Assembly: GCA_024707405.1 (NCBI GenBank)
Contig: JANPZU010000002.1
Location: 62,001 to 126,000 of the forward strand
Origin: Luteimonas sp.
GTDB taxonomy: Bacteria; Pseudomonadota; Gammaproteobacteria; Xanthomonadales; Xanthomonadaceae
Length of the DNA stretch: 64,000 bases
Reading direction: 5' to 3'
Shown here: positions 1 to 64,000 of the stretch, piece by piece
Numbering within the stretch: the stretch's first letter is position 1
How the letters are laid out: each line of letters starts with the position of its first letter
Notes under the pieces: model-generated
Databases searched by the model: none
The model's input: the letters and a program-made list of their open reading frames with translations, nothing else
Told to the model about the DNA's origin: nothing
Translations under genes and position numbers: made by a program

Positions 1-1109
1 CGCTGCTTGAACGGCTTTTGCGACTGCTTCGCGGCCTGTTCGCCACTGACGGTCAGTCCAGCGGAAGGTTTGCGGTTGCCGCGACGGCCTCGATCCTCGC
101 GCACGTGGTCGAAACGACGCAGTTCGCGGCCTTCATCGGCGGTGTTGTGGCCATTGACGTAGCCCTGCGGACGGCGATCGCCGCCCACGTGCACGGTCGC
201 CTTCGTTGCCTTGCGCTGGCCGATGACCGGTTGCAGCGTCAATGCCGGCGGCGGGCCTTCTTCCAGCTTGAGTTCCTTGCGCAGCGCCTCGACCTGGGTC
301 GCGGGCAGTTCCTGCGATTGGCCGCGCAACAGCGGCTGCGGCAGGGTCACGTTGCCGTAGCGCACGCGCTTGAGGCGGCTGACCTGGCAGCCCTGTGACT
401 CCCACAGGCGGCGCACTTCGCGGTTGCGGCCTTCCTTGAGCAGGACGCGGAACCACTCGTTGCTCACGTTGTCCTGGCCGGGGGTGCCGCCGATGCGCTC
501 GATGTCGTCGAACTTCGCCGGGCCGTCGTCCAGCGACACGCCGCGGCGGAGGCGATCGACGATCTTGTCGGAGACCGTCTCCTCGCCCTCGGGCGCACGC
601 ACGCGCACCACGTACTCGCGCTCGACCTCGTAGGAGGGATGCATCATCGCGTTGGCGAGTTCGCCATCGGTGGTCAGCAGCAGCAGGCCGGTGGTGTTGA
701 TGTCGAGGCGGCCAATGGCGATCCAGCGCGCGCCCTTCAACGCGGGTAGTGCCTCGAAGATCGTCGGACGGCCTTCGGGATCCTCGCGCGTGGTCACTTC
801 GCCTTCGGGCTTGTTGTAGATCAGTACGCGGGCGGGCTCGGTCAGTGCGCTGGCAACGAAGGTCTTGCCGTCGATGTCGATGCGGTCGCCGCCCTTGACC
901 GACATGCCGGTCTGCGCGGTCTCGCCGTTGACCTTGACCAGGCCGTCGGCGATGCGCTGCTCGAGCGCGCGGCGAGAGCCGAGCCCTGCCTGCGCCAGCA
1001 CCTTGTGCAGGCGTTCTTCCAGCTTCGGCGCTTCGGTGGCTTGCGCGTCGCCGCGCTTGAGCGAAAGTTTGCGATTGCCCTTGTCGGCATCGGGGTGTTG
1101 CTTGGTCAT
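1..1109 (-). CDS. rluB: 23S rRNA pseudouridine synthase RluB (3' part runs off the window)
   Basis: Frame read from the ATG at 1107-1109: MTKQHPDADKGNRKLSLKRGDAQATEAPKLEERLHKVLAQAGLGSRRALEQRIADGLVKVNG (S4 domain), then GRLDINTTGLLLLTTDGELANAMMHPSYEVEREYVVRV. Absent from the ORF track because it has no stop inside the window. ATGA overlap with scpB. Confidence 0.92.
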   Translation of the reverse strand, partial: MTKQHPDADKGNRKLSLKRGDAQATEAPKLEERLHKVLAQAGLGSRRALEQRIADGLVKVNGETAQTGMSVKGGDRIDIDGKTFVASALTEPARVLIYNKPEGEVTTREDPEGRPTIFEALPALKGARWIAIGRLDINTTGLLLLTTDGELANAMMHPSYEVEREYVVRVRAPEGEETVSDKIVDRLRRGVSLDDGPAKFDDIERIGGTPGQDNVSNEWFRVLLKEGRNREVRRLWESQGCQVSRLKRVRYGNVTLPQPLLRGQSQELPATQVEALRKELKLEEGPPPALTLQPVIGQRKATKATVHVGGDRRPQGYVNGHNTADEGRELRRFDHVREDRGRRGNRKPSAGLTVSGEQAAKQSQKPFKQ

Positions 1110-1927
1110 GCGTTGCTCCGGGGGCCGTCGCCATCGTCGGCGAGGGCGGTGTCTTCAGTGTCCGTATCGCCGTCGTCCGGCGGGATGGTGGTGTCGTTGC
1201 CGTCGTCTTCGGCCTGCGAATCGGCGGCTTCGGGATCGGCGTCGTCGCTGCCGTCATCATTGGCGGCGAAGTCATTGCGGGCGGGGGCATTGCCAGCGCC
1301 CTCGTCTTCAACCGTGCCCGACTCGTTGTCGCCATCGGGTGAGGCAATGTCGCCGACTGCGCGCGGCGCATCCTCGAATTCGAGTTGCGGTTCGAGTTCG
1401 CCGAAATCCTTCAGCTCCGACAGCGGCGGCAGTTCGTCGAGCCGCTTGAGGCCGAAGTAATCGAGGAACGTCTTGGTGGTGCCCAGCAGTTCCGGACGGC
1501 CCGGGATGTCGCGATGGCCGACGACGCGGATCCACTCGCGTTCTTCCAGTGCCTTGATGATGTTGCTGTTCACCGCCACGCCGCGCACCTGTTCGATCTC
1601 GCCGCGGGTGATCGGCTGGCGGTAGGCGATCAGGGCCAGCGTTTCCAGCGTGGCGCGCGTGTACTTGACCTGGCGTTCCGTCCAGAGGCGTGCGACCCAG
1701 GCGTGCACGTCGGCCTTGACCTGGTAGCGCCAGCCCGAGGCGACCTCGATCAGTTCCACGCCACGGTCGGCGCAGGCGGCCTGCAGTTCACCCAATGCCT
1801 GTTGCACGCTGCCTTCCGGCGCGGGCTCGTCGATCGGGAACAGGCCGTTGAGTTGCACCAGCGTCAGCGGCTGGCTGGCGGCGAGCAGGGCGGCCTCGAC
1901 GATGCGGTTGATGAGTTGTTGATCCAT
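1106..1927 (-). CDS. scpB: Segregation and condensation protein B
   Basis: ORF 273 aa; LIAYRQPITRGEIEQVRGVAVNSNIIKALEEREWIRVVGHRDIPGRPELLGTTKTFLDYFGL is the ScpB signature; adjacent to scpA and rluB. Confidence 0.95.
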   Translation of the reverse strand: MDQQLINRIVEAALLAASQPLTLVQLNGLFPIDEPAPEGSVQQALGELQAACADRGVELIEVASGWRYQVKADVHAWVARLWTERQVKYTRATLETLALIAYRQPITRGEIEQVRGVAVNSNIIKALEEREWIRVVGHRDIPGRPELLGTTKTFLDYFGLKRLDELPPLSELKDFGELEPQLEFEDAPRAVGDIASPDGDNESGTVEDEGAGNAPARNDFAANDDGSDDADPEAADSQAEDDGNDTTIPPDDGDTDTEDTALADDGDGPRSNA

Positions 1928-1964
1928 CGGTTCCGGTTCTGGTGTCTTGCGGGCGGCCTTGCGG

Positions 1965-2888
1965 TCAGGCCCGGGTGTCGTTGGCGGCGTCGATGTCGTC
2001 GAATTCGCTGGAGAACTCCAGCGCCTGGCCTTCGCCGCGTTCGGTGGCCAGCGACTTGATGTAGATCGGTGCGAGGGGGACTTCCTGCACCACGTCGAGC
2101 AGGCGCTCCTTGGCCAGTTCGAGGATCGACAGGAAGGTCACCACCACGCCCAGCTTGCCTTCGGTCGGGTCGAACAGGGTCTCGAAACGGTGGAAGGCGC
2201 CGTCGCCGAGCCGGGTCAGCACTTCGCCCATCCGCTGGCGCACGCTCAGCGCGTCGCGGCGGATGGCGTGGCTGGTCAGCAGTTCGGCGCGCTTGAGCAC
2301 GTCGTGCAGGGCCAGCAGCATCTCGCGCAACTCCACGGGCGGCGGCAGCTTGACCGAAGCGCGCTCGGGCACGTGCGCCTGCACCATCGAGGTGTCGCGA
2401 TCCATGCGCGGCAGGGTGTCGATGTCTTCGGCAGCCTGCTTGAAGCGTTCGTACTCCTGCAGGCGGCGCACCAGGTCGGCGCGGGGGTCGCCTTCCTCGC
2501 CATCCTCGCTGACCGGGCGCGGCAGCAACATCCGCGATTTGATCTCGGCCAGGATCGCGGCCATCACCAGGTACTCGGCGGCCAGCTCGAACCGGAGTTC
2601 CTGCATGACGTTGATGTAGTCGACGTACTGGCGGGTGATCTCCGCGACCGGGATGTCGAGGATCTCCAGGTTCTGCCGGCGGATCAGGTAGAGCAGCAGG
2701 TCGAGCGGGCCTTCGAATGCCTCGAGGATGACTTCCAGCGCGTCCGGCGGGATGTACAGATCCTGCGGGATCTGCAGCACCGGCTGACCGTGCAGCATCG
2801 CCAGCGGCATTTCATGCTGCTGGGGCGGGCCCGCTGCGGCGCTTCCGTGCACGGCGGTCTGGGCGGATTCGTGGCCGGGTTCGGTCAT
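1965..2888 (-). CDS. scpA: Segregation and condensation protein A
   Basis: Likely start MTEPGHESAQ within the 416-aa ORF; ALEVILEAFEGPLDLLLYLIRRQNLEILDIPVAEITRQYVDYI is typical of ScpA. Confidence 0.93.
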   Translation of the reverse strand: MTEPGHESAQTAVHGSAAAGPPQQHEMPLAMLHGQPVLQIPQDLYIPPDALEVILEAFEGPLDLLLYLIRRQNLEILDIPVAEITRQYVDYINVMQELRFELAAEYLVMAAILAEIKSRMLLPRPVSEDGEEGDPRADLVRRLQEYERFKQAAEDIDTLPRMDRDTSMVQAHVPERASVKLPPPVELREMLLALHDVLKRAELLTSHAIRRDALSVRQRMGEVLTRLGDGAFHRFETLFDPTEGKLGVVVTFLSILELAKERLLDVVQEVPLAPIYIKSLATERGEGQALEFSSEFDDIDAANDTRA

Positions 2889-3305
2889 GCGTGTTGCAGC
2901 CCCTCCGGGCCACTTCGGTTCACTGCGATGGATGTGGATAGCCGTGCTGTTGCCTGGCGACGGGTCGGAGTGGCGCGCTTGCCGGTGGCGGGCCGTGGCT
3001 CCGAGCGTACGTCCTGTCGATGCCTGGATCTTCCCGGGCGCCCCGAAGCCCCTTGGAATCGCCGGCGTGGCGACGGTCGACGGCCAAGCGCCATGCGGGA
3101 TCGACATCGGTCGATCGGGCGGGTCGCGGTAGGTGCGTCGAACCGGGGCGAATGAACAGCGGATCGGGCGTCTGTAGATGGCGCAGACGCTGCATTCGTA
3201 CCCGGAAACTAGCATTTAGGGTAAGTCCTGCGGCGCAAGGTGTCCAGCACGGGGATGAACGCGGCCTAGAATCCCTGCAACCCGATTGTTTGGAAGGACG
3301 AAGGC

Positions 3306-3605
3306 ATGTGGTACGTGATCGAAGGCCATGACGGTGATGATGTCCTGGCGGCGCGCATGCAGGCGCGTGCTCGCCACCTCGAACGGCTGGTCTCGTTGCG
3401 CGACCAGGGACGCCTGTTGCTGGCCGGGCCGTGCCCGCGCATCGACGCCGAGGATCCCGGGCCTGCGGGTTTCAGTGGCAGCGTGGTGGTGGCGGAGTTC
3501 GAGTCGCTAGAAGCTGCCAGGGAGTGGGCCGACGCCGATCCCTATGTCGAAGCCGGCGTGTATGTACGCGTCGACGTCAGGCCGTTCCGGCGGGTATTGC
3601 CCTGA
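3306..3605 (+). CDS. YciI family protein
   Basis: 99 aa [28 protein letters not shown]...[47 protein letters not shown]; YciI-like pattern. Confidence 0.88.
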
Positions 3606-3666
3606 GCGGAGCGTGATCGTTGCCCGGAATCGGGCAGCTTGGCCAAGTCATCCGTGCACGGCGGAA

Positions 3667-3684
3667 TGAAAACGATTACATTTG
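3667..3684 (+). promoter_or_regulatory. Candidate LacI-family operator, site 1 (TGAAAACGATTACATTTG), upstream of the GH3 gene
   Basis: Matches four other sites in the window (6341, 7479, 10598, 25977); 28 bp before the GH3 start at 3712. Confidence 0.75.
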
Positions 3685-3711
3685 CCGTCCACGCGATGCC
3701 GGGAGGGCGCC

Positions 3712-6000
3712 ATGTCGCGCGACGCCGAAGCCATGACCCCAAATGCCATGTTGACCGGCCTGCTGGCCGTTGCCTTGACCACCCCCGTTTCCACGACTGC
3801 GCGGGAAACCCCCAGGATCAACCACAGTTCCGCGGGTGACCGCGCTGCCGAGAAGGCTTTCGTGGACGCGCTGCTGGCCAAGATGACGCTGGAAGAAAAA
3901 CTGGGCCAGCTCAACCAGCCGCCGGGCGTGGGCAATCATACCGGGCCGGAAGCGATGGCCGGCAACGAAGACCAGATCCGCCGCGGCGAGATCGGTTCGT
4001 TCTTCGGCACCCATGGCGTCGAGCTGACCTGTCGCCTGCAGAAGATCGCGGTGGAGGAAACCCGGCTCGGCATCCCGCTGATCTTCGCGTACGACGTGAT
4101 CCACGGGCATCGCACGGTGTTCCCGGTGCCGCTGGCCGAGGCGGCGAGCTTCGATGCCGAGGAAGTGCGCATCGCCGCGCGCCATGCCGCGGTCGAGGCG
4201 TCCGCGCACGGCATCCACTGGGTGTTCGCGCCGATGGTGGACATTGCCCGCGACCCGCGATGGGGCCGCATCGTCGAAGGCGCGGGCGAAGACCCGTACC
4301 TGGGGTCGGTGATGGCCGCGGCGCGCGTGCGTGGTTTCCAGGGCGACGACCTGGCGGCGGTGGATACCGTGCTGGCGACCGCCAAGCATTTCGTGGCCTA
4401 CGGCGCCGCCGAGGGCGGGCGCGACTACAACACCGCCGAGATTTCCGAGCGCACCTTGCACGAGGTGTACCTGCCGCCGTTCAAGGCCTCGGTGGATGCG
4501 GGCGCCGAATCAATCATGGCCGCGTTCAACGACATCGCGGGCGTGCCGATGCACGCGCATCGCGACCTGATCGAAGGCCTGCTGCGAGAGCAGTGGGGCT
4601 GGGACGGCGTGCTGGTCAGCGACTACACCGGGATCATGGAGCTGATGCCGCACGGCGTGGCCGCCAACCGCGAAGACGCCGGCGTGCTGGGCATCAATGC
4701 CGGCGTGGACGTCGACCTCGTCAGCCGCATCTATTACGAAGACCTGCCGGCGGCGGTGCGTGCCGGGCGCGTGTCGATGGAGCAGATCGACGCATCGGTA
4801 CGCCGCATGCTCAACGCGAAGTACCGTTCCGGCCTGTTCGATGACCCGTACCGTTACTGCAAGGATCCGGCACGTGAAGTCGCGCTGACGCTCAATCCGG
4901 AGCAGCGTGCCGCCGCGCGGCGCATGGCACAGAAGTCTTTCGTGCTGCTGGAGAACGACAATGCAACGTTGCCGCTGTCGAAGTCGCTGCGCACGCTTGC
5001 GGTGATCGGGCCGCTGGCCGACCACCGCCAGTCGATGCTGGGCAACTGGGCCGTCGCCGGTCGCCAGGAAGACGTGGTGACGCCGATCGAAGGCTTGCAG
5101 GCGGCGCTGGGCGACGGCACGCGCTTGATCGTCGCACGCGGCTCCGGCGTCGAAGACATGGATGCGTCCGGCATCGCCGAAGCAGTGCGCGCGGCGGAGC
5201 AGGCCGATGCGGTGGTGATGTTCCTCGGCGAGCATCCGGACATGAGTGCCGAGGCGCACAACCGCACTTCGCTCGACCTGCCGGGCGTGCAGGAACAATT
5301 GGCGCTCGCGGTCGCGGCGACCGGCAAGCCCGTCGTCGTGGTGCTGCTCAACGGCAGGCCGCTGTCCATCGGTGCCTTGCAGGGCAAGGTGGGCGCGGTG
5401 CTCGAAGCCTGGTTCCCGGGCGTCGAAGGCGGCAACGCCATCGCCGACGTGCTGTTCGGCGACGTCAACCCGTCCGGCAAGTTGCCGGTGACGTTCCCGC
5501 GCAACGTTGGCCAGGTACCGACCTACTACGCGCACAAGGCGACCGGTCGCCCGCCGCGCGAGGAAGAGAAATACACCAGCAAGTACATCGACGTGCCGTG
5601 GACGCCGCTATATCCGTTCGGTCATGGCCTGAGCTACACCACGTTCGGTTACGACCAGTTGGCGGTTGCGCAGGCGAAGGTGCCGGTCGGCGAGCCGCGC
5701 CAGCAGGTAAGCGTGCGCGTGACCAATACCGGCAAGCGCGCGGGTGACGAAGTGGTGCAGCTGTACGTGCGAGACGACTTCGGCAGCGTGGCGCGCCCGG
5801 TCAGGCAACTGCGCGGGTTCCAGCGCGTGTCGCTGCAGCCGGGCGAATCGCGGACGGTGACCTTCGAACTCGGGTTCGATGATCTCGCGTTGCTCGACGC
5901 CAAACTCAAGTCGGTGGTGGAGCCGGGCACGTTCACGGTCTTCGTCGGCGGCGATTCCGACGCTTCGCTCGAAGCGAAGTTCGAGGTCGTCGCGCCCTGA
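3712..6000 (+). CDS. bglX: Glycoside hydrolase family 3 beta-glucosidase, exported (BglX-like)
   Basis: ORF 772 aa; start chosen at MSRDAEAMTPN after a GGGAGG RBS; DPRWGRIVEGAGEDPYL, VLVSDYTGIMEL nucleophile region, C-terminal fibronectin-III-like domain; N-terminal signal-like segment. Confidence 0.9.
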   Translation: MSRDAEAMTPNAMLTGLLAVALTTPVSTTARETPRINHSSAGDRAAEKAFVDALLAKMTLEEKLGQLNQPPGVGNHTGPEAMAGNEDQIRRGEIGSFFGTHGVELTCRLQKIAVEETRLGIPLIFAYDVIHGHRTVFPVPLAEAASFDAEEVRIAARHAAVEASAHGIHWVFAPMVDIARDPRWGRIVEGAGEDPYLGSVMAAARVRGFQGDDLAAVDTVLATAKHFVAYGAAEGGRDYNTAEISERTLHEVYLPPFKASVDAGAESIMAAFNDIAGVPMHAHRDLIEGLLREQWGWDGVLVSDYTGIMELMPHGVAANREDAGVLGINAGVDVDLVSRIYYEDLPAAVRAGRVSMEQIDASVRRMLNAKYRSGLFDDPYRYCKDPAREVALTLNPEQRAAARRMAQKSFVLLENDNATLPLSKSLRTLAVIGPLADHRQSMLGNWAVAGRQEDVVTPIEGLQAALGDGTRLIVARGSGVEDMDASGIAEAVRAAEQADAVVMFLGEHPDMSAEAHNRTSLDLPGVQEQLALAVAATGKPVVVVLLNGRPLSIGALQGKVGAVLEAWFPGVEGGNAIADVLFGDVNPSGKLPVTFPRNVGQVPTYYAHKATGRPPREEEKYTSKYIDVPWTPLYPFGHGLSYTTFGYDQLAVAQAKVPVGEPRQQVSVRVTNTGKRAGDEVVQLYVRDDFGSVARPVRQLRGFQRVSLQPGESRTVTFELGFDDLALLDAKLKSVVEPGTFTVFVGGDSDASLEAKFEVVAP

Positions 6001-6340
6001 GCCGACGCAGCGCCCGGTGACCGCGCCGGGCGTTGCCAGCCATCGTGGCTGGATCAGTTGACCCGCCATGTCCGTCGATGGCCCGTCCGGTGGGCAGGCA
6101 TGGCTTCGCCGGCGACGGCCATGGCTTTCGATCAAGCGGCATGAATCCCAGGCGAGCGGCCGGGCGAGTGGCGGTTCCGGTCTTCCTGCCTTGCAGGGGC
6201 GACGCCTCCAATACGCATGCAACCTGCCGACGCATCGGTTTGCTGCGTTGCAATATCACGCGATGCTTCGCCATCCATCCGCAATGCATTGATTGCAAAC
6301 AAGGTTCGTCTGCAATTCCGGCGGCCTTTACACCTGCTTC

Positions 6341-6358
6341 TGAAAACGGTTACATTGA
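6341..6358 (+). promoter_or_regulatory. Candidate LacI-family operator, site 2 (TGAAAACGGTTACATTGA), upstream of the lacI-type gene
   Basis: Same motif as site 1; 27 bp before the regulator's ATG at 6386. Confidence 0.75.
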
Positions 6359-6385
6359 ATTCATGTGGTCATCCGTGGAGGGCGG

Positions 6386-7411
6386 ATGAGCGTCACGATC
6401 AAAGACGTCGCACGTCAGGCCAATGTCTCGGTTGCGACCGTTTCGCGGGCGCTCAATGGCCACCAGAACGTCGCCGAGGACGTCCGCAAGCGCGTCCTCA
6501 GCGTCGCCAGCGAGCTTCGCTACAGCCCGCACCATGCCGCCCGCAGCCTCAGCAGCCGCCGCACCAACACCATCGGCGTGGTGTTGCCGGATCTTTACGG
6601 CGAATTCTTCTCCGAGCTGATGCGCGGGATCGACCAGGTCGCCCGTGAGCGCGGGCTGCACCTGCTGGTCTCGAGCTACCACGGCAACCCCCGGGAGCAG
6701 GGCGATGCGCTGCGGGCGATGCGTGGCCGCGTCGACGGCCTGCTGCTGATGTCCCCGTTCGTCGGGAATGCCGACTTCATCGCCGAAAACCTCGCGCAGC
6801 AGATGCCCGTCGTGCTCATGAACACCGCGACGCCCGCTTCCGGCCATGCCACCCTGTCGGTCGATGGCTACGGCGGTGCGGTAACGATGACGCGGCACCT
6901 GGCCGAGGCCGGCTATCGGCGGATCGCGTTCATCACCGGCCCGGAAGGCAACTTCGATGCCAGCGAGCGGCTGCGCGGCTATCGCGACGCCATGGCCGAA
7001 GTGCTGCCCGGCATCGAGCCATGGGTGTTGCAGGGTGATTTCGACGAGGCCTCGGGGCATCGCGCAGGCCAGGCATTGCTGGCGGCACCCGAGCGCCCGG
7101 ATGCCGTGTTCGCCGCAAACGACATGATGGCGCTGGGCTGCCTGTTCGCCTTCAACCAGGCCGGCGTCCGCGTGCCTGCCGACATTGCGCTGGCCGGGTT
7201 CGACGACATCCCGCTTGCACGCTACGTACACCCGGCGCTGACGACGATGCGCGTCGAGATCGCCGAACTTGGCGCGCGCGCGATCCGGATGCTGCTGGAT
7301 ACGGCGAACGGGCCGGCGCCCCAGGCGTCGCTCTCGCCGGTGCTGGTCGTTCGCGAATCGAGTGCCGGCCCGCGTGGTCGAGGAGAGGCGATGCCGACGC
7401 GATCGGGTTGA
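6386..7411 (+). CDS. LacI family transcriptional regulator
   Basis: MSVTIKDVARQANVSVATVSRALNGHQNVAEDVRKRVLSVASELRYSPHHAARSLSSRRTNTIGVVLPD: classic LacI HTH plus periplasmic-binding-like domain. Confidence 0.96.
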   Translation: MSVTIKDVARQANVSVATVSRALNGHQNVAEDVRKRVLSVASELRYSPHHAARSLSSRRTNTIGVVLPDLYGEFFSELMRGIDQVARERGLHLLVSSYHGNPREQGDALRAMRGRVDGLLLMSPFVGNADFIAENLAQQMPVVLMNTATPASGHATLSVDGYGGAVTMTRHLAEAGYRRIAFITGPEGNFDASERLRGYRDAMAEVLPGIEPWVLQGDFDEASGHRAGQALLAAPERPDAVFAANDMMALGCLFAFNQAGVRVPADIALAGFDDIPLARYVHPALTTMRVEIAELGARAIRMLLDTANGPAPQASLSPVLVVRESSAGPRGRGEAMPTRSG

Positions 7412-7478
7412 ACGAGAGGAAAAGCACCGGGACTGGCGTCATGCAGCTCCGGCGCAAAGGCGAAAAATTTTTTGCTCC

Positions 7479-7496
7479 GCGATGTAACCGATTTCA
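7479..7496 (-). promoter_or_regulatory. Candidate LacI-family operator, site 3 (minus-strand TGAAATCGGTTACATCGC), upstream of the TonB receptor
   Basis: Same motif, opposite orientation; 37 bp before the ATG at 7534. Confidence 0.75.
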
Positions 7497-7533
7497 CAAG
7501 ATCTTCATTTCATCCCCCGGGAGGGATTTCGTC

Positions 7534-10500
7534 ATGAAACGCAAGCTCCATACCGCTGTCAGACTCAATCGCAGCCTGCTGTGCTGCGCGTTGGCGGGTT
7601 GCATGCTGATGGCCGCGCCGCACGCGTTCGCGCAGTCCACCTCGGCGACGCTGCAGGGACGGGTATCGGCGGATTCGGCGCCGGCCACCGATGCGCGCGT
7701 CACTGCCACCAACCTTGCCACCGGCCTCACGCGCACCGTGCAGACCAGCGCGAGCGGCGGCTACAACGTCGGCGGCCTGCCGCCAGGTACGTACCGCATC
7801 GACGTGACCGCGGGCGGGCAGACCACGTCGCGCAACATCACCCTGGCCGTGGGCCAGACCGCGACGCTCAACCTTGGCGTCGGCGGCGAAGCCGAGACCG
7901 CCGCGGCGGAAGCGCGCGACCTTGACACCGTTGTGGTGACCGGCGCGGCGATGGTGGAGACTAAGACCTCGGAGATCGCAACGTATGTGTCGGCAAAGCA
8001 AATCGATGCACTACCGCAGGCATCCCGCAATTTCCTAGCCTTTGCAGATATTGTTCCAGGCGTAACGTTTCGAACTGGCGCGGATGGGTCTACGTCGCTG
8101 CGCAGCGTCCACAGCTCTCCAGCGGGATTAACGTCTTCATCGATGGCGTCGGCCAGAAGGATTATGTGCTCAAGGGCGGAGTGACTGGCCAAGATTCCAG
8201 TCGCGGCAATCCATTCCCCCAATTGGGCATCGCCGAGTACAAGGTCGTGACTTCGAATTACAAAGCGGAGTACGACCAGTTGAGTAGTGCGGGAATTACT
8301 GCGGTCACTCGGTCGGGCACCAATGAGTTTTCGGGTGAATTCTTTTGGGACAAGACCTCAGATGACTGGCGCAAGCCGACCCCTGCGGAGTCAGTGGCAG
8401 GAAACAAGATACCTTCGAGCGAGGAGCAGTACGGAGTCGCGTTTGGTGGCCCCATCGTCCGTGATCTCATGCATTTCTTTGTGACCTACGAGGCCAAGGA
8501 GTACAACTCGCCACGCACGATTACCCCGGGGCGCAACCTAGCGATCGAAGATCTCCCGCCGCAGTTCCAAGATGCAGCGAGGCAGCCGGCTGCTGTTCCT
8601 TTCAAGGAGGATCTCTACTTTGGCAAGTTAAGTTGGACACCCGGCGAAGCTCATCTTGTTGAATTGACTTTCAAGCGACGTGAAGAAGATGAGGTAACCA
8701 ATGTCGGCAATGGGCCGAATACACTTGAGCGGGCGACGCTCAAGACCGGAGAGGAAACGCGTGTTGATTTGCGATATCAGTTCAGTTCAATGAATTGGTT
8801 GAATGATGCTCACGTTACCTTTGAAGAAGCAAACTTCGCACCACGTCCAGCAACACTCACAAACGGTGTCCGGCTCTTTATTCCCAGGCAAGGCCAAGAG
8901 ACCGTCAATAACCCCGACATGGATCTGGTTCTGAGTCTGGGAGGCGGGGGTGACTTTCAGAGCAAGGGGCAGAAGGGCTATTCGTTCCAGAACGACCTGA
9001 CATTCTATGGATGGGAGGCGCACACCATCAAAATGGGTGTGAAGTATAAGAAGATAGATATCAGTGCCTTTGAGCAGTCACCGTTCAGCCCGCAATTCGA
9101 ATACGACATAACCCAGAGCACGACGATTCCTTACTTCGTCCAGTTCACGGCCTCCGGGAACAATTTGCCGACTACTGTGGAGTCAGATGCGACACAGTTC
9201 GGAATATATATCCAAGATGATTGGATCGTCACGGATCGTCTCACACTCAATCTCGGTATCCGATGGGATTACGAGAAGAACCCAAGTTATGAGAGGCATG
9301 TAACCCCCCGACACGCTATCCAGCAGGCTGCGCGAGTATGTAAGTACGCGGCCGAACATGGATTACGACATCGAGGATTACATCAGCAATGGCGGCAACC
9401 GTAGTTCCTTTAAAGGTGGACTTGCACCTAGGTTGGGGTTCTCTTACGACCTCACCGGGGGGCAAAGACACGTCGTTTTTGGTGGCGCAGGGCGTTCCTA
9501 CAACAGGAACCAATTCGATTACCTCGCATATGAGCAGTACAGACTCGCGTTTCAGCGGTACCAGTTTTATTTCAACGCACCTGGTCACGATTGCTCTGAC
9601 CCGGAACGGCCAAGGAATCCATGCATTGATTGGGATCCATCTCTGCTAAACCCTGATGCGCTCGCCGATCTGATCGTACCCGGAAGCAATTTCGGTGCTG
9701 AGGTCTTCCTGCTCAACAATGATTTGAAGACGCCATATTCCGATCAGTTCAGCTTAGGAATAAGGAATACATTCGCCGTGTTAGGGCATGACTGGAGCTC
9801 ATCAGTCACTCTTCAGCACATTAGGAGTCATGATGGAATTCTGTTCTCGATCGGAAATCGCAGGCAGGATGGCAGTTTCTATCCGCCTGGAGTCGAGTTT
9901 GGGGAATTCTCCAGGAGCCGATTTGCCCGGTTACAACCGATTTTTTCGGGGAGACAATGCGGTGGAAACAAGGCTGAATGCAGTCTTGGTTTCTCTAGAC
10001 AAGCCGTATACAGAATCATCGCGCTGGGGCAGTAGCTTCGCTTATACATACAACGAAGCGACGGAAAATCGAGGAAGCTCCGATATCTTCACCTTCGACT
10101 ATCCAAATCTGGACAATATTGGCTTCATCCGTTCGACCGGGATTCCGAAACACAAGATTGTCGCAACCGGCATAGGTGAATTCATGGGGCTCATGCTTTC
10201 AGGGAAAGTTACGTGGACTAGTCCTCCCGGCAATACGGGTCTGAATTGTTTCGAGGGCGTCGACCCTGGGGCTTGCAACGTTGTCGGACGCTTTGAAACC
10301 TACTATTTCAAAGATCAGGATTTCTTTCAGCTCGACCTTGCTGCACAAAAGGAATGGGATACAGGTGGCGGTATCAAGTTTCGCATCCGAGGTGATGTGC
10401 TCAATGTGACAAACGAAATGAACTACACTGATTTTGGCAACTTCATCGGCGTTGGTGGCGTGGTGAATCCCGATTTCGGTCGGCGTACGGGGCTCAACAT

Positions 10501-10549
10501 CACCGGCCCGACCCGCACCTTCAAACTATCGTTCGGTCTGGATTGGTAA
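7534..10549 (+). pseudogene. TonB-dependent receptor (Oar-like, with N-terminal carboxypeptidase-regulatory-like domain), interrupted by three frameshifts
   Basis: Split over ORFs 7408-8184, 8166-9404, 9358-10035 and 9788-10549. Continuity is restored by single-base corrections at ~8110 (GG read as G), ~9304-9311 (C6 read as C5) and ~9902-9906 (GGGG read as GGG). Signal peptide MKRKLHTAVRLNRSLLCCALAGCMLMAAPHAFAQ; motifs SAGITAVTRSGTNEFSGEFFWD, LGFSYDLTGGQRHVVFGGAGRSYNR, C-terminal TRTFKLSFGLDW. Confidence 0.82.
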
Positions 10550-10560
10550 TCGCTCCCTCC

Positions 10561-10590
10561 ATGCCGGCCACTCCGGTGGCCGGCATTTTT
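10561..10590 (+). terminator. Rho-independent terminator after the TonB receptor
   Basis: ATGCCGGCCAC-TCCG-GTGGCCGGCAT followed by TTTT: perfect 11-bp stem, 4-nt loop, T tract. Confidence 0.85.
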
Positions 10591-10597
10591 CAGATTG

Positions 10598-10615
10598 ACG
10601 ATGTAATCGATTTCA
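10598..10615 (-). promoter_or_regulatory. Candidate LacI-family operator, site 4 (minus-strand TGAAATCGATTACATCGT), upstream of the GH144-like gene
   Basis: Same motif as the other sites; ends 16 bp before the ATG at 10632. Confidence 0.75.
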
Positions 10616-10631
10616 ACTTCAAGATGGGCTG

Positions 10632-12266
10632 ATGCACAAAAAATTCCTGCAACCACTTCCTTATCTGTTCTTGTCGCTCCTGCTGGCCATCGCACTGGGC
10701 GGGTGTCGTCAGGCGCCTGCACCGGTGGATGCCGATGCGCCGAAGCCCGGCCCGATCCCGCAGGTGGTGGTCGAGCCCGAAGTAGAAGCCGCGCCGGCAC
10801 GGCCGGAACTGCCGCCACTGTTCCGGGACATCGAGCGGCGCACGTTCCAGTTCTTCTGGGACACCACCAACGACGTCAACGGACTCACGCCGGATCGCTA
10901 TCCATCGCGCCCGTTTTCCAGCATCGCCGCCGTCGGCTTCGCGCTGACCGCATATCCCATCGGTATCGAGAATGGCTGGGTCAGCCGTACGCAGGCGGTG
11001 GATCGCACGCTGACCACGCTGAAGTTCCTGCATGCGGCCCCGCAAGGCCCTGCGGCCACTGGCACGGCCGGGCACAAGGGCTTCTTCTACCACTTCATCG
11101 ACATGACCGACGGCCATCGCTACAACTCGTGGGTCGAGTTGTCGAGCGTCGACACCGGTCTGATGATGATGGGCGTGCTGTTCGCGCAGTCTTATTACGA
11201 TGGCGACGATCCGCGTGAAGTCGAGATCCGCGAGCTGGCGGACAAGCTGTACCGCAACGTGCAGTGGCCTTGGCTGCAGCAGCGCAAGCCGCTGATCTCG
11301 ATGGGCTGGTATCCAGACAGGGGCTTCATCCCGCACGACTGGAATGGATACGACGAGGCGATGCTGGTCTACATCCTGGCGCTTGGTTCGCCGACGCATC
11401 CGGTCGAGCCCGAAGCGTGGGAAGCATGGACGCGCAGCTACGGCAACGAATGGGGCGTGTTCCAGGGGCAGGAGTACCTGAGCTTCGCGCCGCACTTCGG
11501 CCACCAGTACTCGCATACCTGGATCGATTTTCGCGGTATCCGCGATACGTACATGCGCGATCGCGGCATGGACTATTTCGAGAACAGCCGGCGTGCAACC
11601 TACGCGCAGCGGGCCTATGCCATCGAGAACCCGATGCAATGGAAGGGCTACGGTGAGAATGTCTGGGGGCTGACCGCCAGCGATGGCCCGCAGCACACCA
11701 CGCAGACCTTCCGCGGCGAACAGCGCGAGTTCCGCCACTACAGTGCGCGCGGCGCGGGCCTGAGCAATGCGTTCGACGACGGCACCATCGCACCGACGGC
11801 GGCGGTGGCCTCCATCGCGTTCGCACCGGAAATCGTGATTCCCGCGACCGAGGAAATGCATCGTCGCTACGGCGAGTTCCTGTATTCCAGCTACGGATTC
11901 CTGGATTCCTTCAATCCGAGTTTCGATTTCGACATCCCGGTCAAGACCGGGCGCATCGTGCCGGGGCAGGGTTGGGTGGCGAGCGATTACATCGCCATCG
12001 ACCAGGGGCCGATCCTGGCGATGATCGCCAATTACCGGAATGACTTCGTCTGGAACGTGATGAAGAAGAATCCGTACATCCGCAAGGGACTGGAACGTGC
12101 CGGATTCACCGGCGGCTGGCTGGCGCCGCCGGATGGCCCGCAGACCTCCGGTGCGCCGGATCCCGAAGCTGCCGCGGCCGAGGACATCGGCAAGGCGCAG
12201 CAGCGCATGCCGCTGCCAGCAGACGCGCAGCCGGTCGAACCGAGGGCCTCCGAGCCGCCGCAGTAG
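10632..12266 (+). CDS. GH144/COG5368 'glucoamylase-family' lipoprotein (possible beta-1,2-glucan hydrolase)
   Basis: Lipobox LGGC; RRTFQFFWDTTNDVNGLTPDRYPS, GYPRGW-type GWYPDRGFIPHDWNGYDEAMLVYILALGSPTHPV, YLSFAPHFGHQYSHTWIDFRGIRDTYM, YGENVWGLTASDGP. Family call by motif memory. Confidence 0.72.
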   Translation: MHKKFLQPLPYLFLSLLLAIALGGCRQAPAPVDADAPKPGPIPQVVVEPEVEAAPARPELPPLFRDIERRTFQFFWDTTNDVNGLTPDRYPSRPFSSIAAVGFALTAYPIGIENGWVSRTQAVDRTLTTLKFLHAAPQGPAATGTAGHKGFFYHFIDMTDGHRYNSWVELSSVDTGLMMMGVLFAQSYYDGDDPREVEIRELADKLYRNVQWPWLQQRKPLISMGWYPDRGFIPHDWNGYDEAMLVYILALGSPTHPVEPEAWEAWTRSYGNEWGVFQGQEYLSFAPHFGHQYSHTWIDFRGIRDTYMRDRGMDYFENSRRATYAQRAYAIENPMQWKGYGENVWGLTASDGPQHTTQTFRGEQREFRHYSARGAGLSNAFDDGTIAPTAAVASIAFAPEIVIPATEEMHRRYGEFLYSSYGFLDSFNPSFDFDIPVKTGRIVPGQGWVASDYIAIDQGPILAMIANYRNDFVWNVMKKNPYIRKGLERAGFTGGWLAPPDGPQTSGAPDPEAAAAEDIGKAQQRMPLPADAQPVEPRASEPPQ

Positions 12267-12276
12267 ACTCCCGCGC

Positions 12277-13545
12277 ATGCGCAAGCCCGTCGCCCTGCTG
12301 GCACTCCTGTTCGCGTTCGCCTTGGGCGCGTGCGCGAAGGGCGACGGCACCACGACCATCCGCTTCTGGGCAATGGGCAAGGAAGCGGAAGTCGTGGCGG
12401 AGTTGATCCGAGACTTCGAACGCGAACATCCGGGCATCCGGGTCGAAGTGCAGGCGATCCCGATGACCGCCGCGCACGAAAAGCTCCTGACGGCGTGGGC
12501 CGCGGATGGTTTGCCGGACATCTGCCAGCTCGGCAACACCTGGATCCCAGAGTTCGCCACGCTGGGCGCACTGGAACCCTTGCAGTCGCATGTCGATGCC
12601 TCCGCCGTCATTGATGAGGGCGATTATTTCCCCGGCATCTGGGACACCAGCGTCGTCGATGGCGAACTGCTGGGCGTGCCGTGGTACGTCGATACCCGGC
12701 TGCTGTTCTACCGCAAGGACATCCTGGCCGAAGCCGGGTTCGACACGCCGCCGACCACGTGGGCCGAGTGGGAGCGAGCGATGGCGGCGATCAAGCGCAA
12801 CGTCGGGCCGGATCGCTACGCCATCCTGCTGCCGGTCAACGAGTTCGAGCAGCAATTGTCGCTGGCCTTGCAGCAGGACGACCCGCTCCTCCGCGACGAC
12901 GACGGTTACGGCAATTTCCGCAGCCCCGGTTTCCGCAAGGCGCTGGCGTTCTACGCCAACATGTTCGACCAGGGCTGGGCGCCGAAGATGTCGGAGACCG
13001 AGATCTCCAACGTCTGGGATGAATTCTTCAACGGTTTCTACGCGTTCTACCTGTCGGGGCCATGGAACATCCGAGAGTTCAGGCGACGCCAACCAGCCAG
13101 CCTCGAAGGAAAGTGGTCGACGATGCCGTTGCCCGGCCCGGATGGCCCCGGTGCAGGCATCGCCGGCGGCGCGAGCTTGGTGCTGTTCCGCTCGTCCGAG
13201 CACAAAGCCGAGGCGTGGTTGCTGGTGGAATATCTGTCGCGTCCCGACGTGCAGGAGCGTTTCCATGCATTGATCGGCAACTTGCCGCCACGTCGCAGCA
13301 CGTGGGAGTCGCCGGCCCTGCAGCAGGATGAACTGGCGACGGCGTTCCGCGACCAACTGGAGCGGGTAAAACCGGTGCCGAAGGTGCTGGAGTGGGAGCG
13401 CATCGTGCAGGAAATGCGCTTGGCGACCGAGCGCGTGGTGCGCGGCGGTCAAGCGCAGGAGAGTGCCTTGTCCGATCTCGATGCGCGTGTCGACGGCATC
13501 CTCGAAAAGCGCCGCTGGGTGCTGGAACAAGGGGCCGAACGATGA
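12277..13545 (+). CDS. Sugar ABC transporter substrate-binding lipoprotein (family 1 SBP)
   Basis: MRKPVALLALLFAFALGACAKGDGTTTIRFWAMGKEAEVVAELIRDFEREHPGIRVEVQ; lipobox LGAC; followed by two permeases. Confidence 0.92.
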   Translation: MRKPVALLALLFAFALGACAKGDGTTTIRFWAMGKEAEVVAELIRDFEREHPGIRVEVQAIPMTAAHEKLLTAWAADGLPDICQLGNTWIPEFATLGALEPLQSHVDASAVIDEGDYFPGIWDTSVVDGELLGVPWYVDTRLLFYRKDILAEAGFDTPPTTWAEWERAMAAIKRNVGPDRYAILLPVNEFEQQLSLALQQDDPLLRDDDGYGNFRSPGFRKALAFYANMFDQGWAPKMSETEISNVWDEFFNGFYAFYLSGPWNIREFRRRQPASLEGKWSTMPLPGPDGPGAGIAGGASLVLFRSSEHKAEAWLLVEYLSRPDVQERFHALIGNLPPRRSTWESPALQQDELATAFRDQLERVKPVPKVLEWERIVQEMRLATERVVRGGQAQESALSDLDARVDGILEKRRWVLEQGAER

Positions 13546-13561
13546 GGGATGCTCCGCTTCT

Positions 13562-13640
13562 CGTAGAGCCGAGTTTGCTCGGCTGCTTTCGTGGGGGGCA
13601 ATTTGACTGCCGAAACAGCCGAGCAAGCTCGGCTCTACGC
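13562..13640. repeat. SMAG/REP-like GTAG palindrome pair (R1) between the SBP and permease genes
   Basis: CGTAGAGCCGAGTTTGCTCGGCTGC ... GCCGAGCAAGCTCGGCTCTACG inverted arms; same family as 18614, 19486, 19585, 41499. Confidence 0.85.
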
Positions 13641-13659
13641 ATGGCTTGCGGAGCGACGC

Positions 13660-14538
13660 ATGCGCGCTAGCCTGGCCGGCTGGGTCTTCGCCGCACCTGC
13701 ACTGGTCGTGCTGCTGGTGTTCTTCGGCCTGCCGGTGCTGGCGGCGTTGCTGCTCAGCCTGACCGATTTCGATCTCTACGCGCTGGCCGACAGCCGCAAC
13801 CTGCGGTTCGTTGCGTTGGGCAACTACATCGAGCTGCTGCAAACGCCGATGTTCTGGAAGGCACTCGGCAACACCACGTACTTCGTCGTGGTCGGCGTAC
13901 CGTTGTCAATCGCGATTTCGCTGGGCGCGGCATTGCTGCTCAACGCCAAGGTGGCGCGCTTCAAGCCGCTGTTCCGTACCGCGCTGTTCGCACCCGTAGT
14001 GACCACGCTGGTGGCAGTAGCGGTGATCTGGCGGTATCTGTTCCATGCCAGCTACGGGTTGGTGAACTGGGCGTTGGGCCATGTCGGCATCGGGCCGATC
14101 GACTGGCTCGGCGACCCGAACTGGGCGATGCCGACGATCATGCTGTTCGCAGCCTGGAAGAACTTCGGCTACAACATGGTGATCCTGCTGGCAGGGTTGC
14201 AGGCGATCCCGCAGGATCTGTACGAGGCCGCGCGCATCGACGGTGCATCGAAATGGCGCCAGTTCCTGCACATCACCTTGCCGATGCTGGGGCCAGTGCT
14301 GCTGGTGGTCGGCGTGATCACCGTTTCCGGCTACTTCCAGTTGTTCGCCGAGCCCTACGTGATGACACGCGGAGATCCGCTGCAGAGTACGGTCAGCGTG
14401 CTGTATTACATGTTCGAGGAAGGCTTCAAGTGGTGGAACCTCGGCCGCGCGTCGGCGGTGGCATTCCTGCTGTTCCTCATCATCCTGGCGGTGACGGTGG
14501 TTCTGGTGCGCGCCGGGCGCAGGCGGGCGCTGGTATGA
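13660..14538 (+). CDS. Sugar ABC transporter permease (MalF/UgpA type)
   Basis: Start chosen at MRASLAGWVFAAPALVVLLVFF; EAARIDGASKWRQFLHITLPMLGP is the EAA motif. The ORF-track start (13591) would translate part of the repeat (NLTAETAEQARLYAWLAERR). Confidence 0.9.
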   Translation: MRASLAGWVFAAPALVVLLVFFGLPVLAALLLSLTDFDLYALADSRNLRFVALGNYIELLQTPMFWKALGNTTYFVVVGVPLSIAISLGAALLLNAKVARFKPLFRTALFAPVVTTLVAVAVIWRYLFHASYGLVNWALGHVGIGPIDWLGDPNWAMPTIMLFAAWKNFGYNMVILLAGLQAIPQDLYEAARIDGASKWRQFLHITLPMLGPVLLVVGVITVSGYFQLFAEPYVMTRGDPLQSTVSVLYYMFEEGFKWWNLGRASAVAFLLFLIILAVTVVLVRAGRRRALV

Positions 14539-15380
14539 GCGAAGCGATGCGCGATGTCGGTGAATCCCGGCTGCATGCGTGGCTGGTCAACGGTGCCTTG
14601 TTGTCGCTGGCCTTGGTGAGCCTGGCACCGCTGCTCTGGATGGTCTCGGTTTCGTTCATGCCGATGGGCGAGGCCAGCCGCTTCCCGCCACCGCTGCTGC
14701 CGGGCGAGGCGACGCTCGACAACTACCGCAACCTGTTCGCGCGTACCGATGCCGCGCGCAACTTCGTCAATAGCCTGTTCGTCGCCGGGACGATCACGGT
14801 GCTGTCGCTGGTGGTCAATGCGATGGCCGGTTATGCCTTCGCCAAGTTGCGCTTCGCAGGACGTGATCGCATCTTTCAGTTGTTGTTGGCGGCACTGGTC
14901 ATCCCTGCGCAGGTCGCGATGCTGCCGTTGTTCCTGCTGATGAAGGAACTCGGCCTGGTGAACACCTATGCCGGCGTGATCGTCCCGGCGCTGGCGACGG
15001 TATTCGGCATCTTCCTGGTGCGCCAGTATGCACGCAGCATCCCGGACGAATTGCTGGAAGCGGCGCGCATCGACGGTGCAGGGGAGTTGCGAATCTTCTT
15101 CAGCATCGTGCTGCCGATGCTCAAGCCGGTGCTGGTGACGCTGGCGATCTTCACCTTCATGGCGGCGTGGAACGACTTCATGTGGCCCTTGATCGTGCTG
15201 ACCGACCAGGAGCACTACACCTTGCCGGTGGCCCTCGCCGCGCTGTCGCGCGAGCACATCATGGAGGTCGAGATGATGATGGCCGGTGCGGTGGTCACGG
15301 TACTGCCGGTGCTGCTGCTGTTCCTGCTGCTGCAGCGGTACTACATCCAGGGTTTGTTGCTTGGGAGCGTGAAAGGCTGA
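14535..15380 (+). CDS. Carbohydrate ABC transporter permease (MalG/UgpE type)
   Basis: MSEAMRDVGESRLHAWLVNGALLSLALVSLAPLLWMVSVSF; EAARIDGAGELRIFFSIVLPMLKPV EAA motif; ATGA overlap with the upstream permease. Confidence 0.93.
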   Translation: MSEAMRDVGESRLHAWLVNGALLSLALVSLAPLLWMVSVSFMPMGEASRFPPPLLPGEATLDNYRNLFARTDAARNFVNSLFVAGTITVLSLVVNAMAGYAFAKLRFAGRDRIFQLLLAALVIPAQVAMLPLFLLMKELGLVNTYAGVIVPALATVFGIFLVRQYARSIPDELLEAARIDGAGELRIFFSIVLPMLKPVLVTLAIFTFMAAWNDFMWPLIVLTDQEHYTLPVALAALSREHIMEVEMMMAGAVVTVLPVLLLFLLLQRYYIQGLLLGSVKG

Positions 15381-18300
15381 TGATCGTCGTGAATACCGTC
15401 CGTGGAATCGTGGTGTTGCTGGCAGTGGCCGCAACGCAGGTACAGGCACAGGAAGCGGCGAAGCTGCTTGATGGCTTCGAGGACGCCTCGAAGTGGCGCG
15501 TGGTCGCTTCCAACCAGGTCAGCGGCAGCATCCGCAGCATCGATGGCGCGGACGGCAAGGCACTCTGCCTGGATTACGATTTCAACGGGGTGTCCGGTTA
15601 CGTCGGCATCCAGCGCGACCTGGCGCTGCGCTATCCGGAGAACTACCGGTTCGGATTCAAGCTGCGCGGCGACTCGCCGGACAACGACCTGCAGTTCAAG
15701 CTGGTCGATGCCAGCGGGGACAACGTCTGGTGGGTGAACCGGCCGAAGTACGACTACCCGAAGGCGTGGACGGATGTCCGCTACCGCAAGCGCCACATCA
15801 GCAAGGCATGGGGGCCTGATCCGGATCCGGCGTTGCGCGCGACCGAGAAGGTCGAATTCACGCTCTATGCGAATGCCGGCGGCCGCGGCGCGGTCTGCTT
15901 CGACACGTTGACGCTGGAGGAACTCGCGGTCGATGACGGCTCGCCGCTGGTGCCGGTCACTGCGACGGCGAGCGCGTCCACGCAGCAAGCGATGTCCGTC
16001 GCCGATGGCAATGACTCGACGGCGTGGGCTGCACCTGCGGGGCCGCAACGGCTGGTGCTGGATCTGGGACACGCGCGCGAATTCGGCGGGCTGCGGTTGC
16101 AGTGGCTGCCGGGTCGCCACGCGACACGCTATGGCGTTTCCCTGTCCGAGGATGGCGACGACTGGCGCAGCGTCCGTCACGTGTCGGGCAGCAACGGCGG
16201 CGTGGATTGGATTGCATTGCCGGAATCCGAAGCCAGATTCGTGTCCATCGACCTGCAGGAAGGTGGCGATGCTGGATACGCCCTGTCTTCGGTGGGCATC
16301 CAGCCGATCGAATTTTCCGAGAGCCAGAACGATGTCGTCATGGCGATGGCGAAGGAAGCGCCGAGGGGTTGGTTCCCACGCGGTTTTTCCGGTGAGCAGC
16401 CGTACTGGACGATCCTCGGCCTGGACGGTGGCTACCAACAGGGGTTGATCGGTGAGGATGGCGCGGTCGAAGTTGCCAAGGGCGGTTTCAGCATCGAACC
16501 GTTCGTGCTGGTGGATGGCAAGCTGGCCACCTGGCATGACGTGGATGTTTCGCAGTCCTTGCAGGACAACTACCTGCCGATCCCGAGCGTGCGCTGGAAG
16601 CGCAACGACCTCGACCTGGAGGTCACGGCCTTCGCGCATGGCGAACCGCGCCAGTCGCGACTGGTGGCGCGTTATCGGCTTACCAACCCCGGTCGCCGTG
16701 CCCGCGACTACACGTTGGCGCTCGCGGTGCAGCCGTACCAGGTCAATCCGCCGCGACAGTTCCTCAACACGCCCGGTGGCGTGAGCCGGATCGAATCGTT
16801 GTCGTTCGAGGGGGCAACCGCATCGGTCGCGGGCGTTCCCAAGGTGTTTTCCAAGCAGATCCCCGATGCGATGTTCGCCACGCCCTTCGATGGCGGCATG
16901 GTGGTGACCCATCTCGCATCGGGCCGCTTCCCCGCGGTGACTCGGGTGCAGCACGACGAGACCGGACTCGCATCCGGCGCGATGCTGTACCGCATGCGCT
17001 TGGGGCCATGGGAAACGCGCGAGATCCAGGTGATGGTGCCGATGACCGGCAACGCCGGGCTGGAGCGCCGCTGGTGGGATGCGGAGGTATTGCAGGCCGG
17101 CGTGGCCGAAACATGGCGGACGAAGCTCGACCGCGTCAGGATCGAGGTGCCGCAAGCCGCGCAGCCGGTCGCCGATGCGTTGCGCACGGCGCTGGCGCAC
17201 ATGCTGATCTCGCGCATCGGGCCGCGCCTGCAGCCGGGGACGCGTGCCTATGCCCGTAGCTGGATCCGTGATGGCGCGATGATCTCCGAAGGCCTGTTGC
17301 GCATGGGACGCGAGGACGTGGTGAAGGACTACGTCGAGTGGTACGCGCCGTACCAGTTCGAGAACGGCAAGGTGCCGTGCTGCGTGGACGACCGCGGCAG
17401 CGACCCGGTGCCGGAGAACGACAGCCACGGCGAATTGATCTACAACATCGCCGAGTACTGGCGCTATACCAACGACACGGCCTTCCTCGAGAAGATGTGG
17501 CCGCACGTGCTGGGTGCGTTCGAGTACATGGAAGAACTGCGCGCCAGCGTACGCACCGAGGCCAATCGCGCGGTCAATCCTGCGTTCTACGGGATGATGC
17601 CGGCATCGATCAGCCACGAAGGGTATTCGGCCAAGCCGATGCATTCGTACTGGGACAACTTCTGGTCGCTCCGCGGTTACAAGGATGCGGTCGAAGTGGC
17701 GCAGGTGCTCGGCAAGACCGATGTGCTGCCCAGGCTGGTCGCGGCGCGCGACGAGTTCCGCCAAGACCTTCATGCCTCCTTACTCGCGGCGGCGCAGTTG
17801 CATGGCATCGACTTCCTGCCGGGTGCCGCGGAGCTTGGTGATTTCGACCCGACCTCGACCACCATCGCATTGGCTCCGGGCGGCGAGCAGGACTGGTTGC
17901 CACGCGACTTGCTGGACAACACCTTCGAACGCTACTGGCGCGAGTTCGTCGAGCGTCGCGATGGCCAGCGCGAATGGAAGGACTACACGCCCTACGAATG
18001 GCGAAACGTCGCGGCGATGGTGCGACTGGGCTGGCGCGGTCGTGCGAAGGAAGTGTTCGACTGGTTCTTCGACCACCGCGCCCCGCATGCATGGAACCAG
18101 TGGGGCGAAGTGGTGTCGTCCACGCCGCGCGAACCGTTCTTCCTCGGCGACCTGCCGCATGCGTGGGTGGCATCGGACTTCATGCGCTCGGCCATCGAGA
18201 TGTTCGTGTATCCGCGCGAATCGGACGACAGCATCGTGCTGGCGGCCGGTCTGCCTCCGGAATGGCTGGAAGGCAAGGGTGTGTCGATCGACGGCATGCG

Positions 18301-18523
18301 CACGCCGCGCGGCAACCTGCGGTTCTCGCTGCGGCGCGAAGGCGACCGGCTGCTGCTGGATGCCGGCGAGGGACTCGAATTGCCACCCGGCGGACTGGTC
18401 TTGCCGTGGCCGTACGAGGGCACGCCGGGGGCGACCACGCTCAATGGGCAGCCCGCGCAATGGGAGGGGCAGGCGTTGCGGATCACCACGCTGCCCGCCA
18501 GCGTGAGTATCGAAGTGCCGTAA
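15380..18523 (+). CDS. Large secreted protein: discoidin/carbohydrate-binding-like N-terminus plus (alpha/alpha)6-barrel glycosidase-like C-terminus
   Basis: 1047 aa starting MIVVNTVRGIVVLLAVAATQVQAQEAAKLLDGFEDASKW (signal peptide); F5/8-like LVLDLGHAREFGGLRLQWLPGRHATRYGVSLSEDGDDWRSV; TRAYARSWIRDGAMISEGLLRMG and DDRGSDPVPENDSHGELIYNIAEYWRYT resemble six-hairpin glycosidases. Start overlaps the permease stop. Confidence 0.75.
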   Translation: MIVVNTVRGIVVLLAVAATQVQAQEAAKLLDGFEDASKWRVVASNQVSGSIRSIDGADGKALCLDYDFNGVSGYVGIQRDLALRYPENYRFGFKLRGDSPDNDLQFKLVDASGDNVWWVNRPKYDYPKAWTDVRYRKRHISKAWGPDPDPALRATEKVEFTLYANAGGRGAVCFDTLTLEELAVDDGSPLVPVTATASASTQQAMSVADGNDSTAWAAPAGPQRLVLDLGHAREFGGLRLQWLPGRHATRYGVSLSEDGDDWRSVRHVSGSNGGVDWIALPESEARFVSIDLQEGGDAGYALSSVGIQPIEFSESQNDVVMAMAKEAPRGWFPRGFSGEQPYWTILGLDGGYQQGLIGEDGAVEVAKGGFSIEPFVLVDGKLATWHDVDVSQSLQDNYLPIPSVRWKRNDLDLEVTAFAHGEPRQSRLVARYRLTNPGRRARDYTLALAVQPYQVNPPRQFLNTPGGVSRIESLSFEGATASVAGVPKVFSKQIPDAMFATPFDGGMVVTHLASGRFPAVTRVQHDETGLASGAMLYRMRLGPWETREIQVMVPMTGNAGLERRWWDAEVLQAGVAETWRTKLDRVRIEVPQAAQPVADALRTALAHMLISRIGPRLQPGTRAYARSWIRDGAMISEGLLRMGREDVVKDYVEWYAPYQFENGKVPCCVDDRGSDPVPENDSHGELIYNIAEYWRYTNDTAFLEKMWPHVLGAFEYMEELRASVRTEANRAVNPAFYGMMPASISHEGYSAKPMHSYWDNFWSLRGYKDAVEVAQVLGKTDVLPRLVAARDEFRQDLHASLLAAAQLHGIDFLPGAAELGDFDPTSTTIALAPGGEQDWLPRDLLDNTFERYWREFVERRDGQREWKDYTPYEWRNVAAMVRLGWRGRAKEVFDWFFDHRAPHAWNQWGEVVSSTPREPFFLGDLPHAWVASDFMRSAIEMFVYPRESDDSIVLAAGLPPEWLEGKGVSIDGMRTPRGNLRFSLRREGDRLLLDAGEGLELPPGGLVLPWPYEGTPGATTLNGQPAQWEGQALRITTLPASVSIEVP

Positions 18524-18613
18524 ACGCAGGGTTTGCCACGAATTCCGTCGAGGTCAATGTTTGCGGACGGTTTTGCTGTCGCGGGAATGACGGTGCCGCG
18601 CGGGATCCCTTCC

Positions 18614-18684
18614 TGGAGCCGAGCTTGCTCCGCTGTGTGGTGTCCCCCGTTGCCGCAAGGCAGCGCAGTAAATTGCGCTCTACG
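18614..18684. repeat. SMAG/REP-like palindrome pair (R2, divergent arms)
   Basis: GGAGCCGAGCTTGCTCCGCT ... GCAGCGCAGTAAATTGCGCTCTACG; the right arm keeps GTAGAGC but uses a different self-complementary core. Confidence 0.65.
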
Positions 18685-18776
18685 TCGGCGACATGGCGCG
18701 CTGGGCCAGCGCAACGCGACATGGATGATTCCCGCGCGCATCGCTGATTCCCCTGCCTGCCAACCATCGCTACCCT

Positions 18777-19490
18777 GTGGTGGAGCCCGGAATGCAGCCT
18801 CCGCCGATGCCACGCTCCACGATCCAGGTCTGGCCTTTGCCACTGGCGATTGCAATCACGCTGACCGTGGCGGCGCACCTTGCGTTGGTGTTGTCGATCC
18901 GCGACGGCTACGTACCTGCCTGTATTCCCTATCTCGAAGGCTGCACTTCGATCAGCCGCGCCGCACGGCATGGACTCGGCAACCACCTGTTCCGGCTGCT
19001 GGTGCTGCCGTGCGCGTTGCTGGTCGGGTTGCACTGGTGGTTGTCGTCGCGATGGCTGCGGTTGCACGGCGTGCGTTCGCGATCGCTCTTGCCTGTGGGT
19101 GTGGTCGCCGCGATTGCGCTCGCCGTCTATGCGACCTTCCTGGGCAGTGATGGCGAGGCGTATCGTTTCCTGCGCCGCTACGGGGTGATCATGTTCTTCG
19201 GCGCGAGCTATCTCGCGCAACTCGTGTTCCTGCGATTGTCGGCGCATGCAAACGTGCCCGTTCGCGCGACGCGCAGGGCGATGCAGGCGACGTGCCGGGC
19301 GATGCTCGTCATCGGCATGGTGCATGTCGCGGCGATGGCGGTGATCGGCGGCAGCGAGTTGCAGGACAGGTTGGAGAACGCACTCGAATGGCAGCTCGGC
19401 CTGCTGCTGGTGGTATGGTTCGGGTTGCAGGCTTGGCTGTGGCGTATCACCGACTACGCCATGGAAGCGAACGAAACAGGCAACTCGTAG
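18777..19490 (+). CDS. Integral membrane protein (possibly Frag1/DRAM/Sfk1-like)
   Basis: 237 aa, several TM segments (LPLAIAITLTVAAHLALVLSI, LFRLLVLPCALLVGL, LLPVGVVAAIALAVYATFLG); family guess from CIPYLEGCTSIS only. Confidence 0.6.
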   Translation: MVEPGMQPPPMPRSTIQVWPLPLAIAITLTVAAHLALVLSIRDGYVPACIPYLEGCTSISRAARHGLGNHLFRLLVLPCALLVGLHWWLSSRWLRLHGVRSRSLLPVGVVAAIALAVYATFLGSDGEAYRFLRRYGVIMFFGASYLAQLVFLRLSAHANVPVRATRRAMQATCRAMLVIGMVHVAAMAVIGGSELQDRLENALEWQLGLLLVVWFGLQAWLWRITDYAMEANETGNS

Positions 19491-19567
19491 AGCCGAGCTT
19501 GCTCGGCTGCGGAGAGTGAGCGAATCAAATTCTGCCGGACATCAAGCGGAGCAATCTCCGCTCTACG
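19486..19567. repeat. SMAG/REP-like pair (R3), first copy of a 99-bp tandem duplication
   Basis: CGTAGAGCCGAGCTTGCTCGGCTGC...AAGCGGAGCAATCTCCGCTCTACG. Its GTAG supplies the TAG stop of the upstream gene. Confidence 0.88.
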
Positions 19568-19584
19568 GTGCTTCTGGTGCATCT

Positions 19585-19666
19585 CGTAGAGCCGAGCTTG
19601 CTCGGCTGCGGAGGGTGGGCGAATCAAATTCTGCCGGGCATCAAGCGGAGCAAGCTCCGCTCTACG
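19585..19666. repeat. SMAG/REP-like pair (R4), second copy of the tandem duplication
   Basis: Near-identical to R3 with a few substitutions; GTAG at 19487 and 19586 gives a 99-bp period. Confidence 0.88.
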
Positions 19667-19716
19667 CTACTTTCGAAGCCATCGGCACGGACATGCGCAA
19701 TGTCCGGCGGCGACGA

Positions 19717-20375
19717 TCAGGCCTTGCGCGCGGCGGCAGCGATGGCCGCGGCCTTCGCGGCGCTGTCGCGCACCTTGTCCCAATCGCCGGCGGCCAGCCA
19801 GGCCTTGGGCAGCATCCACGAGCCACCGACGGCGACTACGTTCGGCTCGGCCAGGTAATCGGCGGCGCTGGATTCGTTGATGCCGCCGTTGGCGCAGATG
19901 CGCAGTTCTGCAAGCGGGCCGGCGAGTCCCTTGACCATCGCCAGCCCACCGACGGCATTGCTGGGGAAGAGCTTGCAGACGCGAAAACCCAGCGCCATCA
20001 GTGCGAGGAATTCCGTCGGCGTGGCAGCGCCCGGCACTGCCGGTACGGGCGCGCGTGCCAATGCTTCGGCAATCGGTGCCGGTGTGCCAGGCGTGACCAG
20101 GAAGTCGGCGCCGAGATCGATCGATGCCGTGATCTGTTCGGTCGACAGGATCGTTCCCGCGCCGATGAGGATGTCGGGCCGCGCCTTCTTCATAGCCGCC
20201 AGCGCCGGCAATGCGGCCGGTGTGCGTAGTGTCAGTTCAAGCACCTTCAGTCCGCCCTCGGCGAGGGCATCGGCCATGCGCAGGCCCTGGTCGACGCTGT
20301 CGACGGTGAGTACCGGCATGATGCCGGCATCGAGCAGCACCTGTTCGGCGCGATCTTGCAGGGTGTCGATCGACA

Positions 20376-20376
<1 letters not shown>
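19717..20376 (-). CDS. eda: KHG/KDPG aldolase
   Basis: MSIDTLQDRAEQVLLDAGIMPVLTVDSVDQGLRMADALAEGGLKVLELTLRTPAALPAL...GAGTILSTEQ...FLVTPG...FKLFPS-like CKLFPSNAVGG. Confidence 0.95.
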
Positions 20377-22295
<1,919 letters not shown>

Positions 22296-22347
22296 TGGCG
22301 TGGGGGCTGGGGAGCGGGGGTGCCACGGTGCGGGTGTGCGCAGTCGC

Positions 22348-23094
22348 TCACGGGCACCAGTGGATGTGTAGCGGTGGGCCGGACGTGGTGAAGGCGACGC
22401 GGACGGGGTACTCGCGTGGATCGTTGCCCTCAAGCACGCGGTCGAGCAGCTTGCGCTTGCGTTCGCCGCGAATCAGCAGCAGTCGTGTATGCGCCGGCGC
22501 GAGTCCGGCGGGCGTGAGGCTGATGCGTCGCAGCAGCTTGCCGGCGACGGGGCAGCCGGTGGCATCGACGGATACGTAGGCAGACTTCGATTCCAGTGCC
22601 TTGTCCAGTCCCTGCATGCCGGGGAAGAGCGATGCGGTGTGGCCGTCCTCGCCCATGCCCAGCACGACAACGCCGGGTGGGTTCTGCGCATGCAGATTGG
22701 CCGCGTTCACCGATTCCTCGATGTTGCGGCCGGCGCGGGTCAGGGTTTCGAAGCGGGCCTTTGCAGCCTTGTTCTGCAGCAACGTCTCGCGCACGAGCCG
22801 GGCATTGCTGTCGGGATCGTCGGGCAGCAACCAGCGCTCGTCGACCAAGGCAACGTCAATGCGATCCCAGTCCAGTGGCGCCTTCGACAGGGCCTCGTAG
22901 ACCGGTGCGGGCGTGCTGCCACCGGACAACAGCAGGCGAGTACGAGGTTTCTGTTGCAGGTCGCGGGCCAGCACGGACGAGATCGCCACCGCCGAGCCCC
23001 ACGTCCACTGGGTCTGGGATTCGTAGGTGAACAGGCGCACGCGCGAACCGCCGATCACTTCGGTGGCGGTTTCCGCGTCGCGCCCGGCATTCAT
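22348..23094 (-). CDS. pgl: 6-phosphogluconolactonase
   Basis: RLLLSGGSTPAPVYEALSKAPLDWDRIDVALVDERWLLPDDPDSNARLVRETLL; VVVLGMGEDGHTASLFPG. Confidence 0.95.
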   Translation of the reverse strand: MNAGRDAETATEVIGGSRVRLFTYESQTQWTWGSAVAISSVLARDLQQKPRTRLLLSGGSTPAPVYEALSKAPLDWDRIDVALVDERWLLPDDPDSNARLVRETLLQNKAAKARFETLTRAGRNIEESVNAANLHAQNPPGVVVLGMGEDGHTASLFPGMQGLDKALESKSAYVSVDATGCPVAGKLLRRISLTPAGLAPAHTRLLLIRGERKRKLLDRVLEGNDPREYPVRVAFTTSGPPLHIHWCP

Positions 23095-24101
23095 CGTTGC
23101 TCGCCTGTCGCCGCTTGGCGTGCAATGGCGGCCGTGCCGAGCAGTCCTGCATGACGGTGCACGACCGCCATCGACGGCACCCGGGCCATGTTGGGCGAGA
23201 AGCGACCCTTGTGCTCGAAGCGTTGGCGGAAGCCCGAATGCTGGAGTGCATCGAGCATCTTCGGCACCAGCCCGCCGGTGAGGAACACGCCGTCCCACGC
23301 GCCCAGCGTGAGCACCAGGTCGCCGGCGATGGAACCGAACACCGCGCAGAACACGTCGACTGCACGCATGCAGCGCGGATCGCCGGCCTTGGCACCTTCG
23401 GTGATGTCGGCCGGTTGCATCGGGCCGGGATCCACGCCCGCGATTTCGCTCAACGCGCGATGGATGTTGACCAGCCCGGGGCCGCAGATCAGGCGCTCGT
23501 TGGACACGCGGCCGAACTGCGCCGAGAGGCGATCGAGGATCGCGATTTCCTCCGGTGTGCCGGGCGGGAAGCTGACGTGTCCACCTTCGGTTTCCAGCGG
23601 GTACTGGTGGCCGTCGCGCACGATCAGCGCGCCAACGCCCAGTCCTGTGCCGGGGCCGATGACCGCATAGGTGCGGTGTTGGCAATCGGGTTGCTTGCGC
23701 CAGCCACTGCCACCGATCTGCTGCATGTCCTCGGGTTGCAGCAGCGGGATCGCCATGGCTTGCGCGGCAAAATCGTTGATCAGTTCGACGCCGTCGAAGC
23801 CGAGGCGTTCGGCGGTGCGCTTGCGCGAAATCACCCACGGGTGGTTGGTGATGCGGGCTTCGTCGCCATCGACCCGGCCCGCCACCGCGAACACGCCCTG
23901 CCGGATGGCGTCCGCCGCGATGCCGGACGTTTCGAGGTAATGGCGCGCGGCATCGGCAAGCGACGGGAAATCGGCGACCGCGAATCCCTGCACGCTGTCG
24001 ACCAGCAGCGGATGCTCGGCGCCGGTGTCGGCCAGCGCGAAGCGCGCGTTGGTGCCGCCGATGTCGGCGAGCAGGACGCGGTTGCCCGGCACCTGCGTCA
24101 C
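23091..24101 (-). CDS. glk: Glucokinase
   Basis: GTG start VTQVPGNRVLLADIGGTNARFALAD; LINDFAAQAMAIP; YAVIGPGTGLGVGALI; VFLTGGLVPKML. Confidence 0.94.
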   Translation of the reverse strand: MTQVPGNRVLLADIGGTNARFALADTGAEHPLLVDSVQGFAVADFPSLADAARHYLETSGIAADAIRQGVFAVAGRVDGDEARITNHPWVISRKRTAERLGFDGVELINDFAAQAMAIPLLQPEDMQQIGGSGWRKQPDCQHRTYAVIGPGTGLGVGALIVRDGHQYPLETEGGHVSFPPGTPEEIAILDRLSAQFGRVSNERLICGPGLVNIHRALSEIAGVDPGPMQPADITEGAKAGDPRCMRAVDVFCAVFGSIAGDLVLTLGAWDGVFLTGGLVPKMLDALQHSGFRQRFEHKGRFSPNMARVPSMAVVHRHAGLLGTAAIARQAATGEQR

Positions 24102-25516
24102 TTGCGTCCTCCGTTGACCGGCAGGGTGTTGGGCAGGAAGGCGGCTGCGTCCGGCGGCCCCCACGATCCGGCCGGGTATTCGCCGATCGGCGTGGCGGCG
24201 CTGCGCCAGGCGTCGCTGATGCTGTCGATCCAGCGCCATGCGGCCTCGACTTCGTCGTCTCGCACGAACAGCGTCTGGTCGCCCTTGAGCGCATCGATCA
24301 TCAGTCGTTCGTAGGCGATGCGGCGCTTGGGCGGCAGCATCGACAGGTCGAGCGGCATCGGTTCGAGTTCGGTCGCGCCCCATTCCGGTGCGGCCAGGCT
24401 GCCCATCAGGGTGAGCTCGATGGTTTCCTCCGGCTGCAGCCGCATGCGCAAGCGGTTGGGCGTGGTGTGCGCCTTGTCCGGGCGGTCGAACACCCAGTGC
24501 GTGACCGGCTTGAAGTTCACGATCACTTCGGTGGCGCGCGAGGGCATGCGTTTGCCGGTGACCAGGCGGAAGGGCACGCCGGCCCAGCGCCAGTTGTCGA
24601 TCCAGGCGCGCAGGGCGACGAAGGTTTCCACTTCGTAGTCCTTGCCGAAGCCCTTGGCCGCCTTGCCGTCGACCACGCCGTCGACGTAACGACCGCGCAC
24701 GCTGTCATTGGCAGCGTCGGCCACGGTCATCGGGCGCAACGCGCGCAACACCTTGCGCTTCTCGTCACGGATGCTGTCGGCGTCCAGCGCGGCCGGCGGC
24801 TCCATCGCGATCAGTGCCAGCAACTGCAGCACGTGGTTCTGCACCATGTCGCGCAGCGCGCCGTAGTCGGCGTAATAGCCTTCGCGGCCATCCACGCCTG
24901 CGGTTTCGGCGACCACGATGTCCACCGATTCGATCCAGCGGTGCTGCCACACGGCTTCGAGCAGGGTGTTGCCGAAGCGCAGCGCCAGCAGGTTCTGTAC
25001 CGGTGCCTTGCCGAGGTAGTGGTCGATACGGAAGATCCGCGACTCGTCGAGCGCCGACTTGAGCGTGGCGTCGATCGCGCGCGCGGATGCCAGGTCGTGG
25101 CCAATGGGCTTTTCCAGCACCAGGCGCGAGGGCGCTTCGAGCAGGCCGGCGGCTTTCAGGCCGCGGCAGGCCGGCTCGAACAGGTTGGGTGGCGTGGACA
25201 GGTAGCTGACCGCCGGGCGGTCGGCGTATTGCGACAGCGCCGCGGCGACGCCATCGATGTCCTGCAGGTCGAGCGCGTGGTAGTGGATGCGACCGAGCAG
25301 GTCGTCGATCGCAGCGCTGTTGCGGTCTTCGCCGGACTGGATGCGTCCGCGAAGCCAGTCGCGGAACCCCTGGTCGTCGTGTTCGGTGCGCCCGATCGCG
25401 ACCACGCGGAAATCCGCGGGCAGCAAACGGTCGCGCAGGAGATGCAGCAGCGATGGGAACAGATAGCGCTGAGCGAGGTCGCCAGTCGCGCCGAACAACA
25501 ACAGGGTGTCATGCAT
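24098..25516 (-). CDS. zwf: Glucose-6-phosphate 1-dehydrogenase
   Basis: MHDTLLLFGATGDLAQRYLFPSLLHL; RIDHYLGKAPVQNLLALRFGN; LVLEKPIGHDLASA. Confidence 0.97.
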   Translation of the reverse strand: MHDTLLLFGATGDLAQRYLFPSLLHLLRDRLLPADFRVVAIGRTEHDDQGFRDWLRGRIQSGEDRNSAAIDDLLGRIHYHALDLQDIDGVAAALSQYADRPAVSYLSTPPNLFEPACRGLKAAGLLEAPSRLVLEKPIGHDLASARAIDATLKSALDESRIFRIDHYLGKAPVQNLLALRFGNTLLEAVWQHRWIESVDIVVAETAGVDGREGYYADYGALRDMVQNHVLQLLALIAMEPPAALDADSIRDEKRKVLRALRPMTVADAANDSVRGRYVDGVVDGKAAKGFGKDYEVETFVALRAWIDNWRWAGVPFRLVTGKRMPSRATEVIVNFKPVTHWVFDRPDKAHTTPNRLRMRLQPEETIELTLMGSLAAPEWGATELEPMPLDLSMLPPKRRIAYERLMIDALKGDQTLFVRDDEVEAAWRWIDSISDAWRSAATPIGEYPAGSWGPPDAAAFLPNTLPVNGGRK

Positions 25517-25976
25517 ACGTGCGCGTCGCGGGCTCTCGTCGGCGGGAAGGGAATGGATCAGGGTAAGGCTGGACTACGGATGATGCCAGAGTTGCTGCAC
25601 CTGCCGCTCCCGGGCCATTGCGCGTGGCAGCTGTCCAGGAATAGCTGGCATCCGGTTTCGGCATGGTTGCAGCGGCAACGGCCGGTATCGCTGCGGTGTT
25701 GGCGGCGCAAGGGTCGGTTGCGATGGAATTGCCATGCAGAAGTACGCGGCATGCTCGGTGTGAGATGCGATGCGTGCGCTGACGGACGCGCATGCGGGTC
25801 AGCTGTCGTGGCGACGCCATGTCAGGTGTGGTCGCAATGGGGGATGGCCGGTGCATGGCAGGGATTGCAGGCGGGATCGTGTTCGCGTCGTGGCAAGGCG
25901 AGGCCAGCCGCCGGGTCATTCGGGCAGGTTGCGTGTCATGCGCCATACGCAGGCGCACGGGCCGGCGGAGGTGGTG

Positions 25977-25994
25977 TGTAAACGATTACATGCC
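25977..25994 (+). promoter_or_regulatory. Candidate LacI-family operator, site 5 (TGTAAACGATTACATGCC), zwf / ABC-ATPase divergent region
   Basis: Near-perfect TGTAA-N4-TTACA palindrome; same core as sites 1-4. Confidence 0.72.
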
Positions 25995-26099
25995 AGAATA
26001 GCGCAATCGTCCCGATCGTGTCGTGGATACGCTGGGGCTGGCCGGGATGCCATCGCGTCCCGGCCGAATTCTTGCCGCGGCGCAGCATCGGGAATCGAC

Positions 26100-27188
26100 A
26101 TGGCCAACGTCCAGCTCAGCAACCTGCGCAAGGTCTATCCCAACGGCCATGTCGCCGTCGCCGATGCATCCATCGACATCGCCGATGGCGAATTGCTGGT
26201 GCTGGTGGGGCCGTCGGGTTGTGGCAAATCGACGCTGCTGCGGATGATCGCTGGCCTCGAGTCGATCTCGTCCGGAACGCTTCGCATCGGCGACCGCGTG
26301 GTCAACGACGTCGCGCCCAAGGATCGCGACATCGCGATGGTGTTCCAGAGTTATGCCCTGTATCCGCACATGAGCGTCGCCGAGAACCTCGCCTTCGGGC
26401 TGAAGCTGCGCGGCCACGACAAGGCAGCGGTTGCCGCGCGCGTGCAGGATGCGGCGAAGGTGCTCGAACTCGATGCCTTGCTCGACCGCAAGCCCGGCCA
26501 GTTGTCCGGTGGGCAGCGCCAGCGTGTCGCGCTCGGCCGGGCGCTGGTGCGCCAGCCGCAGGTGTTCCTGCTGGACGAGCCGCTGTCCAACCTCGATGCC
26601 AAGCTGCGTGCGGGGATGCGGGTGGAGATCGCGCGCCTGCACCAGCGGTTGGGCACGACGATGGTGTACGTCACCCACGACCAGATCGAGGCGATGACGC
26701 TCGGCCAGCGGATCGTGGTACTCAAGGACGGCGAGATCCAGCAGGTGGACACGCCGATGGCGCTGTACGAGCGGCCGGCCAACCTGTTCGTGGCGACCTT
26801 CCTCGGCAGCCCTGCGATGAATGTTCTTACCGGCACGTTACTGCAGGAAGACGGCCTGCGCCTGCGTCTGGACGACGGCACGTCATTCGCGTTGCCCGAT
26901 GGTGCCGACTTGCCTGCGGATGCCGTCGGCAAGCGATGGCATCTCGGCGTGCGGCCCGAAGACCTGCATCGCACCGACGCAGGCGATGCGCATTTCACGC
27001 CGGTGGTGGACGTGGTCGAACCGGTCGGCAGCGAGGCGTTCGCCAACCTGCGCCACGGCGCGCAAGACCTGGTGGTGCGTTTGTCTCCCAGGGATTTGCC
27101 ATCGCCGGGGAGCACGCTGCCGTTGCGCATCGATCCAGTGCGCATGCATTTCTTCGACGTCGACACCGGGTTGGCAACGCGCGTTTGA
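26100..27188 (+). CDS. Sugar ABC transporter ATP-binding protein (MsmK/UgpC/MalK type)
   Basis: MANVQLSNLRKVYPNGHVAVADASIDIADGELLVLVGPSGCGKSTLLRMIAGLE; LSGGQRQRVALGRALVRQPQVFLLDEPLSNLDAKLR; C-terminal TOBE-like domain. Confidence 0.95.
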   Translation: MANVQLSNLRKVYPNGHVAVADASIDIADGELLVLVGPSGCGKSTLLRMIAGLESISSGTLRIGDRVVNDVAPKDRDIAMVFQSYALYPHMSVAENLAFGLKLRGHDKAAVAARVQDAAKVLELDALLDRKPGQLSGGQRQRVALGRALVRQPQVFLLDEPLSNLDAKLRAGMRVEIARLHQRLGTTMVYVTHDQIEAMTLGQRIVVLKDGEIQQVDTPMALYERPANLFVATFLGSPAMNVLTGTLLQEDGLRLRLDDGTSFALPDGADLPADAVGKRWHLGVRPEDLHRTDAGDAHFTPVVDVVEPVGSEAFANLRHGAQDLVVRLSPRDLPSPGSTLPLRIDPVRMHFFDVDTGLATRV

Positions 27189-27317
27189 CCCCAGCGCGTA
27201 TCACACGGCATCCTGCAGGCATTGACGCAGGCTTGCCGCGTCGGACTGCATCATCGTGGCTTGCATGCGTCGCAGCACCCAGCGGGGTGCCGTGTGCACG
27301 CTTCCTCCCCCAGAACG

Positions 27318-28073
27318 ATGATGCCCATGCCTGCCAATGCCGAATTGCGTCCACCGCCGCCAGCGGTCGCCCGCGACTGGGCGCTGTTCCTCGACGTGGA
27401 CGGTTGCTTGGTCGAGTTCACCGACGATCCCGCGCAGGCGACCGTGCCTGCCTCGCTGGTCGAACGCTTGTTGCAACTCTCGCCACTGCTGGAGGGCGCA
27501 CTCGCGCTGGTCAGCGGCCGCAGGATCGACACGCTCGACAGGATGTTCGCGCCTGCCTTGTTCCCCGCCGCAGGATTGCACGGGCTCGAACGCAGGCTCG
27601 ATGCCGAGACCGTGGTGCTGCCCGGCGTGCCGGAGGTGGCGCTGGATGCCGAATTGCTGGAAGCGCGGGCATTGCTGGCCGAACACCCGGGTGCGTTGGT
27701 CGAGGACAAGGGCCTGGCGTTAGCGCTGCATTGGCGTGCGGCTCCCGGCGCCGAGCCCGTGGCGCGCGCCTTTGCCGATGACGCCTTGAAGCGGCTGCCC
27801 GGCTATCGCCTGCAGCCGGGCGACCATGTGGTCGAACTCAAGCCCGATGCCGCCGACAAGGGCACGGCGATCGCCGCGTTCCTCGAACACGCACCGTTCC
27901 GTGGCCGGTTGCCGGTATTCGCCGGCGACGACCTGACCGATGAGCACGGTTTCGAGGTGGTCAATGCACGTGGCGGGATCAGCATCCTCGTCGGTGATCG
28001 TGCCGACAGTGCGGCGCGTCACCACTTGACCAATCCGTCGGCGGTGCGCGACTGGCTGGGGGTGGCGCGATGA
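27318..28073 (+). CDS. otsB: Trehalose-6-phosphate phosphatase
   Basis: WALFLDVDGCLVEFTDDP; GRLPVFAGDDLTDEHGFEVVNARGGISILVG; HAD-type OtsB next to otsA. Confidence 0.93.
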   Translation: MMPMPANAELRPPPPAVARDWALFLDVDGCLVEFTDDPAQATVPASLVERLLQLSPLLEGALALVSGRRIDTLDRMFAPALFPAAGLHGLERRLDAETVVLPGVPEVALDAELLEARALLAEHPGALVEDKGLALALHWRAAPGAEPVARAFADDALKRLPGYRLQPGDHVVELKPDAADKGTAIAAFLEHAPFRGRLPVFAGDDLTDEHGFEVVNARGGISILVGDRADSAARHHLTNPSAVRDWLGVAR

Positions 28074-29875
28074 CGGCCACGGATGTGCCACGCAAGGCTC
28101 CGCAGACGCTCGACCTGGGCGTGATCGGCAATGGCAGCTTCGGGGCGCTGGTCGACCGCGAGGCGCGCATCGCATGGAGCTGCATGCCGGCCTTCGACGG
28201 CGATCCGGCGTTCTGCTCGCTGCTGTCGCCGACCGACCATGACGGCGGGGATTGCGTCGTCGAGCTGGAGGATTTCGAGCGCAGCGAACAGGAATACCTC
28301 ACCAATACAGCGGTACTGCGCACGGTGCTGCACGATCGTCACGGCGGATCGGTCGAGGTGCTGGATTTCGCGCCGCGCTGGAAGAACAACGGCCGCATCT
28401 ACCGGCCGGTGTCGATCATCCGCAGGCTCGTGCCGTTGACGGGCACCCCCCGCATCCGCGTGCGCGTGCGACCGTTGGCCGACTGGGGCGCGCGCAAGCC
28501 CGAGACCACGTGGGGCAGCAACCACATCCGCTGGTTGTTGCCAGACTTCACGCTACGCCTGACCACCGACGTGCCCGTGCGTTTCGTGCGCGAGGAAACA
28601 CCGTTCGTGCTCGCGCAGCCGGCCCACCTGGTGCTCGGGCCGGATGAATCGTTGCTGCGCTCGATCGAGGGCTACGCCGAGGAGGCGCTCGATCGCACCG
28701 CCGAATACTGGCGTGAGTGGGTGCGCTACCTGTCGGTGCCGTTGGACTGGCAGTCCGCGGTGATCCGCAGTGCGATCACGCTCAAGCTGTGCCAGTACGA
28801 GGACAGTGGCGCGATCATCGCCGCGATGACCACCTCGATCCCGGAGGCGCCCGGATCGGTGCGCAACTGGGACTACCGCTATTGCTGGCTGCGCGATGCG
28901 GCCTTCGTGGTGCGCGCACTCAACCGGCTGGGTGCGACCAGGAGCATGGAGGAGTTCCTGCGCTACATCTTCAACATCGCCACCCATGACGGCAGTCTGC
29001 AGCCGCTGTACGGCATCGACTTCGCCGAAGAGCTCGAAGAGGTCGAGGTCGAAAGCCTGGCAGGCTACCGAGGCATGGGGCCGGTGCGGCGCGGCAACCT
29101 GGCGTGGGTGCAGAAACAGCACGACGTGTACGGCAGCGTCGTGCTGGCATCGACGCAACTGTTCTTCGACCAGCGCCTCGCGCATCCGGGCGATGCCTCG
29201 GCGTTCGCACGCCTCGAACCATCCGGAGAGCGCGCGTTCGCGCTGCACGACCAACCCGATGCCGGCTTGTGGGAATTCCGCGGGCGTGCCGAAGTGCATA
29301 CCTACACAGCTGCGATGTGCTGGGCGGCCTGCGACCGGCTGGCCAAGATCGCGGCCCACCTTGGTCTCGAGGAACGCGCCGTGCACTGGCGCTCGCGTGC
29401 CGACACCATCCACGCGCACACCATCGAGCGCGCATGGCGCGAGGAAGCCGGGCATTTCAGCGCATCGTTCCAGAGCGACTACCTCGATGCCTCGCTGCTG
29501 CTGCTGGCAGACATCGGCTTCGTGGCGGCGGACGATCCGCGCTACGTGGCGACGGTGGAGGCCATCGGTCGCGACCTGCGCCGCGGCGACGCGCTGTTCC
29601 GCTACATCGCGCCGGACGATTTCGGCGAGCCCGAGACCAGCTTCACCATCTGCACGTTCTGGTACATCGACGCGCTGGCGGCCATCGGCCGCAAGGACGA
29701 GGCGCGCGAGATGTTCGAGCGCGTGCTGGAACGCCGCAACCATCTCGGACTGCTGTCCGAGGACACCGCGTTCGAGGATGGCGAAGCCTGGGGCAACTTC
29801 CCGCAGACCTATTCGCACGTGGGCCTGATCATCGCCGCGATGCGGCTGTCGCGTTCGTGGCAGGAAGCCTCGTGA
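28070..29875 (+). CDS. Glycoside hydrolase family 15 protein (glucoamylase/trehalase-like)
   Basis: LGVIGNGSFGALVDREARIAWSCMPAFDGDPAFC; SVRNWDYRYCWLRDAAFVVRALNRLG; EDTAFEDGEAWGNFPQTYSHVGLI. Confidence 0.93.
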   Translation: MTATDVPRKAPQTLDLGVIGNGSFGALVDREARIAWSCMPAFDGDPAFCSLLSPTDHDGGDCVVELEDFERSEQEYLTNTAVLRTVLHDRHGGSVEVLDFAPRWKNNGRIYRPVSIIRRLVPLTGTPRIRVRVRPLADWGARKPETTWGSNHIRWLLPDFTLRLTTDVPVRFVREETPFVLAQPAHLVLGPDESLLRSIEGYAEEALDRTAEYWREWVRYLSVPLDWQSAVIRSAITLKLCQYEDSGAIIAAMTTSIPEAPGSVRNWDYRYCWLRDAAFVVRALNRLGATRSMEEFLRYIFNIATHDGSLQPLYGIDFAEELEEVEVESLAGYRGMGPVRRGNLAWVQKQHDVYGSVVLASTQLFFDQRLAHPGDASAFARLEPSGERAFALHDQPDAGLWEFRGRAEVHTYTAAMCWAACDRLAKIAAHLGLEERAVHWRSRADTIHAHTIERAWREEAGHFSASFQSDYLDASLLLLADIGFVAADDPRYVATVEAIGRDLRRGDALFRYIAPDDFGEPETSFTICTFWYIDALAAIGRKDEAREMFERVLERRNHLGLLSEDTAFEDGEAWGNFPQTYSHVGLIIAAMRLSRSWQEAS

Positions 29876-31269
29876 GTCGGCTTGTCATCGTGTCCAACCG
29901 CGTGGCAGTGCCGGGCGAAAATCGCGCCGGGGGACTGGCCGTCGCGTTGCGCGCGGCGCTGGAAGAACAGGGCGGTTTGTGGTTCGGCTGGAGCGGCAAG
30001 ACCGTGCGCGAGGCCAGTGGCGCGTTGCACGAGCAGGTCGAGGGTGGCATCCGCTACGTCACCATGGACCTCAACAAGCGCGACCACGACGCCTACTACA
30101 ACGGTTTCGCCAATCGCACGTTGTGGCCGCTTCTGCACTTCCGGCTGGATCTGGTGGATTACACCCGCGAAACGCGGGAAGGCTACCGGCGCGTGAACGC
30201 AATGTTCGCCGAAAAGCTGGCGCCATTGCTACGCGAGGACGACACCCTCTGGATCCACGATTACCACATGATCCCGCTGGCGGCCTTGCTGCGCGAGCGG
30301 GGCATCGGTTGCCGCATGGGCTTCTTCCTGCACGTGCCGATGCCGTCACCGGATCTGGTGGCGGCGATGCCGGATCATGCCCGGCTCTTCTCCACGCTGT
30401 ATGCCTATGACCTGGTCGGCTTCCAGACCCAGCGCGATGTGGAGCGTTTCCAGGGCTACGTGCGGCTGTTCGGTGGAGGGCGCGTGCTCGGCGAGGGCGT
30501 GCTGGAGGCGCCGGGCGGACGCCTGCTGCGTGCCGCGGCATTCCCGATCGGCATCGATACCCCGCAGATCGCACGACAGGCCGCGGCCGCGATGTCCAAG
30601 CCGGCGGTACGCGACCTGCGTCGGAGCCTGTTCCCCCGGCAACTCGCCATCGGCGTGGACAGGCTGGATTATTCGAAGGGACTGCCCGAACGTTTCCGCG
30701 GCTTCGAGCGATACCTCGAGCGCCATGCCGGCGAGCGTGGCAGCCTGACCTACCTGCAGATCGCGCCGGTCTCGCGTGGCGAGGTCGGCGAATACCAGCA
30801 GTTGCGCAACGAACTGGAACAGATTGCCGGACACATCAACGGCAACCACGCCGAACCGGACTGGACGCCGTTGCGCTACGTCAACCGCAACTTCGCCCAT
30901 GCCACCTTGACCGGGTTCTATCGCCTTGCCCGCATCGGGTTGGTCACGCCCTTGCGCGACGGCATGAACCTCGTGGCGAAGGAGTACGTGGCCGCGCAGG
31001 ATCCGGAGGATCCGGGCGTGCTGGTGCTGTCGTTGCTGGCCGGTGCCGCGCGGGAGATGCAGCAGGCGCTGATGGTGAACCCGCATGACCTCGATGGCGT
31101 CGCCGACGCGATCGCCACGGCGTCGAACATGCCCAAGACGCAGCGCATCGAACGCTGGCGGGAGATGATGGGTCACCTCGAGCGCCACGACATCCACGCC
31201 TGGCGCCGGAATTTCCTCGAAGCGCTGGTGTTCGCCCCCGATCTTCCGGAAACCCGTGGCAAGACGTGA
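29872..31269 (+). CDS. otsA: Alpha,alpha-trehalose-phosphate synthase
   Basis: GTG start VSRLVIVSNRVAVPGENRAGGLAVALRAAL; DYHMIPLAALLRERGI; GVDRLDYSKGLPERFRGFERYL; LRDGMNLVAKEYVAAQ. Confidence 0.95.
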   Translation: MSRLVIVSNRVAVPGENRAGGLAVALRAALEEQGGLWFGWSGKTVREASGALHEQVEGGIRYVTMDLNKRDHDAYYNGFANRTLWPLLHFRLDLVDYTRETREGYRRVNAMFAEKLAPLLREDDTLWIHDYHMIPLAALLRERGIGCRMGFFLHVPMPSPDLVAAMPDHARLFSTLYAYDLVGFQTQRDVERFQGYVRLFGGGRVLGEGVLEAPGGRLLRAAAFPIGIDTPQIARQAAAAMSKPAVRDLRRSLFPRQLAIGVDRLDYSKGLPERFRGFERYLERHAGERGSLTYLQIAPVSRGEVGEYQQLRNELEQIAGHINGNHAEPDWTPLRYVNRNFAHATLTGFYRLARIGLVTPLRDGMNLVAKEYVAAQDPEDPGVLVLSLLAGAAREMQQALMVNPHDLDGVADAIATASNMPKTQRIERWREMMGHLERHDIHAWRRNFLEALVFAPDLPETRGKT

Positions 31270-31325
31270 GCCGCCCCCCGGGTCGCAGCCGCCGGAGGGT
31301 GGCGGACGCTGCCCGCCACGCCAGC

Positions 31326-31331
31326 TATACT
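31326..31331 (+). promoter_or_regulatory. Possible -10 box (TATACT) for smc
   Basis: AGCTATACTCGCC about 140 bp before the smc ATG; no convincing -35. Confidence 0.4.
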
Positions 31332-31377
31332 CGCCAGACCCTGTCACTCAAACAGTGCCAAGGGGGCAATCCAATCA

Positions 31378-31461
31378 ATGGGTTGGCCAGACAACCTCAA
31401 CCAGATTCATATAGCCGGCGGCGCGTCCCGAAAGGAGTCGGTGCGGCCGGTGGAACCCTAA
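31378..31461 (+). other. Short upstream ORF (27 codons) in the smc leader, in frame with smc
   Basis: ATG...TAA: MGWPDNLNQIHIAGGASRKESVRPVEP*; AAGGGGG upstream; the stop is followed by only CGCCGC before the smc ATG. Below the 60-aa ORF-track cutoff. Confidence 0.4.
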
Positions 31462-31467
31462 CGCCGC

Positions 31468-34400
31468 ATGCGCCTGTCCACGATCAAGCTCGCCGGTTTC
31501 AAATCCTTCGTCGATCCCACCACGCTGCACCTGCCGACCAACATGACTGGCGTGGTGGGGCCGAATGGTTGCGGCAAGTCGAACATCATCGACGCCGTGC
31601 GCTGGGTGATGGGCGAAAGCTCTGCCAGCCGCCTGCGCGGCGACTCGCTGACCGACGTGATCTTCGCCGGCTCCACCGCGCGCAAACCGGTGTCGCAAGC
31701 GATGGTGGAGCTGATCTTCGACAACTCCGACCACACCATCGCCGGCGAGTACGCCGCGTTCAACGAGATCTCGGTCAAGCGCATCGTCAGCCGCGACGGC
31801 CAGAGCAGCTACTACCTCAACGGCGCCAAGTGTCGCCGCCGCGACATCACCGACCTGTTCCTGGGCACCGGCCTGGGGCCCCGCAGCTACTCGATCATCG
31901 AGCAGGGCATGATCTCGCAGGTCATCGACGCCAAGCCCGAAGAGCTGCGCGTCTACCTCGAGGAAGCCGCCGGCATCTCCAAGTACAAGGAGCGCCGCAA
32001 GGAGACCGAGACCCGCATCCGCCACACCCGTGAGAACCTCGACCGACTGGGCGACCTGCGCGAGGAAATCGGCAAGCAACTGCAGCACCTTGCCCGGCAG
32101 GCAAAGCAGGCCGAGCAATACACCGCCATCCAGGCAGAGCGCAGGATCCGCGACGCAGAATGGAAGGCGCTCGAGTTCCGTGGCCTCGACGCGCAACTGC
32201 AGGGCCTTCGCGAAGGCCTGTCGCAGGAAGAAACCCGCCTGCAGCAACTCATTGCCGAGCAGCGCGAAGCCGAACGCGAGCTGGAAACCGGGCGCGTGCG
32301 CCGCGAGGAGGCTGCGGAAGCCCTGAACAAGGCGCAGGCCGAGAGCTACGAGGTCAGCGGCACGCTGGCGCGAGTGGAACAGCAGATCGCGCACCAGCGC
32401 GAACTCAGCGAGCGTCTGCACAAGGCGCGCGAGGAAACCCGCCACGCGCTGGAGGAAATCGGCGAGCACATCAGCGGCGACGAAGCCAGGCTGGAAGTGC
32501 TGCAGGTCGCCATCGCCGATGCCGAGCCGCAACTGGAGGCGCTGCGCGAGGACGACGGCATCCGCCAGGAAGCACTGCGCAACGCCGAGGAGGCGTTGGC
32601 CGATTGGCAGCAGCGTTGGGAAACGCACAGTCGTGAGCAGAACGAGGCCTCGCGTGCGGGCGACGTGGAACGCACCCGCGTCGATTACCTCGACCGCCAG
32701 TCGCTCGATGCCGACCGCCGTCGCGAACAACTGGCCGCCGAGCGCGCCGCGTTCGACCTGTCCGCGCTGGCCGAGGCCTTCTCCGGTCTCCAGTCGCGGC
32801 ACGACGAACAGAAGGCGGCGCTGGACGGGCTGACGCTCGAACTCGAGCAGCGGAAGGAAGCCGCGGTCGAGCTGCAGGATCAGCAGCGCACTGCGCAGAA
32901 TGAATTGTCGGAAGTCCGCAAGCAGGCCCAGGAATCGCGTGGCCGGCTGTCGTCGCTGGAAACACTGCAGCACGCCGCACTGGGCCAGGAACAGGGCGTC
33001 GCGGTGGAGTGGCTGCGCCAGCGCGGGCTGGATTCGGCCACGCGCGTCGGCGAGAGGCTGACCGTCGAGCCGGGTTGGGAAAACGCCGTCGAAAGCGCGC
33101 TGGGGCAATTGATCGAGGGCGTGCTGGTCGAAGCGCCGGAATCCCTGGTCGACGCACTTGGCGAACTCGGCGAAGGCCGGTTGGCGCTGGTGTCTGCCGA
33201 ATCCGGAAATGGCGACTTCGCGTCGACCTCGCTTGCCGCGAAGGTGCAGGGGCCGCTGGCGATCCGCCGCCTGCTGTCGCGCCTGCATGCCGCCGAGACC
33301 CTGTCCGACGCGCGTGCATTGCAGGCGCGGCTGGGCGAAGGCGATTCCGTGATCACCCGCAACGGCGAGCGCCTTGGTGCCGGATGGGTGCGCGTGGTGC
33401 GCTCAGGCGCAGCCAAGCAAGGCGCGTTGCTGCGCGAGCGCGAGATCAAGGAATTGCGTACCGCGATCGAGGAACTGCAGGCGCGCGAGCATGAACTGGA
33501 AGCGGCCATCGCCTCTGGCCGCGACCGCCTGCTGGTGGCCGAGCAGCAGCGCGAGGACGCACAGCGCCAGCTCTACACCGCACATCGCAATGTGTCCGAA
33601 CTTGCCGGGCAGCTGCAGAGCCAGCAGGGTCGACTGGATTCGGCGAAGGCGCGGATCGAGAAGATCGACGCCGATCTGTCGCAACTCATCGAGACCATCG
33701 ATGCCAGCGGCCAGCAGGCGCGTGAAGCGCGCGGCAAGCTGGAAGACGCGGTTGGCCGCATGGCCGAGCTTGAAGCCGTGCGCACTGCATTGGAAGGCGA
33801 ACGCCGGGCATTGGTCGAGGCGCGTGACGCCGCACGGGCCGCCGCCCGCGAATCGCGCGATACCGCGCACGCGCTGGCGCTGACGCTGGAATCGCAACGG
33901 GCGCAGGTGGTGGCGTTGGCGCAGGCATTGCAGCGCATGGGTGGGCAGCGTGGCCAGCTCGATGCGCGCCTGGGCGAACTGGCTGCGCAACTGTCCGATG
34001 GCGACTCGCCCGTCGTGGCGCTGGAACAGCAGCGCCAGGCAGCGCTGGAACAGCGTGTCGATGCCGAGAAGAAGCTCGCCGCGGCCCGTTCGGCCGTGGA
34101 AGGGATCGACAACGACCTGCGCGGCTTCGAGCGCACCCGCCACGAACGCGAGGAACAGGCCCTCGGCCAGCGCGAGGCGATCTCGCAACGTCGCCTCGAC
34201 CAGCAGGCGCTGGCGATCAAGGCCGAACAGCTCACCGCCGCGGTGGTCGAGGCCGGCTTCGTGCTCGATGACGTGGTCGCCAACCTCACCGACGAGGCCG
34301 AGGTGTCGGCGTGGGAGAAGATGGTCACCGACTTCGACGCCAAGCTGCGCCGGCTGGAGCCGGTCAACCTGGCCGCGATCCAGGAGCACGCCGAGGCCGC

Positions 34401-34971
34401 GCAGCGCAAGGATTACCTCGACGCGCAGGACGCCGACCTCAACACCGCGCTGGAAACGCTGGAAGACGCCATCCGCAAGATCGATCGCGAGACCCGCGGC
34501 CGCTTCAAGGACACCTTCGACCGCGTCAACTCGGGCGTGCAGGAACTGTATCCGCGGCTGTTCGGCGGCGGCCATGCCTACCTCGAACTCACCGGCGAGG
34601 ATCTGCTCGACACCGGCGTCGCGATCATGGCGCGCCCACCGGGCAAGCGCGTGTCCAACATCTCGCTGCTGTCGGGTGGCGAGAAGGCGATGACAGCGGT
34701 GGCGCTGGTGTTCGCGATCTTCCGGCTCAACCCGGCGCCGTTCTGCCTGCTGGACGAAGTGGATGCGCCGCTGGACGAAGCCAACGTCGGCCGCTTCACC
34801 AACATGGTCAGCGAGATGAGCGAGCAGGTGCAGTTCCTGTTCGTCACCCACAACAAGGCCACGATGGAGGCGGCGCAGCAGCTCAGCGGCGTTACCATGC
34901 GTGAGCCGGGCGTCAGCCGCCTGGTGTCCGTCGACCTGGCCGAGGCAGCGCGCCTCGCCGGCGCAGCCTGA
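31468..34971 (+). CDS. smc: Chromosome segregation protein SMC
   Basis: 1167 aa; MRLSTIKLAGFKSFVDPTTLHLPTNMTGVVGPNGCGKSNIIDAVRWVMGE; coiled coils; ISLLSGGEKAMTAVALVFAIFRLNPAPFCLLDEVDAPLDEANV. Confidence 0.98.
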   Translation: MRLSTIKLAGFKSFVDPTTLHLPTNMTGVVGPNGCGKSNIIDAVRWVMGESSASRLRGDSLTDVIFAGSTARKPVSQAMVELIFDNSDHTIAGEYAAFNEISVKRIVSRDGQSSYYLNGAKCRRRDITDLFLGTGLGPRSYSIIEQGMISQVIDAKPEELRVYLEEAAGISKYKERRKETETRIRHTRENLDRLGDLREEIGKQLQHLARQAKQAEQYTAIQAERRIRDAEWKALEFRGLDAQLQGLREGLSQEETRLQQLIAEQREAERELETGRVRREEAAEALNKAQAESYEVSGTLARVEQQIAHQRELSERLHKAREETRHALEEIGEHISGDEARLEVLQVAIADAEPQLEALREDDGIRQEALRNAEEALADWQQRWETHSREQNEASRAGDVERTRVDYLDRQSLDADRRREQLAAERAAFDLSALAEAFSGLQSRHDEQKAALDGLTLELEQRKEAAVELQDQQRTAQNELSEVRKQAQESRGRLSSLETLQHAALGQEQGVAVEWLRQRGLDSATRVGERLTVEPGWENAVESALGQLIEGVLVEAPESLVDALGELGEGRLALVSAESGNGDFASTSLAAKVQGPLAIRRLLSRLHAAETLSDARALQARLGEGDSVITRNGERLGAGWVRVVRSGAAKQGALLREREIKELRTAIEELQAREHELEAAIASGRDRLLVAEQQREDAQRQLYTAHRNVSELAGQLQSQQGRLDSAKARIEKIDADLSQLIETIDASGQQAREARGKLEDAVGRMAELEAVRTALEGERRALVEARDAARAAARESRDTAHALALTLESQRAQVVALAQALQRMGGQRGQLDARLGELAAQLSDGDSPVVALEQQRQAALEQRVDAEKKLAAARSAVEGIDNDLRGFERTRHEREEQALGQREAISQRRLDQQALAIKAEQLTAAVVEAGFVLDDVVANLTDEAEVSAWEKMVTDFDAKLRRLEPVNLAAIQEHAEAAQRKDYLDAQDADLNTALETLEDAIRKIDRETRGRFKDTFDRVNSGVQELYPRLFGGGHAYLELTGEDLLDTGVAIMARPPGKRVSNISLLSGGEKAMTAVALVFAIFRLNPAPFCLLDEVDAPLDEANVGRFTNMVSEMSEQVQFLFVTHNKATMEAAQQLSGVTMREPGVSRLVSVDLAEAARLAGAA

Positions 34972-35002
34972 CCTTTCCTCCAACGCATCATCGGAGAGCC
35001 GC

Positions 35003-35755
35003 ATGACCGAACTGCGCATTGGCATCCTCATCGCCGGCCTGATCCTGATCGCCGCGATCTGGTATTTCGGCACCCGTCCGCGCGCCGGCCAGGGCCGCCG
35101 GCTGGACGCCGAAAAGCGGGCGAAGGGCGCCACGGACATCGGTGGCGGTCGCCTGGAGCCGACGCTCGGCGCCCAGATCGAACAGGAAGTCTCGGCCGTC
35201 GAGGACGGCGACGAAGCGGTGCAGGCGGAGATGGATCTGATCGATGCCGCGGTCGCACCTGCAGCCTCGCCCAACAGCGACCTGGGCAAAAGGGTCAGCG
35301 AGGACTTCGACAAGATCGTCACGCTCTACATCGCCGCCAAGGCGGGGCAGGTACTGCGTGGCCCGGACATCGTGGTCGCCGCAGAGAAGGCCGGCCTGAC
35401 CTATGGCCACATGAACGTGTTCCACCGTCTGGTGGAGAGCCATCCCGAGCGCGGGCCGATCTTCAGCGTCGCCAACATCCGCAAGCCGGGGAGTTTCGAG
35501 ATGAGCGAGATCCAGTCGCTGGAAACGCCGGCCATCGCGTTCTTCCTCACGTTGCCCGCGCCGGTTGGCGCGCTCGACGCCTGGGACGCGATGCTGCCCA
35601 CCGCGCAGCGCATGGCCGAGTTGCTCGACGGCGTGGTGCTGGACGAACAGCGCAACGCCTTGGGTCGCCAGCGCATCGCCGGCCTGCGCGATGAACTGCG
35701 CGCCTGGGATCGCGAACATGAAGCACCGCCGGTGACCCGCAGCCCGCGCTGGTGA
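35003..35755 (+). CDS. zipA: Cell division protein ZipA
   Basis: MTELRIGILIAGLILIAAIWYFGTRPRAGQGRR; C-terminal FtsZ-binding domain with RPGS-like IRKPGSFEMSEIQSLETPAIAFFLTLP; precedes ligA. Confidence 0.92.
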   Translation: MTELRIGILIAGLILIAAIWYFGTRPRAGQGRRLDAEKRAKGATDIGGGRLEPTLGAQIEQEVSAVEDGDEAVQAEMDLIDAAVAPAASPNSDLGKRVSEDFDKIVTLYIAAKAGQVLRGPDIVVAAEKAGLTYGHMNVFHRLVESHPERGPIFSVANIRKPGSFEMSEIQSLETPAIAFFLTLPAPVGALDAWDAMLPTAQRMAELLDGVVLDEQRNALGRQRIAGLRDELRAWDREHEAPPVTRSPRW

Positions 35756-35773
35756 AGCCAGCAGGCGCTGCCC

Positions 35774-38247
<2,474 letters not shown>

Positions 38248-38280
38248 TGTGCATGCGTCGATCCTGGTTGGCGGCAGACA

Positions 38281-38387
38281 TCGTCATTCCCGCGCAAGCG
38301 GAAGCGACTTTCAACAGCCCGAAAGGCTGGTCAATCCATGTGGCCGCTTGCTTGAAGGCTGGATTCCCGCTTGCGCAGGAATGACGG
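38281..38387. repeat. Inverted repeat (CGTCATTCC-n-GCGCAAGCGG family) between ligA and epmA
   Basis: TCGTCATTCCCGCGCAAGCGG ... CCCGCTTGCGCAGGAATGACGG facing arms. Confidence 0.8.
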
Positions 38388-38420
38388 TCGCATGGTTGCA
38401 GCCTGCTCCGGATGCCCGGC

Positions 38421-39392
38421 ATGAACTGGCAGCCTTCGGCCTCCATTGAAGCGCTGCGCCTGCGCGCGCAAGCCAATGCCGCGATCCGTGCGTTCTTCGG
38501 CGCCCGAGGCGTGCTGGAAGTCGAAACGCCGATCCTCTCGCAGGCCGGCAACACCGATCCCAACATCGCCTCGTTCTCGCTGGAATTCTCCGGCCGTACT
38601 GACGGCGCGTCGCGCACGCGCTGGCTGCGCACGTCGCCGGAATTCGCGTTGAAACGGCTCCTGGCCGCCGGCATCGGCGATTGCTACGAACTGGGCCGCG
38701 TGTTCCGCGATGGCGAAGCGGGAGGACGCCACAATCCCGAATTCACGATGCTGGAGTGGTATCGCATCGATCGGGATCACCTGCGGCTGGCCGACGAAAC
38801 CGTCGAGCTGGTGCAGGCCTTGCTGGCATTGGTCGGGCGCCAGGCTTCGGTGGCGCGGATTGCATATCGCGAGTTGTATCGCGAGACGCTTGGTATCGAT
38901 CCCATGGCGGCCGGGATCGACGCATTGCGCGCCGCCTTCGGCGACATCGCCATCGATCCGCAAGGGCTGACCCACGACGATTGGCTCGACCTGTTGATGA
39001 CACACCGCATCCAGCCGCGTTTTCCGCCGAACCAGTTGCTGGTGGTGCACGACTATCCGGCCAGCCAATGCGCGCTGGCGCGGGTCGTCGAACGCGATGG
39101 GGTGCAGGTCGCCGAGCGTTTCGAGCTGTACCTGGGGGCGCTGGAATTGGCCAACGGCTACCACGAACTGCTGGATGCCGTGGAGCAGCGTTCCCGGTTC
39201 GAGCGCGACCTCGCCGTGCGTGGTTCGCGCGGCGCGGAATCGCCGCGCATCGACGAAGGGCTGCTCTCTGCGCTTGAGCATGGCATGCCTGCCTGTGCCG
39301 GCGTGGCGATGGGCGTCGATCGCTTGCTGATGGCGATGCTCGGGACGCAGAAGATCGCCGACGTGCTGGCGTTCGACTTTCCCAGAGGTTGA
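38421..39392 (+). CDS. epmA: Elongation factor P--(R)-beta-lysine ligase (GenX/YjeA/PoxA)
   Basis: RAFFGARGVLEVETPILSQAGNTDPNIASFSLEF; LRTSPEFALKRLLAAGIGDCYELGRVFRDGEAGGRHNPEFTMLEWYR; class II LysRS-like without anticodon domain. Confidence 0.93.
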   Translation: MNWQPSASIEALRLRAQANAAIRAFFGARGVLEVETPILSQAGNTDPNIASFSLEFSGRTDGASRTRWLRTSPEFALKRLLAAGIGDCYELGRVFRDGEAGGRHNPEFTMLEWYRIDRDHLRLADETVELVQALLALVGRQASVARIAYRELYRETLGIDPMAAGIDALRAAFGDIAIDPQGLTHDDWLDLLMTHRIQPRFPPNQLLVVHDYPASQCALARVVERDGVQVAERFELYLGALELANGYHELLDAVEQRSRFERDLAVRGSRGAESPRIDEGLLSALEHGMPACAGVAMGVDRLLMAMLGTQKIADVLAFDFPRG

Positions 39393-40384
39393 GGAGTCGC
39401 GGCGTGGGAACCGGATCTGGACTTGGACGCGATGCATCGCCGACGCGTTTCGAAGTGCCTGCCAACTACGTGGATCTGGTTGGGCGTGGTGTCTTGCCGC
39501 CGGCTGGCGGTGTCTCGTTGCCCGATGGCGTGCGCACGGGGACGTTCCACGGCCTTTCGGCCTGGCTGGTGGAGACGCCATGGTCGACTGCTGCGGTGTC
39601 GATGTTCGGCGGGCAGGTGCTCTCGTTCGTTCCGCGCGGGCAGCACGATGTGTTCTGGCTTTCGCCGCGCCTTGCCGGGCTGCCCACGCCGATCCGCGGC
39701 GGCGTGCCGGTGGTCTGGCCGTACTTCGGGCGGCAGGACCAGGCCGACGACATGCCGGCGCATGGATTCGCGCGCACTCTCGGCTGGTCGCTAGACATGG
39801 CATCGCACGAACCGGATGGAACCGTGGCGTTGCGCCTGTCGTTCCCGATCCTCGATGGCCTGCCGCTCCGGCTGCACACCGAACTTCGCATCGGTAGCGG
39901 CTTCGAGCAGCGGCTGGTGACGGAGAACAACGGTGATGCCACCGTCGTCTACAGCGAAGCCCTGCATGCCTATTTCCGCGTCGGTGATGTGTCGCGGGCC
40001 AGGGTGGAAGGACTCGATGGCGTGGATTACCTCGACAAGCACCATGACTTTGCGAGGTTCCGGCAGCAGGGTGATTGGCAACTGGACGATGTACGCGATC
40101 CCGGTCGCAGCGACCGCATCTATCGCCGTGCAGACGGGCATTACCTGCTGGTGGACGTTGCGGGCGGGCGCCGGATCGAACTGGCGCTGGAGGGGAGTGG
40201 TGCGCTGGTGGTGTGGAATCCCGGCACGGAGGCCGCAGCCGTGATGACGGATGTGGGCGCCGATGCATGGCGCGGCTTCGTCTGCCTCGAAGCGGCGAAT
40301 GCCGGGGACTGGCGCGTCGCGCTCAGGCCCGGCGAGTGCCACGCCCTGGTGCAGCGGATCAGCGTCTTGCCGGGTGGCGGCTAG
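39389..40384 (+). CDS. yeaD: D-hexose-6-phosphate mutarotase (YeaD-like)
   Basis: [62 protein letters not shown]. Start TTG 39389 or GTG 39404. Confidence 0.9.
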
Positions 40385-40424
40385 CATCGTCCGCGGCCTG
40401 CATGCGGCTCGTTACAATGCGGGC

Positions 40425-41492
40425 ATGCAGAACGACATCGACTACGCACGCTACGACCGCATCCGACCGATCCGCTGGACGGGCGATGCACTGGAACTGC
40501 TCGACCAGCGCAAGCTGCCGTTCGTGGTCGAGTACCTGTCGTGCAGGACGAGCGATGAAGTGGCCGCCGCGATCCATTCGCTGGCCGTGCGCGGTGCCCC
40601 GGCCATCGGTATTTCCGCGGCGTGGGGCGTGGTGCTGGCTGCGCGCGTAGTCGATGCGTCGGATACCGCCGATGCCGCCGCGGCGCTGGAGCCGGCGATG
40701 CAGCGTCTCAACGCGGCGCGTCCGACCGCGGTCAACCTGGCTTGGGCGTTGGCGCGGATGCGCGCAGCACTGTTGCGTGCAGGGGCAGGCGAGGGCATGG
40801 ATTGGCGCGGGGCGCTTGAGGCCGAGGCGCGCGCCATCGAGACCGAAGACCTGGCCGCCAACCATGCGATGGGCGTGCTGGGCGCGTCGCTGATCGCGCC
40901 GGGCAGCGGCGTGCTCACGCACTGCAATACCGGGTCGCTGGCAACGGCCGGTTTCGGCACTGCGCTCGGCGTGATCCGCGCCGGCGTGGCGCAGGGCAAG
41001 ATCGGAAAAGTGTTCGCGGGTGAAACGCGGCCTTGGCAGCAAGGCGCGCGGCTGACCGCCTGGGAGCTGTTGCAGGATGGCATTCCGGCCACGCTGATTG
41101 CCGATTCCGCCGCCGCGCACCTGATGAAGACCGGTGCGGTGCAGTGGGTCGTCGTGGGGGCGGATCGCATCTGCGCCAACGGCGACACCGCCAACAAGAT
41201 CGGTACCTACCAGCTCGCGATTTCAGCGCGCCACCACGGCGCGAAGTTCATGGTGGTGGCGCCGTCGTCGACGGTCGACATGGATACCGCCTCGGGCGAC
41301 CTGATCGAGATCGAGGAGCGCGACCCGGCCGAGTTGTACGGCATCGGCGGTATCCGCACCGTGGCCGAGGGCGTGCCGGCATGGAACCCGGTGTTCGATG
41401 TCACGCCGCACGGACTGATCGATGCCATCGTCACCGAAAAGGGCATCGTCGACCGGCCCGATGCCGCGTCGATGCGTGCGATGTTCGCTTGA
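40425..41492 (+). CDS. mtnA: S-methyl-5-thioribose-1-phosphate isomerase
   Basis: [68 protein letters not shown]. Confidence 0.96.
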
Positions 41493-41498
41493 GGCACC

Positions 41499-41577
41499 CG
41501 TAGAGCCGAGCTTGCTCGGCCAAGACTTCTGCAACCGCGGCGCAGACGCCATCGTGCGGAGCAAGTTCCGCTCTACG
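41499..41577. repeat. SMAG/REP-like GTAG palindrome pair (R5)
   Basis: CGTAGAGCCGAGCTTGCTCGGC...GCGGAGCAAGTTCCGCTCTACG; its right-hand GTAG provides the TAG stop of the minus-strand CPBP gene. Confidence 0.85.
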
Positions 41578-42454
41578 CCCCGGTCTTCCGCGCGGGACGG
41601 GTGTCGTTGCTTGGGGCTGCATCGGCGCACGCACGTCCGGCCTTGCCGGCGGCACGGATCGACAGCACCACGCCATACACCGCACTGGGCAAAGCGACGA
41701 AGGCGATCGCCTGGATCACCATGGCATTGCCGACTGAAAAATGGCCGTGTGCCAGCAACCACTGCGTGGCGATCATCAGCGCGGCATGGAAGCCGATGGG
41801 CCAGCCGAGGTTGCCGCCGAGCAATCGTAATCCCCCCAGGATCAGCGCGAATCCCGGAAGGAACGACCATTGCCCGGGTGCCGCCGTGGCGCCGATGGCC
41901 CACGCGAACGACACGAACAACACGGCCTGTGCGATCACCGAGAGCCACGGCGACAGTCGCCGCGCGAGCGTGCCCTGGAGATAGCCGCGGAACAGCAGTT
42001 CCTCCGGGATCGCTTCGATCAACAAGACCGCCGGGATCAGGATGGCCAGCGTCGCCAACGCCGACGGCCAGTCGCTGGCCAACTGCACGCTGGCCAGGCC
42101 CAGCCACAGCAACAGCACGGTCGCAGGCAGCGCGGTGAGCAGCCACAGTCCGGCGCCGGCGAATGCGCCGATCAGCACGTCGCGGATGCGGCCCAAGCCA
42201 AGCAGCGAGGCATCGAGGCGATCCATGCGCAATGCCATGGCGAGGGTGCCGCAGGCCAGCGCGGTGATGATCGTGCCTGCCAGCAATCGCTGCGCGGGCG
42301 TGGACATGCCGGGCAGCAGCGCCATGCCGATCTTCCAGATCGCGATGCAGGCCAGCAGGACTGCAGCGACGCGCAGCAGCAGTCCGGCAGTGGACGGTCG
42401 CGATGGTGGGTGCTGCAAGGCCATGCGGTGCTGGTTGTGTCGGTGTTCCTGCAT
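41573..42454 (-). CDS. CPBP-family (CAAX protease-like) intramembrane protein, catalytic motifs incomplete
   Basis: MQEHRHNQHRMALQHPPSRPSTAG; TM-rich; IPEELLFRGYLQG (EExxxR) present, but the FxxxH motif is not evident (LFVSFAWAIG). Confidence 0.8.
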   Translation of the reverse strand: MQEHRHNQHRMALQHPPSRPSTAGLLLRVAAVLLACIAIWKIGMALLPGMSTPAQRLLAGTIITALACGTLAMALRMDRLDASLLGLGRIRDVLIGAFAGAGLWLLTALPATVLLLWLGLASVQLASDWPSALATLAILIPAVLLIEAIPEELLFRGYLQGTLARRLSPWLSVIAQAVLFVSFAWAIGATAAPGQWSFLPGFALILGGLRLLGGNLGWPIGFHAALMIATQWLLAHGHFSVGNAMVIQAIAFVALPSAVYGVVLSIRAAGKAGRACADAAPSNDTRPARKTGA

Positions 42455-42610
42455 TGTCGCCACCTCCGCGCGGGAGAGGAATTGACAGCTGTCAGGCACT
42501 CCCGTGATGCGTTCGTCGCGATCCTGCGGCGTGATGCTTGGCAGGTATGGATTATGGCCTGCAAGTGGTTGTTTTTAGGCCGGAAAATGCTGGCGAAAAA
42601 TGCGCCTCCG

Positions 42611-42619
42611 TGGTATGAT
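42611..42619 (+). promoter_or_regulatory. Extended -10 promoter element (TGGTATGAT) for gyrA
   Basis: TGnTATGAT with a weak TGGCGA -35 at 17-bp spacing; start expected about 110 nt upstream of the gyrA ATG. Confidence 0.6.
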
Positions 42620-42633
42620 TTGGGCACTGTTTA

Positions 42634-42657
42634 CGGCGGGGTCGAAAGGCCCCGCCG
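42634..42657 (+). other. GAAA-tetraloop hairpin in the gyrA 5' leader
   Basis: CGGCGGGGTC-GAAA-GGCCCCGCCG: 10-bp stem with one G-U pair; not followed by a T tract. Confidence 0.65.
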
Positions 42658-42737
42658 CCATGTTTCCGGGCACCGCCTGAAACGGCGACTGCATGCCCAG
42701 GCACCCAGTGCCGAACAACGAGGATGCAAGCAACTCG

Positions 42738-45365
<2,628 letters not shown>

Positions 45366-45436
45366 CCCTTCGCATCGTGTCGGCACGGGGTCATCGTTCG
45401 ATGGCGCCGTGCCGGCGATGAACGACGGGGGAGGGT

Positions 45437-46237
45437 GTGTTCCAGAGCGCCATCACGCCTGCGCAAGGCATTGAGCTCGGCCCGGTCGCCCTGGCGCTGA
45501 CCGTGGCGCTGGTGGCGTGGCTGGTCGTTGGCGAAGCGGTGTCCGGCCGCATCTCGTTCCGCCGCTTCCTGGCCGACCTTGCCGCCGGCGTGCCCGATGC
45601 CCGTCGCAAGCTCTATCTCGGCTGGAGTCGCTGGTCGTGGATGATGGCCGCGGGCGTGCTGCTGCTGGCGATGTCCTCGCCGGGATTCGGATTGGAACGT
45701 TTGGGCATCGCCTGGCCGCGCTGGTCGAGCCTTGCCGAGGCGTCGGCAGGATCGTCCTTCGTCAAGGGACTGCTGATCGGCATGGTGCTGATGATCGTCG
45801 TGTCGATCGTCGCGGGCGCGATCGCGGTCAACAGGATGCGCAAGGCGGACGGCACCGGGGCGCCTGCGGCGGCCAACGATGCGGTGGCGGCGCTGCTGCC
45901 GACAACCACCGGCGAACGACGGGGTTATGCGTTCCTCTCGCTGACCGCGGGCGTCACCGAGGAGATCACGCAGCGCGGCTTCCTGCTGGCGGCGATGGTG
46001 GCGTTGTTGCCGCCGATGCCGGCGCTGGCCTACATCCTCATCGGTGGGGCCGTGTTCGGACTCGGGCATGCCTACCAGGGGCGCTCGGGGGTGGTCGCCA
46101 CCGGCCTCATCGGTGCCTTGTTCATGGGGATCTACCTTGCGACGGGCAGCTTGCTGATCCCGATCGTGCTGCACGTGCTGATGGATTTGAACGGCCTGCG
46201 CGTGCCACTGGCAAGGGACACACCCGCGGGCGATTGA
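45437..46237 (+). CDS. CPBP-family intramembrane metalloprotease
   Basis: All three motifs visible: TEEITQRG (EExxxR), FGLGH (FxxxH), HVLMD (HxxxD). Confidence 0.85.
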   Translation: MFQSAITPAQGIELGPVALALTVALVAWLVVGEAVSGRISFRRFLADLAAGVPDARRKLYLGWSRWSWMMAAGVLLLAMSSPGFGLERLGIAWPRWSSLAEASAGSSFVKGLLIGMVLMIVVSIVAGAIAVNRMRKADGTGAPAAANDAVAALLPTTTGERRGYAFLSLTAGVTEEITQRGFLLAAMVALLPPMPALAYILIGGAVFGLGHAYQGRSGVVATGLIGALFMGIYLATGSLLIPIVLHVLMDLNGLRVPLARDTPAGD

Positions 46238-46401
46238 ATCGCGTCCGCCATTTGCCGGAACCGTCTGCGTCCCGCGTTGTCTGAGGCACGGATCGCGGTG
46301 ATCCCGGCAGGCAATGTTTCCTTCCGGCCCGCGCAGGCAGGGGCGAGGGCGGGCCGTCGCGATGGCGCGATGTCTATACTGCCTTCGACAAAGGAGGACG
46401 T

Positions 46402-49400
46402 ATGCAGCAGGCGGCGCAGGCGGCGGGTCGGGGCAATGTGCGATGGATGCTGCTGCTGTTTGCAGCCATCGCGATACTCGCGCTTCCGGGCTGCAAGCGT
46501 AACGAGACCGGGCAACTGCCGGGCATCAGCGGCGAGGCCATCCAGGCACAGCGTGACGCCATCGAGGGCTTTGGCCTGGTGCGCGCCTGGCCCGACCAGA
46601 CCGATGGCTCGCTGGCGATCGCGCTCGAGTTCTCGCTGCCGCTGGTCGGCACGCAGGATTTCGACAAGCTGATCCGTTTCGCCGAGCCCGTCGCCGAGAC
46701 CAGCAGTTGGTCGCTGTCCAGGGACGGCAAGACCTTGCGCTTCCCGTTCGTGCAGCCGGCGCGCGACTACACGCTGCGCATTTCCGGCGAGCTGACGGCG
46801 GCCGACGGCACGAAGCTGGGCGAGGAGATCGAGCGCAAGGTGTTCACCGGCGAACTCGATCCGGTGGTGGGCTTTGCCTCGCAGGGCAGCGTGCTGCCGG
46901 TTCGGGAGTCGCGCGGGCTGCCGGTGGTGTCGATCAACGTGCCCGAGGTCGACGTCGAGTTCCTGCGCGTGCAGGAGAAGTCGCTGTCCAGGTTCTTTGC
47001 CGAATACCAGCGCGGCGGGCGCCGCGGTACCTGGGAGCTGGAGAACGACTGGGGCGGCAAGACGCCGTTGTCGCGACTGGCCGACCCGGTGTACGTGAAC
47101 CGCTTCGTCCTGGGCGGCGAGCGCAACGAGCGCGTGCTGACCTACCTGCCGGTGCAGGACGTGCCGGATCTCCAGCAGCCGGGCCTTTACTTCGCGGTGA
47201 TGAAGCGCGCCGGTTCGTTCGGAGACCAGTACGAGACCGCGTTCTTCACCGTGAGCGACATCGGCCTGCATGTGCGCGCCTACAAGGACAAGCTGTTCGT
47301 GCACAGCGCTTCGCTGCATGGCGGCGGGGCGCTTGGCAAGGTGTCGCTGCGCATCCTGGATGCACGCGGAGAGGCGATCTACCGCGCCGAAACCGACAAC
47401 AACGGCAATGCCCTGGTCGACTACGCGCTCGACGCAGCGCACGTGCTGGTCGCCACGCGCGGCAACGACGTGACCATGCTGCCGTTCAACCAGCCCGCGC
47501 TCGACCTGTCCGAGTTCTCGGTCGGCGGTCGCCAGCAGGCGTGGTTCGACGTGTTCGCCTGGTCGGGCCGCGACCTCTACCGCCCCGGCGAGACGGTGCG
47601 CGTGTCGGCCTTGTTGCGCGACCACGACGGCAAGCCGGTCGTGGCGAAGGATGGCAAGACGCAGGCCCTGTTCGTGCGGCTGAAGCAGCCTGACGGCAAG
47701 ACCTTCTTCGAAAGCCGGGTCGAGCCCGGTGCGCAGGGCTACTTCCGCTTCGAGAAGGAAGTGCCGGTCGACGCGCCGACCGGGCGTTGGCAGGTCGAGT
47801 TCCGCACCGATCCTGCCAGCCGCGAGGCGGTGCAGGGCATGACCCTGAGGATCGAGGAGTTCCTGCCCGAACGCATGAAGCTCGACCTTGCCTCCGTCGA
47901 TGCCGTGCTCAAGCCCGGCCAGCCGCTGCGGCTGCAGGCCGACGGCGCGTATCTGTATGGCGCACCCGCGGCGGGCAATCGCTTTACCGCGAAACTCGCC
48001 GTGGCGGTGGAGCAGCATCCGGTGGAATCGCTCCCCGGTTACTTCTTCGGCGACCCGACCGTGCAACTGCCGCGAGAGGCCAAGGATGTCATCGATGGCA
48101 CGCTCGATGCGCAGGGCAAGTTGCAGCAGGACATCGCCTTGCCCGAGGAAGTGAAGGCGACGACGCCGGTCGCTGCGATCGTCACCGGCAGCGTCTACGA
48201 AACCGGCGGTCGCAGCGTCAATCGCACGCTCAAGCGCGTGCTCTGGCCCGCCGACGCACTGGTCGGCGTGCGCCCCTTGTTCGATGACAAGGAAGGCGCC
48301 GATGCCAACAGCAACCCGCGCTTCGAACTCCTGCGTGTCGGCAGCGATGGCAAGCCGCGCCCGGCGCGTGGCCTCAAGGTCACCCTGGTGCGCGAACACC
48401 GCGACTACCACTGGACGCATGACACCGAGGGCGGTTGGCGCTTCGACTTCAACAGCCGTTTCGAGAATGTGCAGGAACGCAGCATCGATGCCGGCGAGAC
48501 TGCGGCACGGTTCGATTTCCCGGTGGAGTGGGGCGAGTACCGCGTCGACGTGTTCGATCCGCAGACGCAGCTGACCACGCGCTATCCGTTCCGGGCCGGC
48601 TGGAGCTGGGGCGACGACAACCGTGGGCTGGATGCGCGTCCGGACAAGGTCAAGCTGGCGCTCGACAAGACTGCCTACCGTGCCGGCGACAAACTCAAGG
48701 TCACGGTCACGCCGCCGCATCCGGGCAAGGGCCTGCTGATCGTCGAGAGCGACCGCATGCTGTACGTGCAGGCCATCGACGCGCGTCCCGGCAGCACGTT
48801 CGAGATCCCGGTGACCGAAGACTGGGAGCGTCACGACGTGTACGTCACCGCGCTGGTGTTCCGTGGCGGCAGCGCGACCAGCAAGGTCACGCCGGCGCGC
48901 GCCGTGGGCGTGGCGCACGTGCCGATGGATCGCCGCGACCGCCGGGTCTCGGTCGGGCTCAACGTGCCGGATCAGATCCGACCCGAAGGCCCGATGCAGG
49001 TCGTGGTCAGTGCGCCGCAACTCGCCGGACAGGAAGCTTTCGCCACCGTATCCGCGGTGGATGTCGGCATCCTCAACATCACCCGCTTCCCTGTGCCGGA
49101 TGCGACGAAGCACTTCTTCGCGCAGCGCCGGTTGGGCGTGGATGCCTACGACATCTACGGCCGGGTGATCGAGAGTTTCGAGGGTGGCACCGCGCGCATC
49201 CGCTTCGGCGGCGACATCGGCCTGGCGGCATTGCCGCAGGCGCGTCGCCCCACGGCGCGGGTACAGACGGTCGACCTCTTTGCCGGGCCGGTGAAACTCG
49301 ATGCACAAGGCAATGCACGCATCCGGCTCGACCTGCCTGATTTCAACGGCACCTTGCGGGTGTCGGCGCTGGTGTATTCGGCCGATCGTTACGGCAGTCG

Positions 49401-51333
49401 AGACCGCGAGACCGTGGTGCGCGCGCCGATCGTCGCCGAGGCCAGCATGCCGCGGGTGATGGCGCCGGGTGACCGCAGCACGGTCACCCTCGACCTGACC
49501 AACTTCACCGGCAAGGCCGGCGAATTCGACGTGCGCGTCGACGGCATCGGGCCGGTGTCCATCGGCGAGAACGTGCGCAAGTCCCAACTGGCCGTCGATG
49601 GTAAATCCACGCTCAACTTCCCGCTGTCGGCGCGCGAAGGGTACGAAGTGGCCAAGGTGCGGGTGCGCGTCGAAGGCAACGGCTTCAAGGTCGACCGCAG
49701 CTACGACCTGCCGGTGCGCCCGGCGTGGCCGTCGGTATTGCGCTCGCGCACGCAGACCATCGATCCCTTGGCACCGGTGACGCTGGATGCCGGCCTCGCC
49801 AATGGCTTCATGCCGGGCTCGGTCACCGCGCAGATGACGGTGAGCGCCTTGCCGCCGATTCCGTTCGCCAGTGCGATCCGTGGCGCGCTCGATTATCCCT
49901 ACGGCTGCGCGGAACAGACGACCAGCAAGGGCTTCGCGGCGCTGGTGCTGGACGAGGCGACGGCCACCATGCTCGGCTTGAAGGATGTCGATGCCGCCAG
50001 GCGCAGGCAGTACGTCGAAGGCGCGTTCGGCCGGCTGGCCTCGATGCAGGTGCAGCGCGGTCACTTCTCGATGTGGGGCAGCGACGGCTACACCAACCCG
50101 GCGTTGACGCCGTACATCGTCGAGTTCCTGCTCGATGCGCGTGACCAGGGTTTCGCGGTGCCGGAAGCGGTGCTGCAACGTGCGCTGGAGCGGCTCAATG
50201 AAGACCTGCTGGCAGGCGGCAACGAGTTCTACGGGCAGAACCACCGCTCGCATCTCAAGTTCGCCTACCAGGCGCATGCCGGCTATGTGCTGGCACGCGT
50301 GAACCGCGCGCCGCTCGGCACGTTGCGCGCACTGCACGACAACGACCGCAAGAACGTGCTGACCGGTTTGCCGCTGGTGCACCTCGGCCTTGCGCTGGCG
50401 ATGCAGGGCGACCGGCAGCGCGGCGAGAAGGCGATCGAGGAAGGCTTCGCGTTCCGTGGCGACCGCCCGGGTTACCTCGGCGATTACGGCAGCCCGTTGC
50501 GCGACCGTGCGTTGATGATCGCGATGACCCACGAGCGCGGCTTTGCCAAGCCGGCCTACGACGCACAGGCCATCACGCTCGGCCGCGACCTGGATGCCCG
50601 TCGCAGCCGTGGCTGGATGTACCTGAGCACGCAGGAGCAGATCGCGCTGGCACGCCTGGGCAAGGCGCTTGCGGCATCCCAGGACAAGCGCGTGTCGGGC
50701 ACGCTGCAGGTTGGCGGCAGCGAAGAAGCCGTCGGCGAAACGCGCGTGTTCGGCCGTCGTTTCGACCATGCGGCCCTCGCCTCGGGTGTGCGCTTCGACC
50801 CCCGTGGCACGCCGCCGCTGTTCGCCAGCATCGAGGTGGCCGGGGTTCCGCGCGAGGCCCCGGCTCCCGATGCCAACACCATCCGGGTCGAGCGCAGGCT
50901 CTACGCCACCGATGGACAGCCATGGACGCCGGGGCCGTTGAAGGAAGGCGAGGCATTGATCGTCGGCGTGGAGATCGTCTCCGACGTGGACATGCCCGAT
51001 GCGCTGCTGGTCGACCTGTTGCCGGCGGGCCTGGAGATCGAGAACTTCAACCTCGGCGATGCCAAGCAGTGGGCCGACGTGGTGGTGGCCGGGATCGAAA
51101 TCTCCGACCGCGCGCGTGCCGCCGACGTGCGCCACGAAGAGTTCCGCGACGACCGCTACGTGGCGGCGTTGAAGCTCTCGCGTGGCAGTCGTGCACGATT
51201 GTTCTACCTGGTGCGTGCGGTCACGCCGGGCAGCTACACCGCGCCGCCACCGTTGGTCGAAGACATGTATCGCCCCGACCTGCGCGGCGTGGGGCGCTCG
51301 TTGCCGGCGACGATCACGGTGGTGCAGCCATAA
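46402..51333 (+). CDS. yfhM: Bacterial alpha-2-macroglobulin (YfhM-like), thioester type
   Basis: 1643 aa lipoprotein-like N-terminus (LALPGC); MG domains; thioester motif YPYGCAEQTTSKG; next to pbpC. Confidence 0.93.
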   Translation: MQQAAQAAGRGNVRWMLLLFAAIAILALPGCKRNETGQLPGISGEAIQAQRDAIEGFGLVRAWPDQTDGSLAIALEFSLPLVGTQDFDKLIRFAEPVAETSSWSLSRDGKTLRFPFVQPARDYTLRISGELTAADGTKLGEEIERKVFTGELDPVVGFASQGSVLPVRESRGLPVVSINVPEVDVEFLRVQEKSLSRFFAEYQRGGRRGTWELENDWGGKTPLSRLADPVYVNRFVLGGERNERVLTYLPVQDVPDLQQPGLYFAVMKRAGSFGDQYETAFFTVSDIGLHVRAYKDKLFVHSASLHGGGALGKVSLRILDARGEAIYRAETDNNGNALVDYALDAAHVLVATRGNDVTMLPFNQPALDLSEFSVGGRQQAWFDVFAWSGRDLYRPGETVRVSALLRDHDGKPVVAKDGKTQALFVRLKQPDGKTFFESRVEPGAQGYFRFEKEVPVDAPTGRWQVEFRTDPASREAVQGMTLRIEEFLPERMKLDLASVDAVLKPGQPLRLQADGAYLYGAPAAGNRFTAKLAVAVEQHPVESLPGYFFGDPTVQLPREAKDVIDGTLDAQGKLQQDIALPEEVKATTPVAAIVTGSVYETGGRSVNRTLKRVLWPADALVGVRPLFDDKEGADANSNPRFELLRVGSDGKPRPARGLKVTLVREHRDYHWTHDTEGGWRFDFNSRFENVQERSIDAGETAARFDFPVEWGEYRVDVFDPQTQLTTRYPFRAGWSWGDDNRGLDARPDKVKLALDKTAYRAGDKLKVTVTPPHPGKGLLIVESDRMLYVQAIDARPGSTFEIPVTEDWERHDVYVTALVFRGGSATSKVTPARAVGVAHVPMDRRDRRVSVGLNVPDQIRPEGPMQVVVSAPQLAGQEAFATVSAVDVGILNITRFPVPDATKHFFAQRRLGVDAYDIYGRVIESFEGGTARIRFGGDIGLAALPQARRPTARVQTVDLFAGPVKLDAQGNARIRLDLPDFNGTLRVSALVYSADRYGSRDRETVVRAPIVAEASMPRVMAPGDRSTVTLDLTNFTGKAGEFDVRVDGIGPVSIGENVRKSQLAVDGKSTLNFPLSAREGYEVAKVRVRVEGNGFKVDRSYDLPVRPAWPSVLRSRTQTIDPLAPVTLDAGLANGFMPGSVTAQMTVSALPPIPFASAIRGALDYPYGCAEQTTSKGFAALVLDEATATMLGLKDVDAARRRQYVEGAFGRLASMQVQRGHFSMWGSDGYTNPALTPYIVEFLLDARDQGFAVPEAVLQRALERLNEDLLAGGNEFYGQNHRSHLKFAYQAHAGYVLARVNRAPLGTLRALHDNDRKNVLTGLPLVHLGLALAMQGDRQRGEKAIEEGFAFRGDRPGYLGDYGSPLRDRALMIAMTHERGFAKPAYDAQAITLGRDLDARRSRGWMYLSTQEQIALARLGKALAASQDKRVSGTLQVGGSEEAVGETRVFGRRFDHAALASGVRFDPRGTPPLFASIEVAGVPREAPAPDANTIRVERRLYATDGQPWTPGPLKEGEALIVGVEIVSDVDMPDALLVDLLPAGLEIENFNLGDAKQWADVVVAGIEISDRARAADVRHEEFRDDRYVAALKLSRGSRARLFYLVRAVTPGSYTAPPPLVEDMYRPDLRGVGRSLPATITVVQP

Positions 51334-51345
51334 GGATGGAAATTC

Positions 51346-51487
51346 CTTCTCCTGCTTGCGGGAGAAGGTGCCCGGAGGGCGGATGAGGGCCGGAGTGATG
51401 TGTCCCGGCTTGCATCTGCCGACGATGACGTCATGAAAAGGACAACGCTGCCCTCGCCGCAACCCTCTCCCGTCAACGGGAGAGGGG
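51346..51487. repeat. Inverted pair of a GGGAGAAGG/CCCTCTCCC dispersed-type repeat between yfhM and pbpC
   Basis: CCTTCTCCTGCTTGCGGGAGAAGGTGCCCGGAGGGCGGATGAGGG ... CCCTCGCCGCAACCCTCTCCCGTCAACGGGAGAGGG. Confidence 0.75.
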
Positions 51488-51489
51488 GC

Positions 51490-53838
51490 ATGCCTCGTCG
51501 TTTGCTTCCGTGGCTGCGTTGGGGCGCCGTTGCCTTCCTCGTTTCGCTGCTCGCGCTCGACCTCGCGTTCCCGCCGAAACTGCCGAAAGCCCGCGACACC
51601 AGCACGCTCGTGGTCGCGCGCGACGGCACGCCGTTGCGTGCATTCGCCGATGCCGACGGCGTCTGGCGGCATCCCGCGGATCCGGCCAGTGTCTCGCCGT
51701 TGTACCTGCAGGCCTTGCTCGGCTACGAAGATCGCTGGTTCCGGCACCATCCCGGCATCAATCCGTGGGCCTTGGCGCGTGCGGGCTGGCAATGGCTCAG
51801 GCACGGACGCATCGTGTCCGGCGGCTCGACGATCACCATGCAGGTCGCGCGCATCCTCGATGCCGAACCTGGCAGTACGCGCACGCCCTCGGGCAAGCTG
51901 GTGCAACTGTTGCGTGCATTGCAGCTCGAAGCGCATCTGTCGAAGGACGAGATCCTGTCGCTTTACCTGGAACGCGCACCATTCGGAGGCACCATCGAAG
52001 GTGTCGAAGCGGCGAGCTGGGCCTATCTCGGCAAGCCGGCTTCGCGACTGTCGCAGGCCGAGGGCGCGCTGCTGGCGGTATTGCCGCAGGCACCGACACG
52101 TCTGAGGCCCGATCGCAATCCCGATGCGGCCCGCATTGCGCGCGACAAGGTGCTCGAACGCATGGTCGAACTGGGTGCATGGAAGCGTGCCGACGTCGAC
52201 GACGCGAAGATCGAGCCGGTGGTCTCGCGCAGCCTGCGCGTGCCGGTGTCGGCGGCGTTGCTGGCGCAGCGCCTGCGCAGCGCCGCGCCGCGTGCCGAAC
52301 GCATCGAGTCGACCATCGATGCCGGCCTGCAACGCACGCTGGAAGAGCGTGTCTCCGCTTATTTTTCGTCGCTGCCAGAGCGCACGTCGGCAGCGTTGCT
52401 GGTGGTCGACAACGCGACGCTGGAAGCGAGGGCGTACGTGGGCTCGGTAGCGTTCGGCGATGCCGGCAGGCTTGGCCATGTCGACATGGTGCGCGCCTGG
52501 CGCTCGCCCGGATCGACGCTCAAGCCGTTCCTGTACGGCATTGCGCTGGACGATGGCTTGATCCATTCCGAAAGCCTGCTGGTCGATGCGCCGCAATCCT
52601 TCGGTGGCTACCGGCCTGGCAACTTCGATGCCGCTTTCAATGGCCCGGTCAGCGCAGCAACGGCACTGCGGCTCTCGCTCAACGTGCCGGCGGTGGATCT
52701 GCTCGACCGTATCGGCCCCGCACGTTTCACCGCGCGGCTGGATCACGCCGGGATCTCGCTGCGCTTTCCGCGTGGCGCAACACCGAACCTCTCGTTGATC
52801 CTTGGCGGTACCGGCGCACGCCTTGAAGATCTGGTCGGCGCGCACGCGGCGCTGCACCGCAACGGCATTGCCGGGCAGGTGCGTTACACGCCGGAGGCGG
52901 CATTGGTCGAGCGGCGGCTGTTGTCGCCGGGCGCGGCGTGGATCGTGCGCGAGATCCTCGAATCCAATCCGCGGCCCGGCGAACGGATGGAGACGTTCGA
53001 TACCGGCCGCCGCCTTCGAGTGGCGTGGAAGACCGGCACCAGCTACGGTTTCCGCGATGCCTGGGCGCTGGGTGCGACGCGACGCTACACCGTCGGCGTC
53101 TGGGTGGGGCGTCCGGACGGCACGCCGTTGCCCGGGCAATACGGCGCGGTCACTGCACTGCCGCTCCTGTTCGAGACCATCGACAGCCTGCCGAGGGAAC
53201 CCGGCGACGATGCGCGCGTGCCGGTACCTGCCAATGTCTCCGAGCGCGAAGTGTGCTGGCCACTGGGAACGGCTGCCGACGGGCAACCCGATGCGTCGTG
53301 CCAGCGGCGGATGAAGGCGTGGACGCTGGATGGTGCGGTGCCGCCGACTTTCGCCGAGCGCGATGCGCGTCTGTGGAGCACGGGCCGCGAACGCTTCGAC
53401 ATCGATCCGGCGAGTGGATTGCGATTGTCGGCCGAATGCAGCCGCCCGCATGCCCGCGAGTCGCGGGAAATCGCACGCTGGCCCGCGTTGGCATCGCCCT
53501 GGTTGTCCGCGGCCACGCGCAGTGCGTCGCGCTTGCCGTCATTGTCGCCCGATTGCATGGCCGATGGCCGCGATGCGCTGGAGGAGTTGCGCATCGAGGG
53601 CGTCAATGAAGGCGTGGCGCTCGCACGTGCGCCGGACAGCCTGGATGGCGTGAAGCTGTCCTTGCGCGCCATCGGCACATCCACGCGTATCCAGTGGCTG
53701 CTGGATGGGCGCTGGATCGCCGAAACCCACGGTGCGCAATCGTTCCGGCACGAGTTCAAGCAGCCCGGCCGACACACCTTGACCGCGCTTGCCGACAGCG
53801 GCGCCTGGAGCAGCGTGTCGTTCCGGGTAGTGCGTTGA
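51490..53838 (+). CDS. pbpC: Penicillin-binding protein 1C
   Basis: GYEDRWFRHHPGINPWALARA (GT51); RSPGSTLKPFLYGIAL, SLNVP and KTGTSYGFRDAW (transpeptidase motifs); C-terminal BiPBP-like domain. Start placed at MPRRLLPWLRW, after the repeat. Confidence 0.93.
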   Translation: MPRRLLPWLRWGAVAFLVSLLALDLAFPPKLPKARDTSTLVVARDGTPLRAFADADGVWRHPADPASVSPLYLQALLGYEDRWFRHHPGINPWALARAGWQWLRHGRIVSGGSTITMQVARILDAEPGSTRTPSGKLVQLLRALQLEAHLSKDEILSLYLERAPFGGTIEGVEAASWAYLGKPASRLSQAEGALLAVLPQAPTRLRPDRNPDAARIARDKVLERMVELGAWKRADVDDAKIEPVVSRSLRVPVSAALLAQRLRSAAPRAERIESTIDAGLQRTLEERVSAYFSSLPERTSAALLVVDNATLEARAYVGSVAFGDAGRLGHVDMVRAWRSPGSTLKPFLYGIALDDGLIHSESLLVDAPQSFGGYRPGNFDAAFNGPVSAATALRLSLNVPAVDLLDRIGPARFTARLDHAGISLRFPRGATPNLSLILGGTGARLEDLVGAHAALHRNGIAGQVRYTPEAALVERRLLSPGAAWIVREILESNPRPGERMETFDTGRRLRVAWKTGTSYGFRDAWALGATRRYTVGVWVGRPDGTPLPGQYGAVTALPLLFETIDSLPREPGDDARVPVPANVSEREVCWPLGTAADGQPDASCQRRMKAWTLDGAVPPTFAERDARLWSTGRERFDIDPASGLRLSAECSRPHARESREIARWPALASPWLSAATRSASRLPSLSPDCMADGRDALEELRIEGVNEGVALARAPDSLDGVKLSLRAIGTSTRIQWLLDGRWIAETHGAQSFRHEFKQPGRHTLTALADSGAWSSVSFRVVR

Positions 53839-53841
53839 CGA

Positions 53842-54318
53842 TCAGATGTTCGCCAGCACGTTCTCGGCGCTGGACACCTTGAATTCGCCGGGCGCTTCCA
53901 CGAACAACTGCCTGACCACGCCGTCCTCGGCATACAGTGCGAAGCGCTTGGCACGTACGCCCATGCCATAGGCGCTGGCGTCCATCTCCAGCCCCAGCGC
54001 ACGGGCGAGGTCGCCGTTGCCGTCGGAGAGCATCATCAGTCCATCGGGCACGTGCTGGGTCGCACCCCAGGCCTGCATCACGAACGGGTCGTTCACCGCC
54101 ATGCAGGCGACCTCGATGCCGCGCTCGCGGAAGGCATCGAAATGTTCGACGAAGCCGGGCAGGTGTTTCTCCGAGCAGGTGGGCGTGAATGCGCCCGGCA
54201 CCGCGAACAGCACGACCTTGCGATCACCGAACAGGGTGGGCGTATCGATGGCCTCGATGCCGCCGTCGATGTGCTTGAGCACGACTTCCGGGATGCGTTC
54301 GCCGATCTGGATGGTCAT
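53842..54318 (-). CDS. Peroxiredoxin, Prx5-like (AhpC/TSA, redoxin family)
   Basis: MTIQIGERIPEVVLKHIDGGIEAIDTPTLFGDRKVVLFAVPGAFTPTCSEKHLPGFVE; peroxidatic Cys in PGAFTPTC. Confidence 0.92.
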   Translation of the reverse strand: MTIQIGERIPEVVLKHIDGGIEAIDTPTLFGDRKVVLFAVPGAFTPTCSEKHLPGFVEHFDAFRERGIEVACMAVNDPFVMQAWGATQHVPDGLMMLSDGNGDLARALGLEMDASAYGMGVRAKRFALYAEDGVVRQLFVEAPGEFKVSSAENVLANI

Positions 54319-54464
54319 GGTGGTGCCTTGGTGGAGGATGGCGCGAGTGTAGCGGCCGCCCTGTCACGACGCACTCACCTCGGTTGGATCACCGGCGGTT
54401 TCGCCCGGTTAGACTGTCGCCTGTGGGCGGCGTGGCGTCGCCTGTCCGATGGTGCAAGGCCGAC

Positions 54465-55364
54465 ATGCAGTTCAAGGACTACTACGAAACCCTGGGCATA
54501 GAGCCGAATGCGGGCGAAGCGGAAATCAAGTCCGCCTATCGCCGGCTGGCGCGAAAATACCATCCCGACGTCAGCAAGGAAGCCGGGGCCGAGGACAAGT
54601 TCAAGGCCGTCAACGAGGCCTACGAAGCGCTACGCGATCCGCAGAAGCGCGCCGCCTACGACCAGTTGCGCGCGCGCGGCTACCGGCCCGGCGACGATGT
54701 GCAGGCTCCCCCGGGAGGTTTCGGCGGAGGCGCGGGCGGATTCGACTACGAAGAAGTGTTCGCGGGCGGTGGTGCCGGTGGCGGATTCAGCGACTTCTTC
54801 GAGGGTTTGTTCCGGCGTGGTGGTGGCAACGGGCGGGCGCAGCCGCGAGGGCCGCAACCAGTCGGGGACACGCGCGCCAAGCTCGCGGTCTCGCTGGAGA
54901 GCGTGCATCGCGGCGACAGCGTGCGGGTCGGCGTGGGTGGCAAGACGTTCGAGGTGCGCGTGCCCAAGGGCATCCGTCCGGGACAGGTGATCCGGTTGGC
55001 CAGGCAGGGACAGCGCGGCGGCGACCTGCTGCTCGAGATCGAATACGCGGCGCATCCACGCTTCGAGGTGGACGGACGCAACATCCTCTATTCGTTGCCG
55101 GTGGCACCGTGGGAAGCCGCGCTGGGCGCGACGGTCGCAGTGCCGACGCTCGGCGGCGATGTCGAGCTCAAGGTGCCGAAGGATTCGGAAGCCGGTCGCA
55201 AGCTGCGGCTGCGGGGACGTGGCTTGCCCGCGGCAGGGTCTGGCGTTCCGGGCGACCAGATCGTCGAGCTGGAAATCCAGGCGCCGACGGCGAAGGATGA
55301 ACGCCAGCGCGAGGCTTACGAAACTTTGCGCGATGCATTCGCGGGCGAGTGGCGCAACGCCTGA
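54465..55364 (+). CDS. cbpA: Curved DNA-binding protein / DnaJ-family co-chaperone
   Basis: MQFKDYYETLGIEPNAGEAEIKSAYRRLARKYHPDVSKEAGAEDKFKAVNEAYEALRDPQKRAAYD; G/F linker; C-terminal DnaJ domain. Confidence 0.92.
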   Translation: MQFKDYYETLGIEPNAGEAEIKSAYRRLARKYHPDVSKEAGAEDKFKAVNEAYEALRDPQKRAAYDQLRARGYRPGDDVQAPPGGFGGGAGGFDYEEVFAGGGAGGGFSDFFEGLFRRGGGNGRAQPRGPQPVGDTRAKLAVSLESVHRGDSVRVGVGGKTFEVRVPKGIRPGQVIRLARQGQRGGDLLLEIEYAAHPRFEVDGRNILYSLPVAPWEAALGATVAVPTLGGDVELKVPKDSEAGRKLRLRGRGLPAAGSGVPGDQIVELEIQAPTAKDERQREAYETLRDAFAGEWRNA

Positions 55365-55374
55365 AGAACCGGCG

Positions 55375-55761
55375 TCAGCCCTCGTCTGGGATGGCGCTGC
55401 TGCCGATCATCCCGATGATGATCTCCGACAGTTCGGCTTCGCTGAAAGGCTTGGTGAGATAGGCTTTCGCGCCCTGGCGCATGCCCCAGACGCGGTCGGT
55501 TTCCTGATCCTTGGTGGTCACCAGCACGACGGGGATGTGGCGGGTCGCCGGATCGCGCGTCAGCGAGCGCGTGGCCTGGAAGCCGTTGAGGTTGGGCATC
55601 ACCACATCCATCAGCACCAGGTCGGGCAGGTGCAGCTTGGCGGCCTCGACGCCCGCGGCGCCGTCTTCGGCGGTGATCGCGTCGTGGCCGAGCTTCTCCA
55701 CGATGCGGCGGATGCCCATCAACTGCGACGGCGAGTCGTCGACGATCAGGATGCGCGCCAT
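55375..55761 (-). CDS. pilH: Single-domain response regulator (PilH-like)
   Basis: MARILIVDDSPSQLMGIRRIVEKLGHDAITAEDGAAGVEAAKLHLPDLVLMDVVMPNLNGFQATRSLTRDP; receiver only. Confidence 0.78.
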   Translation of the reverse strand: MARILIVDDSPSQLMGIRRIVEKLGHDAITAEDGAAGVEAAKLHLPDLVLMDVVMPNLNGFQATRSLTRDPATRHIPVVLVTTKDQETDRVWGMRQGAKAYLTKPFSEAELSEIIIGMIGSSAIPDEG

Positions 55762-55823
55762 GAGGTTCCCCGTTGGATGCTTCCGGATTGTAACGATGCA
55801 ACGCCTCCCCGCAAGGTGGGGTG

Positions 55824-56816
55824 TCAAAGCGTGACGAGCGTCCTGCCGAACGAGCCGCCGGCCAGCATGGTGTCGAAGACCTCGGGCAGTTGCGCGAGCC
55901 TGGCCTCGCGGGTGCAGATGGTGTCGAGGTGGCGCGGCTTCCAGTCGCTGGCGAGGCGTCGCCAGACTTCGTCGCGGATGTCGCGTGCGGTGCCTGCCGA
56001 CGCCACGCCCAGCAGCGAGACACCACGGATGATGAAGGGCATCACCGTGGTCGGCAGATCGTGCGAGGCGGCGAGCCCGGCGCTGGCGACGTTGCCGTAG
56101 GGCACCGTCTGCGCCAGCAGGCTGGCGAGCATCGCGCCGCCGACGTTGTCGAGGCCGCCGCCGAAGATCGCCGATTCCATCGGACGTGTCGTTGCCAGCG
56201 TCTCGCGGCCGAGCACTTCGCTGGCACCAATGGATTTCAGGTAGTCGGTGTTTTCAGGCTTGCCGCTGATCGCGTGCACTTCGTAGCCGGCGCTGCTGAA
56301 GATGTCCACGGCGAGCGAACCGACGCCGCCGGTGGCACCGGTCACGGCGAGTGGCCCCAGCGACGGTGTTTGCCGGTTCTCGGTCATGCGCAGCAGCGCG
56401 AGTGCGGCGGTGAAGCCAGCCGTGCCCAGGATCATGCTTTCGCGCAGCGTCAGTCCCGCGGGGAGGGGGATCGCCCATCGTGATTCGACGCGTGCGTACC
56501 GGGAATAACCGCCATCGCGGGTTTCACTGAGTCCGCAACCGGTGACCAGCACCGCATCGCCTTCCTTGAAGGCAGGATCGTCGGATGCGGCGACATGGCC
56601 CGCGAGGTCGATGCCACCGACCAGCGGAAAACGGCGCAGGATCTTGCCTTTGCCGGTACCAGCCAACGCGTCCTTGTAGTTGACCGAAGAGTGCGCAACT
56701 TCGACCACGATTTCGCCGGGAGACAGGGCGTCGATGGCGACCTGCTCGATGCCGCTGCGGTAGCCTGCATCGTCGTTGTGGATGCGGAAGGCATTGAAGG
56801 TTTGCATGGGGATCAT
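55824..56816 (-). CDS. YhdH/AcuI-family quinone oxidoreductase (acrylyl-CoA reductase-like)
   Basis: MIPMQTFNAFRI...SSVNYKDALAGTGKGKILRRFPLVGGIDLAG; LAVTGATGGVGSLAVDIFSSAGYEV. Confidence 0.92.
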   Translation of the reverse strand: MIPMQTFNAFRIHNDDAGYRSGIEQVAIDALSPGEIVVEVAHSSVNYKDALAGTGKGKILRRFPLVGGIDLAGHVAASDDPAFKEGDAVLVTGCGLSETRDGGYSRYARVESRWAIPLPAGLTLRESMILGTAGFTAALALLRMTENRQTPSLGPLAVTGATGGVGSLAVDIFSSAGYEVHAISGKPENTDYLKSIGASEVLGRETLATTRPMESAIFGGGLDNVGGAMLASLLAQTVPYGNVASAGLAASHDLPTTVMPFIIRGVSLLGVASAGTARDIRDEVWRRLASDWKPRHLDTICTREARLAQLPEVFDTMLAGGSFGRTLVTL

Positions 56817-57265
56817 GGCGTGGTCTTGGTCGACGGCGCGGGGCATGCGCCGAAGGTGGGAATGGGGATCACCCGCTCGGTCAGCTCCATGCCCGGGATG
56901 GGAAGGGTTTCCTCGACGCAGTGGTACATGTCCATGGCGACGGTGACTGGATCTTCGCCACGGCACTGCACCGTATAGCCATCCAGCATTTTTCCGTAGG
57001 GGCCGATGCCGATGGATCCGATACGTTGAAAGGAGGGCGCGAGACCATCGGCGCAACGCAGGCGCGCCAGGTAATCCCTTTGTCCCTGCGGACCGTTCGC
57101 GCGCACTGGATTGCGTTGGCCGCCGAGAGGCCCCTCGAGCCTCACGTCCGGTACGGTGGCATGCGTTGACATCATGCGATCGATGTCCCGGCCCGTCATG
57201 GAAGTGCTGGAGCAGGCGCCCAGGCAGAGCAGCGCGGCGGCAAGGATGGGAAGCGAAATCTTCAT
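56813..57265 (-). CDS. Small putative lipoprotein of unknown function
   Basis: MKISLPILAAALLCLGACSSTSMTG: lipobox LGAC; overlaps the downstream oxidoreductase start. Confidence 0.7.
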   Translation of the reverse strand: MKISLPILAAALLCLGACSSTSMTGRDIDRMMSTHATVPDVRLEGPLGGQRNPVRANGPQGQRDYLARLRCADGLAPSFQRIGSIGIGPYGKMLDGYTVQCRGEDPVTVAMDMYHCVEETLPIPGMELTERVIPIPTFGACPAPSTKTTP

Positions 57266-57317
57266 GTCGTCCGGCTCCAGGCGATGTGCCGGGACTATAC
57301 CGCGGTGCGACAGGTTT

Positions 57318-57444
57318 GCCGCATCGCGTTGCGGCGCTTCTCGTTGATCCGCGCCAGACGAAGACATGGGCGCCGCTATGCACAACGCATCGCCATGCGC
57401 GAGTTGCTTACCGCATCGCGTTTCGGCGCTTCTCGTCAATCCAC
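57318..57444. repeat. 36-bp degenerate direct repeat, second copy being the 3' end of the LOG-family gene
   Basis: gccgcatcgcgttgcggcgcttctcgttgatccgcg (57318) vs taccgcatcgcgtttcggcgcttctcgtcaatccac (57409). Confidence 0.65.
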
Positions 57445-58001
57445 TTTTCCGCCCGGGCCGGCGTGTAGTTGCGCATCCACTGCAACATCGCATCGATGTC
57501 GTCGCCATGCCACAGGTCGGTGCGCTGGTCGGCGTGCAGGAAACGTTCGGCGACCATGCGGTCGATCATGCCGATCAACGGTTCGTAGAAACCATCGATG
57601 TCGAGGAAGGCGCAAGGCTTGTTGCCGATGCCGAGCTGGCGCCAGGTGAGCATCTCGAAGATCTCTTCCATGGTTCCGAAGCCGCCGGGCAGGGCAACGA
57701 AGGCGTCGGACAGGTCAAACATGCGTGACTTGCGTTCGTGCATCGAACCGACGATCTCCAGCTCGGTCACGCCGCGATGCGCGACTTCCCAATCTGCAAG
57801 CTGCTTCGGGATGACGCCAGTGACTTCGCCGCCCGCCGACAGCACCGCATCGGCGACGATGCCCATCAGGCCGACGTTGCCGCCGCCGTAGACCAGGCGC
57901 AGCCCTTCCTTCGCGATGCGATCGCCGAGTGCGGCCGCACGGTCGGCGTAGATCGGCTTGCTACCGGCGTTGGAACCGCAATAGACACAAATGGATTGCA
58001 T
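57408..58001 (-). CDS. LOG family protein (TIGR00730 Rossmann fold; nucleoside 5'-monophosphate phosphoribohydrolase-like)
   Basis: MQSICVYCGSNAG; LVYGGGNVGLMGIVADAV; SMHERKSRMFDLSDAFVALPGGFGTMEEIFEMLTWRQLG. Confidence 0.95.
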   Translation of the reverse strand: MQSICVYCGSNAGSKPIYADRAAALGDRIAKEGLRLVYGGGNVGLMGIVADAVLSAGGEVTGVIPKQLADWEVAHRGVTELEIVGSMHERKSRMFDLSDAFVALPGGFGTMEEIFEMLTWRQLGIGNKPCAFLDIDGFYEPLIGMIDRMVAERFLHADQRTDLWHGDDIDAMLQWMRNYTPARAEKWIDEKRRNAMR

Positions 58002-58004
58002 GGA

Positions 58005-58385
58005 TCAGGTTTCCGAAGAATTGGAGTGCATGGCGCTGTCGTGGTTGGCCGGACGGGCGCAATCCACTGACTCCACCGTTCCGCCGCTGTAGCGGACGCT
58101 GGAGATAACCGAAACACCCTGCGAATCGGTGCCGTACCAGAAGTCGATTGCGTAGCTGCCGGGAGGCGGATTTCCGCCAGGGCCTGCGGCTGAATGACCG
58201 GAGAGCGTGCTGTCGGGTTCCCTGCCCATGACGGCGAGGGCATCACGGTAGTTCATGCCGACGCGAAGTTGCGAGCAACGGTCGTGAACGCCAGCGTTTT
58301 CAGACTTTGGGTCGGTCATGGATTCGGCAGCAGTCGCAGTGGACGCAAAGGCGGCGATGGAGAGCAGGATGGCAGGGAATGACAT
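58005..58385 (-). CDS. Small exported protein of unknown function (possible BamE/SmpA-like fold)
   Basis: MSFPAILLSIAAFASTATAAE signal peptide; QLRVGMNYRDALAVMGREPDST resembles a BamE-type repeat; low certainty. Confidence 0.6.
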   Translation of the reverse strand: MSFPAILLSIAAFASTATAAESMTDPKSENAGVHDRCSQLRVGMNYRDALAVMGREPDSTLSGHSAAGPGGNPPPGSYAIDFWYGTDSQGVSVISSVRYSGGTVESVDCARPANHDSAMHSNSSET

Positions 58386-58406
58386 GTTGGCGATTCCGGA
58401 AACAAC

Positions 58407-58432
58407 ACGGCCCGGAACGATGTCCGGGCCGT
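58407..58432 (-). terminator. Candidate terminator downstream of lpdA
   Basis: ACGGCCCGGA-acgatg-TCCGGGCCGT perfect 10-bp stem; the minus strand continues GTTGTTTCC. Confidence 0.6.
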
Positions 58433-58451
58433 CGTGCGTGGTGCGCTGCGA

Positions 58452-60014
<1,563 letters not shown>

Positions 60015-61250
60015 TCAGAGCCCCAGCACCATGCGGCCGGGATTTTCGAGCTGGTTCTTGATGTCGACCAGGAACAGCACCGCGTCCTTGCCGTCGATGA
60101 TGCGGTGGTCGTAGCTCAGCGCGATGTACATCATCGGTGCGGCGATGACCTGGCCGTTCTCGACGATGGCGCGGTCCTTGATGGCATGCATGCCGAGGAT
60201 CGCCGACTGCGGCGGGTTGACGATCGGTGTGGACATCAGCGAGCCGAAGGTGCCGCCGTTGGTGATGGTGAAGGTGCCGCCCTGCAGGTCTTCCAGCTTC
60301 AGGCCGCCCTGGCGCGAGGCCACGGCGAAGTCGGCGATGCCCTTCTCGATCTCGGCGAACGACATGCGCTCGACGTTGCGCAGCACCGGCGTCACCAGAC
60401 CCTTGTCGGTGGAGATGGCCACCGAGATGTCGGCATAGCCGTGGTAGATGATGTCGTCGCCATCGACCGAGGCATTGACCACCGGGTGGCGCTGCAACGC
60501 GTTCGCCGCGGCCTTGGCGAAGAAGCTCATGAAGCCGAGCTTGACGCCAGTGTCCTTCTGGAACTGCTCGCCCAGCTGCTTGCGCAGCGCCATCACGTTC
60601 GACAGGTTGACCTCGTTGAACGACGTCAGCATGGCGATGGAATTCTTCGACTGCATCAGGCGCTCGGCGATGCGCTTGCGGATGCGCGTCATCGGCACGC
60701 GTTCTTCCGGACGCGCGCCACCGGAGACGCCCGCGGTCTTGCCGCTGGCGTAGTTGACCAGGTCTTCCTTGGTCACCGCGCCGCGGCGGCCGGTGCCTTC
60801 GACCTGCGACGGGTCGATGCCCTGGGTGACGGCGGTGAAGCGCGCGCCGGGCGGCAGCGAGTCCGCGCCGGAAACCGATGCAGGTTTGGTGGAGGCAGGT
60901 GCCTTGTCGTCGGCTTTCTTCGCCTCGGCCTTGGGTTGCACTTCCTCGGCGCCGGCGGCTGGTGCTTCCTTGCCCTTGCTGCCGGATTCGGCGGCGGGTG
61001 CGGATGCGGCAGCGCCTTCCTCGATCACGGCGATGACCTGCGAGCTGGTCACGGTGGCGCCTTCCTCGAAGCGGATTTCCTTCAGCACACCATCGACGGT
61101 GGAGGGCACTTCCAGCACGACCTTGTCGGTCTCGAGGTCGACGATGTTCTCGTCGCGCTTGACCGCGTCGCCCGGCTTCTTGTGCCAGCTGGCGATGGTG
61201 GCGTCGGAGACGGATTCGGGCAGGACGGGAACTTTGATTTCAGTGGCCAT
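60015..61250 (-). CDS. sucB: 2-oxoglutarate dehydrogenase E2 (dihydrolipoyllysine succinyltransferase)
   Basis: [50 protein letters not shown] lipoyl domain; [32 protein letters not shown] catalytic end. Confidence 0.97.
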
Positions 61251-61286
61251 GCGAGGCTTCCTGGCGGTGCGGCGTGTGAAGGAGGG

Positions 61287-64000
61287 TTATTCCGCGACGA
61301 CCTTGCCGGTCGGCGGATTGACCAGTGCGTCGGCGATCAGCGACTGCTGTTCGGCGACGTGGTCGTTGAAGTGGCCGGCGGCCGGGGACGGCGAACGCCC
61401 GCGGCCGGCGTAATAGAGCTTCTGGCCATCGGCCAGGCAGGGCTCGAAATGATGCTTGATCTGGTACCACGCGCCCTGGTTCTGCGGCTCTTCCTGGCAC
61501 CAGATGACTTCCTTGGCCTTGGACAGGCGCTTGAGCTCGGCGGTCAGCAGGTCGCGCGGGAACGGGTACAACTGTTCGATGCGCACCAGCGCGACGTCCT
61601 TGAGGCCCTGTTTCTGCGCTTCGTCCAGCAGGTCGTAATAGACCTTGCCCGAACAGATCACCACGCGCTTGACCTTCTTCGCGTCCGCGGTCGTATCCGG
61701 GATGAGGTGCTGGAACTCGCCCTTCGCCAGTTCGTCCAGCGTGGATACGGCCAGCTTGTGGCGCAGCAGCGACTTGGGCGTCATCACCACCAACGGCTTG
61801 CGCGTCTTCATGCGCGCCTGGCGGCGGATCATGTGGAAGGCCTGCGCCGGGGTGGTGGGCACGCAGACGAACATGTTCTCCAGTGCGCACAACTGCAGGA
61901 AGCGCTCCAGGCGCGCCGAGCTGTGCTCCGGGCCCTGGCCTTCGTAGCCGTGCGGCAGGAACAGCGCCAAACCGCACAGGCGTTCCCACTTGGCTTCACC
62001 CGAGGAGATGAACTGGTCGATCACCACCTGCGCGCCATTGGCGAAATCGCCGAACTGCGCTTCCCAGATGCACAGTGTGTGCGGCTCGGACGTGGAGTAA
62101 CCGTATTCGAACGCCATCACCGCTTCCTCGCTGAGCAGCGAGTCGATGATGGTGGCGTCCTCGGGGTTCTTCACCAGTTGCTGCAGCGGCAGATAGTCCA
62201 CGTCGGACTTCTGGTCGTGCAGCACCGCATGGCGGTGGAAGAAGGTGCCGCGGCCGGCATCCTGGCCGACGAGGCGCAGTCGGCTGCCCTGGTCGAGCAG
62301 GGTGGCGTAGGCGAGGTTCTCGGCGAAGCCCCAGTCGCCCGGGAGTTCGCCGGCCGCCATCTTGCGGCGATCATCGTAGATCTTGGCCACGCGCGGATGC
62401 AGGGTGACGTCCGCCGGGATGTCGTTGATCTGCTTCGCCAACGCCTTGAGCTTGGCCGGCTTGACCGTGGTGTCGACGGCATCGTTGATGGTGCCCGACA
62501 GGTAGGGCTCCCAGTCGATGGTCAGGTCGTAGTCCTGCGGCTTGGCATCGGCGAGTTCGGTCGTCACCTTGCCGTTGTCCAGCTTGTCGCGGTAGGTGTC
62601 GACGATGGACTTGGCGGCGTCGGCATCGACCAGGCCTTCGGTCGCAAGGCGTTCGGCGTACAGCTCGCGTGGCGTCTTGTGTTTGCGGATCACCTGGTAC
62701 ATCAGCGGCTGGGTGGCTGCCGGCTCGTCGGCTTCGTTGTGGCCGTGGCGGCGGTAGCAGACGAGGTCGATCACCACGTCCTTGCCGAACTGCTGGCGGA
62801 AGTCGAGCGCCAGTTCGGCGCAGAACACCACGGCTTCCGGGTCGTCGGCGTTCACGTGCAGCACGGGCGCGCCGACCATCTTGGCGACATCGGTGCAGTA
62901 CAGCGTGGAACGCGCATCCTGACGCTCGCTGGTGGTGAAGCCGACCTGGTTGTTGATGACGATGTGCACGGTGCCGCCGACGGCGAAGCCGCGGGCCTGC
63001 GACATCTGGAACAGTTCCATCACCACGCCCTGGCCTGCGAACGCGGCGTCGCCATGCAGCAGCACCGGCAGTACCTGCCTGCGCGCGGTATCGCCACGGC
63101 GGTGCTGGCGCGAACGCACGCTGCCCACCACCACCGGATCCACGATCTCGAGGTGCGAAGGATTGAATGCCAGCGCCAGGTGCACCGGGCCGCCCGGCGT
63201 GGCGAGGTCGGCGCTGAAACCCATGTGGTACTTCACGTCGCCGGTGTGCGCGCGTCCGTCGTCGTGATGGTCGAAGCGGCCTTCGAATTCGTCGAACAGC
63301 TTGCGCGGGTTCTTGCCGAGCGTGTTGACCAGCACGTTGAGGCGGCCGCGGTGGGCCATGCCGACCACGATGTCCTTCATGCCCTGCGTGCCGGCGCGAC
63401 GGATCAGGTTGTCGAGCAGCGGGATCAGTGCGTCGCCGCCTTCCAGCGAGAAGCGCTTCTGGCCGACGTACTTGGTGTGCAGGTAGCGTTCCAGGCCCTC
63501 GGCGGCACTCAGGCGCTCGAGGATGCGGCGCTTGTCGTCGCCGGAACGGCCGTAGCGACCGGCGGCGGCCTCGAGGCGTTCGTACATCCAGCGACGCTGT
63601 TCGGCATCGGAGATGTGCATGAACTCGGCGCCGATCGGCCCGCAGTAGGTCGCGCGCAGCAGCGCCAGCAGGTCGCGCAGGCGCATCTGCGAGGCGCCGC
63701 CGAACGTGGTGCTGCTGCCGCCGGGCGGCGTGGTGTTGAACTGGTGGTCGAACTGCGATTCGGACAGGCCGTGGAAGGCCAGTTCGAGGTCGGGCGCCTC
63801 GGGCTTCTCCAGCATGCCGAGCGGATCGATGTCGGCGTGCAGGTGGCCGCGCGAACGATAGGCGGTGATCAGCTTGAGCACCGCGCCCTGCTGGCGCGAT
63901 TCGGCGCTTTCGGTGGTGCCGCCGGACAGCGCGCCGTTGCGCGCGGCCTTGCCGGCTTCGGTGATGGCATCGATCACGACCGAGTGGGGCACGTCGCCCG
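61287..64000 (-). CDS. sucA: 2-oxoglutarate dehydrogenase E1 (5' end beyond window)
   Basis: KYVGQKRFSLEGGDALIPLLDNLIRRAGTQGMKDIVVGMAHRGRLNVLVNTLGK; frame stays open to the window edge (GDVPHSVVIDAI...). Confidence 0.97.
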   Translation of the reverse strand, partial: GDVPHSVVIDAITEAGKAARNGALSGGTTESAESRQQGAVLKLITAYRSRGHLHADIDPLGMLEKPEAPDLELAFHGLSESQFDHQFNTTPPGGSSTTFGGASQMRLRDLLALLRATYCGPIGAEFMHISDAEQRRWMYERLEAAAGRYGRSGDDKRRILERLSAAEGLERYLHTKYVGQKRFSLEGGDALIPLLDNLIRRAGTQGMKDIVVGMAHRGRLNVLVNTLGKNPRKLFDEFEGRFDHHDDGRAHTGDVKYHMGFSADLATPGGPVHLALAFNPSHLEIVDPVVVGSVRSRQHRRGDTARRQVLPVLLHGDAAFAGQGVVMELFQMSQARGFAVGGTVHIVINNQVGFTTSERQDARSTLYCTDVAKMVGAPVLHVNADDPEAVVFCAELALDFRQQFGKDVVIDLVCYRRHGHNEADEPAATQPLMYQVIRKHKTPRELYAERLATEGLVDADAAKSIVDTYRDKLDNGKVTTELADAKPQDYDLTIDWEPYLSGTINDAVDTTVKPAKLKALAKQINDIPADVTLHPRVAKIYDDRRKMAAGELPGDWGFAENLAYATLLDQGSRLRLVGQDAGRGTFFHRHAVLHDQKSDVDYLPLQQLVKNPEDATIIDSLLSEEAVMAFEYGYSTSEPHTLCIWEAQFGDFANGAQVVIDQFISSGEAKWERLCGLALFLPHGYEGQGPEHSSARLERFLQLCALENMFVCVPTTPAQAFHMIRRQARMKTRKPLVVMTPKSLLRHKLAVSTLDELAKGEFQHLIPDTTADAKKVKRVVICSGKVYYDLLDEAQKQGLKDVALVRIEQLYPFPRDLLTAELKRLSKAKEVIWCQEEPQNQGAWYQIKHHFEPCLADGQKLYYAGRGRSPSPAAGHFNDHVAEQQSLIADALVNPPTGKVVAE

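Follow-up and report, generated by a model that had tools for sequence, protein, structure and literature searches.

In the 64,000-nucleotide stretch of Luteimonas sp. DNA analyzed here (the window), the gene of an Oar-like TonB-dependent receptor in a putative beta-1,2-glucan locus joins host-like ends to a plug and barrel (7963-10506) of different ancestry. We conclude with high confidence that this segment was replaced, probably through homologous recombination with crossovers in two conserved anchors, and that such replacement is recurrent across the Lysobacteraceae (Xanthomonadaceae). The features of the locus are listed in Table 1.

Table 1. Receptor gene, its parts and its neighbors (positions in the window)
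Feature	Position	Strand	Remarks
GH3 beta-glucosidase, locus member only in some relatives	3682..6000	+	Pfam GH3 N/C and Fn3-like
LacI-family regulator, conserved 5' neighbor	6365..7411	+	Pfam LacI and Peripla_BP_3
Receptor, resident (host-like) part: putative signal peptide, CarboxypepD_reg (Oar-like) domain, TonB-box-like DTVVVTG	7534..7962	+	GC 0.70, GC3 0.87; 84% identical to L. aestuarii
5' anchor VETKTSEIAT...PQxSRNFLAF (plug start)	7953..8043	+	conserved in all barrel classes; 5' breakpoint at anchor start
Replaced cassette: plug and outer-membrane beta-barrel	7963..10506	+	GC 0.51; class common to L. kalidii and P. japonensis; PF25183, PF00593
Frameshift 1: one missing base (LRS|GPQLS)	8107..8108	+	
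Frameshift 2: one extra C in C run	9303..9308	+	
Frameshift 3: one extra G in G run	9898..9901	+	
3' anchor PTRTFKLSFGxDW-stop (last beta strand), host-like	10504..10549	+	3' breakpoint, 10506
GH144-type endo-beta-1,2-glucanase (PF10091), conserved 3' neighbor	10632..12266	+	best PDB match 8xul (XCC2207/XcSGL), E 2e-270
ABC importer sugar-binding protein (SBP)	12268..13545	+	SBP_bac_1; PDB 3uor E 1e-206, Lin1841 5ysb E 3e-66
Two ABC permease genes	13591..15380 (13591-14538, 14535-15380)	+	first: Pfam BPD_transp_1

The receptor and its locus

The receptor is assigned to the Oar-like proteins by its CarboxypepD_reg domain (PF13620, E 1.9e-15 in 7534-8109), and its TonB-dependent beta-barrel was recognized by PF25183 (E 3.9e-32) and PF00593 (E 5.4e-9) in 8118-9302. 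The putative signal peptide was read by eye. In the intact homologues of Luteimonas kalidii (L042), Pseudoxanthomonas japonensis (L043) and Luteimonas aestuarii (L110), the barrel match extends across most of the length; the plug domain PF07715 gave only a subthreshold match, in the L. kalidii homologue (20.6 bits, cut-off 23.9). The core had no match in a search of the PDB.

The order LacI regulator, receptor, PF10091 enzyme and SBP was found in all 20 Luteimonas loci examined (the regulator being syntenic in 20/20), and the permeases come next wherever the fetched stretch extends that far. Loci of Pseudoxanthomonas, Lysobacter, Stenotrophomonas and Xanthomonas have the identical gene order. 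Both permeases gave subthreshold matches to the UgpA/MalF- and UgpE/MalG-like NCBIfam models. Directly 3' of them (15377-18523) lies the gene of a 1,048-residue protein in which an F5/8 type C domain was recognized, along with a region weakly like oligosaccharide amylase. In the window the GH3 enzyme sits 5' of the LacI regulator; its solved relatives in a PDB search include Lin1840 (4zoa) and the periplasmic beta-glucosidases 5xxl and 3u48.

Lin1841 and Lin1840 are proteins of beta-1,2-oligoglucan handling. The receptor stands beside an XcSGL-like glucanase, a Lin1841-like SBP and a Lin1840-like GH3 enzyme, and XcSGL (XCC2207) is a tested beta-1,2-glucanase (PMC12102758). Judging from these neighbors, the cargo of the receptor is likely beta-1,2-glucan. 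The nearest solved relative of the SBP, 3uor, is described as "ABC transporter sugar binding protein" and is not assigned to beta-1,2-glucan, so beta-1,2-glucan is a cargo that we infer.

Composition and ancestry within the gene

A preliminary description of this DNA had noticed a low-GC core in a gene otherwise of about 70% GC, between 7960 and 10460. The computed profile bears this out and is not flat. In 60-base bins, GC falls from 0.73 (7900-7959) to 0.52 (7960-8019), stays at about 0.51 through the receptor core and recovers near 10,505, against a host mean of 0.66. The 5' boundary was thus placed correctly to within a few bases, and the 3' boundary about 45 bases short. In 300-base steps the values are 0.64-0.67 ahead of the core, 0.48-0.56 over 8101-10500 and 0.60-0.65 after it. 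GC3 is 0.87 in codons 7534-7959, 0.53-0.61 in 7960-10504 and 0.67 in the last 15 codons. Of 1,268 windows of 2.4 kb drawn from 424 kb of the genome (mean, 0.658; standard deviation, 0.027), those over the receptor are among the very lowest in GC, and the lowest barrel GC among the other TonB receptor genes of the genome, as found with the Pfam Plug model, is 0.55 versus 0.51-0.52 here. The low-GC core is lacking in L. aestuarii, the closest relative.

Barrel GC is somewhat below flank GC in nearly all relatives, which makes the dip in part a feature of the whole family. The barrel class itself is not always low in GC, since in L. kalidii it has a GC3 of 0.86-0.89. The P. japonensis barrel has a GC3 of 0.61-0.69, and the low GC that it shares with the focal barrel suggests a lower-GC reservoir as the source.

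Three other low-GC regions were seen in the same genome. A TonB receptor with a GC of 0.52-0.58 (L136 7500-11000; G000:C8, about 312-316 kb) is split into frames of 285 and 631 residues and is possibly a second foreign receptor. An intact 1,012-residue TonB receptor (L166; G000:C7, about 110-115 kb) has a GC of 0.55 across the whole frame and is foreign-looking throughout, not mosaic. A third region (L144 9300-12300; G000:C6, about 129-132 kb) is equally low, at 0.515, and holds short open reading frames only.

We compared the parts of the gene and its neighbors with those of the relatives. The flanking genes are 86% identical to those of L. aestuarii and the first ~140 residues of the receptor 84%, whereas the barrel reaches only 51%. 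The plug and barrel are 78% identical to those of L. kalidii and P. japonensis. In 50-residue windows, identity to L. aestuarii is 80, 88 and 82% in the first three and 30-82% after that; identity to P. japonensis is 62, 64 and 58%, then 62-92%, with 88% at the end. Over its last 42 bases the gene is 83-86% identical to several Luteimonas genomes, a likeness that most of the C terminus does not share.

A two-breakpoint likelihood scan on DNA placed the boundaries at 7963 and 10506 with either barrel relative. The likelihood gain was 104.4 for L. aestuarii with P. japonensis and 92 for L. aestuarii with L. kalidii, compared to shuffled maxima of 12.9 and 10.8. Both breakpoints lie within stretches conserved between alleles: mean identity to 80 relatives in the 5' anchor is 0.85 for residues 141-150 and 0.88 for residues 161-170, and GPTRTFKLSF at the 3' end has a mean identity of 0.75.

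Segments of this one gene also give conflicting trees, each with its own support. The flank tree (LacI, glucanase, SBP and ABC genes; 1,578 columns) joins the focal locus to L. aestuarii with an SH-aLRT of 100, and the N-terminal domain tree does the same for the receptor (SH-aLRT 96). In contrast, the plug-and-barrel tree (847 columns) joins the focal receptor to L. kalidii (99) and then to P. japonensis (100). In AU tests, the barrel data rejected the grouping with L. aestuarii (5e-7) and the flank data that with L. kalidii and P. japonensis (2e-5). The N-terminal data rejected the grouping with P. japonensis (3e-4) and did not quite reject that with L. kalidii (0.053). These results agree with the earlier proposal that the barrel was replaced by recombination between conserved ends. 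No close donor at the DNA level was found among the relatives, the best identities being 72% for DNA in the genus and 78% for protein. A plasmid search returned only 3 distant matches.

The reading frame as assembled

The preliminary description had also taken the reading frame to continue through the barrel, which the assembly contradicts. The frame from the ATG at 7534 stops at 8184, and the receptor lies in four pieces (7534-8106, 8109-9305, 9310-9900 and 9905-10549) separated by three 1-base shifts at about 8107, 9306 and 9901, none of the pieces containing an in-frame stop. The shifts were placed by frameshift-aware alignment to the L. kalidii, P. japonensis and L048 proteins. Given these shifts, what we describe is a gene of this family that is broken as assembled, rather than a receptor shown to be functional.

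Other genes of the genome likewise show frameshifts at or close to short base runs (L135 9900-10000, L140 1130-1210 and L142 16490-16590). Shifts at GGGGG and AAAA runs interrupt a RecN-like and a fumarase-like gene (named from sequence motifs), and another TonB receptor (L135) is also shifted. Since genes of the fumarase and RecN types carry like shifts, those in the receptor are probably residual sequencing or assembly errors and not a real inactivation. An imported barrel inactivated by three indels, that is, a genuine recent pseudogene, would also be compatible with the swap. Xanthomonas campestris is known to have four TonB receptor pseudogenes with frameshifts (PMC1790865), and three shifts in 1.8 kb are far denser than elsewhere: 424 kb of the genome, scanned by coding signal, yielded only a handful of strong candidates. 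That density leaves a young pseudogene a real, if minor, chance. Two of the three shifts, however, are single-base gains in short C or G runs and the third is a missing base, runs of this kind break the RecN-like and fumarase-like genes too, and stop codons have not accumulated. We therefore regard inactivation as rather unlikely and sequencing error as the better account.

Barrel exchange across the family

Relatives were gathered by likeness to the focal core, with one genome per species. Among them, pairs of loci with close flanks repeatedly carry distant barrels. Identities in flanks, N terminus and barrel are 95, 92 and 53% for L042/L074; 93, 92 and 53% for L043/L072; 96, 94 and 54% for L055/L075; 96, 84 and 53% for L056/L086; and 89, 76 and 56% for L084/L071. 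In these flank-close pairs, identity drops around the plug start and returns within the final codons or a little after them, and breakpoint scans exceeded all shuffles in 7/7 runs. The 5' breakpoints of four of six genes fall within 50 bp of each other (locus positions 5832-5879; focal gene, 5846), and those of the remaining two lie at 5507 and 5618; the 3' breakpoints of five of six genes fall at 8337-8454.

We placed three barrel classes, defined from the barrel tree itself, on a flank tree with 33 species and counted 14 changes compared to 14.4 after shuffling (fraction at or below the observed value, 0.51). No clonal signal of barrel class was detectable on the flank tree. Distances of the barrel and the N terminus correlate at 0.20, and those of the N terminus and the neighboring genes at 0.41-0.51. 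The LacI and ABC distances correlate at 0.39, indicating a partly independent history among the neighboring genes.

The focal and P. japonensis barrels (78%) are closer than their flanking genes (68%), and the same holds for L084 and P. wuyuanensis (L113), with 82% in the barrel and 66% in the flanks; transfer between lineages is required because of this. The same comparisons weigh on the idea that ancestral tandem copies with different barrels were collapsed by recombination between the copies, with no transfer between species. Tandem receptors with different barrels do occur at this locus, in L. suaedae (L054, 5413-11535) and L. salinisoli (L132). Between these two species, however, the first copies differ in the barrel (54%) and not in the N terminus (82%), the second copies follow vertical descent (84%), and both copies have been kept. 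These copies largely refute collapse as the sole cause, the GC3 of the focal cassette is foreign, and we consider the idea very unlikely.

An assembly chimera, in which receptor alleles of two organisms or strains were joined in a mixed assembly, is about as improbable. A completeness of 92.9% in 8 contigs (3.22 Mb) and scattered frameshifts suggest residual assembly errors, and a multiallelic locus is prone to such joins. Against this, both breakpoints fall in anchors where independently sequenced isolates have theirs too, and no other close copy of the core, silent or otherwise, was found in the genome. Finally, ordinary fast divergence of the resident barrel or relaxed pseudogene decay as the origin of the low GC can practically be dismissed: three frameshifts are present and barrels differ more than neighboring genes in many pairs, but the GC change is a step and not a gradient, the nearest relatives of the cassette are not those of the gene's own N terminus, and the frameshift-aware alignment rejects decay, since apart from the three 1-base shifts ~860 cassette residues align to P. 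japonensis at 75-81% by piece with no stop codon.

Proposed mechanism and biological meaning

According to our model of replacement by recombination, a divergent allele from a lower-GC source would have been brought in and would have recombined at the resident receptor locus, with crossovers at the plug start (VETKTSEIAT) and in the last beta strand (PTRTFKLSFGxDW-stop). The conserved stretches at the two ends (VETKTSEIAT and PQASRNFLAF; GPTRTFKLSF) could supply the homology for crossover between alleles otherwise about 50% identical. The signal peptide, the CarboxypepD_reg domain, the promoter region and the neighboring genes remained resident, and the surface-exposed half would be a cassette drawn from a family-wide pool. 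DNA import is the route that we infer; ComEC, a possible part of it, was found in the genome, although it is so widespread that its presence says little about DNA uptake here.

The repetition of the same swap at the same gene in related bacteria indicates that the barrel behaves as an exchangeable cassette. The likely reason is that variation in the surface part is favored, either for different glucans or for escape from phages or bacteriocins. Retention of the periplasmic N-terminal part and exchange of the part predicted to carry the surface-exposed loops would fit selection by what the cell surface meets. We lean, with moderate confidence, toward a broader reading: that the plug and barrel form a family-wide cassette swapped across Lysobacteraceae genera via two fixed anchors, at a rate that has uncoupled barrel type from the descent of the N terminus and neighbors. 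Such a pattern would imply strong selection on a carbohydrate receptor, diversifying or negative-frequency-dependent, exerted by phages, bacteriocins or the variety of glucans.

The best-known mosaic TonB receptors come from Pseudomonas and Neisseria and serve the uptake of iron and siderophores. FpvA is reportedly a fixed-locus TonB-dependent receptor with divergent alleles, under diversifying selection and spread by recombination. The present receptor resembles it in its fixed locus and in divergent alleles spread by recombination. However, the FpvA allele follows a linked siderophore synthesis cluster within one species, whereas here the locus is one of sugar uptake, the plug and barrel alone move and the exchange crosses genera. 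FpvA diversification in Pseudomonas aeruginosa is referred to Smith et al. 2005 in PMC2235872. In Neisseria FetA/FrpB and similar transporters, the surface-exposed part likewise varies with recombination (PMC3574120, PMC4142384), but this concerns mainly one hypervariable surface region in host-colonizing species, as opposed to a whole plug and barrel of ~850 residues exchanged between environmental genera. In architecture the focal receptor also resembles the Oar-like receptors of the CUT loci and others in Xanthomonas campestris, among them XCC2208, by its number the neighbor of XCC2207. These receptors have an N-terminal Oar-like extension and a weak or absent Pfam Plug match, in carbohydrate loci with a LacI regulator, glycoside hydrolase and transporter (PMC1790865). 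Barrel exchange is not described there, the stem "recombin" being absent from that paper. Full-text searches of open papers on barrel or intragenic recombination in TonB receptors returned no description for this family. Mosaic TonB receptors are thus already known; this locus and this scale appear to be undescribed.

The present case concerns a carbohydrate receptor of environmental bacteria, with domain-level exchange at reproducible breakpoints across genera, while the periplasmic N-terminal domain and the operon stay largely clonal. Whole-protein receptor trees in the Xanthomonadaceae should accordingly be read with caution, as they track barrels and not genomes. The family also supplies a set of naturally barrel-swapped receptors whose N termini are nearly identical, and on these it can be tested directly whether glucan specificity, or sensitivity to phages and bacteriocins, depends on the barrel alone.
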